Shown here: piece by piece, positions 1 through 64,000 of the stretch
Layout of the letters: each line of letters begins with the position of its first letter
How positions within the stretch are numbered: the first letter of the stretch is position 1
Assembly (NCBI GenBank): GCA_021816775.1
Contig: JAKAXA010000002.1
Coordinates: 1 to 64,000, forward strand
DNA from: Pseudomonadota bacterium
Lineage (GTDB): Bacteria > Pseudomonadota > Gammaproteobacteria > Steroidobacterales > Steroidobacteraceae
Length of the DNA: 64,000 nt
Reading direction: 5' to 3'
Position numbers and translations under genes: made by a program
The notes under the pieces: model-generated
What the model was told of the DNA's origin: nothing
The model's input: the letters and a program-made list of their open reading frames with translations, nothing else
The model's database searches: none

Positions 1-79
1 CTAGAAGACCATGATGTCGGCCACCCCGCCGCCGCTTGCGGCGCGTCACAGATTTGCGCTCCGGGGTTGCGCGGCAGCT

Positions 80-119
80 TTGACAGAATGCCCCCGGGTG
101 TATAGTCGTCCCCGGAGGT
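80..119 (+). promoter_or_regulatory. Promoter and ribosome binding site of the small exported-protein gene
   Basis: A perfect TTGACA (80-85) is followed after 15 nt by TATAGT (101-106), a good -10 box with a slightly short spacer. A strong Shine-Dalgarno GGAGGT lies at 114-119, six bases before the ATG at 126. The match to sigma-70 consensus is seen directly; activity is inferred. Confidence 0.5.
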
Positions 120-125
120 CCGGAC

Positions 126-416
126 ATGCGCGCCCGAGTTCTTTTGGCAGTGCTGGTCGCTTGCGCGGTTACCGCCACGGCGGGGGCCGAGACCATCGTC
201 GTGAACGGCCGGCTGCAGGTCGCGCCGACCACCGTACCCCACCCTCATCGCAGTCAGACCATGCGCCAGGTGGAGCATCATTTCGGCGCGCCCGAGAAGC
301 GCTACCCGACCGTGGGGCGCCCGCCCATCACCCGCTGGGACTACCCCGACTTCAGCGTCTACTTCGAGTACAACCGAGTCGTGCACGCCGTGGTGCACGC
401 GCCCGCGGCGAGCTAG
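126..416 (+). CDS. Small exported protein, BamE/SmpA-like in pattern
   Basis: This gene encodes 96 residues with a clear signal peptide: Arg at positions 2 and 4, a hydrophobic Leu/Val/Ala run, and cleavage expected near Ala-Gly-Ala at about residue 21. The mature part is short and contains a 'VEHHFGAPEK' turn followed by 'WDYPDFSVYFEYNRVVHAVV'. That order (Gly-x-Pro turn, Trp-x-Tyr strand, then a YFE strand) resembles the small BamE/SmpA/OmlA fold, but there is no lipobox Cys, so it would be a soluble periplasmic protein. The function is unknown. The start is supported by the GGAGGT site six bases upstream. It reads in the same direction as the cyclase gene 160 bp downstream but has its own promoter. 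Confidence 0.75.
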   Translation: MRARVLLAVLVACAVTATAGAETIVVNGRLQVAPTTVPHPHRSQTMRQVEHHFGAPEKRYPTVGRPPITRWDYPDFSVYFEYNRVVHAVVHAPAAS

Positions 417-575
417 CGCCGCTCTCACTCAAGCCGCGGCCGGCGGGGCCGCTACCCGATTGCAATGCGAGGCGCAAGCCTGCTCGCGCACATCGGGGGT
501 CGGCTTTTTGCGACGCGCGTCGCACAGAGTGTGGTAGGCTCACCTTTCACAGAAGAATGATCGGTTAACTCTCCC

Positions 576-1385
576 GTGGCCTTGGATAAACCGCTCAGCA
601 TCGAGGAGCTGGTCCGTGCCGGCTCCGTGCGCCGCGAACTGGCGCAGGCCCACCTGCGGGCCGAAGTGCGCCGGCGCGAGGAAGTGCTGCGACGCGCCGT
701 GCGGCGCTACGTCTCCCCGCAGCTCGCCGACAAGATCCTCGAGGACGTGCAGCTGCGCGAGACGCTGCTCTCGGCCGACGATCTGCGCACCCATGCGGTG
801 GTGCTGTTCGCGGACCTGCGCGGCTTCACGGGCCTGTCCGAGCGGCTCGAGCCGCGCCAGGTGGTCCCGCTCCTCAACGAATACTTCTCGCTGCTCACCG
901 AGATCACCCTGCGCCACGACGGCACGGTGTTCCACATGGCCGGTGACTGCCTGATGCTCGGCTTCGGAGTGCCGCTCGAGCAGCCCGACAGCCCCGGGCG
1001 CGCCGTGCGCGCCGCCCAGGAGATGCTCTCGAGCTTCGCGGCGCTGGCGGGCTCCTGGATGACCCGCTACGGCGTCGAGGCGGGCCTCGGCATCGGCATC
1101 AACGAGGGCGATGTGGTCGCCGGCAACATCGGCTCGAGCTCCTACATGAGCTACACGCTGATCGGGGACACGGTCAACGTCGCGGCCCGGCTCTGCCAGC
1201 GGGCCCGCGCCGGCGAGATGCTCTTCTCGCACAGCATCAAGCAGTCCCTCGATGCCCTCGGGGTGGATGTGGGCGCGACGCCCCTGCCGCCGATGCAATT
1301 GCGCGGCCGCAGCCGTACCATTGACATTTTCTGCGTACCCGCCGCACCGCGGGTCCAGGTCACGGAAGTTCCGGTCGCAGTTTGA
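576..1385 (+). CDS. Class III adenylate/guanylate cyclase catalytic-domain protein
   Basis: This 269-residue protein has an N-terminal helical segment (about residues 1-60, including the 'YVSPQLADKIL' linker typical of bacterial class III cyclases) and one catalytic domain. The first metal Asp is D80 in 'FADLRGFT' and the second is D124 in 'AGDCLML'. The transition-state pair is N201 and R205 in 'GDTVNVAARL'. The Lys that normally contacts the purine, four residues before the second Asp, is His120 here, so substrate choice is uncertain. No transmembrane segment or sensor domain is visible. The start is GTG at 576. The stop codon overlaps the TTG start of mfd (TTGA), so the two are probably cotranscribed. 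The product would be cAMP or another cyclic nucleotide. Confidence 0.85.
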   Translation: MALDKPLSIEELVRAGSVRRELAQAHLRAEVRRREEVLRRAVRRYVSPQLADKILEDVQLRETLLSADDLRTHAVVLFADLRGFTGLSERLEPRQVVPLLNEYFSLLTEITLRHDGTVFHMAGDCLMLGFGVPLEQPDSPGRAVRAAQEMLSSFAALAGSWMTRYGVEAGLGIGINEGDVVAGNIGSSSYMSYTLIGDTVNVAARLCQRARAGEMLFSHSIKQSLDALGVDVGATPLPPMQLRGRSRTIDIFCVPAAPRVQVTEVPVAV

Positions 1386-4300
1386 GTGTCTTAAATCCGC
1401 CCGTTCCGGGCCCCGCCAGGCGTCACCTGCGCTGGCAGCATCTGCGCGGCAGCGCCGCGTCGCTCGCGCTCGCCGAAGCGGCCCGCTCGGACCAGAAGCT
1501 CTACGTCGTGGTCACCGATGCGGCGCGGGAGCTTGCGCGCCTGACCGCCGAGCTCGGCTTCTTCGCCGGAGCCGATGTGCCGCTGCTGACCTTCCCCGAC
1601 TGGGAAGTCCTGCCGTACGACCTGTTCTCGCCCCACCCCGACATCATCTCCGCGCGAGTGCGCACGCTCTATGAGCTGCCGCGCCTCACACACGGCTGCC
1701 TGATCGTCGCGGCCGATACGCTCATGCAGCGCCTGCCGCCCCGGCAGTACGTGCAGGCGCGCGCCTTCCAGCTCTCGCGCGGGGAGCGGCTCGACCTGGT
1801 GCCGTTGCGCGCGCGCCTCGTCGACGCCGGCTACGCGAGCGTGAGCCAGGTGCGCAGCCCCGGGGAGTTTGCCGTGCGCGGCTCGCTGTTCGACGTGTTC
1901 CCGATGGGCGCCGCCGAGCCGCTGCGCATCGACCTGTTCGACGATGAGATCGAGGCGATCCGCCGCTTCGACCCGGACACGCAGCGCTCGCTCGAGCCGA
2001 TCGAGCAGGTGCGGCTGCTGCCGGCGCGCGAAGTGCCGCTCGATGCCGAGGCGGTCAAGGAGTTCCGCCGGCGCTTCCGCATCCGCTTCGAGGGCGACCC
2101 GACCCGCTCGAGCCTGTACCGCAGCGTCAGTGAGGGACTGGCGCCGGCGGGCCTGGAGTTCTACCTGCCGCTGTTTTTCGAGGCGACCGCGACGCTGTTC
2201 GATCACCTGCCGGCCAATGCCGTGATCGTGCGCGATGCGGCCCTGCCCGAGGCCCTTGCGCGCGCCTGGCGGGACATCGAATCCCGCTATGAGGAGCGAC
2301 GGCATGACATCGAGCGCCCGGTGCTTGCGCCGGCGGAGCTGTTCCTCGAGCCCGCCGCGCTCGATGCCGCGCTCGCGCGCTTCGCCTCGATCACACTCGC
2401 CGGCGAAGCCGAGGCGGCGCAGGCCACGCCGGGCCGCGACTTCGCCACGCTCGAGCCGCCGCAGCTGCGCATCGACACGCGCGCCGAGCGGCCGCTCGAG
2501 CCGCTGGAGGGCTTTCTCGAGTCCTTCGCCGGCCGCGCGCTGATTGCGGCCGACTCGCCCGGCCGGCGCGAAGTGCTGCACGAGCTGCTGCGCACGCACG
2601 GCCACGCCGTCGAGCGGGTCGGCGGCTGGGATGCCTTCCTCGCCGGCCGCGCGCCGCTCAGCCTCACCGTGGCGGCGGATCTGTCCGGCCTCTGCCTTAC
2701 CGCACCGCCGCTTGCGATCATTGCCGAGTCGCAGCTGTTCGGCGCGCGGGCGCCGCAGGAGCGGCGCCGCGCCCGCGCGGCCGCCGATCCGGAGGCGATT
2801 CTGCGCGACCTGCAGGACCTCACCCCCGGGGCCCCGGTGGTGCACGAGCAGTACGGCGTCGGCCGCTACGTGGGACTGCAGCCGATGGAAGTCGCCGGCG
2901 AGGCCGGGGAGTTCCTGGTGCTGCAGTACCTGGGCGGCGATCGGATCTACGTCCCGGTGCAGTCGCTGCACCTCGTGACCCGCTACACGGGAGCGGCGAG
3001 CGAGAGCGCACCGCTGCACAAGCTCGGCACCGATCAGTGGGCCAGGGCGCGCCGGCGCGCCGCCGAGCAGATCCGCGACGTGGCCGCGGAGCTGCTTGAC
3101 CTGTACGCGCGGCGCAAGGCGCAGCGCGGATTGAAGCTCGCCTTCAGCGAACCGGACTACCGCACGTTCGCGGCCGCCTTCCCCTTCGATGAGACCGTCG
3201 ATCAGGCCGAGGCCATCGCCCAGGTGCTCGCTGACCTGAAGAGCGATCGGCCCATGGACCGCATCGTGTGCGGGGACGTCGGCTTCGGCAAGACCGAAGT
3301 GGCCATGCGCGCGGCGTTCGCGGCGGTGCAGTCGGGCAAGCAGGTCGCGGTGCTCGCCCCGACCACCCTCCTCGCGCAGCAGCACCTGACGAATTTCCGC
3401 GACCGCTTCGCGGACTGGCCGGTGCGCATCGAGGGGCTCTCTCGCTTCGGCAACGCCAAGGAGACGCGTGCGACGCTCGAGGGCATCGGGCACGGCGCGG
3501 TGGACATTGTGGTTGCAACCCACCGGCTGCTGCATGCGCACGCGCGCTTCAAGGACCTGGGGTTGCTGATCGTGGACGAGGAGCAACGCTTCGGGGTGCG
3601 CGACAAGGAACGCCTGCAGGCGCTGCGCGCCAACGTGCACGTGCTCACTCTCACCGCCACACCGATCCCGCGCACGCTCAACATGGCTCTCGGCGGCCTG
3701 CGCGATCTGTCGCTCATCACCACGCCTCCGGCGGAGCGTCTGGCGATCAAGACCTTTGTCATCGAGTGGCACGGGCCGACGGTGCGCGAGGCGGCGCTGC
3801 GCGAGCTGCGCCGCGGCGGACAGATCTACTTCGTGCACAACGAGATCCGCACCATCGAGAAGATCGCCGCCGAGGTGCGCCAGCTCGTTCCCGAGGCGAG
3901 CGTGCGCATCGGCCACGGGCAGATGCGCGAGCGGGACCTCGAGCAGCTGATGGTCGACTTCTACCACCGGCGCTTCGATCTGCTGCTGTGCACGACCATC
4001 ATCGAGAGCGGCATCGACGTGCCCACCGCCAACACCATCATCATCAACCGCGCCGATCACATGGGACTGGCGCAGCTGCACCAGCTGCGCGGACGGGTCG
4101 GGCGCTCGCATCACCGCGCCTACGCCTACCTCATTGCCCCGCCGCGGCGCGCCCTGAGCGCCGATGCCGCCAAGCGCCTCGAGGCGATCGAGTCGATGGA
4201 GGAGCTCGGCGCCGGCTTCGCGCTCGCCACGCATGACCTGGAGATCCGCGGCGCGGGCGAGCTGCTCGGGGAGGCTCAAAGCGGACAGATGTCGGAGATC

Positions 4301-4834
4301 GGACTGGCGCTCTACCTTGACCTGCTCGAGGAGGCGGTCGCGGCGCTGAAGGCGGGGCGCGAGCCAGTGCTCGATCGGCCGCTCGCTGCGGCCACCGAGG
4401 TGGAGCTGCGCCTGCCGGCGTTTCTGCCCGAGGCGTACATTGCCGACGTGCAGGTGCGCCTCGGGCTGTACAAGCGCATCGCCGCCGCCGAGGACGCCGA
4501 TGCGCTCGATGGGCTCACCGCCGAGCTCTATGACCGCTTCGGCGCGCTGCCCGCGCCGGCGCAGCGCCTCATCCGCATCACCAAGCTGAAGCTGACCGCG
4601 CGTGCCCTCGGCATCCGCCGCCTCGACCTCGGTCCGCAGGGCGGCATGGTGCTGTTCGAGGAAAGCACCGCGGTGCAGCCGCAGAGCCTGATCAAGCTGA
4701 TACAGCACGCCCCGCGCGAGTACCGCCTGGAAGGGGCGATGAAGCTGCGCATCTCGCGCGTGCTGCCCGATGAGGAGGCGCGCTTCGAATTCGCCGCCGC
4801 GCTGATGAGGCGCCTTGCGGGCAAGCCGAATTAG
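1382..4834 (+). CDS. mfd: Transcription-repair coupling factor Mfd
   Basis: The 1150-residue protein matches the usual Mfd length (about 1150). Mfd is a DNA translocase that removes RNA polymerase stalled at lesions and recruits UvrA. The N-terminal third is the UvrB-like region. A CarD-like RNA polymerase-interacting domain lies near residues 480-550 ('VVHEQYGVGRYVGL'). The RecG-type helicase core follows, with Walker A 'GDVGFGKT' (Lys at about 637), the 'DEEQ' box at about 732 and 'TATPIPRTLNMAL' after it. The C-terminal domain ends near 1150. The start is TTG, overlapping the cyclase stop by 4 bp; no better in-frame start with a ribosome site is seen. Confidence 0.97.
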   Translation: MSVLNPPVPGPARRHLRWQHLRGSAASLALAEAARSDQKLYVVVTDAARELARLTAELGFFAGADVPLLTFPDWEVLPYDLFSPHPDIISARVRTLYELPRLTHGCLIVAADTLMQRLPPRQYVQARAFQLSRGERLDLVPLRARLVDAGYASVSQVRSPGEFAVRGSLFDVFPMGAAEPLRIDLFDDEIEAIRRFDPDTQRSLEPIEQVRLLPAREVPLDAEAVKEFRRRFRIRFEGDPTRSSLYRSVSEGLAPAGLEFYLPLFFEATATLFDHLPANAVIVRDAALPEALARAWRDIESRYEERRHDIERPVLAPAELFLEPAALDAALARFASITLAGEAEAAQATPGRDFATLEPPQLRIDTRAERPLEPLEGFLESFAGRALIAADSPGRREVLHELLRTHGHAVERVGGWDAFLAGRAPLSLTVAADLSGLCLTAPPLAIIAESQLFGARAPQERRRARAAADPEAILRDLQDLTPGAPVVHEQYGVGRYVGLQPMEVAGEAGEFLVLQYLGGDRIYVPVQSLHLVTRYTGAASESAPLHKLGTDQWARARRRAAEQIRDVAAELLDLYARRKAQRGLKLAFSEPDYRTFAAAFPFDETVDQAEAIAQVLADLKSDRPMDRIVCGDVGFGKTEVAMRAAFAAVQSGKQVAVLAPTTLLAQQHLTNFRDRFADWPVRIEGLSRFGNAKETRATLEGIGHGAVDIVVATHRLLHAHARFKDLGLLIVDEEQRFGVRDKERLQALRANVHVLTLTATPIPRTLNMALGGLRDLSLITTPPAERLAIKTFVIEWHGPTVREAALRELRRGGQIYFVHNEIRTIEKIAAEVRQLVPEASVRIGHGQMRERDLEQLMVDFYHRRFDLLLCTTIIESGIDVPTANTIIINRADHMGLAQLHQLRGRVGRSHHRAYAYLIAPPRRALSADAAKRLEAIESMEELGAGFALATHDLEIRGAGELLGEAQSGQMSEIGLALYLDLLEEAVAALKAGREPVLDRPLAAATEVELRLPAFLPEAYIADVQVRLGLYKRIAAAEDADALDGLTAELYDRFGALPAPAQRLIRITKLKLTARALGIRRLDLGPQGGMVLFEESTAVQPQSLIKLIQHAPREYRLEGAMKLRISRVLPDEEARFEFAAALMRRLAGKPN

Positions 4835-4846
4835 GGCCTCATCGTT

Positions 4847-4858
4847 TACACTGGCGGC
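4847..4858 (+). promoter_or_regulatory. Possible -10 box immediately before csiV (candidate leaderless start)
   Basis: TACACT at 4847-4852 is followed by six bases and then the ATG of csiV. No Shine-Dalgarno sequence is visible. If this -10 is used, transcription would begin at about the A of the ATG. No recognisable -35 was found, so this is suggestive only. Confidence 0.35.
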
Positions 4859-5587
4859 ATGAGGCATCGAATCGCAACGACTCTTGCCCTGCTTGCGGCC
4901 CTCGCCCTCGGCGCCCTCTCGCCGGCGCGGGCCGCGAACACCCCGCCGCTGACGGCGCATCCGGGAATCCAGGCCCATCCGGCCCAGGCAGGCGCCGCGC
5001 AAGCCGCCCCGAGCGCTCCCGGCGCCGCAGCCGCGCCGCAGCGCGTGCACCGCGAGTACTACATCGAGATCATCGTGTTCCGCGCGCTCCAGGCGCTCGG
5101 CAGCCCCGAGGACTGGCAGGCCGAGCTGCACATGGCGCCGAGCGTCAGCGGCGCGGAGAGCCCGACCGGCACCGGGGTCGGGCACCTGGTGAAGATGGTG
5201 CCCCCGTCGGGCTACAAGCTCACCCCGATCTGGAATGCGTTGAGGGGCAGCAAGACCTATGAGCCGGTGGCGCACGTGGCGTGGATCCAGACCGCGAGCG
5301 ACTGGGGCACGCACGCGGGATTCGATCTGAGCGAGCTCGGGGTTCACGTGCCGGGACTGCGCGGCCTCGTGTACTTCGAGCGCGGCGAGTACCTGCACCT
5401 CGGGCTCACACTCGATTACACCATGCAGCACCCCCCGAGGGGGCTCGATGCCCCACCCGGCACGACGTTCGTGATGAACGAGACCCGCCGGGTGCGCTTC
5501 TATCAGCGCAACTACTATGACCATCCGGCCTTCGGGGTCATCGCGCTCGTGCTGCCGGTGCGCGGCACACACATGCCGGGGCAGTAA
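4859..5587 (+). CDS. csiV: CsiV family protein, exported
   Basis: This 242-residue protein has a signal peptide (residues 1 to about 26, 'LSPARAA' at the cleavage region). A Pro/Ala-rich linker of about 35 residues precedes the conserved domain, which starts at 'YYIEIIVFRA'. The domain ends with strands such as 'LVYFERGEYLHLGL', 'RRVRFYQRNYYDHPAFGVI' and 'LPVRG', the CsiV signature. In Vibrio cholerae CsiV is a periplasmic activator of a class A penicillin-binding protein. Location next to mfd is also known from other gammaproteobacteria and supports the call. It starts 24 bp after the mfd stop with no ribosome site; see the -10-like box just upstream. Confidence 0.8.
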   Translation: MRHRIATTLALLAALALGALSPARAANTPPLTAHPGIQAHPAQAGAAQAAPSAPGAAAAPQRVHREYYIEIIVFRALQALGSPEDWQAELHMAPSVSGAESPTGTGVGHLVKMVPPSGYKLTPIWNALRGSKTYEPVAHVAWIQTASDWGTHAGFDLSELGVHVPGLRGLVYFERGEYLHLGLTLDYTMQHPPRGLDAPPGTTFVMNETRRVRFYQRNYYDHPAFGVIALVLPVRGTHMPGQ

Positions 5588-5626
5588 TCTCGGCACACGG
5601 CAGCCGCGGGCGATGAGGGCGCGGGA

Positions 5627-5972
5627 TTAGGGTCGGTATCCGCGCAGGCCCTGCACAGCGCCAGTGACAATTTGTTGCCTGACACCCCGTCGTGCCCTGT
5701 CTGTCTGGCGTGCCGCAGCCGCTTCGCTCCGGCGAGCAGACCCGCGGCTGCATCTGCAACGGCGGCGCCGCAGCACCTCGGCCTCACGCATCGCGGCACG
5801 CTTTTCTGCGTTGGGAATATCGATCTCAAACGGGAAACGACCGTCCGTGGCGCTGTGCACCAGCCGCATGCGCGCCGCATCGCCGAAGGAGATTCCGTCC
5901 GCGCTCGATGCCTGCGCGGCGCAAGCCGTTAGGTTCTCGTCCGCGCGCGCGGACCACGGTGATCCTGGGCAT
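5627..5972 (-). pseudogene. Decayed RelB/DinJ-family antitoxin, orphan
   Basis: On the minus strand the sequence reads 'MPRITVVRAR', then after a frame change inside a CG run (about 5941-5951) continues as 'DENLTACAAQ', 'GISFGDAARMRLV' and 'GRFPFEIDIPNAEKRAAM'. This is the RelB/DinJ layout: an N-terminal ribbon strand, a helix pair and a C-terminal PFE-PNAE motif. A weak ribosome site (AAAGGG) precedes the ATG at 5972. After the domain the frame runs on with low-quality Arg-rich sequence to a stop at 5627. No RelE-type toxin follows, as csiV ends at 5587 on the other strand. It is a broken remnant of a toxin-antitoxin operon, unless the indel is a sequencing error. Confidence 0.6.
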
Positions 5973-6204
5973 CACGCAGCCCTTTCGGCCGAGACACGGG
6001 GTCCCTCAACCGCCTCGTGCCCGGAAGTCTCCGGGGGCTCGATTCTCGTCAGAATCTTCATAATATTTCTATTATTTTCAGATAGATACGACTGTATTCT
6101 GAGATTCGTTCCAACCCGGGGCTCGCGCCAACCGTTCCAGGCCGGCGCCCGCACCGCCCGTCAGCCGCCTGTCTGGCTGCGCTGCGGCACGTTGCCCGAG
6201 GTGC
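5973..6204. other. Intergenic stretch with an AT-rich patch
   Basis: No gene is seen here. Positions 6055-6100 are unusually A+T-rich for this genome and contain an imperfect inverted repeat around AATAATAGAAATATTAT (minus-strand reading). It would sit upstream of the RelB remnant and could be its old promoter/operator. This is inference only. Confidence 0.3.
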
Positions 6205-7370
6205 TCAGCGCCCGGCGAGCGCCTCCACCACCGGCAGGCGTTGTGCGCGCCGGGCGGAGGGCAATCCCACTGCCAGCGCGACCAGCAGCATCCCTCCGAG
6301 CCCTTCGAGCCAGACCTGCGCTCCGGGCTGCCCATAGGGGATGCCGAGGTGGTGCCACAGATACTGCAGCAGAGCCGCTCTGCCCGCCCACGCTGCCAAC
6401 AGGCCGACGAGCCCTCCAACCATGCAGACGATGGCCGACTCGGCGAGCAACAGCATCGAGACTCGCACGTTGCCGAAACCCACCGTCTTCAGCACGGCCC
6501 GCTCCGGGATGCGCTCAGCGAACCCCTGTGCCATCGTGTTCCCGGTCAGCAGCAGGAGTGTAAACAGCACCGCGCCCGTGACGGCGTGCACGATGAGGTT
6601 GACATCGGCGATGCGGGCGACGTACCGGGCCGATTCCGCGCGCGAGGTCAGCGTCCGGGTCGAATGAGCGGAATTGACCGACAGCGCATCGACGGTCCGG
6701 GCAATACGGCCGGCGGCGTGCGGGTCGGCGATCCGCTCGAGGTGGCGCCAACCGTGTTGCGTCCACGGGCGCGTGCCGCATTGAAATAGCGCCAGTGAAA
6801 AAACAGAGTGTTCTCCCGGTCGCGCCGCCGGGTCCGATAGATGCCGGTGAGGGCGAACGTCCAGACCTCCGAGCCGTCACGCTGCGGATCACCGACAGCG
6901 CGCAGCGCAATGTCCTCCCCGACCCTCCAGTGATTGCGCCGCGCGAGCGTCTCGCCGGCGAGCAGGCCGATGCGGGTGGCGAAGTACGCCCGCCACTCGG
7001 CGGCGGGCATCTGATAGCCCCGCAACACCCCGAACCCGCTCGCCGGCACCGCAAAGCCGCCCACCCAATGGCCGGGCCGCTGCCAGGTCGCAAAGAAAGG
7101 CGCGTTGAACGTCACACGCTGCACACCCGGCACGTGCTCGATTTGCCCGGTGAGGCTCAGCGGCAGGCCCTGCCCGCGCGAGGTCGAGACGGTGACGAGT
7201 CGATGCGCAGCGGAGATGCTCTGGCCGACGGTGGCAAATGCGTCGTCCACCGTCTGCAGCAGGCCAAACAGCGCGAATGCGGTCGCTACGGCGAGCAGGG
7301 TGAGCGCCGTTCGCCCCGTGCGCCTCGTCCATCCAGCCCAGAGCAGGGGCAGGAATCTCACGCGCGCCAC
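6205..7370 (-). pseudogene. FtsX/MacB-like ABC permease with an internal frameshift
   Basis: Two abutting frames together make one permease of about 388 residues, paralogous to the two genes 7375-8529 and 9869-11026. The first part (GTG at 7370) has the N-terminal membrane helix, 'GQSISAAHRLVTVS' and the extracytoplasmic domain down to 'HWRYFNAARARGRNTVG'. The reading frame then changes at 6741-6752 and resumes as 'HLERIADPHAAGRIARTVDA' and 'ALSVNSAHSTRTL'. The C-terminal FtsX domain follows ('LLLLTGNTMAQ', 'ERAVLKTVGF') and ends in 'VVEALAGR'. Both halves are otherwise intact, so this is a single one-base indel: either recent inactivation or an assembly error. It is the last gene of the export operon, 4 bp after its neighbour. 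Confidence 0.75.
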
Positions 7371-7374
7371 CGGC

Positions 7375-8529
7375 CTACAGGTTGCGCAATCCCTCCGTGA
7401 CCGACTGATGCGCGGCGCGCACGGCGGGCAGCACGCCGGCCACGAGGCCCACCAGCACCGCCAGGGCGAGTCCCTGCACCCAGATCAGCTGCGCCACGGG
7501 CGCGAGCGGTACATGCGGTCCCTGTCGCAGGTTCAAGCCGACCACCACGCCACGGGCGAGCGCGAGCCCGCAGAGCGCGCCGAGTACGAGCATGAGGACC
7601 GATTCGCCGAGCACGACCGCGAGAATCGCCTCACCGGTGAACCCTACGGTCTTCAGGATCGCCCACTCCGGTGTCCGTTCGCGCACCGCATACGCAATGG
7701 CATTGCCGCTCAGCAGCACCAGAGTGAAGAACACCGCGCCCATGATGCCGTACACGATGAGTCCGAGGTCGGCCACCTGCCGGACCGTGCGCGCCGCGAG
7801 CGCGCTCGAGAGCTGCGTCTTGGTCTCATGGCTGGAATTCGCCGACAGCGCATCGATGCGCCGCGCGATCTCGGTCGCCTGGCGGGTATGCGCGATGCGC
7901 TCGAGAAACGCATCGACCCGTCCGCGGTGCGCAGCGCGGCCCAGATCGAGGTCGCTCCAGTGCATGAGGATCGCGTTCTCCATGCCGCGCGGCTTGGAGG
8001 TGTAAAGACCGGCGATCAGGAACGTCCAGACCGCCGAGCCGTTGCGGCGCACGAAGCCCGGAGCGCGGATCGGGATCTGCTCACCGACCGTCCAGTGATA
8101 GCGCTTGGCCATCATGCGTCCGGCCAGGACCGCCATTTGCGTCCTCCGGTAGGCGCGCCACGCGGCCGGGGCGATGGTGTACTGCGGGAACACCCGAAAG
8201 TAACCCGGCCCGATCGCCTCGCCGCCCACCGGCTGCTGCAGCGACTGATACGTGCCGAAGAAGCCACTGACGTAACTCGCGGCCCGCACGCCGGGAACCG
8301 CGCGGATCTTCCCGTACAGCCCGACCGGCAGGCCCACCATGTAGCTGCCGCGCGTGAGCGTGACCAGCCGGTGCGCGGCCGCGGCGTTTCTGCCGACCGA
8401 AGTGAAGGCGCCGTAAACCGAGGCGAGCAGCCCAAAGAGCAGGAAGGCCGCCGCGATCGACACGATCGTGAGCACCGATCGGCCCTTGCGGCGAGTCAAT
8501 CCAGCCCACAGCAGGTGCGCGAACCTCAC
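7375..8529 (-). CDS. FtsX/MacB-like ABC transporter permease
   Basis: This 384-residue inner-membrane protein has one N-terminal helix (about 18-40), a large extracytoplasmic domain (about 45-255) and three C-terminal helices (about 270-375) with the FtsX-domain motif 'RERTPEWAILKTVGF'. It begins with GTG. It is close in length and sequence to the permeases at 6205-7370 and 9869-11026, so the three look like tandem duplicates. In the MacB/DevC/LolC group such permeases work with a LolD-like ATPase and often a membrane-fusion protein, and act by mechanotransmission rather than through a transmembrane pore. The substrate cannot be told from sequence. Confidence 0.85.
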   Translation of the reverse strand: MRFAHLLWAGLTRRKGRSVLTIVSIAAAFLLFGLLASVYGAFTSVGRNAAAAHRLVTLTRGSYMVGLPVGLYGKIRAVPGVRAASYVSGFFGTYQSLQQPVGGEAIGPGYFRVFPQYTIAPAAWRAYRRTQMAVLAGRMMAKRYHWTVGEQIPIRAPGFVRRNGSAVWTFLIAGLYTSKPRGMENAILMHWSDLDLGRAAHRGRVDAFLERIAHTRQATEIARRIDALSANSSHETKTQLSSALAARTVRQVADLGLIVYGIMGAVFFTLVLLSGNAIAYAVRERTPEWAILKTVGFTGEAILAVVLGESVLMLVLGALCGLALARGVVVGLNLRQGPHVPLAPVAQLIWVQGLALAVLVGLVAGVLPAVRAAHQSVTEGLRNL

Positions 8530-8542
8530 GCACGCCCCCGGT

Positions 8543-9856
8543 CTACAACTCCCGCAGCCCGTCCGTCACCGGCATGCGGGCCGCGCGCAGCGCCGGAAAC
8601 AGCCCACCGAGAAAGCCGATCGCGATCGACCATTTCAGTCCCTCGCCGATCAGCCGGGGCGTGATGCGGAACTGGAAGATCACGGCGCTGAAATTCGGCC
8701 CCAGCGTCGAGGCGGTGAAGTGGTGAAACAGGACCCAGGCGATCAGCGCCCCGATGAGGCCCCCGGCGAGGGCCAGCAGCACCGTCTCGGCGAGGATGGA
8801 GAAGATCACGACCCCGCCGCGAAACCCGATCGCCCGCAGCGTCGCCACCTCCCGCGTACGCGCCGCGACCGCCGCATACATGCTGTTGAGCGCGCCGGCA
8901 ACCGCGCCGATCGCCATGATGCTGGCCACCACCGTGGCAAGAATGGTGATGACGTGGGTCATGCCCTTGGACTGGCTTGCGTAGTAGGCATGCGTGGTCT
9001 GGGTCTGCACCTTCAGGCGCGGATCGCTGGCGAGAGCCGCCTTGAACGCATCGAACGCCTGCGGATGGGTCAGGCGCACCGTCACCGACTGCACGCTGCT
9101 GCCCCGATGAAACGCCTGGCCGATGAGGTTGACGTCCCCCCAAAACTCCGAGTCATGCTCCCCGGCGTGCGCGAACTCCCCCACGATCTTCCACGGCTGT
9201 CCGTTGATCTTGATGGTCGAGCCGATCGAGGTGTGCTTGAACTCGAGCGCCGCGTTCTTGCCGACGATGATCTCGCGCAGGCCCGGCTGGAAGCGGCGCC
9301 CGGCGATGATCTTCACCCGGGGGCGCACCGCCCACACCTCAGGCCCCACGCCGCGGATGGCCACGGTGCCCGGCCGGCCCGAGCCGCGCTTGGTGACCGA
9401 GGCCGCCACCACCACCTCCGGGGAGGCGAGCGGGCGGCCCTGGGCGTCGCGGGCGACCTGCGGCTTGTCCCCGATGAGCAGCACGCTCTGCTGATCGAGA
9501 TTCGAGGTGGTCTCGCTCATCGCGCCGGTGCGCAGCACGATCGCGCGCTGCTCGCTGCCGGTGGCGCGGAAGGTCGCCTCGTACCCGGTGGCCATGGCCA
9601 GCAGCGCCACCAGCACCCCGACCACCCCGGCGATGCCCACGACCACCACCGAGGCGCCGCCCCAGCGCTGCGGCAGCGTCGAGATCCCCGAGACGGTGAT
9701 CGAGCCGGTCTGACGCCCGAGGCGCGTCAAGCCGATCCACAGCGCCAGCAGCACGGCCAGCCCCGCAAGCGCGACCCAGGGCAAGACGATGGCCGCGCCG
9801 AGCCCGATCACCACCGCCAGCACGACGGCGAGTCCAAACAGGGATTTCTTCAGCAC
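8543..9856 (-). CDS. MacB-like ABC transporter permease, divergent member
   Basis: This permease is longer (437 residues) than the other three in the operon and belongs to a different branch. It opens with two hydrophobic stretches (about 5-45) before the usual helix near residues 70-90. The periplasmic MacB-type core domain runs from about 95 to 300 ('VRPRVKIIAGRRFQPGL', 'GKNAALEFKH'). Three C-terminal helices follow, with 'RTREVATLRAIGFRGG' as the FtsX-domain motif, and the protein ends 'MPVTDGLREL'. It lies 12-13 bp from its neighbours on each side, within the same transcription unit. It could heterodimerise with one of the shorter permeases; this is inference. Confidence 0.85.
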   Translation of the reverse strand: MLKKSLFGLAVVLAVVIGLGAAIVLPWVALAGLAVLLALWIGLTRLGRQTGSITVSGISTLPQRWGGASVVVVGIAGVVGVLVALLAMATGYEATFRATGSEQRAIVLRTGAMSETTSNLDQQSVLLIGDKPQVARDAQGRPLASPEVVVAASVTKRGSGRPGTVAIRGVGPEVWAVRPRVKIIAGRRFQPGLREIIVGKNAALEFKHTSIGSTIKINGQPWKIVGEFAHAGEHDSEFWGDVNLIGQAFHRGSSVQSVTVRLTHPQAFDAFKAALASDPRLKVQTQTTHAYYASQSKGMTHVITILATVVASIMAIGAVAGALNSMYAAVAARTREVATLRAIGFRGGVVIFSILAETVLLALAGGLIGALIAWVLFHHFTASTLGPNFSAVIFQFRITPRLIGEGLKWSIAIGFLGGLFPALRAARMPVTDGLREL

Positions 9857-9868
9857 AGCGACCCTCCC

Positions 9869-11026
9869 TCACCGTCCCGAGAGCGCATCCACGATGCGCA
9901 GCCGCATGCCGCGGCGCGCCGGCAGCGCCCCGACGGCGAGCCCGATCAGCGCCATCACCACGATGCCGCGCAGCCAGATTCCCCCGCCCACCGGCATCAT
10001 GGGCAACTGCGCGCCCATCTGCCCTTGCAGGACATGCACCACAGCGGCGGCGAGCAGCAAGCCGAGTGCGCCGCCGAGGATCACCAGCAGCACCGACTCG
10101 GCGAGCACCAGCGAGAGCACCGAGCGGTTGGAGAAGCCGAGCGTCTTCAGCACCGCCAACTCCGGGGTGCGCTCGCGCACCGCCTGCGCCATGGTGTTGC
10201 CCGTCAGCAGCATCAGGGTGAAGAACACCGCCCCCATGATGGCATGCACGATCAGGCCAAGATCCACGTACTGACTGAGAAAATCCACCGCGAAGGCGCT
10301 GTCGCTCTGGGTCTTGGTCTCGTGGCCGGAATTCACCGACAGCGCATCGATCGCCGCGGCGATACGGCTCGCCTGGCGCGGGTGTGCGATCTTCTCGACG
10401 AACAGGCCCACTGTGCCTTTGCCGAACGCGCGGGCCTCATCGAAGTAGTGCCACCGGAACAGGAAGTCCTGCTCCTCGAGGGGCGTGCGCGCGTGATAGA
10501 TGCCCACCAGATCGAACGTCCAGATGTACGAGCCGCCCTTGCGCGGGTAGATCATCGACTTGATCGGAATCTGATCGCCCACCTTCCAGTGATACTTCCT
10601 CGCCAGCGCCGCCCCGACGATCGCCCCGGTCTGGGTGGCATCGAAGGCGCGCAGTGCCGACGGGGCGATCTTGAACTCCGGATACAGATCGAAGAAATTG
10701 CGCTGCACGGCGAACAGCGTGCCGATCACGTTCTTCGGGCTCTGATACGTGCCGCCGAAGAAGCTGTAGCGACTGACCGCCCCCACCCCCCTCACCGCGC
10801 GGATCTGCGCCTCCAGGCTCACCGGCATCGGGTTGAACAGACCCATTTTGGAGATCGTGATCAGCCGGTGCGCCGCCCCGACGGTCTGCCCGGCCGTGGT
10901 GAACACGCTGTTCACCGACTCCAACAGACCGAACAGCACGAACGCCACCACGACCGACAGCAGCGTCAGCCCCGTGCGCACCTTGCGGCGCGTGAGCGCG
11001 GCCCACACCAGGTGCAGGTACTTCAC
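9869..11026 (-). CDS. FtsX/MacB-like ABC transporter permease
   Basis: This 385-residue permease is the first of four in the operon. It has an N-terminal membrane helix ('TGLTLLSVVVAFVLFGLL', about 18-35), an extracytoplasmic domain, and three C-terminal helices beginning near 'IVHAIMGAVFFTLMLLTGN' with 'RERTPELAVLKTLGF' after it. The GTG start overlaps the stop of the ATPase gene (GTGA), which indicates translational coupling and a functional pair. Its intact sequence is the best template for seeing where the frameshifted copy at 6205-7370 breaks. Confidence 0.85.
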   Translation of the reverse strand: MKYLHLVWAALTRRKVRTGLTLLSVVVAFVLFGLLESVNSVFTTAGQTVGAAHRLITISKMGLFNPMPVSLEAQIRAVRGVGAVSRYSFFGGTYQSPKNVIGTLFAVQRNFFDLYPEFKIAPSALRAFDATQTGAIVGAALARKYHWKVGDQIPIKSMIYPRKGGSYIWTFDLVGIYHARTPLEEQDFLFRWHYFDEARAFGKGTVGLFVEKIAHPRQASRIAAAIDALSVNSGHETKTQSDSAFAVDFLSQYVDLGLIVHAIMGAVFFTLMLLTGNTMAQAVRERTPELAVLKTLGFSNRSVLSLVLAESVLLVILGGALGLLLAAAVVHVLQGQMGAQLPMMPVGGGIWLRGIVVMALIGLAVGALPARRGMRLRIVDALSGR

Positions 11027-11715
11027 GCGGCCGCCTGCTCGCTCTCGACCAGCGTGCCTTTGTCGAGGTGCAGGATCCGGCCGGCGTGCTCGGCGGCCTT
11101 CGGATCGTGCGTGACCATGACAATGGTCTTGCCGTGTGCGCGATTGAGCTGCTGCAGCAGGTCGAGCACCTCCTCGGCCGACTGTCGGTCGAGGTCGCCC
11201 GTCGGCTCATCGCACACCAGCAGTGTCGGATCGGACACGATGGCGCGCGCGATCGCCACGCGTTGTTGCTGCCCTCCGGAGAGCTCCCCGGGCTTGTGCG
11301 TGGCCCGATCGGCAAGGCCGACCAACTGCAGCGCGACGCTGGCGTTGCGCCGGCGCTCGGCGCCCTTGAGCTTGGTCAGAAGCAGCGGCAGCTCGACGTT
11401 GCGCTGCGCCGAGAGCATGGGCAACAGGTTGTAGAACTGGAACACGAACCCGACGTGCGCGGCGCGCCAGCGCGCCAGCGCCCCCTGCCCGAGCTGATCG
11501 ATGCGCTCGCCGGCGACCGCGAGCGTGCCCTCGGTCGGGCTGTCCAGTCCGCCGATGAGGTTCAGCAGCGTCGTCTTGCCCGAGCCCGAGGGGCCCATCA
11601 GCGCCACGAACTCACCCTGCGCGACATCGAGGTTGATGTGATGCAGCACCTCGATGCGCTGCCGGCCCCGCTGATACACCTTGCTCAGGGAGCGGATCTC
11701 GACCAATGCGCTCAT
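11023..11715 (-). CDS. LolD/MacB-type ABC transporter ATP-binding protein
   Basis: The protein has 230 residues and all ABC ATPase motifs: Walker A 'GPSGSGKTTL' at 41-50, the Q-loop in 'VGFVFQFYNLLP', signature 'LSGGQQQR' near 144, Walker B 'LLVCDEPTGDLD' near 165 and the switch His in 'VMVTHD'. The 'PTGDLD' form is typical of the LolD/MacB/FtsE group. It would be the energy source for the permeases encoded directly downstream. It is the only ATPase gene in the operon. It starts with ATG 6 bp after the membrane-fusion gene. Confidence 0.93.
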   Translation of the reverse strand: MSALVEIRSLSKVYQRGRQRIEVLHHINLDVAQGEFVALMGPSGSGKTTLLNLIGGLDSPTEGTLAVAGERIDQLGQGALARWRAAHVGFVFQFYNLLPMLSAQRNVELPLLLTKLKGAERRRNASVALQLVGLADRATHKPGELSGGQQQRVAIARAIVSDPTLLVCDEPTGDLDRQSAEEVLDLLQQLNRAHGKTIVMVTHDPKAAEHAGRILHLDKGTLVESEQAAA

Positions 11716-11721
11716 GACACG

Positions 11722-12969
11722 TTACCCCTTCTTGACGCTGACTCGATCCCCATCGGCGAGCTCCGCCGGCGGCGAGCGCACTACGGCGCTGCCGGTGGCA
11801 ATGCCGCCCACGGCCCTCAGGCCCGAGCGGAGCGGTCCCAACGTGACGGTGCGCGAGCGCGCCCGCCCGTCCTTGACGATGAACACCACCGCGTGCGCGC
11901 CATGGTGCACCACGCTCGAGGCCGGCACCCACACCATGCCCGCCGGCACGCTCGAGGCGGCAACAGACGCCGCGCTCGCGCGCTGCAGAAACGACACGCG
12001 CACCCCCATCTGCGGCAGGATGCGCGGATCCTTGCTCTCGAGCGCCACGCGCACCCGCACGGTCGCCTTGCTCTTGTTGGCTGTCGGCACGATGGCGATG
12101 ACGTGCGCCGGGATGCGCCAGTTCGGATACGCATCGAGCACCGCCACCGCCGGCTGGTTCGCGTGCACCCGATCGATGTACGCCTCGTTGACGTCCACAT
12201 CGACCTCGAGGGAATTCATGTCGACGATGGTCGCAATGCCGGTCTGCGTGAAGCCGCCGCCGCCGAAGAACGGCGAGATCATCTCGCCCATCTGCGCCGC
12301 CTTGTCGACCACCACCCCGCTGAAGGGCGCGCGCACCACGGTATAGTCCTCCTGCACCTGCGCGGCCTGCACCGTCGCGCGCGCCACCGCCACCTGGCGG
12401 CGCTGGGAGAGAACCTGGGCGCCGAGGGAGGCCGCCTGCGTCTGGGCCTGCTGCAGCGCCTGCACGGACACCAGGTGTTGGCCGATGAGCGCCTCATCGC
12501 GGGCCAGGTCGCGCCGCGCCTCGGCCCACTGGACCCGATACTGCTGCAGCAGCGCCTGGGCGGCCTGCCGCTGCGCCTGCGCCTGGCGCAGGGCGGCAAG
12601 CGTGGCGCTGTCGTCCAGGCGCGCCAGCACCTGCCCGCGGTGCACATACTCGCCTTCCTGGAAGTACACGTTGGTCAGCATGCCGGCGATCTGCGCCGAC
12701 ACCGTCGCTTCGCGCTCGGCGGTGACGTAGCCGCTCGCCTGCAGGACCGCCGCGGGCGCCGACAGCGCGGAGGGGGCCATGACGGTCGCCGTCTTGACGG
12801 TGAGCACCCGATCCCGCGACAGGAAGAAATACGCCCCCGCGCCCAGCAGCGCGAGCACCGCCGCGACGGTGAGCGCCACCCACAGAGTGCGCGGCGCATG
12901 CACCGACTCGCGTTGAGCGCGATCGATCTTCAGCTGCGCCAGCAGTTCGTTGTTATTGTGCGAATCCAC
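11722..12969 (-). CDS. HlyD/MacA-family periplasmic adaptor (membrane-fusion protein)
   Basis: With GTG at 12969 the protein has 415 residues. A cytoplasmic N-tail and a membrane anchor (about 29-50) are followed by a lipoyl/beta-barrel half ('ATVSAQIAGMLTNVYFQEGEYVHRGQVLARL'-type sequence near 85-115). Next comes a long coiled-coil hairpin rich in Gln, Ala and Arg (about 115-215), then the second lipoyl half ('VVRAPFSGVVVDKAAQMGE') and beta-barrel. An upstream extension of the frame to 13101 is open but looks non-coding, so I prefer the shorter start. It heads the operon and would link the inner-membrane complex to an outer-membrane exit duct; no TolC gene is nearby. Confidence 0.88.
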   Translation of the reverse strand: MDSHNNNELLAQLKIDRAQRESVHAPRTLWVALTVAAVLALLGAGAYFFLSRDRVLTVKTATVMAPSALSAPAAVLQASGYVTAEREATVSAQIAGMLTNVYFQEGEYVHRGQVLARLDDSATLAALRQAQAQRQAAQALLQQYRVQWAEARRDLARDEALIGQHLVSVQALQQAQTQAASLGAQVLSQRRQVAVARATVQAAQVQEDYTVVRAPFSGVVVDKAAQMGEMISPFFGGGGFTQTGIATIVDMNSLEVDVDVNEAYIDRVHANQPAVAVLDAYPNWRIPAHVIAIVPTANKSKATVRVRVALESKDPRILPQMGVRVSFLQRASAASVAASSVPAGMVWVPASSVVHHGAHAVVFIVKDGRARSRTVTLGPLRSGLRAVGGIATGSAVVRSPPAELADGDRVSVKKG

Positions 12970-13166
12970 GCTGACCGGCCATCCCCACTGTAGTTTCCCT
13001 CCCCCCGGCCGGTCGGAACCCAACGCATGGCACGATGAGCGCATTCTACGACAGCGTCCGGCCCGGGTAAATTCGGCCCTCGCCGGACCCCGTAATGGCA
13101 CCGGAGCCGGTGGGCGGGACCCATCATCGCCTCGACCGATGGGATCGCCCAGTGGGATGCGTCACC

Positions 13167-13196
13167 GGCCCCGGGTGACACTTGTCACCCGGGGCC
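13167..13196. terminator. Perfect 13-bp GC hairpin after nagZ
   Basis: GGCCCCGGGTGAC (13167-13179), loop ACTT, and GTCACCCGGGGCC (13184-13196) form an uninterrupted 13-bp stem, 31 bp past the nagZ stop. Neither side has a T-tract, so it is not a textbook intrinsic terminator. A role in transcription termination or 3'-end protection is inferred from position. The rest of 12970-13227 shows nothing else clear. Confidence 0.5.
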
Positions 13197-13227
13197 GCCC
13201 GCGCATGCACCGCGGAGCGATGCGAGG

Positions 13228-14277
13228 CTACTGCTCCCCGGCGTCCAGATCGAGCATCGGCACCGCTGCGCAGGCCGCCAGACGCGTCTGCGCATCGCGC
13301 CAGCGCTGCGTGGCGCGCAGCGCCTCGGGCATCTGCCGGTCACGCCCATGCAGGCGCGCCAGACGCACTCCGGAGGCCGGCGCCGGTGTCACGCGCAACG
13401 CCTGCAGCAACGTTTCCACCGCGGCGCGCGCATTGCACACCGGCAACATGTCGCAGCCGGCCGCGAGCGCCTGCTGCGCACGCGTCACGATGTCCCCGTA
13501 CGCCACGGCCCCGCCCATCGAGAGGTCATCGGTGAACACCGCGCCCTGGAACCGCAGCTCCCCGCGCAGCACCTGCGCGACCCAACGCTGCGAGAAGCTC
13601 GCCGGCCTCGCATCGACCGCCGGGAAGAGCAGATGCCCGACCATCACCGCCGGCAGACCGTTGGGGATGAGCCGCCGGTACGGCATCAGGTCGCCGCCGA
13701 GGTCCGCGAGCTCGCGGCGATCGACCGGCAGCGTGGCGTGCGAATCGGCCGTCACGGCTCCGTGCCCCGGGAAATGCTTGGCGGTGGCCGCCATGCCGGC
13801 CTCGCGCATGCCCTGGACATAGGCGCTCGCAAGCTGGCTGACCGCCTGCGGCCGGCTGTGAAACGCCCGATCGGTGATGAAGCTCACGCCGTGATCGATG
13901 TCCACGCACGGCGTGAACGACAGATCCACGCCGCAGGCGCCGAGCTCCGCGGCCATGAGCCAGCCCATCTCGCGCGCCAGCTCGAGCCCGCTCCTCTCGG
14001 CCAGATCAAACTCCCGGCCGATGCGCCGCGCCGAGGGCAGCGCGGAGAATCCCTCGCGGAAGCGCTGCACCCGCCCGCCCTCGTGATCGACCGCGACCAG
14101 CAGCGGCGGGCTGCGCACCGCGTGGATCGCGGCGACCAGCGCGGTGAGCTGCGCCGGGTCGGTGTAGTTGCGGGAGAAGAGGATCACTCCGCCCACCAGG
14201 GGATGCTCGAGCATCTCGCGCTCGGCGCCCTCGAGCGCAGGCCCCGTCAGATCGATCATCAGCGGGCCGAGCGTCAT
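13228..14277 (-). CDS. nagZ: Beta-N-acetylhexosaminidase NagZ
   Basis: This 349-residue cytoplasmic glycoside hydrolase family 3 enzyme removes N-acetylglucosamine from anhydromuropeptides during peptidoglycan recycling. It has the single-domain TIM barrel of NagZ, close to the usual length of about 340. The signature 'KHFPGHGAVTADSH' near residue 167 contains the Asp-His pair typical of NagZ. 'GVILFSRNY' and 'VDHEGGRVQRF' are the substrate-binding strands. Its ATG overlaps the rlmD stop by 4 bp. It is the last gene of the lepA/lepB-to-nagZ run, followed by a strong hairpin. Confidence 0.95.
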   Translation of the reverse strand: MTLGPLMIDLTGPALEGAEREMLEHPLVGGVILFSRNYTDPAQLTALVAAIHAVRSPPLLVAVDHEGGRVQRFREGFSALPSARRIGREFDLAERSGLELAREMGWLMAAELGACGVDLSFTPCVDIDHGVSFITDRAFHSRPQAVSQLASAYVQGMREAGMAATAKHFPGHGAVTADSHATLPVDRRELADLGGDLMPYRRLIPNGLPAVMVGHLLFPAVDARPASFSQRWVAQVLRGELRFQGAVFTDDLSMGGAVAYGDIVTRAQQALAAGCDMLPVCNARAAVETLLQALRVTPAPASGVRLARLHGRDRQMPEALRATQRWRDAQTRLAACAAVPMLDLDAGEQ

Positions 14278-15626
14278 GTCCGTGCATCTCCCGGGCCGTG
14301 CAGCACGGCCATCGACTCCACGTGCGCGGTATGCGGAAACATGTCGATGACCCCGGCGGCCTCGAGCACAAAGCCGTGCTCATGGACCAGCACGCCGAGA
14401 TCGCGGGCGAGACTGCCGGGATGGCAGGAGACGTACAGCACGCGCCGCGGGCGCAGGGCCGCCACCGCGGCGAGCACCTCGCGCGCGCCGACCCGGGGCG
14501 GGTCGAGCAGCACGTGGCTGTAGCGGCCGCGCAGCCAGGCGGTCTGTGGATCGAGAGGCCCTGACAGGTCGGCGACGTGGAACTCGACATTGGCGATGCC
14601 GTTGCGCGCGGCGTTGGTGCGCGCGCGCTCGATGAGCGCCGCCTCGCCTTCCACGCCAACGACCTTGGCGCCCGCGCGCGCCAGCGGCAGCGTGAAGTTG
14701 CCGAGGCCGCAATACAGGTCGAGCACCGCATCCTGCGGCCCCGGCGCGAGCAGCGCCACCGCGCGCGCCACCAGTGCCCGATTGATCGCGCCGTTGATCT
14801 GCACGAAATCGCTCGGCCGGAACTCGAGCTTCACGCCGAACTCGCCGAGCGCGTAATGCAGCGGCTCGGCGTGCTCGCCCCCCTCGAGCGGCTCGATCGT
14901 CTCCAGGCCCCCCGGCTGCAGGTACAGTCGCGCCCCGTGGCGCATGGCGAAGGCGCGCAGCCGCTCGCGGTCGGCCGCGGACGGCGGCGCGAGCACGCGC
15001 AGCACGAGCGCGGTGGCATTGTCGGCCACCGCCACCTCGATCTGCGGCAGCTGCTCGCGGATCCCGAGGGTGCCGATGAGCTGCCCGAGCGGCGCGATCC
15101 AATCGCCGACCGGCGCGCTCAGCACCTCGCAGCGCTGCACGTCGGCGACGTACGGGGCGCTGCGCTCGCGGAAGCCGACGACCACCTTGCCCTTCTTGGC
15201 CACGTATTTGACGCCGAGCCGCGCGCGGCGCCGATAGCCCCACACGGGACCGGCAAGCGGCTCGAGCCAACGCGGCACGGCCACCCGCGCGAGCCGCTCG
15301 AGGCTCTCGGCGAGCTCGGTCTGCTTCAAGGCAAGCTGCGCCTCGCTCGAGAGGTGCTGCAGCGCGCAGCCCCCGCACACCCCGAAGTGCGCGCAGCGCG
15401 GCGCCACGCGCGTGGCGGCCGGCTCGAGCACCTCGAGCAGCCGCCCGTCATCGTGCCGGCGATGACGGCGTGAGCGCACGAAGCGGACCGTCTCTCCCGG
15501 CAGCGCGCCGGGGATGAATACCGTCTTGCCCTCACGCACGATGCCCTCGCCCTCGTGCGTCAGCGCGACGACGCGGGCGCGCTCCTCGGGGCCTGGCTGG
15601 CTGCGCGCCGCGGCGGCAGTGCTCAT
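14274..15626 (-). CDS. rlmD: 23S rRNA (uracil-5)-methyltransferase RlmD
   Basis: Starting at ATG 15626 the protein has 450 residues. It methylates U1939 of 23S rRNA with S-adenosylmethionine. An N-terminal TRAM domain (about 10-70) is followed by the [4Fe-4S] ligands C78, C84 and C87 ('RCAHFGVCGGC') and C166 ('VQRCEV'). This spacing is very close to Escherichia coli RlmD. The C-terminal methyltransferase domain has 'LDLYCGLGNF', 'LDPPRVGA' and the catalytic Cys in 'YVSCHPGS'. The frame is open further upstream, but that part overlaps the exonuclease gene. ATGA overlaps link it to the exonuclease upstream and nagZ downstream. Confidence 0.94.
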   Translation of the reverse strand: MSTAAAARSQPGPEERARVVALTHEGEGIVREGKTVFIPGALPGETVRFVRSRRHRRHDDGRLLEVLEPAATRVAPRCAHFGVCGGCALQHLSSEAQLALKQTELAESLERLARVAVPRWLEPLAGPVWGYRRRARLGVKYVAKKGKVVVGFRERSAPYVADVQRCEVLSAPVGDWIAPLGQLIGTLGIREQLPQIEVAVADNATALVLRVLAPPSAADRERLRAFAMRHGARLYLQPGGLETIEPLEGGEHAEPLHYALGEFGVKLEFRPSDFVQINGAINRALVARAVALLAPGPQDAVLDLYCGLGNFTLPLARAGAKVVGVEGEAALIERARTNAARNGIANVEFHVADLSGPLDPQTAWLRGRYSHVLLDPPRVGAREVLAAVAALRPRRVLYVSCHPGSLARDLGVLVHEHGFVLEAAGVIDMFPHTAHVESMAVLHGPGDART

Positions 15627-16411
15627 TGCGCCCCTTCCCAGGCGCGCAGAAACTGCGCGAAATGCGGCCCCTCGGCGGCGCGCAGCACGGCGCGCACCCG
15701 CTCGAGCTCGCCCTGGTGCGCCGCGCGGGTCAGCCGACCGCGCAGCAGCTCGAAGCGCAGATAGACCAGATAGGTGTTGAGCACGTCGGTCTCGCAGTAG
15801 CGGCGGATGCCCTCGATGTTCCCGGCCTGAAAGGCCTCCCAGACCTGCGCGCCGGAGAAGCCGAGCTTGCCCGGGAAGCCGAGCAGCTGCGCCATGCGCT
15901 CGAGCGAGACGCGCCCGCGCCCCTGGAAGCCCGAGAGCACATCCATCAGGTCGACGTGCCGCCAGTGGAAGCGGCTGAGGTAGTTGTTGTAGCGAAACGC
16001 AGGGTCCGAGTCCCCGGTCTCCCAGAAGCGGCTCGCCTGCACGCCGGCGGCGAGCGCGCGGTAGGTGAGCACCGGCAGGTCGAACCCCGAGCCGTTCCAC
16101 GACACCAGCTCCGGCGAGAAGCGCTCGATGCCATCGAAGAAGCGCTCGATGAGCTCGCGCTCGCTCGAGCGCTCATCGCCGAGGCTCCACACCTTGAGCG
16201 CATCGGCGCTGCGCAGCACGCAGGAGATGGCCACCACCCGGTGCTGCTCGTGCGAGAGGAACTCCCCGCCCGATTCCTGGCGGCGCAGCGCGAACATGGC
16301 CTTTGCCACCGCAGCGTCGCTGAGGCCCTCGAGCCCGTAGAGCCGCCGGCCGAGCGCCACGTCGGGGACGGTTTCGATGTCGAATACCAGACAATTCATA
16401 TGGCCCAACAT
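15623..16411 (-). CDS. PolB-like 3'-5' exonuclease domain protein
   Basis: The protein has 262 residues and is a stand-alone exonuclease of the DEDD fold (predicted PolB-like exonuclease family). ExoI is 'VFDIETVPD' near residue 10 with the Asp and Glu metal ligands. ExoII is 'LVSWNGSGFDLPVLTYRA' near 100. ExoIII is carried by the C-terminal 'YCETDVLNTYLVYLR'. It probably trims DNA or RNA 3' ends, but the in vivo substrate is not known. ATG at 16411 and a second ATG at 16399 are both possible starts; neither has a strong ribosome site. It overlaps rlmD by 4 bp and lies 24 bp after acpS. Confidence 0.85.
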   Translation of the reverse strand: MLGHMNCLVFDIETVPDVALGRRLYGLEGLSDAAVAKAMFALRRQESGGEFLSHEQHRVVAISCVLRSADALKVWSLGDERSSERELIERFFDGIERFSPELVSWNGSGFDLPVLTYRALAAGVQASRFWETGDSDPAFRYNNYLSRFHWRHVDLMDVLSGFQGRGRVSLERMAQLLGFPGKLGFSGAQVWEAFQAGNIEGIRRYCETDVLNTYLVYLRFELLRGRLTRAAHQGELERVRAVLRAAEGPHFAQFLRAWEGAQ

Positions 16412-16435
16412 GTCTTCATTGCACCCGCCCCGCGC

Positions 16436-16819
16436 TCATGGTGCCCGCAGCAGCACCGCCACCGCCACGACCAGCCCCGCCTCGTCGGTGAGCGTGACGT
16501 GCCCGTCGCCGATGCCGAGCGCGCGCCGCACCCGCTCGCCGCGCTCGGAGTAAACCACCTCGGGCTTGCCGAAGCGGTTGTGCACCACCCCGACATCGCG
16601 GATCCACACCCCGTGGGCGAACCCCGTGCCCATCGCCTTGACGATGGCCTCCTTGGCCGCGAAGCGCATGGCGAGAAAGCGCTTCGGGCGCTGCGTGCGC
16701 GCGAGCTGGGCCCGCTCCTCAGGCATCAGCAGCCGGTCGATGAACCGCTCGCCGCGGCGCGCGATGACGCCATCGATCCGCTCGGCCTTGAGCACATCGA
16801 TGCCGATGCCGAAGATCAT
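16436..16819 (-). CDS. acpS: Holo-[acyl-carrier-protein] synthase AcpS
   Basis: This 127-residue enzyme transfers 4'-phosphopantetheine from CoA to acyl carrier protein. The magnesium-binding Asp8 lies in 'GIGIDVL' and the matching Glu57 in '[15 protein letters not shown]', as in other AcpS trimers. The length is normal. It overlaps the 3' end of pdxJ by 4 bp (ATGA), an arrangement conserved in many proteobacteria. Confidence 0.95.
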
Positions 16820-17550
16820 GCGCGCGCCGCCGACATCAGCGCGCGCATCTGCCGCACGGCCTCGGGCAGCCCGTGGAAGACGGCACGCGCGATGATGGCA
16901 TGTCCGATGTTGAGCTCGACGATCTCGGCGATCGCGGCCACCGGCTGCACGTTGTGATAGTCGAGGCCGTGCCCGGCGTGCACCTGCAGGCCGAGCCGCG
17001 CCGCCAGGCGGGCGCCGCTGCGCAGCCGATCGAGCTCCCGGGCGCGCCCGGTGCCGTGCGCCTCGGCGTAGGCGCCGGTGTGCAGCTCGATCGCCGGCGC
17101 CCCGACTCGCGCGCTCGCTTCGATCTGCGCGGGCTCCGGATCGATGAACAGCGATGCGCGCACGCCGTGCTGGGTGAGCCGCTCGAGGGCCGCTCCCACC
17201 CGCGCGCTCTGGCCGGCGACATCGAGTCCGCCCTCGGTGGTGAGCTCCTGACGCTTCTCCGGCACGAGGCAGCAGTGCGGCGGGCGCACCTCGCAGGCGA
17301 TCTCGAGCATCTCGGCGGTGACGGCCATCTCGAGATTCATCGGGGTCGCCAGCAGCGTGCGCAGGATGCGCACGTCGGCATCCTGGATGTGCCGCCGGTC
17401 CTCGCGCAGATGCAGCGTGATGCCGTCGGCCCCGGCCATCTCGGCCTCGAGCGCCGCGTGCACCGGATCGGGGTCGCGGCCGCGGCGCGCCTGACGCAGC
17501 GTCGCGATGTGATCGATGTTGATGCCGAGAGCGATCGGGGGATGGGACAC
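16816..17550 (-). CDS. pdxJ: Pyridoxine 5'-phosphate synthase PdxJ
   Basis: The protein has 244 residues, the normal length. It condenses 1-deoxyxylulose 5-phosphate with 3-amino-2-oxopropyl phosphate to make pyridoxine 5'-phosphate. The N-terminus '[17 protein letters not shown]' contains the conserved His and Arg residues. '[17 protein letters not shown]' and 'TPMNLEMA' are further PdxJ signatures, and '[12 protein letters not shown]' is the C-terminal phosphate-binding region. It follows recO by 34 bp. Confidence 0.96.
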
Positions 17551-17584
17551 GGTGGCCTCCGCGTGTTGCTGCCCCGCAGGGGGC

Positions 17585-18337
17585 TCAATCGCTCATTTTC
17601 CCGTAGCGAGGCCTCGGATGCGACCCCCGCTGCAGCGAGCGCGCCACCCGCCGCGTGGCGAGCTCCCGGCCCTCGAGGCATTCCGCGAGCGCCGCCGCGA
17701 GCAGCGCGCGCGCATCGGCGCGGGTGCGTTGCGCGGCGAGATCCCCCCGCCCGAGCGCCTGCAGCGAACGGCCCGAGAGTGCGCCGGGCTCATCGCCCGC
17801 GACACGGCAGAGCCCCTGGGCGGCCCGGAAACGGTAAAAGCCCTCGGGCGCGATCGGCCGCCCATCGGCCTGCGCGGCGAGATCGAGCCCGTAGCCGACG
17901 CCGGTGAGCAGCTCGAGCTCGAACAGGCGCAGCGGCGCCTCGAGCTCGCCACCCTCGCGCAGGCGCGCGAGGGTGGCGCCGTAGGCGTCGAACAGCTCCG
18001 GGGCGGCATCGTGCCGCTGGGTGAGCCGCAGCAGCAGCTCATTGAGGTAGAAGGCGCTCATCACGCTTGCGGCGGGCAGCGCCTCGGTGCGCTCAGCGCA
18101 CTCCGCGCCGGTGAGCTGGCCGGCCTCGCGCCCCAGGATGAAGGTGAGCAGCAGCGGCTGGAATGGCTGCAGCACCGCGGCGAGGCGGGATTTCGGGCCG
18201 CTCACCCCGCGCGCGAACAGGGTGAGACGCCCGTGCTCGCGCACCAGCACCTCGAGGATCCGGCCGCTCTCGCGGTACGGTCGGTGATGCAGCAGATAGG
18301 CCGGCGCGAGCTGCACCCGGCGCGCCGGCGCGCTCAT
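17585..18337 (-). CDS. recO: DNA repair protein RecO
   Basis: With ATG at 18337 the protein has 250 residues. RecO works in the RecFOR pathway, annealing DNA and helping RecA load on single strands. The N-terminal OB domain starts at '[29 protein letters not shown]'-type sequence, with '[19 protein letters not shown]' after it. The helical C-terminal domain includes 'YLNELLLRL' and ends in an Arg-rich tail. The canonical zinc-binding cysteines are not obvious, as in several proteobacterial RecO proteins. The start overlaps the era stop by 4 bp. Confidence 0.92.
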
Positions 18338-19248
18338 GACTCGACGCCCAGATCCTTCAGCGCGCGGGCGCTGTCGGCCCAGTTCTCCCGCACCTTCACC
18401 CAAAGCCGCAGGTGCAGGCGCCGTCCGAGCAGCGCATTGAGCGTGCGCCGCGCGGCGCTCCCGACGCGCTTCAGCCGCTCCCCGCCGGCGCCGATCACGA
18501 TCGGCTTCTGGCCCTCGCGGTCGACCCAGATCGCCGCATCCACGACGAGCTGCCCCTCGTCCTCCACCATCCGCTCGATGTCCACGGCGATGCCGTACGG
18601 CAGCTCCTGGTTCAGTTCAAGCGTGAGCTTCTCGCGCACGGTCTCGGCGATGCGGAACGCGATGCCCCGGTCGGTCAGGGCATCGCGCGAGAACAGCGGC
18701 GGGGACATCGGCAGCTCGGCGGCAATCAGCGAGATCAGCCGTTCGAGACCGTCGGATTTCAGGGCCGAGAGCGGCACCAGCGCGATGAACGGGTGGCGCG
18801 CGCCGAGCTCGGCCAGGTACGGCAGGAGCCGCTCGCGCGGGTGCACCCGATCGACCTTGTTCACCGCGGCGATCGCCGGCCGCCCGGCGCGCGCGATACG
18901 CTCGAGCGCCAGTGCGTCCTCGCCGGTCCACTTCAGCGCCTCGACCACCAGCACCACCACGTCGGCGTCGGCGAGCGCGGCCGAGGCGGTGCGGTTCATC
19001 GCCTTGTTCAGCGCGCGCCGCGCCTGGCGATGCAGACCCGGCGTGTCGACGAAGGCGATCTGCGCATCGGGCCGCTGCACCAGCCCCAGGATGCGGTGCC
19101 GGGTCGTCTGCGGGCGTGGCGTGACGATGCTGAGCTTGGTGCCCACCAGGGCATTGAGCAGCGTCGACTTGCCCACGTTCGGGCGGCCGATGAGTGCCGC
19201 GAACCCGCAGTGCAGCGTGGGCGTGGTGGAATCAGCGCTGGCGCTCAT
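18334..19248 (-). CDS. era: GTPase Era
   Basis: The protein has 304 residues. Era is an essential GTPase that binds the 3' end of 16S rRNA and helps 30S assembly. G1 is 'GRPNVGKST' (21-29), G3 is 'DTPGLH', G4 is 'NKVD' and G5 is in 'VPLSALK'. The C-terminal KH domain includes 'GQKPIVIGAGGERLKRVG'. It overlaps the end of rnc by 17 bp, so the two are translationally linked. Confidence 0.97.
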   Translation of the reverse strand: MSASADSTTPTLHCGFAALIGRPNVGKSTLLNALVGTKLSIVTPRPQTTRHRILGLVQRPDAQIAFVDTPGLHRQARRALNKAMNRTASAALADADVVVLVVEALKWTGEDALALERIARAGRPAIAAVNKVDRVHPRERLLPYLAELGARHPFIALVPLSALKSDGLERLISLIAAELPMSPPLFSRDALTDRGIAFRIAETVREKLTLELNQELPYGIAVDIERMVEDEGQLVVDAAIWVDREGQKPIVIGAGGERLKRVGSAARRTLNALLGRRLHLRLWVKVRENWADSARALKDLGVES

Positions 19249-19936
19249 CGGCGCGTGCCTCGATCGTCGCCAGGATGTGCTCGGCGGCCTGCTGCTCGGC
19301 GCGGCGGCGGCTCGAGCCGCGCCCCTGCGAGGTCAGACCCAGGGCCTGCACCGCACAGCGGACCTCGAAGGTCTGCGTGTGCGGCTCACCCTCGATACGC
19401 TCGACAGTGTAGACCGGCAGCGCCAGCGCGCGCGATTGCAGGTGCTCCTGCAGGCGCGTCTTGGGATCCTTCAGCGTCTCGGGCGGCGGCAGCGCCGCCA
19501 CGCGCGGGGCGAGGCAGCGCAGGATGAGCGCCTCGGCGGCCTCGAGCCCGGCATCGAGCAGCAGCGCCCCGCAGAGCGCCTCGAAGGCATCGGCGAGAAT
19601 CGACTGGCGGCGAAAGCCCCCGCTCTTGAGCTCCCCGGGGCCGAGCTGCAGCACCTCCCCCAGCCCGAGCTCTGCGGCCGCCTCGGCGAGCGGCTCGGTG
19701 CTGACCACCCGGGCGCGCAGCCGGCTGAGGTCCCCCTCGGTGGCCTGCGGGAAACGCTCGTACAGGTGGCGCGCCACCGCGAGGTTGACCACGGCATCCC
19801 CGAGGAACTCGAGCCGCTCGTTGTTCGCACCGGCGGCGCTGCGGTGGGTCAGCGCCGCGCGGAACAGCGCCGCGTCACGGGGCGTGTAATCGAGCCGCGT
19901 GCGCAGCCAGCCCTCGGGCCAGTGCGGGTTATCCAC
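19232..19936 (-). CDS. rnc: Ribonuclease III
   Basis: The protein has 234 residues. It cleaves double-stranded RNA in rRNA and mRNA maturation. The signature 'NERLEFLGDAVV' lies at 39-50 and contains the catalytic Glu and Asp. A second acidic pair is in 'ADAFEALCGAL'. The C-terminal double-stranded RNA-binding domain spans about 158-228 ('DPKTRLQEHLQS' to 'QAAEHILATI'). It overlaps the DUF4845 gene by 8 bp upstream. Confidence 0.97.
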   Translation of the reverse strand: MDNPHWPEGWLRTRLDYTPRDAALFRAALTHRSAAGANNERLEFLGDAVVNLAVARHLYERFPQATEGDLSRLRARVVSTEPLAEAAAELGLGEVLQLGPGELKSGGFRRQSILADAFEALCGALLLDAGLEAAEALILRCLAPRVAALPPPETLKDPKTRLQEHLQSRALALPVYTVERIEGEPHTQTFEVRCAVQALGLTSQGRGSSRRRAEQQAAEHILATIEARADERQR

Positions 19937-20297
19937 CGCCGTTCACGGTGACGGATTTGTCGAACTTCAGCTGCAGGGAGATCCCGGCAAAGAGCGGCGC
20001 GTTGTCGTAGTAGGCCGCCTGCACGTGCCAGCCGGCGCGGCCGCGGCGGATGGTGATGTCCTGCACGCTCGGATAGTTCACCTCGTCGATCTCGAAGTGG
20101 CGCGAAATGGACGTCTGGATCTTGAAGACGCTCGCCCCGCCGCCCCGGAACTGCTTCTGCACCTCATCGAGCGTGTGCGACACCTTCATGTAATTCAGGT
20201 ACACCGGCGCGAGGCGCATGCCGGCGTAAAGACAGATGACCCAGGGTATCAGCAGCACGAGCCAGCCGATCATGGTGATCCCGCGTTCTCGACGCAT
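19929..20297 (-). CDS. DUF4845 family membrane-anchored protein
   Basis: The protein has 122 residues. One N-terminal membrane helix (about 8-27, 'MIGWLVLLIPWVICLYAG') is followed by a small domain that would lie in the periplasm. The sequence fits the DUF4845 family, which is regularly found between lepB and rnc in gammaproteobacteria. Function is unknown. 'GITMIGWL' near the start resembles a type IV pilin/pseudopilin N-terminus, but the usual Glu5 and a peptidase site are lacking. It starts 14 bp after lepB. Confidence 0.82.
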   Translation of the reverse strand: MRRERGITMIGWLVLLIPWVICLYAGMRLAPVYLNYMKVSHTLDEVQKQFRGGGASVFKIQTSISRHFEIDEVNYPSVQDITIRRGRAGWHVQAAYYDNAPLFAGISLQLKFDKSVTVNGGG

Positions 20298-20311
20298 CGG
20301 TACGCCCTCCG

Positions 20312-21406
20312 CTACCTGATTCTCATGCCGATCCGGCTCCAGATCGGTCCCCCTTTACGATCGATGTCCCAATTGAACCAAATGTAGGTCGCTCGGCCGA
20401 CGAGGTTGCGCTCGGGCACGAAGCCCCACACCCGACTGTCGTCGCTGTTGTCGCGATTGTCGCCAATCATGACATAGTTTCGTGGCGGGACGTTCATCTC
20501 GACCACTTTCTCCTCGTAGAGCGGCAGCGCGTCCGCAGGCGCCGGGCCGCCGCAGATGTAGCCTTGCGCATCCGTGCGCGGGCAGGTCGGCAGCGGGTTG
20601 CGGGTGACCTCGAGCGGCACCGGGCACAGCAGCACCTGGTGCACGTGCGAGCCGAGGTCCTCGGTGCCGAGCTGCATGTTGCGGTAGCAGCCGTCGTTGT
20701 ACGTGCCGGTGATGGTCAGCGGGATCTTCTTGCCGTTGATGATCAGCCGGTCGTCGCGCACCACCACGTGATCCCCGGGCAGCCCGACCACGCGCTTGAT
20801 GTAGTCCTCGCGCGGGTTCAGCGGATAGCGGAACACCGCCACATCGCCCCGGTGCGGCTCGCCGGTATCGAGGATCTTCGTGTGCGTCACCGGCAGGCGC
20901 AGCCCGTAGGCGAACTTCTCCACCACGATGAAATCCCCATCGAGCAGCGTTGGCATCATGGAGTCCGAGGGGATGCGGAACGGCTCGAACAGGAAGGCGC
21001 GCACCAGCAGCACCGCCAGGGCCACGGGGAAGAAGCTGCGCGCGTAATCGACCGTGGTGGGCTCGAGCTGCTCGGCCGGGTCACGGCCCGCGGCCCGAGC
21101 GGCGGCGGCGCGCCGCTTGGCGAGCAGCGTCGCATCGATCAGCCAGACGATGCCCGTCACCGCGCAGATGAGCACGAGCACGGCGCTGAAGTTGACCGCC
21201 TCGGCGACGAAGATGCGCAGCACCGCCGCCACCAGCAGCACCGGCAGGACGCGGTAGCACCCGGTGAGCAGCGGGGGCTCCCGCGCCGGCTTGGCGGCGA
21301 GGGCGCGGCGCGGCTTGATGAGCCAGTCATCGATCACGCACACGAGCCCCACCGGGATCGCGAGCCAGGAAAGGACGACGATCAGCTGCATCACGAAAGG
21401 CGGCAT
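20312..21406 (-). CDS. lepB: Signal peptidase I
   Basis: The protein has 364 residues, longer than many because of extra N-terminal hydrophobic segments and a Cys-rich insert. Three to four membrane helices (about 5-25, 52-95 and 125-140) precede the catalytic part. The nucleophile Ser is in 'IPSDSMMPTL' near residue 148 and the general base Lys is in 'YIKRVVGLPGD'. 'GDNRDNSDDSRVWGFVP' is the C-terminal box E. The insert at about 225-285 contains four Cys and may be disulfide-bonded in the periplasm. It lies downstream of lepA. Confidence 0.96.
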   Translation of the reverse strand: MPPFVMQLIVVLSWLAIPVGLVCVIDDWLIKPRRALAAKPAREPPLLTGCYRVLPVLLVAAVLRIFVAEAVNFSAVLVLICAVTGIVWLIDATLLAKRRAAAARAAGRDPAEQLEPTTVDYARSFFPVALAVLLVRAFLFEPFRIPSDSMMPTLLDGDFIVVEKFAYGLRLPVTHTKILDTGEPHRGDVAVFRYPLNPREDYIKRVVGLPGDHVVVRDDRLIINGKKIPLTITGTYNDGCYRNMQLGTEDLGSHVHQVLLCPVPLEVTRNPLPTCPRTDAQGYICGGPAPADALPLYEEKVVEMNVPPRNYVMIGDNRDNSDDSRVWGFVPERNLVGRATYIWFNWDIDRKGGPIWSRIGMRIR

Positions 21407-21455
21407 GGCGACTCCATCGGCGGATTGAGGCGGGCGGCGGCCCCCGGCCGCCGGC

Positions 21456-21472
21456 GCGGGCGCTGCGCCCGC
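21456..21472. repeat. GC hairpin in the lepA-lepB gap
   Basis: GCGGGCG, loop CTG, CGCCCGC form a perfect 7-bp stem. A second imperfect stem (GGCGG and CCGCC, about 21436-21452) lies beside it. The pair sits in the 105-bp gap between lepA and lepB and could tune readthrough; no T-tract is present. Confidence 0.35.
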
Positions 21473-21511
21473 GAGTGAGGGAAAGTAAGCACGGGACTGC
21501 GCAACGTCACG

Positions 21512-23305
21512 CTACTTGCGGCCCACTTTGAGCACGGCGAGGAACGCCTCCTGAGGAATCTCGACCCGACCCAGCTGTTTCATGCGCTTCTTACCTTCTT
21601 TTTGCTTCTCTAACAGTTTGCGCTTGCGGCTCACATCGCCGCCGTAGCACTTGGCGAGCACGTTCTTGCGCAGCGCCTTGACCGTGGCGCGCGCGATGAC
21701 CGCGCTGCCGATCGCCGCCTGGACGGCGACCTCGAACATCTGCCGCGGAATGAGCTCCTGCATCTTGTCGACGAGTTCCCGGCCGCGCTGATAGGCGCTC
21801 TCGCGGTGCACGATGATCGAGAGCGCATCCACCCGCTCGCCGTTGATCAGCACGTCGAGCTTCACCAGCGGGGCGGCCTGAAAGTGCGAGAACTCGTAAT
21901 CGAACGAGGCGTAGCCGCGGCTCACCGACTTCAGCCGGTCGAAGAAATCGAGCACCACCTCGGCGAGCGGCAGCTCGTACTGCAGCGAGACCTGGGTGCC
22001 GAGGTAGAGCATCTTCTTCTGCGTGCCGCGCTTGTCGGTGCACAGCTTCAGCACCGCCCCGACGTGATCGGGCGGCACCAGGATGTTGGCCGTGATGATC
22101 GGCTCGCGGATCTGCTCGATCTCGTTCAGCGGCGGCAGCTTCGCGGGGTTGTCGACGTACTCGACCGTCCCATCGGTGCGCGCCACCTCGTACACCACCG
22201 TGGGGGCGCTCGTCACCAGGTCGAGGTGATACTCGCGCTCGAGCCGCTCCTGCACGATATCCATGTGCAGCAGGCCGAGAAAGCCGCAGCGAAAGCCGAA
22301 CCCGAGGGCGCCTGAGACCTCCGGCTCGTAGTGCAGCGCCGAGTCGTTGAGCCTGAGCTTCGCGAGCGCGTCGCGAAAGCTCTCGTAGTCCTCGGAGTTC
22401 ACCGGGAAGAGCCCGGCGAACACCCGCGGCTTGATCTGGCGGAACCCCGGCAGCGCCTCGGCGGCCGGCCGGTTCTCGAGCGTGATGGTGTCGCCGACCG
22501 GCGCGCCGTCGATCTCCTTGATGCCGGCGACGATGAAGCCCACATCGCCCGTCGCGAGGCTCTGCTCCACCACGGGCTTTGGCGTGAAGCGCCCGAGCCG
22601 ATCGACGGTGTGCGCGCGCCCCGTCGATACCACGCGGATCTTCTCTCCCGAGGCGACGTGGCCGTTGACCACGCGCACCAGCGAGACGACCCCGACGTAG
22701 TTGTCGAACCACGAGTCGATGATGAGCGCCTGCAGGGGCGCCTGCGGGTCCCCGCGCGGCGCCGGTATGCGCCGGATCAGCGCCTCGAGCAGCGCCTCCA
22801 CCCCCTCACCCGTCTTGGCGCTCACGCGCAGCGCCTCGTGGGCATCGATGCCGATGATCTCCTCGATCTCGCGCACCACACGCTCGGGGTCCGCCGAGGG
22901 CAGGTCGATCTTGTTGATGACCGGCACCACCTCCAGACCCTGCTCGATCGCGGTGTAGCAGTTCGCGACGCTTTGCGCCTCGACGCCCTGGGAGGCGTCC
23001 ACCACCAGCAACGCGCCATCGCAGGCGGCCAGCGAGCGCGACACCTCATAGGAGAAATCGACGTGCCCCGGGGTGTCGATCATGTTGAGCTGGTAGCGCT
23101 GTCCGTCCCGGGCGTCGTAATAGAGTGTGACGCTCTGCGCCTTGATGGTGATGCCCCGCTCCCGCTCGAGGTCCATGGAGTCGAGCACCTGGGCCTGCAT
23201 CTCGCGGTCCTCGAGGCCGCGGCACAGCTGAATGAATCGATCGGCCAGGGTGGACTTGCCGTGATCGACGTGCGCAATGATGCAAAAATTACGTATGAGC
23301 CGCAT
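21512..23305 (-). CDS. lepA: Elongation factor 4 (LepA)
   Basis: The protein has 597 residues, the standard length. LepA is a ribosome-associated GTPase implicated in translation initiation and back-translocation. G1 is 'AHVDHGKST' at 10-18, G2 lies in 'ERGITIKAQ', G3 is 'DTPGHVDF' and G4 is 'NKIDLPSA'. The C-terminal LepA-specific domain ends in '[19 protein letters not shown]', the usual basic tail region. It starts its own transcript judged by a TATAAT box 50 bp upstream. Confidence 0.97.
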
Positions 23306-23354
23306 GAAATCCGGGTCGCGTTCTCCGCCGCGCCAGATTGTCTGCGGCGGGCGG

Positions 23355-23382
23355 ATTATACCTGCTCACCGACCGGGATTAA
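23355..23382 (-). promoter_or_regulatory. Likely lepA promoter
   Basis: On the minus strand a perfect TATAAT (23360-23355) lies about 50 bp before the lepA start. A partial -35, TTAATC, is 16 nt further upstream. This would separate lepA expression from the rpoE unit. Confidence 0.45.
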
Positions 23383-23424
23383 GCCCCGTGTGCAGCGCCC
23401 TCGCCGGGGAGTGCGGCGGCGCGC

Positions 23425-23673
23425 TCAGGCGCGGGTCAGGCGCTGCTCGAGCGCCGCGCCGTTGAAGCGGAACCGGCACACCACCGCCCCATCGAGCAGC
23501 AGCACCGGCACCTGCAGCCCGTAGAGGCGCTGCAGCTCCGGGTCGCTGTCGACGTCGAGCTGCTCGAGCGGCGGCAGCGCGACGCGCTCGCCGAACTCGC
23601 GCAGCGCCGCCAGCATCTCGTCACAGAGCAGACAGTCGCGCCGGTAGACCAGCTTCAGCGCGGGGGCGCTCAC
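23425..23673 (-). CDS. Glutaredoxin-like (thioredoxin-fold) small protein
   Basis: The protein has 82 residues and starts at GTG 23673, which overlaps the rseB stop (GTGA). The CxxC motif is 'RRDCLLCDEM' (C14, C17). A 'VPVLLLDG' cis-Pro loop follows near 55, as in the glutaredoxin-like group (former DUF836). These proteins probably act as cytoplasmic thiol-disulfide carriers. A gene of this type commonly sits before lepA in gammaproteobacteria. The longer reading frame upstream is a shadow of rseB. Confidence 0.85.
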   Translation of the reverse strand: MSAPALKLVYRRDCLLCDEMLAALREFGERVALPPLEQLDVDSDPELQRLYGLQVPVLLLDGAVVCRFRFNGAALEQRLTRA

Positions 23674-24710
23674 GGCGGCGCCGCATGGGCGAAGGAACCG
23701 CCCGGCAGCGTCGTCGAGTAGGACGCAGGCTGCGCCCGCACCGAGTCGGCAATGGAGCGCACGGTGCGCGCCGGTGCCTCGCCCACCGCGGTGACGCGGT
23801 GGCCGTCGACGAACGTCGAGAACACGTAGGAGGCGCCCATGTGCGCCGATTCTACCGCAGGGTGCTGCCCGGCCCGCTGCGCGTGCCGGGCGACGAACAC
23901 CGACACCGACGCCAGGCCATCGGTATACACCAGGTGCTCCACCGGCCCGAGCGCCCCCGGCATGCTCTGCGAGACCTGCGTGGCCATGTGGAAGCCCGGC
24001 GGCAGCCACAGCGCGTTCCACACCAGCGAATTGTGCTTCGGCGGGTCCGAATCGTTGCGCAGCCAGCGGTAGCCGGCGGTCGAGAGGTGCGGCTGGAAGG
24101 CCGAGTCCGGGATCTGCCGGTCGATCTTGAGCGTCGCGAAGGCGATCTGCTCGATCACGTGCCCGCCGTGGCGGGCATCCCAGAGCTGGATCTTCAGCGG
24201 CATCCCGGCCCGATCGATCCACAGCCGATAGCCGTATCGGTACTGGTCGCGGGGCATCACGGTGATCAGGCGCGTCAGGTGCTGATCGATGCGCATGCGC
24301 GCCCCTTCGTGCAGCGCGTAGAAGCGCTCGGTCTCCTTGTTCAGCACCGGGAGCGTGCCGATCAGGGAGCTCTTCAAGGGAATGTGCTCGACGAGCACCT
24401 CGCGCTTGTCCGGCAGATAACAGGTCAGATCCGAGCCGGTGCGGATGAATTCCCGTCCCGAGCCGTCGAGGGACTCGAGCCGCTCGGACACCACCCCGTT
24501 CTTGAGGCGATGGATGATCCTGAGCATCTGCACCCGCCCGCCGTCCCAGTGGGCGAACGTGCCTTCGTAATCGAGGGTGTTGAGCGCATGGTTCATGCGC
24601 TCGAGCCAACGCGCCGGCTGGCCGGCGAAGGCAACCGCGCCGCCGATCGCCCAGAGCAGCGCCCAGGCGCCGAGGGACTCTCTAGCGCGGACGATGCGTC
24701 GCATGGCCAT
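23670..24710 (-). CDS. rseB: Sigma-E regulatory protein RseB/MucB
   Basis: The protein has 346 residues with a signal peptide (1 to about 29, 'GGAVAFAGQ'). RseB is a periplasmic lipoprotein sensor that binds anti-sigma factor RseA and shields it from DegS until stress occurs. The large LolA-like domain begins at 'ALNTLDYEGTFAHWDG' and includes 'RLESLDGSGREFIR'. The smaller C-terminal domain includes 'HMATQVSQ', 'HLVYTDGLASVSVFV' and 'VTAVGEAPARTVRSIA'. Its start lies inside the end of rseA (29-bp overlap). No mucD/degP homologue follows, unlike in Pseudomonas. Confidence 0.93.
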   Translation of the reverse strand: MAMRRIVRARESLGAWALLWAIGGAVAFAGQPARWLERMNHALNTLDYEGTFAHWDGGRVQMLRIIHRLKNGVVSERLESLDGSGREFIRTGSDLTCYLPDKREVLVEHIPLKSSLIGTLPVLNKETERFYALHEGARMRIDQHLTRLITVMPRDQYRYGYRLWIDRAGMPLKIQLWDARHGGHVIEQIAFATLKIDRQIPDSAFQPHLSTAGYRWLRNDSDPPKHNSLVWNALWLPPGFHMATQVSQSMPGALGPVEHLVYTDGLASVSVFVARHAQRAGQHPAVESAHMGASYVFSTFVDGHRVTAVGEAPARTVRSIADSVRAQPASYSTTLPGGSFAHAAPP

Positions 24711-25326
24711 GGCCGGCCGCGCGTCGCTGGGACCGGGCCGGCGGCGGGCTCAGGGTTTGCGCCTCGCTCACCATCAGCGAGGAGAGCAGGCTGCCGCCGC
24801 TGATGGGCCAGGAGTAGGCGCTGTGCGCCACGACATAATCGGCCAGCTGGGTCGGCGGCATGGGGGTCATGGGGCCGAGCGATGCCGGCGGCACGACGTA
24901 ACTGTCGGGCGCAGCGCTCGCCCGCTGTGCCGCAGCCGGCGCGGCCGCGCTCGCGACCTGCATCGCCGGGGCACTCGGAGCGACCGCGTGCGCACGCAGC
25001 CAGAGGATCGACAGGGCCGCAACGCCCGCCGCGAGGCTCGCCCCGGAGGCGATCCGCACCCACGCGGCGGCGTAGGAGCCCGTCCCCGCCGTACCGGCGG
25101 CGAGCCGCGGCTCACGGCTGAGAGCGGCGTTGACGCGCCCGGCGACCGAGCTCTGCAGCACCACGCCGCGCTCGGCGCGGATCACTGCGCCGATGACCGC
25201 GTAACGGCCCCAGCGCGCCTTGAGCGCCTCGTCCCGCGACAGACGCCGGGCGAACAGCTCGCACTCGGCGGCCGGCAGCTCGTCATCGAACATCGCAGAC
25301 AACTGACTGTCGAGTTCCTCGTTCAT
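24682..25326 (-). CDS. rseA: Anti-sigma-E factor RseA
   Basis: The protein has 214 residues. The cytoplasmic N-terminal domain opens 'MNEELDSQLSAMFDDELP' and continues 'RWGRYAVIGAVIRAE', the pattern that binds sigma-E. A single membrane helix lies near 115-135 ('ASLAAGVAALSILWLRA'). The periplasmic tail is Ala/Pro-rich and poorly conserved, as is common, and would be cut by DegS-type and RseP proteases under stress. The ATG overlaps the rpoE stop by 4 bp. Confidence 0.9.
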   Translation of the reverse strand: MNEELDSQLSAMFDDELPAAECELFARRLSRDEALKARWGRYAVIGAVIRAERGVVLQSSVAGRVNAALSREPRLAAGTAGTGSYAAAWVRIASGASLAAGVAALSILWLRAHAVAPSAPAMQVASAAAPAAAQRASAAPDSYVVPPASLGPMTPMPPTQLADYVVAHSAYSWPISGGSLLSSLMVSEAQTLSPPPARSQRRAAGHGHATHRPR

Positions 25327-25931
25327 CCGAGTTCCTCCGTACGACCGAGTCCTCCTTCGAATACTTCGCGCAGCCGGCGATCGATGGCCTCGCGCGCCCG
25401 GAAAATACGCGATCGGACGGTGCCGACGGGGCAGCCCATGGCGGCGCCGATCTGCTCGTAGGAGAGCCCCTCGAGCTCGCGCAGCACGATCGCGGTGCGC
25501 AGATCCTCCGGCAGCTGCTCGATCGCAGCGTTGACGGTCTGGCGGATCTCGTCGGTGAGCACCAGCCCCTCGGGAGTCTCGGAATCCTTCAGTCGGCCTT
25601 GCATATCGTAGGACTCGTCGATGCTGTCGCGGTCGAAGTCGTAATCCACCGGACTGCGGTCACGGGAAACCACGGCGTTCTTCGCGGTGTTGATGGCGAT
25701 GCGGTACAGCCAGGTGTAAAAGGCGCTATCGCCACGAAACTGCGGCAGCGCCCGGTAAGCCTTGATGAAGGCCTCCTGGGCGATATCCTCCGCTTCGGCG
25801 GGGTTGCGGACATAGCGCGTCACCAGCTTGACCAGTTTGTGCTGGTACTTCAGGACCAGCACATCAAAAGCGCCCTTGTCGCCTCGCTGTACCCGGCGAA
25901 CCAGGCTCAAATCGCTGACATCGGCGCCCAT
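25323..25931 (-). CDS. rpoE: RNA polymerase sigma factor RpoE (sigma-E/AlgU)
   Basis: This 202-residue group 4 (ECF) sigma factor controls envelope stress genes. Region 2 contains 'VLKYQHKLVKLVTRYV' and 'DIAQEAFIKAYRALPQFRGD', with 'FYTWLYRIAINTAKN' for -10 recognition. Region 4 contains 'LRELEGLSYEQIGAAMGCP' and 'GTVRSRIFRAREAI', the -35-binding helix-turn-helix. Length and sequence match the RpoE/AlgU branch. It heads the rpoE-rseA-rseB unit and is preceded by a sigma-E-type promoter. Confidence 0.97.
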   Translation of the reverse strand: MGADVSDLSLVRRVQRGDKGAFDVLVLKYQHKLVKLVTRYVRNPAEAEDIAQEAFIKAYRALPQFRGDSAFYTWLYRIAINTAKNAVVSRDRSPVDYDFDRDSIDESYDMQGRLKDSETPEGLVLTDEIRQTVNAAIEQLPEDLRTAIVLRELEGLSYEQIGAAMGCPVGTVRSRIFRAREAIDRRLREVFEGGLGRTEELG

Positions 25932-25981
25932 CGCGCGTCCTCTGCTCCTTAACTAAGGAAGGCCGCTCGCGCCGCGACCTG

Positions 25982-26009
25982 AATAGACCCTGAATCTTTG
26001 GATAAGTTC
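25982..26009 (-). promoter_or_regulatory. Sigma-E-type promoter of rpoE
   Basis: On the minus strand GAACTT (26009-26004) is followed after exactly 16 nt by TCTATT (25987-25982). The sigma-E consensus is GGAACTT, 16 nt, TCTGA-like, and the Escherichia coli rpoE P3 promoter has a TCTAA -10. The start would be about 45 nt before the rpoE ATG. The -35 overlaps the stop codon of sdhE. Positive autoregulation is inferred. Confidence 0.6.
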
Positions 26010-26334
26010 AGACTGCCTGACACCCGGGCTCCCCGCCCCCGGGAAGCCCGCCCCGATCATGCCCCAATGCCCCCGGGGCCGCCAGCGGCTCCCGGATGCG
26101 CCTGGCGAGGGCCGCGAGCTCGGCATCGGCCGGCACCTCCCCGGCGAGCAGGTAGCCGGCGAGCTCGGGGTCGGGCAGCTCGAGCAGGCGGGCGAGCGTC
26201 AGGCGCTCGGCGGGGCCGGCTCCGGGCAGGGCCGCCGCCGCATAGCGCTCAAGCAGCACGTCGAGCTCCTTCAGGCCCCGCCGGCAGCGCCACGAGAGCT
26301 GCCGCCCCTCGGCATCGAGCGGCGGGCGAGCCAT
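26008..26334 (-). CDS. sdhE: FAD assembly factor SdhE (CptB family)
   Basis: The protein has 108 residues from ATG 26334. SdhE helps attach FAD covalently to the flavoprotein SdhA. The RGxxE motif is 'RRGLKELDVLLERY' with R19, G20 and E23. The helical core ends at about residue 85. A Gly-rich tail of about 20 residues ('PGALGHDRGGLPGGG') makes it longer than the usual 80-90. The gene begins 1 bp after the sdhB stop, so it is the last gene of the sdh operon. Confidence 0.88.
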   Translation of the reverse strand: MARPPLDAEGRQLSWRCRRGLKELDVLLERYAAAALPGAGPAERLTLARLLELPDPELAGYLLAGEVPADAELAALARRIREPLAAPGALGHDRGGLPGGGEPGCQAV

Positions 26335-26335
26335 G

Positions 26336-27118
26336 TCAGCTCTGCCGCTGCACGAGCATCTTCTTGATCTCGGCAATGGCCTTGGCGGGGTTGAGGTCCT
26401 TCGGGCACACGTCCGTGCAGTTCATGATGGTGTGGCAGCGGTACAGCTTGAACGGATCCTCGAGCGCATCGAGCCGCTCCCCGGTCGCCTCGTCGCGGCT
26501 GTCGATGATCCAGCGGTAGGCGGCCAGCAGCGCCGCCGGCCCCAGGTAGCGGTCGCTGTTCCACCAGTAGCTCGGGCAGGCCGTCGAGCAGCACGCGCAC
26601 AGAATGCACGCGGCCGGACGGTCGATCTGCTCCTGCTCCTCCTTGGACTGCAGCCGCTCGCTATCCGGCGGCGCCGGGGTCTGCGTCTGCAGCCACGGCT
26701 TCACCGAGGCGTACTGGGCGTAGAACTGGGTCAGGTCCGCCACGAGGTCCTTCACCACCGGCAGGTGCGGCAGCGGGTAGATGCGGATCTGCCGGCCGAG
26801 ATCGTGCAGCGAGGTGGTGCAGGCCAGGCGGTTCACCCCGTCGATGTTCATCGCGCACGAGCCGCAGATGCCCTCGCGGCAGGAGCGGCGGAAGGTGAGC
26901 GAGGAGTCGACGCTGCCTTTGATGCGGATCAGCGCATCGAGCACCATCGGGCCGCACTCGGCGAGGTCGAGCTCGAACGTGTCGAGGCGCGGGTTCTCGC
27001 CCGATGCGGGATCGAAGCGGTAGATGCGGAACGTGCGCACCTCGCGTGTTCCCGGGGGCGCCTGGTGGGTCACCCCGGTGCGGATGCGCGAGTTGGCGGG
27101 CAGTCGAAACTCAGCCAT
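26336..27118 (-). CDS. sdhB: Succinate dehydrogenase iron-sulfur subunit
   Basis: The protein has 260 residues from ATG 27118, the usual start; the upstream extension is rejected. The [2Fe-2S] ligands are C80, C85, C88 and C100 ('[10 protein letters not shown]', 'LACTT'). The [4Fe-4S] and [3Fe-4S] ligands lie in '[16 protein letters not shown]' and '[17 protein letters not shown]'. It relays electrons from FAD in SdhA to ubiquinone at the SdhCD membrane anchor. Confidence 0.97.
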
Positions 27119-27131
27119 CGGAAAACCTTGC

Positions 27132-28916
27132 TCAGTAAGTGCGCGCCTTGGGCGGGATGGTCTCAACCTCGTCGGTGAGCGTGTTCAGGTGCACGGGGCG
27201 GTATTCGAAGCGCACCCGGCCCGGACCCTCGACCGTCACCAGCGTATGCTTCATCCAGTTCACATCGTCGCGGTTCGGGTAATCCTCGCGCGCGTGCGCG
27301 CCGCGGCTCTCGGTGCGGTTGCCGGCCGAATGGAGGGTCGCGCTCGCCTGCATGAGCAGGTTCTCCAGTTCCATCGTCTCGATGAGGTCGGTGTTCCACA
27401 CCAGCGAGCGGTCACTGATGCGCACCTCGGCGAAGGACTCGTAGGTCTGCGCGAGCTTGCGCGCGCCCTCGGCGAGCGACTCGCCGGTGCGAAACACCGC
27501 CGCATCGATCTGCATGATCTTCTGCATCTCGAGGCGGATCTCGGTGGTCGGCCGCGAGCCCTGGGCGTTGCACAGCCGATCGAGGCGCGAGAGGGCAAGA
27601 TCGGCCGAGTCCTTCGGCAGCGGCGCGTGGCGCGTGAGCGGCTTGACGAGCTCGGCGCAGCGGCGCGCCGCCTGCCGGCCGAACACCACGAGGTCGAGCA
27701 GCGAGTTCGAGCCGAGGCGATTCGCGCCGTGCACCGACACGCATGCCGCCTCGCCGACGGCCATCAGCCCCGGCACCACGCTGTCGGGGTCGCCGCCGCG
27801 CGGGCGCACCACCTCGCCGTGATGGTTGCAGGGAATGCCGCCCATGTTGTAGTGCGCGGTCGGCTGCACCGGAATCGGCTGGCGGGTCACATCAACGCCG
27901 GCGAAGATGCGCGAGGTCTCGGCGATGCCGGGCAGCCGCTCCTGAATCACCTCGGGCCCCAGGTGCTCGAGGTGCAGATGGATGTGATCGCGCTCAGGCC
28001 CCACGCCGCGGCCCTCGCGGATCTCGATGGTCATGGCGCGGCTGACGACATCGCGCGAGGCGAGATCCTTGGCGTTCGGCGCGTAGCGCTCCATGAAGCG
28101 CTCGCCGCTCGAGTTGGTGAGATAGCCGCCCTCGCCGCGCGCGCCTTCGGTGATCAGACACCCGGCACGGTAGATGCCGGTCGGGTGGAACTGCACGAAC
28201 TCCATGTCCTGCAGCGGCAGCCCGGCGCGCAGCACCATGGCGTTGCCGTCCCCGGTGCACGAGTGCGCCGAGGTGCACGAGAAGTACGCCCGCCCGTAGC
28301 CGCCGGTGGCGAGGATGGTCATGTGCGCGCGGAAGCGATGCAGCCTGCCCTCGGTCATGTCGAGCGCGATGACGCCGCGGCACTGCCCGTCCTGCATGAT
28401 CAGATCGATGGCGAAGAACTCCACGAAGAAGCTCGCCGAGCGGCGGATCGACTGCTGGTAGAGGGTGTGCAGCAGCGCATGGCCGGTGCGGTCGGCGGCC
28501 GCGCAGGTGCGCTGCGCGGTGCCCTTGCCGAAATGCGTGGTCATGCCGCCGAAGGGGCGCTGATAGATGCGACCCTCGGCGGTGCGCGAGAACGGCACGC
28601 CATAGTGCTCGAGCTCGATCACCGCCGCGGGCGCCTCCTTGCACATCAGCTCGATGGCGTCCTGGTCGCCGAGCCAGTCCGAGCCCTTGATGGTGTCATA
28701 CATGTGCCAGCGCCAGTCATCCTCGCCCATGTTGCCGAGCGCGGCGCTGATGCCGCCCTGGGCCGCCACGGTGTGGCTGCGGGTGGGAAAGAGCTTGCTG
28801 ATGCACGCCGTCGAGAGGCCCGCCTCGGCGAGGCCGAGCGTCGCGCGCAGCCCAGAGCCGCCGGCCCCGACGACGACGACGTCGTAGCTGTGATCGATGA
28901 TTTCGTATGCGCTCAT
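27132..28916 (-). CDS. sdhA: Succinate dehydrogenase flavoprotein subunit
   Basis: The protein has 594 residues from ATG 28916. The dinucleotide-binding motif is '[11 protein letters not shown]'. The His in 'SHTVAAQGG' is the covalent FAD attachment site, and '[22 protein letters not shown]' spans the active-site region. It oxidises succinate to fumarate in the citric acid cycle. The ATG overlaps the sdhD stop by 4 bp. An open extension upstream to 29231 is a shadow of sdhD. Confidence 0.97.
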
Positions 28917-29299
28917 GCGGCGCCTCCCAACGCCACGCGAAGCACGGCGAACACGCCGGCGGCCGCGGCGAGCACGTGCAGATAGGTCGACAGCGCCAGC
29001 AGCACGGTGCGCATGCCGCACCCGTGCACGTAGTCCTCGATCACCACGCGCACGCCGAGCTGCGAATGCCACGCCGCCGTCACCACGAACAGCAGCAGCA
29101 GAACGGCCGTCCAGGGCTCGCCCACCCAGGCCACCACCGTCGCATAGCCGTGCGCGGGCATCGCCAGCAGCGAGACCGCGAACCAGCTCGCCAGCGGCAC
29201 CAGGGCGATGGCCGTCAGGCGCTGCACCCACCAGTGGTGCACGCCTGCCTTGGCCGCGCCGCGGCCGAGCGCCTCCCCGAGCGGACTGCGCAGGCTCAT
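28913..29299 (-). CDS. sdhD: Succinate dehydrogenase membrane anchor subunit SdhD
   Basis: This 128-residue protein starts at ATG 29299, which overlaps the sdhC stop by 4 bp. Three membrane helices lie at about 28-48, 55-78 and 95-120. The motif '[17 protein letters not shown]' carries the likely heme-ligand His and the conserved Asp-Tyr pair near the quinone site. An early '[14 protein letters not shown]' matches the SdhD family. It forms the quinone-reducing anchor with SdhC. Confidence 0.93.
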
Positions 29300-29688
29300 G
29301 CTGCGTGCCCCCGGCCGAGCAGCCACGCGGCGAGCGCGACGAACAGCACGGCGCTCGCGATGAGCACCAGGTATGCGCTCGCGCGCGACTGCGCGCGCTC
29401 CAGGCCCCGGCCGGTGTCCCACACCAGATGACGCACTCCGGCGCACAGGTGATACGAGTACACCGCCAGCAGCGCGAGCCAGACGATCTTGAACACCCCG
29501 AGCCCGAGCAGCGCCGCGGCGCGCGCGTAGGCGGCCGGCCCCGCCGCGAGCGCCATGAGCCAGTACACCAGCAGGATCAGCCCGAGCGCGAGCACGAGCC
29601 CCGTGGCGCGGTTGAGCACGGAGGTGAGCAGTGTGTAGCGGTACATCCGGTACACGGACAGGTGCGGCGAAGTGGGTCGTGCAGCCAT
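29296..29688 (-). CDS. sdhC: Succinate dehydrogenase cytochrome b556 subunit SdhC
   Basis: The protein has 130 residues from ATG 29688. It opens '[30 protein letters not shown]', the family N-terminus with the Ser and Arg that face the quinone pocket. Three membrane helices follow. '[17 protein letters not shown]' contains the heme-b His motif. It sits 13 bp downstream of the SDHAF4-like gene. Confidence 0.93.
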
Positions 29689-29701
29689 AAATGCTCGGGA
29701 T

Positions 29702-29887
29702 TCAGAAATCGATACAGCGGCCGTTGCGCTCCCAATCGCCAAAGCGTGTCGGCTCCGGCCCCCGGGGGCCGCCAATCTCGCGCGGTGAGCTCTTGGGGAG
29801 TGTCCGATCGGCGGGCGCGTCCGTGCCGGCGGCCGTGCCGGGTTCGGGTGCGGACGGCGATTTGAGGTTATTCGAATCGTCCTGCAT
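29702..29887 (-). CDS. SDHAF4-like (DUF1674) succinate dehydrogenase assembly factor
   Basis: This small gene of 61 codons opens the sdh operon. The first 35 residues are Pro/Ala/Ser-rich and probably disordered. The C-terminal 25 residues carry the whole DUF1674 signature, 'REIGGPRGPEPTRFGDWER' followed by 'NGRCIDF' at the very end. In mitochondria SDHAF4 binds free flavinated SdhA and promotes its joining with SdhB. A DUF1674 gene next to sdhC supports the same role here. The start ATG 29887 has no strong ribosome site. Confidence 0.85.
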   Translation of the reverse strand: MQDDSNNLKSPSAPEPGTAAGTDAPADRTLPKSSPREIGGPRGPEPTRFGDWERNGRCIDF

Positions 29888-29953
29888 GTGCTGCCAGTCT
29901 GCCAGAATCAGGCCGTTCCCGCCACGGTGCAGCCAGGATCAATATCAGTCCGC

Positions 29954-29968
29954 TACACTAGTGGCCAT
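29954..29968 (+). promoter_or_regulatory. Possible -10 box just before ygfZ
   Basis: TACACT at 29954-29959 is followed by nine bases and the ATG of ygfZ at 29969. No ribosome site is visible. A start 6-7 nt downstream would leave a leader of 2-3 nt. The divergent sdh operon starts 81 bp away, so both promoters share this gap. Confidence 0.35.
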
Positions 29969-30883
29969 ATGATTTCCGAACTGCATGGCACTGCGCTTGC
30001 GGATCTCGGGGCGCTGCGCATCGCCGGCGCCGATGCCGTGCGTTTTCTGCAGGGACAGCTCTCGAACGACGTGACGCGCCTCACTCCCGAGCGGGCGCTG
30101 CTCGCCGGCTATCACAATCCCCAGGGACGCACCATCGCGCTGCTGCGCCTCGTTGCGCTCGCCGACGCCGAGCTGCTCGCGCTGCTGCCGCGCGAGCTGG
30201 TCGCGCCCGTGAGCCAACGGCTCGCCAAGTTCGTGCTGCGCGCGAAGGTCACCCTGGCCGATGTCTCGAGCGAGTGGCGCATCGGCGCCGTTGCCTCCTG
30301 CACGGAACTCGAGCACGGCGAAAGCGTGCCCGTCACGCCGCCGCAGCTGCCTGCGCCGCACACCGGCGCGCAGCGCCGCCTCGGCGAGCGGCTCTACATC
30401 ACCGTCGGCGAGCGGCCGGCGCGCTGGCTCGAGCTTGCGCGCGGCGCACCGCTCGGCGCGCGGGAGGCGGCCCGGGAGCAGTGGCGTCTGCTCGATATCC
30501 GCGCCGGGCTGCCGCAGGTGTACGCAGCCACCTCCGAGCAGTTCGTCGCCCAGATGTTGAATCTCGATGTGCTCGATGCCATCGCATTCGACAAGGGCTG
30601 CTACACCGGACAGGAAGTGATCGCGCGGGCGCATTACCGCGGCCGGGTCAAGCGGCGCGCGCAGCGCTGGCGCACGCGCGCGGCGCTTACGCTCGCCCCC
30701 GGGGACAGCGGCGTGTTGAGCGACGGACGGGCCTTCAACGTCGTGGAGGCGACGCGCCTGCCCGACGGGCGCTGCGAATTTCTCGCGGTGGCGCCGCTGG
30801 CGGGGGCCGAGAGCCCCGCCGCCTCCGCGGCGCCCGCGGTGGATGCCGAGCCGCTCGAGCTGCCCTACACGCTGCCGCCGTGA
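29969..30883 (+). CDS. ygfZ: tRNA-modifying protein YgfZ (folate-binding, Fe-S metabolism)
   Basis: The protein has 304 residues from ATG 29969. It belongs to the GcvT-like, folate-binding YgfZ/IBA57 family involved in Fe-S enzyme maintenance. The hallmark 'DKGCYTGQEVIARAHYRG' has its conserved Cys at 211. The N-terminal part includes 'FLQGQLSNDVTRL' near 25-37. Earlier in-frame starts exist from 29888 but overlap the divergent SDHAF4-like gene region. It converges on murI with a 10-bp gap. Proximity to the sdh operon, an Fe-S enzyme, is consistent with its role. Confidence 0.93.
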   Translation: MISELHGTALADLGALRIAGADAVRFLQGQLSNDVTRLTPERALLAGYHNPQGRTIALLRLVALADAELLALLPRELVAPVSQRLAKFVLRAKVTLADVSSEWRIGAVASCTELEHGESVPVTPPQLPAPHTGAQRRLGERLYITVGERPARWLELARGAPLGAREAAREQWRLLDIRAGLPQVYAATSEQFVAQMLNLDVLDAIAFDKGCYTGQEVIARAHYRGRVKRRAQRWRTRAALTLAPGDSGVLSDGRAFNVVEATRLPDGRCEFLAVAPLAGAESPAASAAPAVDAEPLELPYTLPP

Positions 30884-30893
30884 GGGCAGCGCC

Positions 30894-31700
30894 TTAGAGA
30901 TCGATCAGCTCGACCTCGCCCGGGGCGATCGGGCGCTCGAGAAAGCGCGCGCCGATGCGCGCGAAGCGCTCCGGCGCATCGGTGGCGAGCAGGCGCAGCC
31001 CACCCGGCCCGCCGGGGCTGGCGAGCCCCGCATCGGCGAGCGCCAAGCGCACGTGCCGTGCCGTGGTCTCGGCGGAGTCCACGATGCGCACCCCCGGACC
31101 CACCGCGGCGCGGATCGCTCCGGCGAGCATCGGAAAATGAGTGCAGCCGAGCACCAGCGTGTCCGCGGCAAGCGCCCCATCCGCCGGCGCGAACAGCGCA
31201 TCGAGATAATGATGCGCGAGCGCCTCGGCGATGGGCCCCGCCCCGAGCCCCTCCTCGGCCAGCGCGACGAACAGCGGCGCCGGCAGGGCGTGCACCTCGG
31301 CCTCGGGCCGGCGCAGGCGGATGGCCTCCTGGTAGGCGCCACCGCGCACCGTTCCCTCGGTGGCGATGACCGCAATGCGCCCCGAGGCCGAGGCCGCGCA
31401 GGCGGCCTCGGCGCCCGGCTCGATCACCCCGATCACCGGCACGGGGGCGAGGTGCGCGCGCACCGCCGGCAGGCTCACCGCCGAGGCGGTGTTGCAGGCC
31501 ACCACCAGGCACTTGATCCCGTAGCCGCTGAGCGCCTCGGCCGCCTGCAGCGCGTAGCGCGCCACGGTCGCGGCGCTCTTGGTGCCGTAGGGCAGCCGCG
31601 CGGTGTCGCCGAGGTACACGAACCGCTCGGCCGGCAGCTCGCGCATCAACGCCTTCAGCACGGTCAGCCCCCCGACCCCGGAATCGAACACTCCGATCAT
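30894..31700 (-). CDS. murI: Glutamate racemase
   Basis: The protein has 268 residues. MurI makes D-glutamate for peptidoglycan. The N-terminus 'MIGVFDSGVGGLTVLKAL' is diagnostic. The two catalytic Cys are C69 in 'VVACNTASAV' and C186 in 'VLGCTHFP', with acidic partners in the DSG motif and nearby. It is the last gene of the prfB-lysS-murI set, 79 bp after lysS. Confidence 0.96.
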   Translation of the reverse strand: MIGVFDSGVGGLTVLKALMRELPAERFVYLGDTARLPYGTKSAATVARYALQAAEALSGYGIKCLVVACNTASAVSLPAVRAHLAPVPVIGVIEPGAEAACAASASGRIAVIATEGTVRGGAYQEAIRLRRPEAEVHALPAPLFVALAEEGLGAGPIAEALAHHYLDALFAPADGALAADTLVLGCTHFPMLAGAIRAAVGPGVRIVDSAETTARHVRLALADAGLASPGGPGGLRLLATDAPERFARIGARFLERPIAPGEVELIDL

Positions 31701-31779
31701 GCGCGAGGCGCAGGAGCCAACGCCGCGCGCACGAGCGTAGCGCGTGCCCGGTGCGGCGCCGAGGCGCCGACGGATGAGA

Positions 31780-33303
<1,524 letters not shown>

Positions 33304-33310
33304 AAATTGC

Positions 33311-34406
33311 CTACAACCCCGCCTTGAGCGAGGCCTCCAGGAACGGATCGAGATCCCCATCGAGCACCGCGGTGGTGTTGCCCACTTCCACGCCGGTGCG
33401 CAGATCCTTGATGCGCGACTGATCGAGCACGTAGGAGCGGATCTGGTTGCCCCAGCTCACGTCGGACTTGGACTCCTCGAGCACCTTGGCGGCGGCGTTG
33501 CGCTTGTTGACTTCCAGCTCGTAGAGCTTCGCCTTCAGCATCTTCATCGCCGTGGCGCGGTTCTTGTGCTGGCTGCGCTCGGCCTGGCAGGCGACCACGA
33601 TCCCGCTCGGGACGTGCGTGATGCGCACCGCCGACTCGGTCTTGTTGACATGCTGGCCGCCGGCTCCCGAGGAGCGGTACACGTCGGTCTTCAAGTCCGC
33701 CGGATTGATCTCGATGTCGATGTCCTCATCGACCTCCGGGGAGACGAACACCGAGGCGAAGGAGGTATGGCGGCGGTTGCCCGAGTCGAACGGCGACTTG
33801 CGCACCAGGCGGTGCACGCCGGTCTCGGTGCGCAGCCAGCCGTAGGCGAACTCGCCCCGCACCTCGACGGTGGCGCTCTTGAAGCCCGCCACCTCGCCCG
33901 GGTTCGAGTCGATCACCTCGCAGGCGAAGCCGCGCGCGGCGCCCCACCTCAGGTACATCCGCAGCAGCATCTGCGCCCAGTCCTGCGCCTCGGTGCCGCC
34001 GGCGCCGGCCTGGATGTCGAGAAACGCGTTGTGCGAGTCCATCTCGCCGCGGAACATGCGCTTCAGCTCGAGCCGGCGCACCGCCGTCTCGAGCTCCCCG
34101 GCCTCGCGGCCGAGCTCGCGCACCGTCGCCTCGTCGCCCTCGCCTTCGGCGAGCTCGAGCAGCTCCGCCGCATCGCGCAGGCCGCCGTCGACCCGGTCGA
34201 TCGCCTCGAGGTCGCTGTTCAGGCGCGCCCGTTCGCGGCCGAGCTGCTGCGCGCGCTCGGGCTGCGACCAGACGCGCGGCTCCTCGAGCTCGCGCGCCAC
34301 TTCCTCCAAGCGCTCTTTCTTGAGGTCGTACTCAAAGAAACCCCCGTAGGGCGCCCATGCGCTCCTCGAGGTCTTTGAGCTGGCGCTTGAGCGGATTGAC
34401 TTCCAT
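33311..34406 (-). CDS. prfB: Peptide chain release factor 2, with programmed +1 frameshift
   Basis: The full gene spans two frames. ATG 34406 opens 24 codons ('[10 protein letters not shown]', '[11 protein letters not shown]') that end at an in-frame TGA at 34334-34332. A +1 shift at CTT-T continues as '[18 protein letters not shown]', giving a 364-residue protein, the normal RF2 length. RF2 recognises UGA and UAA; 'KSPFDS' holds the SPF anticodon-mimic motif and 'GAGGQHVNK' the GGQ peptidyl-hydrolysis motif. The shift makes RF2 synthesis depend on its own scarcity. Calling only the second frame would lose the first 24 residues. Confidence 0.97.
34332..34346 (-). promoter_or_regulatory. prfB recoding site
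   Basis: On the minus strand the run GGGGG TTT CTT TGA combines an internal Shine-Dalgarno-like G tract, the slippery CTT codon and the UGA. This is the conserved RF2 autoregulatory element. The Shine-Dalgarno match is G-rich rather than AGGGGGU but has the right spacing. Confidence 0.92.
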
Positions 34407-34510
34407 CGTGCGGCGCGGTCCGGGTGAGGTACGTGAATGAGCGCGTCATGCTAGCGACCCGGAGGCGGAATTTCCAGCTTGGCGCCGGCCTGCTCGGGGG
34501 TGAATTGGGC

Positions 34511-34765
34511 TTATGGCCCTCGCAGCAAGCGCGAAACCGCAACCATGACGGCCAACGAGCCCCCGCACTCCGGCGCAAGATCGACGCGGCGCGGCGGAAA
34601 GCCTGCCTGGATGATGTTCTTGCCGGTCCCGTGAATGAAGGCTAACGCGGGGACCCTGTCGGCGCGCGAGGTGACAAGCACTGCGGCGCCACATGAATCG
34701 CCGACGGCCAATCGGATCAAATCAGGTACGATCAGACGGTCTATGTCGCTTGCGACCGTGCCCAT
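34511..34765 (-). CDS. Doubtful 84-codon hypothetical gene
   Basis: A minus-strand frame from ATG 34765 would encode 84 residues, including 'DIDRLIVPDLIRLAVGDS' and 'AFIHGTGKNIIQAGFPPRRV'. The amino-acid mix is less Arg/Ala-skewed than most shadow frames here, which is the only support. There is no convincing ribosome site and I recognise no family. It may be spurious or a remnant. Confidence 0.2.
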   Translation of the reverse strand: MGTVASDIDRLIVPDLIRLAVGDSCGAAVLVTSRADRVPALAFIHGTGKNIIQAGFPPRRVDLAPECGGSLAVMVAVSRLLRGP

Positions 34766-34964
34766 AAGGGGCTGCCCACAATTTGGCGGCGGGCGTATCG
34801 GCCGCACCCGTTTCTCCGTCACGTCGCGGGCGGCAGTCCTGCGCGGCAGCGCGATGCAGCGAGGTCTGCACAGTCCTGCGTCACCGCGGGGCCACTGAAC
34901 GATCGCTGAACGGCGCTGCGCCGATCGTAGCGGCACGGATTCGATCACCCCTGAAGTGTGTGCA

Positions 34965-35040
34965 GGGGCAGACGGGTGCCGGCGCGCCGCGCAGGGTGGT
35001 CGAAAACGGCTATTTCGGTAGCCGTCTGCCCCCGTACAAT
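34965..35040 (+). promoter_or_regulatory. Inverted repeats and -10-like box before the 943-residue protein
   Basis: A perfect 11-bp inverted pair, GGGGCAGACGG (34965-34975) and CCGTCTGCCCC (35022-35032), brackets 46 bp. Inside, ACGGCTA, loop TTTCGG, TAGCCGT (35006-35025) makes a 7-bp hairpin whose right arm overlaps the long-range pair, so the two are mutually exclusive. TACAAT at 35035-35040 is followed by six bases and the ATG. It could be an operator, an alternative RNA fold, or both. Confidence 0.45.
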
Positions 35041-35046
35041 GCCGCC

Positions 35047-37878
35047 ATGCGCGTCCCCCGTCTGCTGGCGCTCAGCGCCAGCCTCTCCCTGTTCCTCAGC
35101 ATGGCCGTTCAAGCGGGGGTGGCGCCGTTCGATCTCGCCGGCCCCAATCTCGAGGTGACCGTGACTCGCCACCACGAGACGCTCCCGATTTCCGACGTGC
35201 CCAATCTCGCGGTGGGCGACCTTCTGTGGATCCGTGCGGATCTGCCGGCCACCCAATCGGAGCGCTACCTGCTGATCGTGGCGTTCCTGCGTGGCGCGAC
35301 CAATCCGCCGCCGGAGCGCTGGTTCCACGGCTGCTCGACCTGGGAGCCGCAGTGTGCCCGGCACGGCTTGATGCTCACCGTGCCGCGCGGGGCCGAGCAG
35401 GTGCTGGTGTTCCTCGCGCCGGAGACGAACGGGGACTTCAGAACGCTGGTCGGCGCGGTGCGCGGGCGGCCCGGGGCGTTCGTGCGGACCTCCCAGGACC
35501 TGAACCAGGCGATGCTCGACATTGCGCGGCTTGATCGCTACCTGGATGCCATCCAGTTCCTGGAGGTGAACGCCCCGGAGCGCCTGAAGGACGCCGCCCC
35601 GAAGCTCGCCCGCAGTCTGGCGATCAAGGTGAACACGAAGTGCCTGCAGCGCATTGCGCAGCTGCAGGCCCCCTGCCTCATGCGGGGCGGGCAATCGCTG
35701 ATCCTCAATGACGGGCACAGCACTTCAATCGTCGATGCGCTGACCTCGGGTCCGGCCTCTGCGCTGGCCATGGAAGCGAGCTATACGCCGCAGCTGAGCT
35801 ACGGCTATTACAGCCCGTACATCGCCTCGGTCATCGACATCGCGCGCATCTTCAGCTCCTTCACCACGGCGCAGTACGAGTACATCCCGGCGCTCGCGGC
35901 CCAGCACGGCGACACGCTGGCGCTCACTCTCAATACCCCGCCGTCCTTCCATGACCCGAAGTCGGTGCTGGTGACGGCGCTGCCGGCGATCGAGGCGCCT
36001 GAGCTCCCGCCGCTGCATGCGGTCAACCCGCAGCAAAGCTTCTGCATCCGCCGCAAGCGCCTGATCCTGCCCGTCGAGGGCGCTCCGCTGGTCTTCGCGA
36101 CGAATTACGCGCACCGCATGCGGCTGCGGCTGACCGAGGCGAACGGCCACACGATCGACCTGCCGGCGTGGGCGGATGCCAAGGTCGGGGGCTTCGTCGT
36201 CGATACCGGCCCCATTCGCGGGACGCAGTTCCGCGACACGGTGGACGGCGTACTGCACGGGGACTGGGGGTTCTCGCGTTACCAGGGGCCGCGCTTCCGG
36301 TTGGAAAACGCCTCCGCTGCGGGATGGTCGGTGGCGACGCCGGGCGATGCTGCCGTCATCGTCGGGCGGGATGATTCGATCCGCCTCGCCGCGCCCAGTC
36401 TGAGCTGCCTCAAGAGCATCACCGTACGCGACTCGGCCGGCACCGTGCGATCCGCGCACTGGACGGCGGTGCAGCCGAACCAGGTGAAGGTGCAGCTGCC
36501 GCTGAAGGATGCGCCGCCAGGTCTGCTCACCGTGCTGTTGAGCCAGTTCGGCACGTCGGCGCCGGTCCGCGTGCCTCTGGATGCCTACTCGGTGGCCGCC
36601 AGCCTCGACAGCTTCGTGCTCCATGCCGGGGACAGCCAGGGGATTCTCAAAGGCAGCCGTCTCGATGAGGTGGCCAGCCTGACGATCGACCGCGTCGTCT
36701 TCGTTCCGGGCGTGCTGAAGACGCATCACGGGGTCGATCAGCTCACCGTGACGGCCCAGGACCCGACGGCCGCGGCGCATCTGGAGCCGGGCGAAGCCGG
36801 CGTGGTGCGCGTGCAGCTGAAGGACGGTCGGGTCCTCACGCTCGACGGGGCGGTCGCCGCGCCACGGCCGAGTGTGGTGCTCATGGCCAAGAGTGTGTAC
36901 CTGTCGGGTACGGATGCGCCCAATCACATTCACCGCGGCAACGGCAATGAACTGCCCCAACATGCGCAGCTGACGTTCTCCGTGCGTGCCGTGGCGCCCA
37001 CGGTGTTCGACCGGGACGAGTCAATCCAGGTTGCCACGACCGACGGCCTGTACTCGACGACCCTCAGTCTGACGAACGGCGGCATCACGCTCGAGAACCA
37101 GCAAGTGGCCATTGCGACGCTCGATCCGGCCCGGGCCTTCGGGCCCTCGGCGTTCGGGCCGCTGCAGTTCCGGGTCATCGACGATGGGGTCAAGGGTGGC
37201 TGGCAGCCGCTGGCGACGCTGGTGCGGCTGCCGCAGCTGCACCGCCTGGTCTGTCCCGCCACGCCGAAATTCGCCTGCAAGTTGACGGGCACGGATCTGT
37301 TCCTGGTCGACGCCATCGCCAACGATCCGGCATTCAAGCATGCCGTTCAGGTGCCGGATGGGTTTCCAGGGTACGCGCTGCCGGTGCCGCATCCGGCCAA
37401 CGGTGAGCTCTACGTGAAGCTCCGCGACGATCCCTCGGTCGTGAACGTGGCGACGGTGGCGGTGGATCAGTTGCCGGCCCCGCACAAGGCTGCGGCCCGC
37501 AAGGCCCAGCCTGCGCCGCACCAGAAAGCGCCGCTCGGGGCTGCGCACAAGCAGCGGGCGGACACGACGTCTGCGGCGCAGGCGCCTCAGTCCAAGACAT
37601 CCGGCTCCCGGCCGTCAGGCTCCAAGAACGCGGCATCCGAGCCGTCGGCGAGTCCTGTGAATCCGCCGCACAGTACTCTCTCGGCACATTCGGCTCAGGG
37701 CCCGAAATCCGGTGAAGCGGGGCACGCACCGGCGGCCGCGCAATCGAGTGTCACGCCGCAGGGTTCGGCGAGATCGCAGGCGCCGAGTGCCGCGACCTCA
37801 GGGAAAGCCACGTCGAGTCAGCCGATGCTGCCGCCGAGCGCATCGCCACCGACCTCCCCTACGGCACCATCGAACTGA
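35047..37878 (+). CDS. Large exported protein of unknown function, 943 residues
   Basis: A signal peptide (1 to about 22, 'LSLFLSMAVQAGVAP') indicates export. The body (about 25-810) is mostly predicted beta-rich sequence with few Cys: 'WFHGCSTWEPQCARHG' near 95-110, plus a Cys pair near 200 and single Cys further on. The last 125-130 residues form a low-complexity tail rich in Pro, Ala, Ser, Lys and Gln, typical of a flexible or surface-exposed segment. I recognise no catalytic motif, lipobox, LPXTG or autotransporter barrel. An upstream in-frame extension to 34783 has no signal and is rejected. It stands alone between prfB (divergent) and a DUF1993 gene, with no operon partner, and no Shine-Dalgarno site is seen. 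Confidence 0.75.
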   Translation: MRVPRLLALSASLSLFLSMAVQAGVAPFDLAGPNLEVTVTRHHETLPISDVPNLAVGDLLWIRADLPATQSERYLLIVAFLRGATNPPPERWFHGCSTWEPQCARHGLMLTVPRGAEQVLVFLAPETNGDFRTLVGAVRGRPGAFVRTSQDLNQAMLDIARLDRYLDAIQFLEVNAPERLKDAAPKLARSLAIKVNTKCLQRIAQLQAPCLMRGGQSLILNDGHSTSIVDALTSGPASALAMEASYTPQLSYGYYSPYIASVIDIARIFSSFTTAQYEYIPALAAQHGDTLALTLNTPPSFHDPKSVLVTALPAIEAPELPPLHAVNPQQSFCIRRKRLILPVEGAPLVFATNYAHRMRLRLTEANGHTIDLPAWADAKVGGFVVDTGPIRGTQFRDTVDGVLHGDWGFSRYQGPRFRLENASAAGWSVATPGDAAVIVGRDDSIRLAAPSLSCLKSITVRDSAGTVRSAHWTAVQPNQVKVQLPLKDAPPGLLTVLLSQFGTSAPVRVPLDAYSVAASLDSFVLHAGDSQGILKGSRLDEVASLTIDRVVFVPGVLKTHHGVDQLTVTAQDPTAAAHLEPGEAGVVRVQLKDGRVLTLDGAVAAPRPSVVLMAKSVYLSGTDAPNHIHRGNGNELPQHAQLTFSVRAVAPTVFDRDESIQVATTDGLYSTTLSLTNGGITLENQQVAIATLDPARAFGPSAFGPLQFRVIDDGVKGGWQPLATLVRLPQLHRLVCPATPKFACKLTGTDLFLVDAIANDPAFKHAVQVPDGFPGYALPVPHPANGELYVKLRDDPSVVNVATVAVDQLPAPHKAAARKAQPAPHQKAPLGAAHKQRADTTSAAQAPQSKTSGSRPSGSKNAASEPSASPVNPPHSTLSAHSAQGPKSGEAGHAPAAAQSSVTPQGSARSQAPSAATSGKATSSQPMLPPSASPPTSPTAPSN

Positions 37879-38520
37879 ACGGCCTCGGCCGCCGCACCCG
37901 CGGGCGGGGACGTCTCCGGCGGTTCTGCAGAGGTGCGCGGGTCGTGGGCATGTCAGGTCCCCGGGACGATGCTGCGCGGCGCCCTCGCTTCTGGGAAATC
38001 GCACGGGAGTTGCCGGCCCTTTCGGATGCCGGTGCCCGGGTAGCCGCGCCATCGCCCCGTGTGCACATCTCCCTCGTCGAACCGAACGTGCGCTATGAGT
38101 GACCCGGGGATTGCCGCTGATCGTGTGCTTGGCGCACACCCACCGGCGAAGCCGGCGGACAGTGTGAGCATCGAGTGCCCGGTGCGATTTGCTGACGGGG
38201 CCGAGCCGCAAGTCATTGGCCCAGGCTTGCCGCTGCCGGTTCAATCGCTCCACCGCCGTGGCGGCATCGAGACGCTGTGGGGCTCGCCTTCGATCACCGG
38301 GCCCCGGGCTGAGGCCCGGGGCCTTGGGCGCCGCGGGCGCGCAACACATGCAGGTCAAGACCCCGGGGGTCAGCGCTCATCAGCTCGCACTGATCGGTGC
38401 GAAACTCGCGCAGCATCCACCCGTGGGGCGGGCCGATTGCCGTCCGCTGGACTCCGAGTGGTGCGCCGGCGCATCGGGCCGTCCGGCGGCAGCCCCGCCG
38501 GACGGCCGATCTGTTCGGCC
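37879..38520. other. Non-coding region with two strong GC hairpins
   Basis: No convincing gene lies in these 642 bp between convergent genes. GGCCCCGGGC, loop TGAG, GCCCGGGGCC (38300-38323) is a perfect 10-bp hairpin. A second, larger one at 38477-38507 lies near the DUF1993 stop. Short open frames on both strands have shadow-like composition. Confidence 0.5.
38477..38507. terminator. Perfect 13-bp hairpin after the DUF1993 gene
   Basis: GGCCGTCCGGCGG (38477-38489), a 5-base loop and CCGCCGGACGGCC (38495-38507) pair without mismatch, 13 bp beyond the DUF1993 stop codon on the minus strand. As with the hairpin after nagZ there is no T-tract. Its position suggests a 3'-end or termination signal. 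Confidence 0.5.
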
Positions 38521-39039
38521 TCAGACCATCGTCAGCGGAATACCGGCGAGATAGTCGCGCTTGCCGAGTTCGACGCCCGAGTGGCGCAGGATCCCGTACG
38601 CGATGCTGATGTGGAAGTAGAAGTTCGGCAGCACGAAGTGGTTGCAGTAGTCCACTCCGCGCATCTTCGCCTTGTTCTCCCGGCCCAACGGGAAAGTCAC
38701 CTCGCGTTCGGCCGAGCTGTCGATCTTGGCCTTGTCGAGCGTCTTGACGAAGGCGATCGTCTGGGCGATGCGCGCCTTCAGCGCGGCCACCGTCTGTTCG
38801 GTGTCTTCGTGTTTCGGCGGCTCGACGCCGGCGAGCCGCGCGCCGCCGTTCTTGGCCGCGTCGCAGGCGATCTGCACCTGGCGGGTGAGCGGAAACATGT
38901 CCGGAAACAGCCGCGTGTTGAGCAGTATGGCCGCATCAATGTTCTTCGCCGCGGCATAGGCTTCGGCCTTATCGAGCATCGAGGCGAGTGCGTTAAGTCC
39001 GATCTCGAACGAGGAAAGCGCTGCGTTTGACATCGACAT
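38521..39039 (-). CDS. DUF1993 family protein
   Basis: The protein has 172 residues from ATG 39039, which follows an AGAGGT ribosome site by six bases. It has the four-helix pattern of DUF1993: 'FEIGLNALASMLDKAEAYA', 'FPLTRQVQIACDAAKNG', 'VAALKARIAQTIAFVKTL' and the C-terminal 'YFHISIAYGILRHSGVELGKRDYL'. This all-helical fold is related to the DinB-like superfamily; the biochemical role is unknown. A TetR-type regulator remnant and palindromes lie just upstream, so it may once have been under TetR control. Confidence 0.85.
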   Translation of the reverse strand: MSMSNAALSSFEIGLNALASMLDKAEAYAAAKNIDAAILLNTRLFPDMFPLTRQVQIACDAAKNGGARLAGVEPPKHEDTEQTVAALKARIAQTIAFVKTLDKAKIDSSAEREVTFPLGRENKAKMRGVDYCNHFVLPNFYFHISIAYGILRHSGVELGKRDYLAGIPLTMV

Positions 39040-39066
39040 GAGATGACCTCTTTGTGCAATGAGTGA

Positions 39067-39080
39067 TGCGGCATGCCGCA
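39067..39080. repeat. 14-bp perfect palindrome upstream of DUF1993
   Basis: TGCGGCATGCCGCA is a perfect palindrome 27 bp upstream of the DUF1993 start codon. Size and symmetry fit a TetR-type operator. The adjacent regulator is only a remnant. Confidence 0.4.
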
Positions 39081-39146
39081 GGTGCCGTCCGTGCTCCCGA
39101 ACGAGCGCGGTTCGTGTCGCTGCGGGAATGATGCCTGTGCAAATAT

Positions 39147-39161
39147 GACGCATTCTGCGTC
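39147..39161. repeat. Inverted repeat GACGCA-TTC-TGCGTC
   Basis: Two perfect 6-bp arms with a 3-base centre lie between the DUF1993 gene and the TetR remnant. It is a second candidate operator half-pair, or a chance repeat. Confidence 0.3.
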
Positions 39162-39235
39162 CTGCGACGAGCCGAGCCGCCGCTGCGACAGCGGTCAAAC
39201 CGATCTTGAATTCCACAACAGTCGTGATCGTGCAG

Positions 39236-39508
39236 CGTTCGCTCGCAGACCCGGATCACAAGGGCTGCAGGCTGGTGAACTCAGCAATCGAGCTCGCGCC
39301 GCACGATGCGCACTTGCGGGCCATGATCACCGAGGCCTTCGGGCGCATCGAGTCGTTCGTCCTGCGCTGCGTGTGGGCCGGCCGGGCGGAGGGCACCATC
39401 CCAGCGGCGCTCGGCGCGCGCAATCTGGCCCGCAGTCTCTGCGCCGTCCTGCTGGGGCTGCGCGCGCTGGCGCACGTGCGCCCGGAAACGGCGCTGCTCG
39501 AACGGTGA
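39236..39508 (+). pseudogene. C-terminal fragment of a TetR-family regulator
   Basis: The frame reads 'ADPDHKGCRLVNSAIELAPHD', then helices ending in 'RNLARSLCAVLLGLRALAHV' and 'RPETALLER'. This is the ligand-binding C-terminal half of a TetR regulator (the 'GCLLVNSALELAPHD' type). No helix-turn-helix or sensible start precedes it; the nearest start would be a TTG at 39206 with no ribosome site. It is truncated at the 5' end and abuts an insertion-sequence remnant at its 3' end. Confidence 0.65.
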
Positions 39509-39516
39509 TCGAGGCA

Positions 39517-39777
39517 CTGATATCGGCAGTGCCGGCACATCCGCCGCCCCCGGCTCGCCCGCTACGGCTCCCCAAGTGCCCCGCACCGCGAACCGACATA
39601 CCCCTGCGGCCAGCGCAATCCCTCCAAGCGCCGCGCGCACGCCTCCTCGCTCGCAAGCCAGTCCATGAGCTCACTCCACGTGCGTCGATCATCCTCCCCA
39701 GCGGCCGGCAGGCGCTCGCTCGTGGCCATGCAGCGCATTTTGCCAGGGTGGGAGCTCGCCAGAGACCCCTGATGCAC
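39517..39777 (-). pseudogene. Fragment of an IS1595-type transposase (zinc-ribbon end)
   Basis: On the minus strand 'SELMDWLASEEACARRLEGL' and 'RWPQGYVGSRCG' match the N-terminal zinc ribbon of IS1595-family transposases. A stop follows at 39562-39564. In another frame 'RRMCRHCRYQ' supplies the second Cys pair, so there is also a frameshift. The first Cys pair has lost one Cys (YVGSRCG instead of a CxxC form). The DDE catalytic domain is absent. Terminal repeats were not found. Confidence 0.5.
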
Positions 39778-39923
39778 ATCGAGCTGTCAAGGCGGATGCT
39801 GAAACGACGCCCGATCTCTCCGCCATGAATGGCGAACTCTTGCGGCGCTGTTGCAGAACCAAGGCTGTCCAGGTTCTTCGCGAAGCCAGAAGCTGACGCA
39901 GCACGCCGGGAGACGGGAAGCCC

Positions 39924-41639
39924 TCAGGCCGTCAGAACGTGATCGACGAGCAGCTGCAGTCGCCGCTCACCCTGGTATTCGTTGACGTCCAGGCGGTACA
40001 CCAGCCGCCGCTCCCCTTCCGGCAGGGGCGTGCCGGCCTGGGGATCGAGCAGATTGAACGCAATGGCGTCGAAGGCGCGATCGCGCGCGCCCTGCACCCA
40101 CATCTTGACGTGACGCTCGCCCACCACGCGGGCATTGCGTACCGTGAACACGCCGTCAAAACACGGCTCAGGGAACGCCTGCCCCCAAGGGCCGCCCGCG
40201 CGGAGCGCTTCGGCTGTCTCGAGCGCAATCTCTTCCACATCGAGCTCCCCATCGGTCTCGATCGCATCGGCGAGCGCTCCGCGCGGCGTCGACCCGGCCA
40301 CCTGCGCATCGAACAACGCGGCAAACTCATCGAGCCGCGCTCGCGGCAGCGTCAGTCCGGCGGCCATCGCATGCCCGCCGAAGCGGCCCATCAGGCCCGG
40401 ATGGCGCGCATCGAGCTCGGCCAGCACGTCGCGGATATGCACGCCGGGCACCGAGCGCGCCGAACCGCGCAGATCCCCGTCTGCGGCCACGGCGAACGCG
40501 ATGACGGGACGGCGCACGCGCTCCTTGACACGGCTCGCCACCAGCCCGACCACGCCCTGGTGCCAACTCTCATCGAACAGGCACACCGCGCTGCGCTGCA
40601 CGGCGCGCGTGCGCGCCTCATCGAGTCCGCGGACCGCGGCAAGCGCCTCGGCCTGCATGCGCGCTTCGATCTCGCGCCGCTCGCGGTTGAGCGCATCGAG
40701 CCGCGCTGCGAGCCCCGCGGCCTCGCCGGCGTCGGCGAGCAGGCATTGGATGCCGATCGACATGTCATCGAGCCTTCCGGCCGCATTCAGCCGCGGCGCC
40801 ACCGCGAACGCCAGGTCGGCGCTGGTCACTCGCGCGAACGGCCGGCCCGCGGCCTCGAGCAGCGCGCGGATGCCCGCGGCGCAGCGTCCCGCGCGGATTC
40901 GCCGGATGCCCTGGGCGACCAGCACCCGGTTGTTGCCATCGAGCGGCACCAGATCCGCCACCGTGCCGAGGGCGACCAGGTCGAGCCACTCGGCCACCCC
41001 CGGCGCATCCCCGCCCACCAGAGCGGCCGTCTGGAGCCGCCGCCGCAGCGCTGCCAGCACATAAAACGCCACGCCCACCCCGGCGAGCGAGCGGCTCGCG
41101 AAGCGGCTGCCTGGCAGGTTGGGATTGACGATGACGCGCGCGGCGGGCAGCTCACTGCCGGGCAGATGATGGTCGGTGATCAGGACCTCGATGCCGCGCT
41201 CACGCGCCTCGGCGACGCCGGCGAGACTGGCGATACCGTTGTCCACCGTGACGATCAGGCTCGGGGCGCGCTCGGCCGCGACGCGCACGATCTCGGGCGT
41301 CAGCCCGTAGCCGAACTCGAAGCGGTTCGGCACGAGAAAATCCGCCTCGAACCCCCAGGCGCGAAGCGCCCGCAGCATCAGCGCGGAGCTGGTCGCCCCG
41401 TCGGCATCGAAATCCCCGACCACCAGGATGCGCCCGCCCGCGCGCTGCGCGAGCAGCAGCTCGGCGGCCGCCTCGACCGACTCGAGCGTGCCGACCGGCG
41501 TCAGCCGCTCGAGCGAGGTGTCGAGATCCTCCGCGCTGCGCACGCCGCGCGCGCGGTACACGCGGCTCAGCACCGGATGCATGCCGGGGACCAACATCCC
41601 GCCCGGCACGGGCGGGCGGCGCACCACTCGCAACATCAT
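39924..41639 (-). CDS. recJ: Single-stranded-DNA-specific exonuclease RecJ
   Basis: The protein has 571 residues from ATG 41639 (an ATGATG start overlapping the upstream stop). RecJ is a 5'-3' exonuclease in RecF-pathway recombination and mismatch repair. The DHH-family metal motifs are 'VVGDFDADGATSS' (Asp76, 78, 80) and 'ITDHHLPG' near 156. 'NPNLPGSRF' and 'LDLVALGTVADLVPL' follow, and the DHHA1 C-terminal part includes 'GRFGGHAMAAGLTLP'. An open extension upstream to 42212 is a shadow of the next gene. Confidence 0.95.
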   Translation of the reverse strand: MMLRVVRRPPVPGGMLVPGMHPVLSRVYRARGVRSAEDLDTSLERLTPVGTLESVEAAAELLLAQRAGGRILVVGDFDADGATSSALMLRALRAWGFEADFLVPNRFEFGYGLTPEIVRVAAERAPSLIVTVDNGIASLAGVAEARERGIEVLITDHHLPGSELPAARVIVNPNLPGSRFASRSLAGVGVAFYVLAALRRRLQTAALVGGDAPGVAEWLDLVALGTVADLVPLDGNNRVLVAQGIRRIRAGRCAAGIRALLEAAGRPFARVTSADLAFAVAPRLNAAGRLDDMSIGIQCLLADAGEAAGLAARLDALNRERREIEARMQAEALAAVRGLDEARTRAVQRSAVCLFDESWHQGVVGLVASRVKERVRRPVIAFAVAADGDLRGSARSVPGVHIRDVLAELDARHPGLMGRFGGHAMAAGLTLPRARLDEFAALFDAQVAGSTPRGALADAIETDGELDVEEIALETAEALRAGGPWGQAFPEPCFDGVFTVRNARVVGERHVKMWVQGARDRAFDAIAFNLLDPQAGTPLPEGERRLVYRLDVNEYQGERRLQLLVDHVLTA

Positions 41640-42652
41640 GTCATTGCCTCCAGCCCCGCGCGGGTGCGCCGCCAGCGCCGCCAGCGGTCGCGTGGTTGCA
41701 GGCACCACGCCCGGTCGTTCGCGAGCAGCCAGAGCCGCTCGAGCGAGCCGGCGCCGAGCGCCGCCACGGCCGGGGCGATCCAACGCCGATCGAGGTCCGC
41801 GAGCGCGCGCAGCAGGTCCGAGCCCGGCTCGCGCTGCAGCGCATCGCGCACTTCGAGCGCATGCAGCGCGGGCGCGAGCGTCCCGCCCCGCGCGTACGGC
41901 CACTCGGGCGGTACGGGGCGGGACTCGGTCCCGCCGAGGCGCGCCAGTCCCGTCAGGTATGCCTCGGCCCCGTACACCGCCGCGCGCGCCGTGCCGGCGG
42001 GCGGCGTACCGGCCGGCGCCGCCCCTCCGCCCCAGATCCACAGCGCCGAGACCGGCGGCTCGCCGCGCCCGGCGCGCTCGGCATTGAGCGGGTGATGGTG
42101 CAGCCACATTTCGAGCTCGGCGCCGAGGCGCCGCAGCACGCCCGCGCCGCTGCCGCTCGGCAGTGACTCGGCGAGGGTCCCGGCCGGCACGCGCGCCGGC
42201 TCGCAGGTGCACGGCGTCTCACCCGCCGGGGCCGCGAGCAGAAACGTTCCGCCGGGCAGCGGCGTGAGCGCGAATCCCGAGCCGGCGTAGACCGTGTTGA
42301 AATCGGCGGCCAGCCGCTCGGCCTCGGACGCGGCAAGCCGCAGCCGGCCCCGCCGCTCCAGATGCACCCGGCCGATCCCTTCGGTCAGGTGCAGCGGCTC
42401 GGCGAGCCACACCACCGGCCCGGGCGGCGGGCCCGCCGCGGCCGCGGCCGCGACGCTCGCCGGCGGCAGGTGCGCATAGCGCTCGAGCCCGAGCCAGCGC
42501 GCGGCCCACTCGCGCCAGGACCGCTCGAGCGCTCGGGCACGCGCAAAGCGCGTCAGCGACTCGATGCCCGCCAGCACGCCGCGCTCGCTCGGCGGCGCGC
42601 CAGGGTCGGGATCGAGATACAAATCCGTCAGGACGATGACGAGTTCGCTCAC
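41636..42652 (-). CDS. Conserved protein of unknown function coupled to recJ
   Basis: The protein has 338 residues and no signal peptide or membrane helix. It starts 'MSELVIVLTDLYLDPD'. The most characteristic segment is 'MWLHHHPLNAERAGRGEPP' followed by 'VSALWIWGGG'. This His/Asn/Trp/Gly pattern occurs in a proteobacterial family sometimes loosely annotated as phosphoglycerate mutase-like. The metal-binding residues of that superfamily are not evident to me, so I give no function. Its stop overlaps the recJ start (ATGA-type), suggesting coupled translation. It is divergent from the Mth938-like gene. Confidence 0.72.
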   Translation of the reverse strand: MSELVIVLTDLYLDPDPGAPPSERGVLAGIESLTRFARARALERSWREWAARWLGLERYAHLPPASVAAAAAAGPPPGPVVWLAEPLHLTEGIGRVHLERRGRLRLAASEAERLAADFNTVYAGSGFALTPLPGGTFLLAAPAGETPCTCEPARVPAGTLAESLPSGSGAGVLRRLGAELEMWLHHHPLNAERAGRGEPPVSALWIWGGGAAPAGTPPAGTARAAVYGAEAYLTGLARLGGTESRPVPPEWPYARGGTLAPALHALEVRDALQREPGSDLLRALADLDRRWIAPAVAALGAGSLERLWLLANDRAWCLQPRDRWRRWRRTRAGLEAMT

Positions 42653-42670
42653 GGGCGGTATCGTACCGTC

Positions 42671-43042
42671 ATGCGATTCAGTTTAGAGAGCTCAACGCAC
42701 GTCAATACGGTGCGCGCCTACTCGCCGCACGCGCTGCGCATCGGCGAGACGGTGGTGCGCGCGAGCTGCATCCTCACCGCCGAGCGGCTCATCACCGATT
42801 GGCAGCCGGCGCGTTTCGAGGCGCTCGAGGCGGCGCACCTCGAGGCCATCTTCGCGCTCGAGCCGCAGGTGGTGCTGATCGGCACGGGGACGCAGCAACG
42901 CTTCGCGCCGGCGCCGATTCGCGCGGCCTTCAGCGCGCGCGGCGTTGGCCTCGAGGTGATGGATCTCGGCGCGGCGTGCCGGACATTCAACATTCTGGTG
43001 CAGGAGGACCGGCGGGTCGCGGCGGCATTGTTCTTCGCGTAA
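42671..43042 (+). CDS. Mth938-like (DUF498/NDUFAF3-type) domain protein
   Basis: The protein has 123 residues from ATG 42671. Strands such as 'YSPHALRIGETVVRASCIL', 'PQVVLIGTGTQQRFAP' and 'GLEVMDLGAACRTFNIL' define the Mth938 fold, which is shared with the mitochondrial complex I assembly factor NDUFAF3. No catalytic residues are known for the family. There is no Shine-Dalgarno site; TATCGT (42659-42664) lies six bases before the ATG. It is divergent from the gene at 41636-42652, 18 bp away. Confidence 0.85.
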   Translation: MRFSLESSTHVNTVRAYSPHALRIGETVVRASCILTAERLITDWQPARFEALEAAHLEAIFALEPQVVLIGTGTQQRFAPAPIRAAFSARGVGLEVMDLGAACRTFNILVQEDRRVAAALFFA

Positions 43043-43434
43043 TCCGCGCCGGCATCGAGGAAGGCACAGAGGGAGGGGTTTCAACTCCACGACCCGACGC
43101 GCCGAACGCTGCACTGTTATTGCTTTTGCTGGTCGCGATCGAAATATCGCTATTGTTGCTTTTGTGTCGTCCGCCCCCTCCTCCCTGTGCCCTCTCCGGC
43201 GTCCCCCCCCGGCGGCATGTGTCGCCCGCGAGAGACGGGCGGTATGTTAACCGTGGCGGTTTTGCGCTGGCAAGCGTTTTTCCGACGCGACGCGAAAGTC
43301 AGCGCGCCGACCCGGCACAGCGGCACACACGCCGGCCCGCGTAAGCTCTATCTGTATTTTTTATACTTATTTTCAATAAGTTAAATAAATAACTTCGCGT
43401 CGAATCACATGCACTCAGCCGCCGCCCGGGCGGA
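43043..43434. other. Non-coding region with repeats and an AT-rich end
   Basis: Two near-identical 14-mers, TGTTATTGCTTTTG (43115-43128) and TATTGTTGCTTTTG (43151-43164), flank a small GCGAT/ATCGC hairpin. Positions 43352-43400 are very A+T-rich for this genome and include ACTTATT-TTC-AATAAGT (43365-43381). CCGCCCGGGCGG (43422-43433) directly follows the pcm stop. No gene is seen. This may be a terminator zone for two converging transcripts, or foreign DNA. Confidence 0.4.
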
Positions 43435-44097
43435 TCAGTTCTTGCCGCCGAGCAGTGGCACGAACGCCACGCGGCCGAGCGACTCGTGCAGCACGCCCTG
43501 CTCGCGCCGCGTGAAGCGCATCAGCTCCTGCTCGCCCTCCGGCCCCACCGGCACGATGAGCCGTCCGCCCGGGGCGAGCTGGCGCAGGAGCGCCGGCGGC
43601 ACGACCAGCGGCGCGGCCGCCACCAGAATGCCGTCAAACGGCGCCTGACTCTTCCAGCCCTGCGTGCCATCACCGTGGTGGAACTTGACGTTGCGGATGT
43701 CGAGCTCCTTCAACCGCTCCTTGGCGCGCTCGAGCAGGCCCCCGATGCGCTCGATCGTGAACAGGCGCTCCACGAGCGGCGCGAGCACCGCCGTCTGGTA
43801 GCCGCACCCGGTACCCACCTCGAGCACGCTGCCGAGCGGTCCGCCCTCGAGCAGCGCCTCGCTCATGCGCGCCACGATGTACGGCTGCGAGATGGTCTGA
43901 CCGAAGCCGATCGGCAGCGCCGTGTCCTCGTAGGCGCGGCTGCCGAGGGCCTCGTCGACAAAGATGTGGCGCGGCACGTTGCGGATGCGATCGAGCACGG
44001 CGAGGTTGCTGATGCCCTGCTCGCGCAGGCGCTGCACCAGGCGGTCGCGCGTGCGCGCCGAGGTCATGCCGATGCCCGCCAGGCGCAGGTCACTCAT
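43435..44097 (-). CDS. pcm: Protein-L-isoaspartate O-methyltransferase
   Basis: The protein has 220 residues from ATG 44097. It methylates isoaspartyl residues to start repair of aged proteins. '[25 protein letters not shown]' spans the substrate region (kept in two frames of about 12 residues), and '[15 protein letters not shown]' is the S-adenosylmethionine motif. 'GRLIVPVG' lies near the C-terminus. It overlaps surE by 8 bp, the standard surE-pcm order. Confidence 0.95.
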
Positions 44098-44848
44098 CGA
44101 TCCGCTCCAGCCAGCCCTGCAGCGGGCTGAGGGCGGCATGGCGCGTGAGGTCGATCTGCAGCGGCGTCACCGAAACGTAGCCCTCGGCGATGGCGTGGAA
44201 GTCCGTGCCGGGCCCGGCATCCTGCTGCGGGCCGGCCGGGCCCACCCAGTACACCGGCCGGCCCCGTGGGTCGCGCGAGGGCACGATGGGCTCGGAGCGA
44301 TGGCGGTAGCCGAGGCGGGTGCCGCGGTAACCGCGCAGCGCCTCGAGCGGGACGTCCGGTACATTGACGTTGAGGATGAGCGAGGCATCCAGCGGCCGAT
44401 TGAGCATCTCGGCGATGAGCCGATGCGCCACGGCCGCGCCGGTCTCGAAGTGTCCGCCGCTGCCCGGCCGGGTGCACAGCGACACGGCGAGCGCCGGCAG
44501 ACCGAGCCAGCGGCCCTCGATCGCGGCGGCCACGGTGCCGGAGTACAGCACGTCATCGCCGAGATTGGCCCCGTCGTTGATGCCCGAGACCACCATGTCG
44601 TGCTCGAAATCAAAGAGCCCCGTGATCGCCAGGTGCACGCAGTCGGTGGGCGTGCCCTGCACGCAGTAGAGGTCGGGCTCGATCTCGATCACCCGCAGCG
44701 GCATGTCGAGCGTGAGCGAGTTGCTCGCGCCGCTGCGATTGCGGTCGGGGGCGACGACGGTGACCTCGGCCAGGTCCGCGAGCTTGCGCCTGAGGGTGCG
44801 GATACCCTGCGCATGGTAGCCGTCGTCGTTGCTGAGGAGGATTTTCAC
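44090..44848 (-). CDS. surE: 5'/3'-nucleotidase SurE
   Basis: This 252-residue protein starts at GTG 44848, giving '[16 protein letters not shown]', the usual SurE N-terminus with metal ligands Asp8 and Asp9. '[21 protein letters not shown]' carries the other metal-site residues. The enzyme dephosphorylates nucleoside monophosphates and exopolyphosphate under stress. The gene lies divergent from the Smr-domain gene, 77 bp away, instead of directly after truD as in many relatives. Confidence 0.95.
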
Positions 44849-44895
44849 GTGGTGGGCGGCGTCTCGGCGAGGACGTTCCTCGGGAAGGGCGCGAC

Positions 44896-44922
44896 TATAC
44901 TGGAAGCAAATTCGGCGGAGGT
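44896..44922 (+). promoter_or_regulatory. Promoter -10 and ribosome site of the Smr-domain gene
   Basis: TATACT (44896-44901) is a good -10 box; the -35 region is poor. GGAGGT (44917-44922) precedes the GTG start at 44926 by three bases. The short leader would be about 18 nt. Confidence 0.4.
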
Positions 44923-44925
44923 AGC

Positions 44926-45462
44926 GTGTGCGCATCGGACCCGGAAGATGACCGGCGGCTGTTCCGCGAGGCGGTCCGCGGCGTCAAGCCGCTCGAGCGT
45001 CCTGCCACGCTGAGCGAGCGGCCCAAGCCCGCCCCCGCGGCGCGCTTCACGCGCGCCGATCGGCTGGCGGTGCTCGAAGAGAGCCTGAGCGGGAGCGGGT
45101 CGCCCGATCCGGCGCTCGCCGCCGGGGACGAGCTGGTCTTCCGGCGCGAGGGAGTCCCGCTCGAGGTCCTGCGCCGGCTGCGCCGCGGCGAGTACCGGGT
45201 GCAGGCCGAGCTCGACCTGCACGGCCTGACGGTTCAGGACGCCAGGCGGGCCCTGCGCGAGTTCCTGGGCGAGGCCCTGCTGCGACACTGGCGCTGCGTG
45301 CGGATCATCCACGGCAAGGGGCTGCGCTCGGGTCACCGCGGGCCGGTCCTCAAGGGCCTGGTCGCCGCCGTGCTGCGCCGGCTCTCGCCGGTGGTCGCGT
45401 ACGTCTCGGCGCGGGCGGTCGATGGCGGCACCGGGGCCATCTACGTGCTGCTTTCCTCGTAA
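44926..45462 (+). CDS. Smr-domain protein
   Basis: The protein has 178 residues. The first 85 are charged and probably extended. The Smr domain (about 95-178) carries '[19 protein letters not shown]' and '[20 protein letters not shown]'. The LDxHG and HGxG motifs are those of small MutS-related endonucleases such as SmrA and SmrB; SmrB cleaves mRNA at collided ribosomes. The layout (N-tail plus one Smr domain) fits SmrA/SmrB, but I cannot tell which. Its last 22 bp overlap the end of the convergent truD gene. Confidence 0.88.
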
Positions 45463-46532
45463 TCGGCGAGCGTGAACAGCTCGCGCAGCACCGCCGTCGC
45501 ATAGGCCCCGCGCGCGAGGCGAAACTCCAGCACCACCGCCCCGGGCTCGATCCGGGCACTGAGCTCGTGCACCGCGACCCGCAGACTGCGCCGCTCCTGG
45601 CGCAGCCCGGCGGCCTCGAGCAGTGCGCAGTACTGCGGATACTGCCCCGCCACTCGCTCCTCGAGCGCGCGCACGGCGCCCTGCGAGTCTGGCGCGCCGC
45701 GCCCCCACAGCGGCCCGCTGGGGTGAATCTCGAGCCGCGCGGCCCGCTCGCGCAGCGTCGCATCACAGGCCTCGACCGCGAAATGGCTGCCGCGGCCCTC
45801 GAGCATCGCGCGGTCCCCCGGCTCGAGCTCGGCCCAGCGGCCCTCGTGCACCCGTTCGGCCAGCACCGCGTTGAACATCAGGCTGCGCGCGGCCGAGAGC
45901 ACGAACCCGCGCTCCGCGGGGCGCAGCCCGCGTGGATCGAGCTCCCCCCGCTCGAGGTTCGCGCCGCCGCGCCCGAAGCGCTGCGGTCCGAAATAACTGG
46001 GGACGCCGCGCTCGGCGATCCGGCGCACCCGCTCCTCGAGCCGCTCCTCGGGCGGCGTCTCCCCGCGCGCGCGGATGCGAAAGCGGTTGCCCTCCAGCGC
46101 CCCGCGCGGCAGCTTGCGCGTGTGTGCGTGGGCGGCGAGCACCTCGAAGCCCTCCCCGCGCGCTCCTGCCCAATCCTCGGGCGCGCGCCGCCCGCGCGGC
46201 GCCGAGAACCACTGCACCGCCACGGCACGCCGGTCCTTCAGTCCGGCGTAACCCATCTCGGACGGCCGGCAGCCGGCGAGCTTGGCCAGCTCGCGCGCCA
46301 CCCAGACGGTATTGGCATCGCGCTTGCGCACCTGCAGGAGCACGTGCGCCCCGGCGCCCGCGGGCGCGAACCCGAGGGACTCCTCGACGCAGAAGTCCTC
46401 GGGCTCGGTCCGCACGCTCACCTCCCCCAGCGGCAGACCGTGCGCCCGTGGCGGCGCGAACGCCGCCTCAGGACGCATCCGGCTCCCCGCCCCTGCAGGA
46501 GGCGGCCGGTTGCGCTCAGCGCCCCCCATCAT
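45441..46532 (-). CDS. truD: tRNA pseudouridine(13) synthase TruD
   Basis: The protein has 363 residues. TruD converts U13 of several tRNAs to pseudouridine. The catalytic Asp100 lies in 'MGYAGLKDRRAVAVQWFS'. 'ANTVWVARELAKLAG' and 'GVPSYFGPQRFGRGGANLERG' (in pieces) are further family hallmarks, and 'RSLMFNAVLAERV' follows. A GAGGGG ribosome site precedes the ATGATG at 46532; a later Met at 46478 is the alternative start. It overlaps the upstream amidase gene by 17 bp and the convergent Smr gene by 22 bp. Confidence 0.94.
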   Translation of the reverse strand: MMGGAERNRPPPAGAGSRMRPEAAFAPPRAHGLPLGEVSVRTEPEDFCVEESLGFAPAGAGAHVLLQVRKRDANTVWVARELAKLAGCRPSEMGYAGLKDRRAVAVQWFSAPRGRRAPEDWAGARGEGFEVLAAHAHTRKLPRGALEGNRFRIRARGETPPEERLEERVRRIAERGVPSYFGPQRFGRGGANLERGELDPRGLRPAERGFVLSAARSLMFNAVLAERVHEGRWAELEPGDRAMLEGRGSHFAVEACDATLRERAARLEIHPSGPLWGRGAPDSQGAVRALEERVAGQYPQYCALLEAAGLRQERRSLRVAVHELSARIEPGAVVLEFRLARGAYATAVLRELFTLADYEESST

Positions 46533-48072
46533 CGCCCCTCAGAAGATCGCAGTGCCGCGCATCCGACACGGCGCTCACGGCGTTGGCCGTGTTGGTGATG
46601 GTCCGCGAGTCGCAGAGCGGCTCACCCCGGCTGCGGCGCTCGAACTCGTCGTGCTGCGAGCCGGACATGCCGGAGTGGCCGAGGAAGTTGAAGCTGGGGT
46701 CGAACTCGAGCGTGTCCTCGGACTGCACCCGGTCGCTCAGCGCCCAGCCGGCCGCGGCGGGCCAGGCGGGCGCGGAGCGCGCCGCGTAATGCTGCAGCAC
46801 GGTGGTCGTGATGGCAAAGTCCCCGTTCGCCTGCTGCACCTGATCGTAGTTGAGCATCAGCGGGAAGCTCCAGCTGCGCACGCGGGTGCTGCCGTCCTCA
46901 CCGCCGTCGCTCACGCGGGTCACGGTCCGCACCGTGCTCGCGAGCGCGATCTGCTGGTCGTAGACGGTGTTGTTGATGGTGAAGTTCTGGCTGTTGCTGA
47001 AGTGCAGCTCCTGCGCCACCGCTGTCCAGCGCGGGCCGCCGGGCAGATCGAGATAGCCGACCAGGCGCGTGCGCACATCGGAGCGGACGGCCACCGAGCC
47101 GCTCACCTCGCCCGAGGCGCCGCCCGCGAGGTCGGAGGTGATGCTCGGGGCGAGCGGCGGCACGTCGACCTCGGTGACCGCCCCGCCGATCGCGCTCACG
47201 CGCGGGTCCTGGTACACGAGCAGGTTTGCCGCGACCGAGAAGTAATTGCCGTCGTTGTACACGCTCACGGCGATCGTATGCGGCTGGCCGTTGTCGAGCT
47301 CCGCCAGCAGCGGCGTCAGATTCACCCGGTAGGGGATGAAGTTCAGCGTCTGCACCCCGGGGGTGGGCTGCCAGAGGAACGGGTCGATGCCCCCGGTGTA
47401 GATCCACGGCGAGACCGGCGCATAGGCCACCGTGCGCCCGTCCAACTGCACCATCACCTGGTGGTAGCCGCTGTTGCCGCAGCTCTCGAGCTCGTTCGCG
47501 TACTCACTTGGCACGCAGGTGTACCAGAACTCATCGCCGATCTGGCTCTGCGCCGTGATCACGAGGTCCATGCGCGTCATGTTGGTCGGGAAGACGAACG
47601 TCCCGGCGAGCGACTGCGAGGCCGAATCGAGGTCACTCGGCTGATTGCCGCTGTTCAGCGGATAGACTGCGGACGGCTCCGCGGCGGCATCATCGCCGGC
47701 GTGCCTGCCGCGCGCCCGCGCGCCCGGGTAGAAATAAAGATAGCCGCTGCCGTGGATCACGCCCGTGTAAATGCTGTTGACGATGTTGAAGATGCTCGCC
47801 GCGCCCGCGTGCGGCGCGGCGTTGCCGAGAAACACGTAGGCGGTGCGGTCGTACTGCACGCCCGGGTTCTCGTTGAAATGCGCCACGAACACCACCTTCG
47901 CCCACGGGCCCGGGCAGTCGGCCGGCGGGCTGTAGGTGAAGGGCCGGGGCGCATAGTTGTCGAAGGTATCGGACTGAAAGAGCGTGACGATGCACGGCCG
48001 GGTGGGCGGGTGCGAGACCAGCAGGTCGGCGGTGGCGACGTTCTGCTGGCCGATCGCCGGGGCAGGCGGCAT
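46516..48072 (-). CDS. PNGase A-like peptide N-glycosidase (amidase A family)
   Basis: The protein has 518 residues from the first usable ATG. It matches the PNGase A family known from plants, fungi and some bacteria. Hallmarks are 'PCIVTLFQSDTFDNYAP', 'WAKVVFVAHFNENPGVQYDR' (one strand then another), 'YVFLGNAAP', and the jelly-roll second half with 'TPLLAELDNGQPHTIAVSVYN'. Family members are secreted and release intact N-glycans from glycopeptides. No signal peptide is present at this start. The upstream DNA encodes signal-like sequence in other frames plus an in-frame TAG (see findings), so export is uncertain. The gene sits between ispF and truD, where housekeeping genomes have none, and looks like an insertion. 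Confidence 0.78.
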   Translation of the reverse strand: MPPAPAIGQQNVATADLLVSHPPTRPCIVTLFQSDTFDNYAPRPFTYSPPADCPGPWAKVVFVAHFNENPGVQYDRTAYVFLGNAAPHAGAASIFNIVNSIYTGVIHGSGYLYFYPGARARGRHAGDDAAAEPSAVYPLNSGNQPSDLDSASQSLAGTFVFPTNMTRMDLVITAQSQIGDEFWYTCVPSEYANELESCGNSGYHQVMVQLDGRTVAYAPVSPWIYTGGIDPFLWQPTPGVQTLNFIPYRVNLTPLLAELDNGQPHTIAVSVYNDGNYFSVAANLLVYQDPRVSAIGGAVTEVDVPPLAPSITSDLAGGASGEVSGSVAVRSDVRTRLVGYLDLPGGPRWTAVAQELHFSNSQNFTINNTVYDQQIALASTVRTVTRVSDGGEDGSTRVRSWSFPLMLNYDQVQQANGDFAITTTVLQHYAARSAPAWPAAAGWALSDRVQSEDTLEFDPSFNFLGHSGMSGSQHDEFERRSRGEPLCDSRTITNTANAVSAVSDARHCDLLRGDDGGR

Positions 48073-48356
48073 GTTGAGCCCGCCCGAGCCCTATGCACGG
48101 CCCTGCGCTGCGGCAAGCGGCAGCAGGAGGCAAGCACCCCTGCGAGCAACGCGCCGCGCCAAATCGGGCGAATACCGGCATGAGGACCCCCTTGTTCGCG
48201 CGGGTCGCAAAGCCCCGGGGGCCGGCCCGCGTTCGTTTTAGGGTGAGCGCGCAATCGGCCGTAAAGCTAGCACGGCGCCCCGGCGCGGGGCAAAGGCCGC
48301 AACGGGCCGGGGGATTCACCCGCGCCGCGCCTCGGCACCCCGGGCGCCGGCGCCGC

Positions 48357-48833
48357 TCAGGGGCTCTCGAGCAGCAGCACGACCGCCTCGGCGGCAAGGC
48401 CCTCGGCACGCCCGAGAAACCCGAGCTGCTCGGTGGTGGTCGCCTTGACGTTGACCGCCTCCGCGGACACCTCGAGCAGCCCGGCGATGCGCGCGCGGAT
48501 CGCATCGCGGTAGGGACCCACCTTGGGCCGCTCGGCGATGAGGGTCAGATCGGCGTTGCCCACGCGCAGGCCCCGCTCGCGCAGCATCGCGAGCACCGCC
48601 TGCACGAAGCGGGCGCTGTCGGCGCCCTTCCAGCGCGGATCGGTGTCGCGGAAATGCTGCCCGATGTCCCCCAGCCCGGCGGCCCCGAGTAGCGCGTCGG
48701 TGAGGGCATGCAGCAGCACGTCGCCGTCGGAGTGCGCCAGCACACCGTGGGTGTGCGGCACGCGCACCCCGCCGAGCATGACATGCTCGCCGGGGCCGAA
48801 GGCATGCACATCGAAACCCGAGCCGACTCTCAT
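48357..48833 (-). CDS. ispF: 2-C-methyl-D-erythritol 2,4-cyclodiphosphate synthase
   Basis: The protein has 158 residues from ATG 48833. It forms the cyclic diphosphate of the MEP isoprenoid pathway. The zinc ligands Asp8 and His10 are in '[12 protein letters not shown]' and the third His is near 42. '[20 protein letters not shown]' and '[15 protein letters not shown]' (shown in part) are family signatures, and '[16 protein letters not shown]' is the C-terminal one. It overlaps ispD by 4 bp. The 284 bp downstream (48073-48356) hold only the disrupted amidase leader and a weak GC stem. Confidence 0.96.
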
Positions 48834-49510
48834 GCGAGCGCCTCCAGCAGTGCCGCGGCGAGCGTCAGATCCGCCGCGCGAGTGATTTTCAGATTCGCCG
48901 CCGAGGCGGCAACGAGCGCGGGCCGCTCGCCGAGCCACTCTACCGCCTGCGCCTCGTCGGTCGGGGTGCGGCCCGCCGCGTGCGCCTGATCGAGCGCCGC
49001 GCAGAGCAGCCCATAGCGGAACATCTGCGGCGTGAGGGCCCGCCACAGGCCGGTGCGGTCCACGGTCTCGACCACGCAGCCGGCCGCATCCGCGCGCTTG
49101 AGGGTATCGGCCGCCGGCGTCGCGAGCAGTCCGCCGACCGGGTGGCCGGCGAGCTCCGCCACCAGCCGCTCGAGATCCGCATCCGGCAGGCACGGCCGCG
49201 CCGCATCGTGCACCAACACCCAGTCCTGAGCCTGCGCGCGCGGCGCGAGCGCCGCGAGCGCGTTGCGCACCGAGTGGCTGCGCTCGGCGCCGCCGGGTGC
49301 GCTGAGCACTCCCGCCGGGGCGATCTCGCGCCAGTACGGATCGTCGGCCGCGAGCGCCACCATCGCCCCGGCGCAGCGCGCATCGCGCAAAAACGGCGCG
49401 AGCGCCCATTCGATGACGGTGCGCCCGCGCAGCGGCGCGTACTGCTTGGGGCGCTCAGCCCCGAACCGGCGGCCGATGCCGGCGGCGGGCATCACGAGCC
49501 AGTAATGCAT
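48830..49510 (-). CDS. ispD: 2-C-methyl-D-erythritol 4-phosphate cytidylyltransferase
   Basis: The protein has 226 residues, the normal length. It transfers CMP from CTP to methylerythritol phosphate. The N-terminal nucleotide loop is '[18 protein letters not shown]'. '[11 protein letters not shown]' and 'QMFRYGLL' are further conserved segments, with 'TDEAQAVEW' near the C-terminus. It lies 3 bp after ftsB and overlaps ispF. Confidence 0.95.
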
Positions 49511-49513
49511 GCG

Positions 49514-49813
49514 TCAGCGGGGGGCGGCCGGCGGAAAGCGCGGCGGCTCGACGACCATGTAGAAGGTCTCGTGCGCGCCGATCATGCCGAGCTCGCTGCG
49601 CGCCCGCTCCTCGATGGCGCCGGTGCCGGTCTTCAAGTCCGCCACGTCCGCCGCGAGGCGCGCGTTGCGCCGCGTGAGGCGTGCATTGAGCTTCTCCTGC
49701 GCGGCCACGGCGCGCTCGAGCCGGTACACCGGGCGCACCCCGTCGTTGGAGATCCAGATCCGGTACTGCAGCAGCACCAGGGCGGTAATCAGGGCGGCGG
49801 CGAGTACTTTCAT
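49514..49813 (-). CDS. ftsB: Cell division protein FtsB
   Basis: The protein has 99 residues. One N-terminal membrane helix (about 3-20) is followed by a periplasmic coiled coil (about 30-70, 'LERAVAAQEKLNARLTRRNA') and 'IEERARSELGMI', the short conserved motif after the coil. FtsB joins FtsL and FtsQ in the divisome. The position between eno and ispD is the standard gammaproteobacterial one. Confidence 0.93.
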   Translation of the reverse strand: MKVLAAALITALVLLQYRIWISNDGVRPVYRLERAVAAQEKLNARLTRRNARLAADVADLKTGTGAIEERARSELGMIGAHETFYMVVEPPRFPPAAPR

Positions 49814-49930
49814 GCGCGTGGGTCGTTGGGCGCGGACCGCGTGCGCGCTCGGCGCCCCTGACGGGCACCCGATCCGATCATCTGGCGGGCCGCGCGCACG
49901 GCGAGAGCTTACGGGTCCGCGGCCCGCGGA

Positions 49931-51226
<1,296 letters not shown>

Positions 51227-52078
51227 TTACTTCCTTCCTTCTTGCGCCAGTACGGACTCTTCGAACGGCCGCGCCTTGGCGGCCGCATCCAGGGCTTTGA
51301 GGGTCGCGAGCAGCGGCTCGATGCGCTCGAGCGGCCAGGCGTTGGGACCGTCGGAGAGGGCGCGCGCCGGATCCGGATGCGTCTCCATGAACACCCCGGA
51401 GATCCCGGCGGCCACCGCCGCGCGCGCCAGCACCGGCACGAACTCCCGCTCACCGCCCGAGCTCTCCCCGCGCCCGCCGGGCAGCTGCACCGAGTGCGTG
51501 GCATCGAAGATGACCGGGCAGCCGCACTCGCGCAGGATCGCGAGCGAGCGCATGTCGGCGACCAGGTTGTTGTAGCCGAAGGTGAAGCCGCGCTCGCACA
51601 CCAGAATGTCCTCGTTGCCGGTGGAGCGCGCCTTCTCGACGACGTTGCGCATCTCCCAGGGCGAGAGAAACTGCCCCTTCTTGATGTTGACCGGCTTGCC
51701 GCACGCGGCGACGCTGAGGATGAAATTGGTCTGGCGGCACAGGAACGCCGGGGTCTGCAGCACATCGACCACCGCGGCGACCTCCGCGAGCGGGGTGTCC
51801 TCGTGCACGTCGGTGAGCACCGGGACCTGCAAGGCGCGCCGCACCCCCTCGAGCGCCTTCAGGCCGCGCTCCAGGCCCGGGCCGCGGAAGCTCCTGCCCG
51901 AGGAGCGGTTCGCCTTGTCGAAGGACGACTTGAACACGAACGGCAGCGCGAGCCGCGTGGTGATCTCCTTCAGCCGCCCGGCCACCTCCTGCACGAGCGT
52001 CTCGCTTTCAATCACGCAGGGTCCGGCAATGATGAGCAGCGGCTGATCGATCCCGATTTGCGCACCGGCGAGCTGCAT
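51227..52078 (-). CDS. kdsA: 2-dehydro-3-deoxyphosphooctonate aldolase (KDO-8-phosphate synthase)
   Basis: The protein has 283 residues, normal for KdsA. It condenses arabinose 5-phosphate with phosphoenolpyruvate for the inner core of lipopolysaccharide. '[11 protein letters not shown]' and '[12 protein letters not shown]' lie near the N-terminus. 'PVLTDVHED', '[11 protein letters not shown]' and '[12 protein letters not shown]' follow. It is 7 bp downstream of pyrG. Confidence 0.97.
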
Positions 52079-52085
52079 GTCCCTC

Positions 52086-53780
<1,695 letters not shown>

Positions 53781-53818
53781 TCATGGCTGCATGAACGACG
53801 GGAGGGCAGACTATCACA

Positions 53819-55213
53819 TCAGTGCATCGGGCGGGGCGGCTTCTTCCAGATGAGCCGCGCGCGGCGGCACGAGGTGCGCTGCGCGCGCACGCTCGCCCCG
53901 AGCCACAGGTCCGCCACGGCAACAAGCTCCCCGTCGCGCAAGAGCAACGGCAGGCGCGAGCGCTCGGCCGGCGGCACGCGCGCCTCCTGCAGCAGGCTCT
54001 TCAGCGCGCGCCGCGCGCCACCGGGGCGCAGCCGCAGGCGCTCCCCGCCGCGACGCCAGCGCACCGTCACGGTCGCGCCGAGCGCATCGAGGTCGAGCGG
54101 GCCGTGCGGATCGGCACGCAGCTCGAGCTCGCCGCACCCCTCGGGCAGCGCGCAGCGCGCCGATGCGCCCACCTCCCAGAGGATCTCCCCGGCCGGCACC
54201 GAACGATCCGCGCGCGCCGCGGCCTGCTCGATCGAGAGCCGGTCGCCATGGCGCTCGACGCGCACTGCGCCCCAGGCCACATGCGGGTGGGCATCCGGGC
54301 GCGCCTCGAGCACGGGGCCTGCGATCTGCTCGAGCCGGCGGGCATCGGGCAGCGTGTGCGCGCCGCTTGCGATCCAGAACCGCAGCGCATTGCGCCGCCG
54401 CGGCGGCGGCAGAAGCCGCAGCGCCCTCACCGACAGCGCCGCCCCGTCGCTCGCCCGCTCGAGGTCGGCGCGCGCCAGCGCCGCGAGCAGCTGTTGGCCT
54501 TCGGCGGCGTGGCGCGCCGTGCGCGCCACCGCCGCGGCCACTCCGCTCCAGCGCGAGCGCACCGCCGGGAGCACCTGGCGACGCAGGTAGTTGCGGTCGA
54601 AGCGCTCATCGGCATTGGTGGGATCCACCACCACCGGCAGGCCCTCGGCCTCGACCCAGGCGGCGAGCTGTGCGCGGCTGAAGCCGAGCAGCGGGCGCAC
54701 GAGCCGCGTGCCGCCGAAGGGCGCGGCCGCCGGCATGGCGGCGAGTCCCGCCAGCCCGCAGCCGCGAAACAACTGCAGCAGCACCGTCTCGAGCTGATCG
54801 TCCTGATTGTGCGCCGTGAGCAGCGTCTCGCCGGGCTTCAGCAGCGCACCGAGCGCCCGATAGCGCGCGCTGCGCGCGGCTTCCTCGAGCGAGGCGCCGG
54901 GCGGCTGCGCCACGGCGATGCGCATCACCCTCAGCGGCACGCCGAGGCGGCGCGCGAGCTGGCGGCACTGGCCGCTCCAGAGCGAGGAGTCCGGATGCAG
55001 CCCATGATCGATGTGCGCGGCGCGCAAGCCGAAGGTGCGCCCGCGCACACGCGCGAGCGAGGCGAGCAGCGCGGTCGAGTCAACTCCGCCGCTGAAGGCG
55101 ACGCACAGACTCACGTGCGGGAACTGCGGCAGCAGCCCGTGCAGGTGCTCGATCAGCCGTTCGCAGGAGAAAGCCCGCCCTGCCCCTGCTCGCTGTCGGT
55201 TCGCGGCGCTCAA
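53819..55213 (-). CDS. tilS: tRNA(Ile)-lysidine synthase TilS
   Basis: I use TTG 55213, giving 464 residues; the frame is open further upstream but that part overlaps accA. TilS attaches lysine to C34 of tRNA-Ile so that it reads AUA. The PP-loop motif is 'VAFSGGVDSTALLA' (41-46 is SGGVDS). 'HIDHGLHPDSS' and 'GHNQDDQLETVLL'-type sequence ('AHNQDDQLETVLLQL') follow. The C-terminal TilS substrate-binding domain includes 'GGERLRLRPGGARRALK'. The exact start is the uncertain point. Confidence 0.9.
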   Translation of the reverse strand: MSAANRQRAGAGRAFSCERLIEHLHGLLPQFPHVSLCVAFSGGVDSTALLASLARVRGRTFGLRAAHIDHGLHPDSSLWSGQCRQLARRLGVPLRVMRIAVAQPPGASLEEAARSARYRALGALLKPGETLLTAHNQDDQLETVLLQLFRGCGLAGLAAMPAAAPFGGTRLVRPLLGFSRAQLAAWVEAEGLPVVVDPTNADERFDRNYLRRQVLPAVRSRWSGVAAAVARTARHAAEGQQLLAALARADLERASDGAALSVRALRLLPPPRRRNALRFWIASGAHTLPDARRLEQIAGPVLEARPDAHPHVAWGAVRVERHGDRLSIEQAAARADRSVPAGEILWEVGASARCALPEGCGELELRADPHGPLDLDALGATVTVRWRRGGERLRLRPGGARRALKSLLQEARVPPAERSRLPLLLRDGELVAVADLWLGASVRAQRTSCRRARLIWKKPPRPMH

Positions 55214-55232
55214 CGGCCACGCTCCGCCTCGC

Positions 55233-56198
55233 TCAAGCGGGGCTCTCGCCGTACACGCCGAAGCCGGCGATCCGCGCGCTGCGCGAGGCCAGCAGCGGCT
55301 CGCGCGGCAGCGCCTCGAGCGCATCGAGGTGCGCGAGCAGCGCCGCCTTGAGACTCGCGGCCATGGCCGCCGGGTCGCGGTGCGCGCCGCCGAGCGGCTC
55401 CTCGATCACCTGATCGACGAGCCCCAGCCGCTCGAGCCGGTCGGCCGTCAGGTTCAGCGCCTCGGCGGCCGCCTCGCGCTTGTCCTGGCTCTTCCAGAGG
55501 ATCGAGGCGCACCCCTCGGGCGAGATCACCGAGTAGGTGCTGTACTGCAGCATCAGCAGCCGGTCGCACACGCCGATGGCGAGCGCGCCGCCCGAGCCGC
55601 CCTCGCCCGTGACCACCGTGACGATGGGCACGGCGAGCGTCGCCATCTCGAGGAGATTGCGCGCGATCGCCTCGCTCTGGCCGCGCTCCTCGGCGCCGAC
55701 GCCCGGATACGCCCCCTGCGTGTCGATCAGCGTCACCAGCGGCAACTCGAACCGCTCGGCGAGATGCATCAGCCGCAGCGCCTTGCGGTAGCCCTCCGGG
55801 CGCGGCATGCCGTAGTTGCGCCGCACCCGCTCCTTGGTGTCGCGCCCCTTCTGATGGCCGATGATCATGATGGGCCGGCCCTCGAGGCGCGCCACGCCGC
55901 CGACGATGGCCCCGTCATCGCCATACATTCGGTCGCCGTGCAGCTCGCAGAAGTCCGTGCAGATCGCGCCGATGTAATCGAGCGTGTAGGGCCGGTGCGG
56001 ATGGCGGGCGAGCTGCGTGATCTGCCAGGGCGTGAGGTTCGCGAAGATGCTGGTGGTGAGCTGGCGGCTCTTGGCCTGAAGCCGGGTGATCTCCTCCTGG
56101 ATGTTGATCTGCGGGTCGCTCGTGACGTGCTTGAGCTCCTCGATCTTCGCTTCGAGCTCGGCGATGGGCTGTTCGAAATCGAGAAAGGCGACGGCCAT
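55233..56198 (-). CDS. accA: Acetyl-CoA carboxylase carboxyltransferase subunit alpha
   Basis: The protein has 321 residues from ATG 56198. With AccD it forms the carboxyltransferase that makes malonyl-CoA. It opens '[19 protein letters not shown]'. '[17 protein letters not shown]' and '[15 protein letters not shown]' are the CoA/biotin-site signatures. The larger open frame upstream is non-coding in appearance. It is 71 bp after dnaE. Confidence 0.97.
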
Positions 56199-56269
56199 GC
56201 GGTTTACCGGAGTTCTCCCGTGCTGGCGCGAGCGTACGGGCGCTTGCGGCTGTGCGCAAGCGGTGCGCC

Positions 56270-59778
<3,509 letters not shown>

Positions 59779-59782
<4 letters not shown>

Positions 59783-60381
59783 CGGCGCGCTCCCGCGAGC
59801 GCCGCGCGCACCGGCGCGAACGAGAGGCGGTGCTCGCTCGAGGGGCCGAGCCGCTGAAGCGCCGCCAGATGCGCCGCGGTGCCGTAGCCCTTGTGGCGGG
59901 CGAAGCCGTAGCCGGGGTGCACGCGATCGAGCGCGCGCATCAGCGCATCGCGGTGGGTCTTGGCGAGGATGGAGGCGGCGCCGATCGCCGGCACCGTGGC
60001 ATCGCCGCGCACCACGGTCTCGACGCTGCAGCCGAGGTCCTCGAGCGCTGGGGCGCGGTTGCCGTCGATCTGCACGTGTGCGGGGCGCACCGGCAGCGCC
60101 AGCAGCGCGCGGCGCATCGCCAGCAGCGTCGCCTGCAGAATGTTGAGCGCGTCGATTTCCGCCCGCTCGGCGCTGCCGAGCGCCCAGGCGCTGGCGCGCG
60201 CGAGGATCAGCCGGGCGAGCCGCTCGCGCGCCGCTTCGGTGAGCGTCTTGGAGTCGGCGAGCCCCTCGATCGGCCGCGCCGGATCGAGGATCACCGCCGC
60301 GGCGATGACGGGACCTGCGAGCGGTCCGCGGCCGGCCTCATCGACCCCGGCAACACCCCGCGCAGCGGGCGGCGCGCTCAC
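59779..60381 (-). CDS. rnhB: Ribonuclease HII
   Basis: The protein has 200 residues. It nicks at ribonucleotides within DNA. '[14 protein letters not shown]' contains the catalytic Asp14 and Glu15, '[10 protein letters not shown]' a third acidic residue, and '[14 protein letters not shown]' the last motif. It lies between lpxB and dnaE, overlapping both by 4 bp. Confidence 0.97.
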
Positions 60382-61589
60382 GAGCCGGTCCCGCCTGCGC
60401 GCGCCCCCTGGAGCCGGCGCAGAATCGCATCCGCCGCGAGCCCCGCCCCGCCGCGGCGCAGCTGGCGATGCACCCGCTCGAACTCCACGGCGAGCTCGCT
60501 GCGGTATGGCGCATCGTCGAGGCGCGCGAGCAGCGCCTCGCCGAGGGCCGCGCCGGTGACGCTCTCCTGAAAGAACTCCGGCACGAACGCGCGGCCGAGC
60601 AGCAGATTCGGTTGTGAGAAGTAGGGGACCTTCACCAGACGGAGTCTCCGCAGGAGAAACGCCGTGACCGCGCCCAAGCGGTACGCCACCACCATTACGC
60701 GCCTCGAGAGCAGCGTCTCCAGTGTAGCGGTTCCGGAGGCCACCAGCGCGCCGTCACAGGCGGCCAGCACCCGCTGCGCCTGGCCATCGGTGATCATGAC
60801 TTCAGGGGATTCAGGGACTTCCGCGCGCTTTCTCTGAAAGGCCTCACGCGCGCGCGCGCTCGCCATCGGCGCGATGAAACGCACCGCGGGCCGCCGCTCA
60901 GCGATCCATGCGGCCGCCGCGAGGAAATCCGCCGCGAGACGCGAGACTTCCCCGACCCGGCTGCCCGGCAGCAGCGCCACCACCGTGCTCTCGGGCGCCA
61001 GCCCGAGCGCCGCGCGCGCGCCGGCGCGGTCGGCCTCGAGGGGAATCTGATCGGCGAGCGGGTGCCCGACGAACTCCGCCGCCACTCCGTGGCGCTCGTA
61101 GAAGCCGGTCTCGAACGGCAGCAGACACAACACCAGGTCGCAGGCGCGGCCGATCTTGCGCACCCGGCCCTGGCGCCACGCCCACACCTGCGGCGCGACG
61201 TACTGCACGGTGGGGATGCCCGCGGCGCGCAGGCGCGGCGCGAGGCGCAGATTGAACTCCGGGGCATCGATGCCGATGAACACATCCGGGCGCGCCTCGA
61301 TGAAGCGCCGTGTCAGCTCGGCGCGCAGGCGCAGCAGGCGCGGCAGGTGCGGCAGCACCTCGGTGAGGCCCATCAGCGCGAGCGATTCGGCGCTCTCCCA
61401 CGCCTCGCATCCGGCGGCCGCCATCTTCGGCCCCGCGACGCCGAAGCACTCGAGCGCCCCGACGCGCGCGCGCAGCGCCGTGATCAGCGCCGCGCCGAGC
61501 TGATCGCCGGAGGACTCCCCGGCCACGAGCCCCACCCGCAGGGCCGCTCGTGCCGGGACGGCCCCGCACGCGCTGCCGGGCGGGGTCAT
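60378..61589 (-). CDS. lpxB: Lipid-A-disaccharide synthase
   Basis: The protein has 403 residues. It joins UDP-2,3-diacylglucosamine and lipid X to form the lipid A disaccharide at the inner membrane. '[18 protein letters not shown]' is the N-terminal motif, '[17 protein letters not shown]' lies near 125 and '[13 protein letters not shown]' near 285. It overlaps lpxA and rnhB by 4 bp each. Confidence 0.96.
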
Positions 61590-62356
61590 CGGACGATGCT
61601 GCGCGAGGCAGTGCGGATGAACTCGACGAACGTCTGCACTTCGGGCTGCCCGGCGGCGCGCTTCTCGAGCCGCTCGAGCGCCTCGAGGAGGCGCAGATCG
61701 CGGCGATAGACGGTCCGGTAAGCCTCGCGGATGTTGCGGATCTGCTCGCTCGTGAAGCCGCGCCGCTTCAGCCCCTCGCTGTTCACCGCGTGCGGCACCG
61801 CCGGATTGCCCGCCACCATGACGTACGGCGGCACGTCGCGCGTCACGATCGCGCCGCCGGCGAGAAAGGCGTGCGCGCCGATCTTGGTGAACTGATGCAC
61901 GGCGGTGAGGCCCCCGAGGATCACCCAGTCGCCGATCTCCACGTGTCCGCCGAGGGCGGCGCAGTTGGCGAACACCGCGTTGCTGCCGACGTTGCAGTCG
62001 TGCGCGACGTGCGAGTAGGCCATGAACAGATTGTCATCGCCGATGCGCGTGACGCCCCGATCGTGCGTGGTGCCGCGGTTGACCGTGGTGTTCTCGCGAA
62101 ACACGTTGCGGTCGCCGATCTCGAGCCGGGTCGGCTCGCCGCGGTATTTCTTGTCCTGCGGCGCATCCCCGAGCGAGGCGAACTGGAAGATGCGGTTGTC
62201 CGCGCCGATGCGCGTCGGGCCGTTGATCACCACGTGCGGTCCGATCACGGTGCCCGGCCCGATGGCGACATCCGCCGCGATGATGCTGAAGGGGCCCACC
62301 GACACGTCCGCGGCGAGCTGCGCCGCCGGCGAGACGATCGCTCGCGGATCGATCAC
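61586..62356 (-). CDS. lpxA: UDP-N-acetylglucosamine acyltransferase LpxA
   Basis: This 256-residue protein starts at GTG 62356, overlapping the fabZ stop by 4 bp. It adds the first 3-hydroxyacyl chain of lipid A. The left-handed beta helix is built from hexapeptide repeats. The catalytic His119 lies in '[11 protein letters not shown]', and '[13 protein letters not shown]'-type sequence ('[13 protein letters not shown]') precedes it. The C-terminal helical part includes '[11 protein letters not shown]'. Chain-length selectivity cannot be read safely. Confidence 0.96.
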
Positions 62357-62805
62357 TTGCCGGCCTCCGGCGTGACCATGATTTCCGCGTGGGCCACCTC
62401 CCCGCCGCCGACCTCGGCGCGGGTGTAGAAGCGCCAGATGCCGCGCAGGCAGCGGTCGACCGTGGCGGTGAGAATGAGCTGATCGCCGGGCTCGACCGGC
62501 TTTCTGAAGCGCGCCTTGTCGATGCCGACGAAGTAGAAGCGGCTGTCCTTGTGCGGCACGATGTCCGAGCTCAGGAAGGTGAGGATGCCGGCCGTCTGCG
62601 CCAGCGCCTCGATGATGATCACCCCCGGCATCACCGGCCGGCCGGGAAAGTGCCCGGGGAAGAACGGCTCGTTGTAGGTGACGTTCTTCAGCGCGCGGAT
62701 GCTCTGCCCGGCCTGCCACTCGAGCACGCGATCGACCAGCATGAATGGATAACGGTGCGGCAGCAGCTGCAGGATGCCGTGAATGTCCAGTTGCGTGTCA
62801 GTCAT
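62353..62805 (-). CDS. fabZ: 3-hydroxyacyl-[acyl-carrier-protein] dehydratase FabZ
   Basis: This 150-residue protein has a hot-dog fold. The catalytic His52 lies in '[15 protein letters not shown]' and Glu66 in '[11 protein letters not shown]'. '[13 protein letters not shown]' is the N-terminal signature. It supplies acyl chains in fatty acid elongation and competes with lipid A synthesis for 3-hydroxyacyl-ACP. It overlaps lpxD by 8 bp and lpxA by 4 bp. Confidence 0.97.
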
Positions 62806-63841
62806 CGTCCTCGTCCAGATCCGCCGCCGCAGCGGCGCCGCGCTCGAGCCTCTTCAGACGGGTGGCAAGCGATTCGAGGCGCTTGAAGCGCCCGACCAAG
62901 CGGCGCCACAGGTGCGCCTCCTCGAGCGGAATGCCGCCGGAGTATACGCCCGCTCGTGTGATCGAATGGCTGACCATGGTGCAGCCGGTGATCGTCACGC
63001 CATCGCAGATCGTCAGGTGACCGCCGATGCCGACCTGCCCGCCGATCATGCAGCGCGCGCCGATGCTGGTGCTGCCGGACACCCCGACACACGCCGCGAG
63101 CGCGGTGTGCGCGCCGATGCGCACGTTGTGCCCGATCTGGATCAGGTTATCGAGCTTGGCCCCCTCCTCGATCACCGTGTCCTCGATCGCGCCGCGGTCG
63201 ATGGTGGTGTTGGCGCCGATCTCCACGTCCGCGCCGATGCGCACGCCGCCGGTCTGCGGCACCTTCAGCCACCGGCCGCCGTCCTGCGCGAAGCCAAAGC
63301 CGTCCCCGCCGATGACCGCGCCGGGCTGCACGATCGTGCGATCCCCGATCACCACGCCCCGGCACAGCGTCACCCGCGACATCAGGCGCACGTCGTCCCC
63401 GACGCGCACCCCCTCATCGAGCAGGCTCTGCGGGCCGATGTAGGCGCGCTCGCCGACCACGGCCCCGGAGCCGATCACGCACAGCGCCCCGACATGGGCG
63501 CTGGGATGCACGCGCGCCCCGCTCGCCACGACCGCCGAGGGGTGCACCCCCGGGGGGCCGGCCGGCGCCGGGTGCAGCACCGCCGCGATGCGTGCGAAGG
63601 TGGCATGGGGATTGGCGCAGATGAGCGCGGCGACCGGACAGGCGGCGGCGCTCGCCTCATCGAGGACGACCACCGCCGCGCGCGTGTCCGCGAGCTGCGC
63701 CCGATAGCGGGGGTTGGCGATGAAGGCCACCGACTGCTCATCGGCGTGGGCCAGACTCGCCACCCGCTCGACCTGGACGCCCGGATCGCCCTTGAGCTCA
63801 CAGCCGAAACGAACCGCGAGCTCCCCGATCGAGACGCTCAT
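62798..63841 (-). CDS. lpxD: UDP-3-O-(3-hydroxyacyl)glucosamine N-acyltransferase LpxD
   Basis: The protein has 347 residues. The N-terminal uridine-binding domain (about 1-100, '[13 protein letters not shown]') precedes a left-handed beta helix of hexapeptide repeats. The likely catalytic His lies in '[14 protein letters not shown]' near 240. It adds the N-linked acyl chain of lipid A. The C-terminal helix is acidic, ending in 'DLDEDDD'. It starts 12 bp after the skp-type gene. Confidence 0.96.
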
Positions 63842-63853
63842 GGGAACCGGCGG

Positions 63854-64000
63854 TTATTTTCCGGCCGGCGTCGCCTGCAGGATCCTCAGGATCGCCGGGG
63901 TGAGGTCGAGTGCCGGATCGGCATACATCACCCCGTCGTTCATCATCACGAGGGTATAGCCGTGCTGCTTGGCATAGTGCTGCACGACGAGCGCGATCGA
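63854..64000 (-). CDS. Skp/OmpH-family periplasmic chaperone (3' end only)
   Basis: The window edge cuts this gene; only the last 48 codons are present. They read 'IALVVQHYAKQHGYTLVMM', 'DGVMYADPALDLTPAILRIL' and end 'QATPAGK'. This matches the C-terminus of Skp/OmpH chaperones ('YADPALDLT' is characteristic), which escort outer-membrane proteins. The position before lpxD is the conserved one, normally preceded by bamA. Confidence 0.85.
   Translation of the reverse strand, partial: SIALVVQHYAKQHGYTLVMMNDGVMYADPALDLTPAILRILQATPAGK

Follow-up and report, generated by a model that had tools for sequence, protein, structure and literature searches.

The closest described relatives of the gene analyzed here are bacterial homologues of PNGase A. 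Such enzymes are established: PNGase H+ of Terriglobus roseus has its optimum at pH 2.6 (PMC4231336), by March 2020 the count of known acidobacterial homologues had passed 70, and in a panel of 13 assayed enzymes that of Dyella japonica was the most useful and several members had negligible activity (PMC7348039). The first-pass annotation of this DNA had described the family as present in a few bacteria, which is out of date. For the jelly-roll enzymes of other families, PMC12753239 gives Asp60 and Glu206 as the catalytic residues of PNGase F and the equivalent pair for Ngly2.

We analyzed a stretch of 64,000 nucleotides from a Steroidobacteraceae genome, hereafter the window, in which a PNGase A-like open reading frame is located between ispF and truD. 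By descent this is an ordinary member of the PNGase A family, and the window adds no new activity. We consider it very likely that the gene is a secreted acid PNGase in the course of decay, most likely a pseudogene. The features of the locus are as follows.

45441-46532, minus strand: truD, downstream flank (Pfam)
46516-48072, minus strand: PNGase A-like gene, very likely degenerate, with a frame open from a secondary ATG
47814-47822, minus strand: deletion junction with a short imperfect repeat (by eye); the missing part corresponds to residues 87-118 of the mature orthologue of genome G069
48070-48072, minus strand: ATG reported as the start, an Ile or Val codon in five intact orthologues
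48073-48181, minus strand: remains of a signal-peptide-like leader, with an ATG at 48179-48181 out of frame with the gene body
48091-48093, minus strand: TAG in frame with the reported ATG and 21 nt upstream of it, which closes the old leader frame
48357-48842, minus strand: ispF, upstream flank (Pfam)

The frame of 518 codons has exactly the boundaries given in the first-pass annotation, and its family assignment holds as well. The product matches the Pfam profile PF12222 (PNGaseA) with 114 bits against a curated cut-off of 25.3 (E 8e-33), which is not a chance match, and it is the sole PF12222 match in the 3.94-Mb genome. Pfam confirms ispF and truD on either side, and the gene is alone between them. 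The best-matching stretch extends over positions 108-323 of the 336 in the profile and is accompanied by a weaker second stretch; the three intact orthologues tested each match in a single stretch, from positions 24-29 to 321-333. The match of the window frame is split and partial because part of the domain is missing there. None of the three proteins tried against NCBIfam had a matching model.

At such G+C content, an open frame as long as this says little. A frame of 633 amino acids on the opposite strand (46282-48183, plus strand) covers the whole PNGase gene, and thus bare length is no evidence for a gene. The overlap between the truD and PNGase frames is probably an artefact of the rule by which frames were called, since truD proteins of relatives mostly align only from residue 13-20 or later, which would place the truD start near 46478. 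On the other side of truD, between it and surE, a Smr-domain gene (44926-45462, plus strand) runs against the direction of the cluster; it adjoins truD in most related loci that are long enough to show both.

The 5' end of the window copy is damaged. The leader ATG lies 109 nt upstream of the reported ATG and is therefore out of frame with the gene body, whose own frame is interrupted by the TAG at 48091-48093. Judging from the alignment with the orthologues, the reported ATG is a former Ile or Val codon. All five intact orthologues at the same site (G069, loci L008/L032; G026, L009/L048; G024, L010/L047; G023, L012/L046; G020, L007/L011) open with basic residues and then, as judged by eye, have a hydrophobic stretch that closes on small residues; the conserved sequence GLN[IV]PPxPxIGQQNVA comes next. 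A usable export signal is absent from the window copy, its leader being out of frame and closed by the TAG.

The second lesion is internal. Compared with the G069 orthologue, 96 nt (32 codons) are missing from the window copy between its residues 86 and 87. The missing stretch includes LYFGTTPEP......W.VERDVT.YSALL. In an alignment of 27 rows the block GTTxEP with its Trp is found in all 25 other homologues and is missing only from the window genome (G000) and from G067. Twenty relatives (20 of 23 loci, with L017, L021 and L027 left out) share 86 invariant columns, of which the window copy keeps 78; seven of the eight that are changed or deleted fall in the missing block, and the remaining one is an Arg to His replacement. 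PNGase Bb (PDB 9VLA) has the corresponding block GTTQEP...F...KDITRY, with Phe in place of Trp. In the model of an intact orthologue (mean pLDDT 78.7), residues 87-118 take in the larger part of strand 85-92 together with strand 102-108 and helix 110-116.

Both predicted structures resemble PNGase Bb. The model of the intact orthologue aligns with 9VLA over 501 residues (Z 32.1, rmsd 3.7), and that of the window protein (mean pLDDT 79.1) over 474 residues (Z 27.8, rmsd 4.0). Against PNGase F entries, other PNGase F-type chains and Ngly2 the intact model gives Z values of 15.6-15.9, 16.4-17.3 and 15.1, respectively; the corresponding values of the window model, taken from among the best 50 matches listed, which do not include 7ZGN, are 8.9-9.3, 7.6-8.7 and 9.8. 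The overall PNGase A fold predicted for the window protein indicates kinship, not function, because predictors tend to draw damaged members in the family fold.

The blocks [YF]DR[TS] and GDEFWY are kept in the window copy, and the invariant residues D75, R76, D180 and E181 are present. By analogy with Asp60 and Glu206 of PNGase F, these blocks may hold the catalytic acids of the family; we found no paper on the catalytic residues of PNGase A enzymes. A search of the PDB with the family profile to E 10 returned only 9VLA and a chance-level sensor protein. The PF09113 profile matched neither the window genome nor any of 398 genomes of the phylum, a zero that is not proof of absence because no control genome matched either. 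What we take to be lost from the window copy is a conserved block and the leader; no loss of the catalytic acids is claimed. The first-pass annotation had named absence of the catalytic residues as what would speak against its reading. This outcome is borne out in part: seven invariant residues are deleted and the leader is broken, although the candidate acids are retained.

To place the gene in its taxonomic context, we compared 58 genomes of the genus, in 49 of which truD was found, the window genome included. The ispF-truD site is occupied in eight of them by the gene or a clear remnant (G000, G067, G069, G026, G024, G023, G020 and G029), empty in 39 and unreadable in two (G074 and G015). 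The gaps at the empty sites measure -89 to 206 nt by extrapolated ends; a tiny scar would escape. PF12222 occurs in 13 of the 58 genomes of the genus and in 13 of 217 genomes of the family, all of one genus out of 25. It was found in none of 23 genomes of the same order outside the genus, in one of 369 genomes of the class (the window genome itself) and in four of 398 genomes of the phylum, the window genome included, two of the others being from the same class. Vertical inheritance across the order, which the first-pass annotation had named as the outcome that would contradict transfer, thus fails, and this distribution supports the acquisition by transfer that it had proposed, at the level of the genus.

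A tree built on 11 flanking proteins of 48 genomes places seven of the eight carriers in one clade with support 1.00; G020 was omitted for having too few aligned residues. The same clade includes the empty genomes G013 and G036, and the node that groups the carriers without these two has support of 0.11, so loss and never having had the gene are not separable for them. The gene tree (FastTree, with L093 left out and the G067 row carrying a non-homologous start of about 35 residues) pairs G024 with G020 and G026 with G023, and joins G069 to G000 and G067, with support of at least 0.95 at these nodes. These groupings are in keeping with descent along with the species after one gain at the ispF-truD site. 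The ispF-truD type stands beside L091, from another genus of the same class, on a long branch with support 0.81, and no donor is named.

Other PNGase A genes occur elsewhere in the genus. A second type is present at other places in G017, G033, G061, G062 and G063 (loci L039, L040, L041, L042 and L043); it nests among Acidobacteriaceae proteins, to which the G063 protein is up to 62.5% identical. The ispF-truD site was read as empty in three of these five genomes (G033, G061 and G063). G080 has a third kind, also elsewhere in its genome. The genus has therefore gained PNGase genes at least twice, probably three times. In G080 (L033, G080:C62:14000-28000), positions 878-8014 hold a GH92 mannosidase, a TonB-dependent receptor and the PNGase A-like gene in a row, which is likely a locus for the uptake and breakdown of N-glycans. 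A literature search for the sampling site of the relatives' MAGs found no paper.

Decay is also observed in two related species. In G067, the nearest relative (truD 91% identical), 433 codons remain, and the leader and everything 5' of the same junction are gone; 27 invariant columns are lost, two of them outside the missing part. The old ATG of G067 is out of frame with the body, and a TTG is in frame just upstream of what remains. In G029, the sister of intact G069 (support 1.00), the 431-nt gap between ispF and truD holds a scar (L084, 5533-6018) with the leader in one frame, a head of 39 residues in a second frame and a tail reduced to its last residues. The gene has thus been disabled in at least two lineages, probably in three, and five species keep the frame open. 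A deletion shared by G000 and G067 through their ancestor was considered, as the right edge of the missing block is the same in both. However, the imperfect repeat noted by eye could give the same edge without common descent, and the constraint since the split favors separate, later losses.

The tempo of evolution was compared between this gene, intact pairs and flanking genes. By NG86 the dN/dS of this gene in the G000-G067 pair is 0.35; nine flanking genes in the same pair range over 0.11-0.31, and three pairs of intact copies over 0.17-0.23. By YN00 no relaxation is detected: the value of 0.085 is on a par with those of two intact pairs (0.084 and 0.078) and lies inside the range of the flanking genes (0.044-0.109). 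The counts of amino-acid-changing versus silent codons, polarised with G069, are 31:21 on the G000 and G067 branches; intact copies have 70:94 (p 0.039, a weak difference), and 11 flanking genes together have 86:238 (p 7e-6). Changes since the split are distributed over the codon positions as 19/18/39, versus 40/42/39 expected at four-fold rates (p 0.0005 for third positions), and as 34/28/83 and 10/17/44 in intact pairs. All 433 codons common to G000 and G067 align without gaps. The body of the window gene is thus relaxed at most, by NG86 and the counts and not by YN00, and it is not neutral; therefore, the losses are probably recent. Either they are recent and separate, or some constraint is left.

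By the reading that we prefer, an ancestor within the genus would have gained a single gene, inserted between ispF and truD. Its intact descendants, predicted to fold into two jelly rolls and a C-terminal beta part, would be exported and, probably under acid conditions as in the family, would hydrolyze the amide bond between GlcNAc and Asn in N-glycoproteins. In the assembly of the window species the leader has been put out of frame and meets a stop codon, and an in-frame deletion of 96 nt has removed part of the first jelly roll together with the block kept in all other aligned relatives. The product, if any, would be cytoplasmic and most likely inactive.

The lesions of the window copy rest on one draft assembly of 90 contigs, and frame breaks such as those in its leader match sequencing errors in size. 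Together with the constraint on the gene body, this leaves room for assembly or sequencing errors in a species whose acid PNGase would be intact and secreted, as in its relatives. We regard this explanation as unlikely, since the deletion, the stop and the frame break would all need to be errors, and the sister species G067 also lacks the block and the leader, G029 being reduced to a scar. The constraint could instead mean that selection has kept a shortened, non-exported protein with the PNGase fold for a non-catalytic job in the cytoplasm, for example sugar binding. Since G000 and G067, neither of which has the block, diverged, codon positions 1 and 2 have changed about half as often as neutrality predicts; this rate, the gapless common codons, the YN00 ratio, the 78 of 86 invariant columns retained and the in-frame TTG of G067 agree with such a role. 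However, the old ATG of G067 is out of frame, the lesions of G000 and G067 differ, G029 has lost nearly everything, and recent, separate losses give the same pattern; thus we find a new role quite improbable. It is more improbable again that the reported frame encodes a working PNGase that is simply not exported: its PF12222 match and retained candidate acids are set against the deletion of seven residues invariant in 20 relatives, the removal from the modelled intact fold of a helix and a strand along with part of another strand, and the absence of a leader.

A decaying copy of a secreted PNGase thus remains the preferred reading, and the working glycoamidase proposed in the first-pass annotation is not borne out for the window copy. 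Its further suggestion that the bacterium uses the enzyme on eukaryotic glycoproteins, and the niche deduced from this, are left unsupported because this copy is probably non-functional. The case corrects a plausible annotation: a GC-rich gene that has lost its leader and a piece of its core still shows a frame of 500 codons and a strong family match, and the intact sister copies at the same site serve as controls. It also documents how a housekeeping cluster took up one cargo gene, which was passed on with the species and disabled more than once. The intact orthologues of G069, G026, G024, G023 and G020 are fresh candidates for acid PNGases.

Among known systems, PNGase F and zebrafish Ngly2 share the pair of jelly rolls (Z 15.1-17.3, over residues ~18-330 of the intact orthologue). 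They belong to other Pfam families, PF09112/PF09113 according to PMC12753239, and are unmatched by the family profile in the PDB to E 10. PNGase Bb, solved in complex with the MUXF glycopeptide (9VLA), has the same overall fold as the window and intact models. No other PDB chain falls below E 0.05 in sequence searches, in which PNGase Bb has E values of 2.3e-27 for the window protein and 2e-36 for an intact orthologue. It is 20-22% identical, and nothing in the window protein aligns with its residues 100-129. PNGase H+ of Terriglobus roseus and the 13-enzyme panel belong to the same homology family (PMC4231336, PMC7348039), and the G069 orthologue is ~35-42% identical to the aligned acidobacterial proteins. 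Unlike PNGase H+, the window copy has neither the GTTxEP block nor a usable leader, whereas the intact orthologues resemble it in their single-gene, apparently secreted character (leader by eye) and in their conserved blocks.
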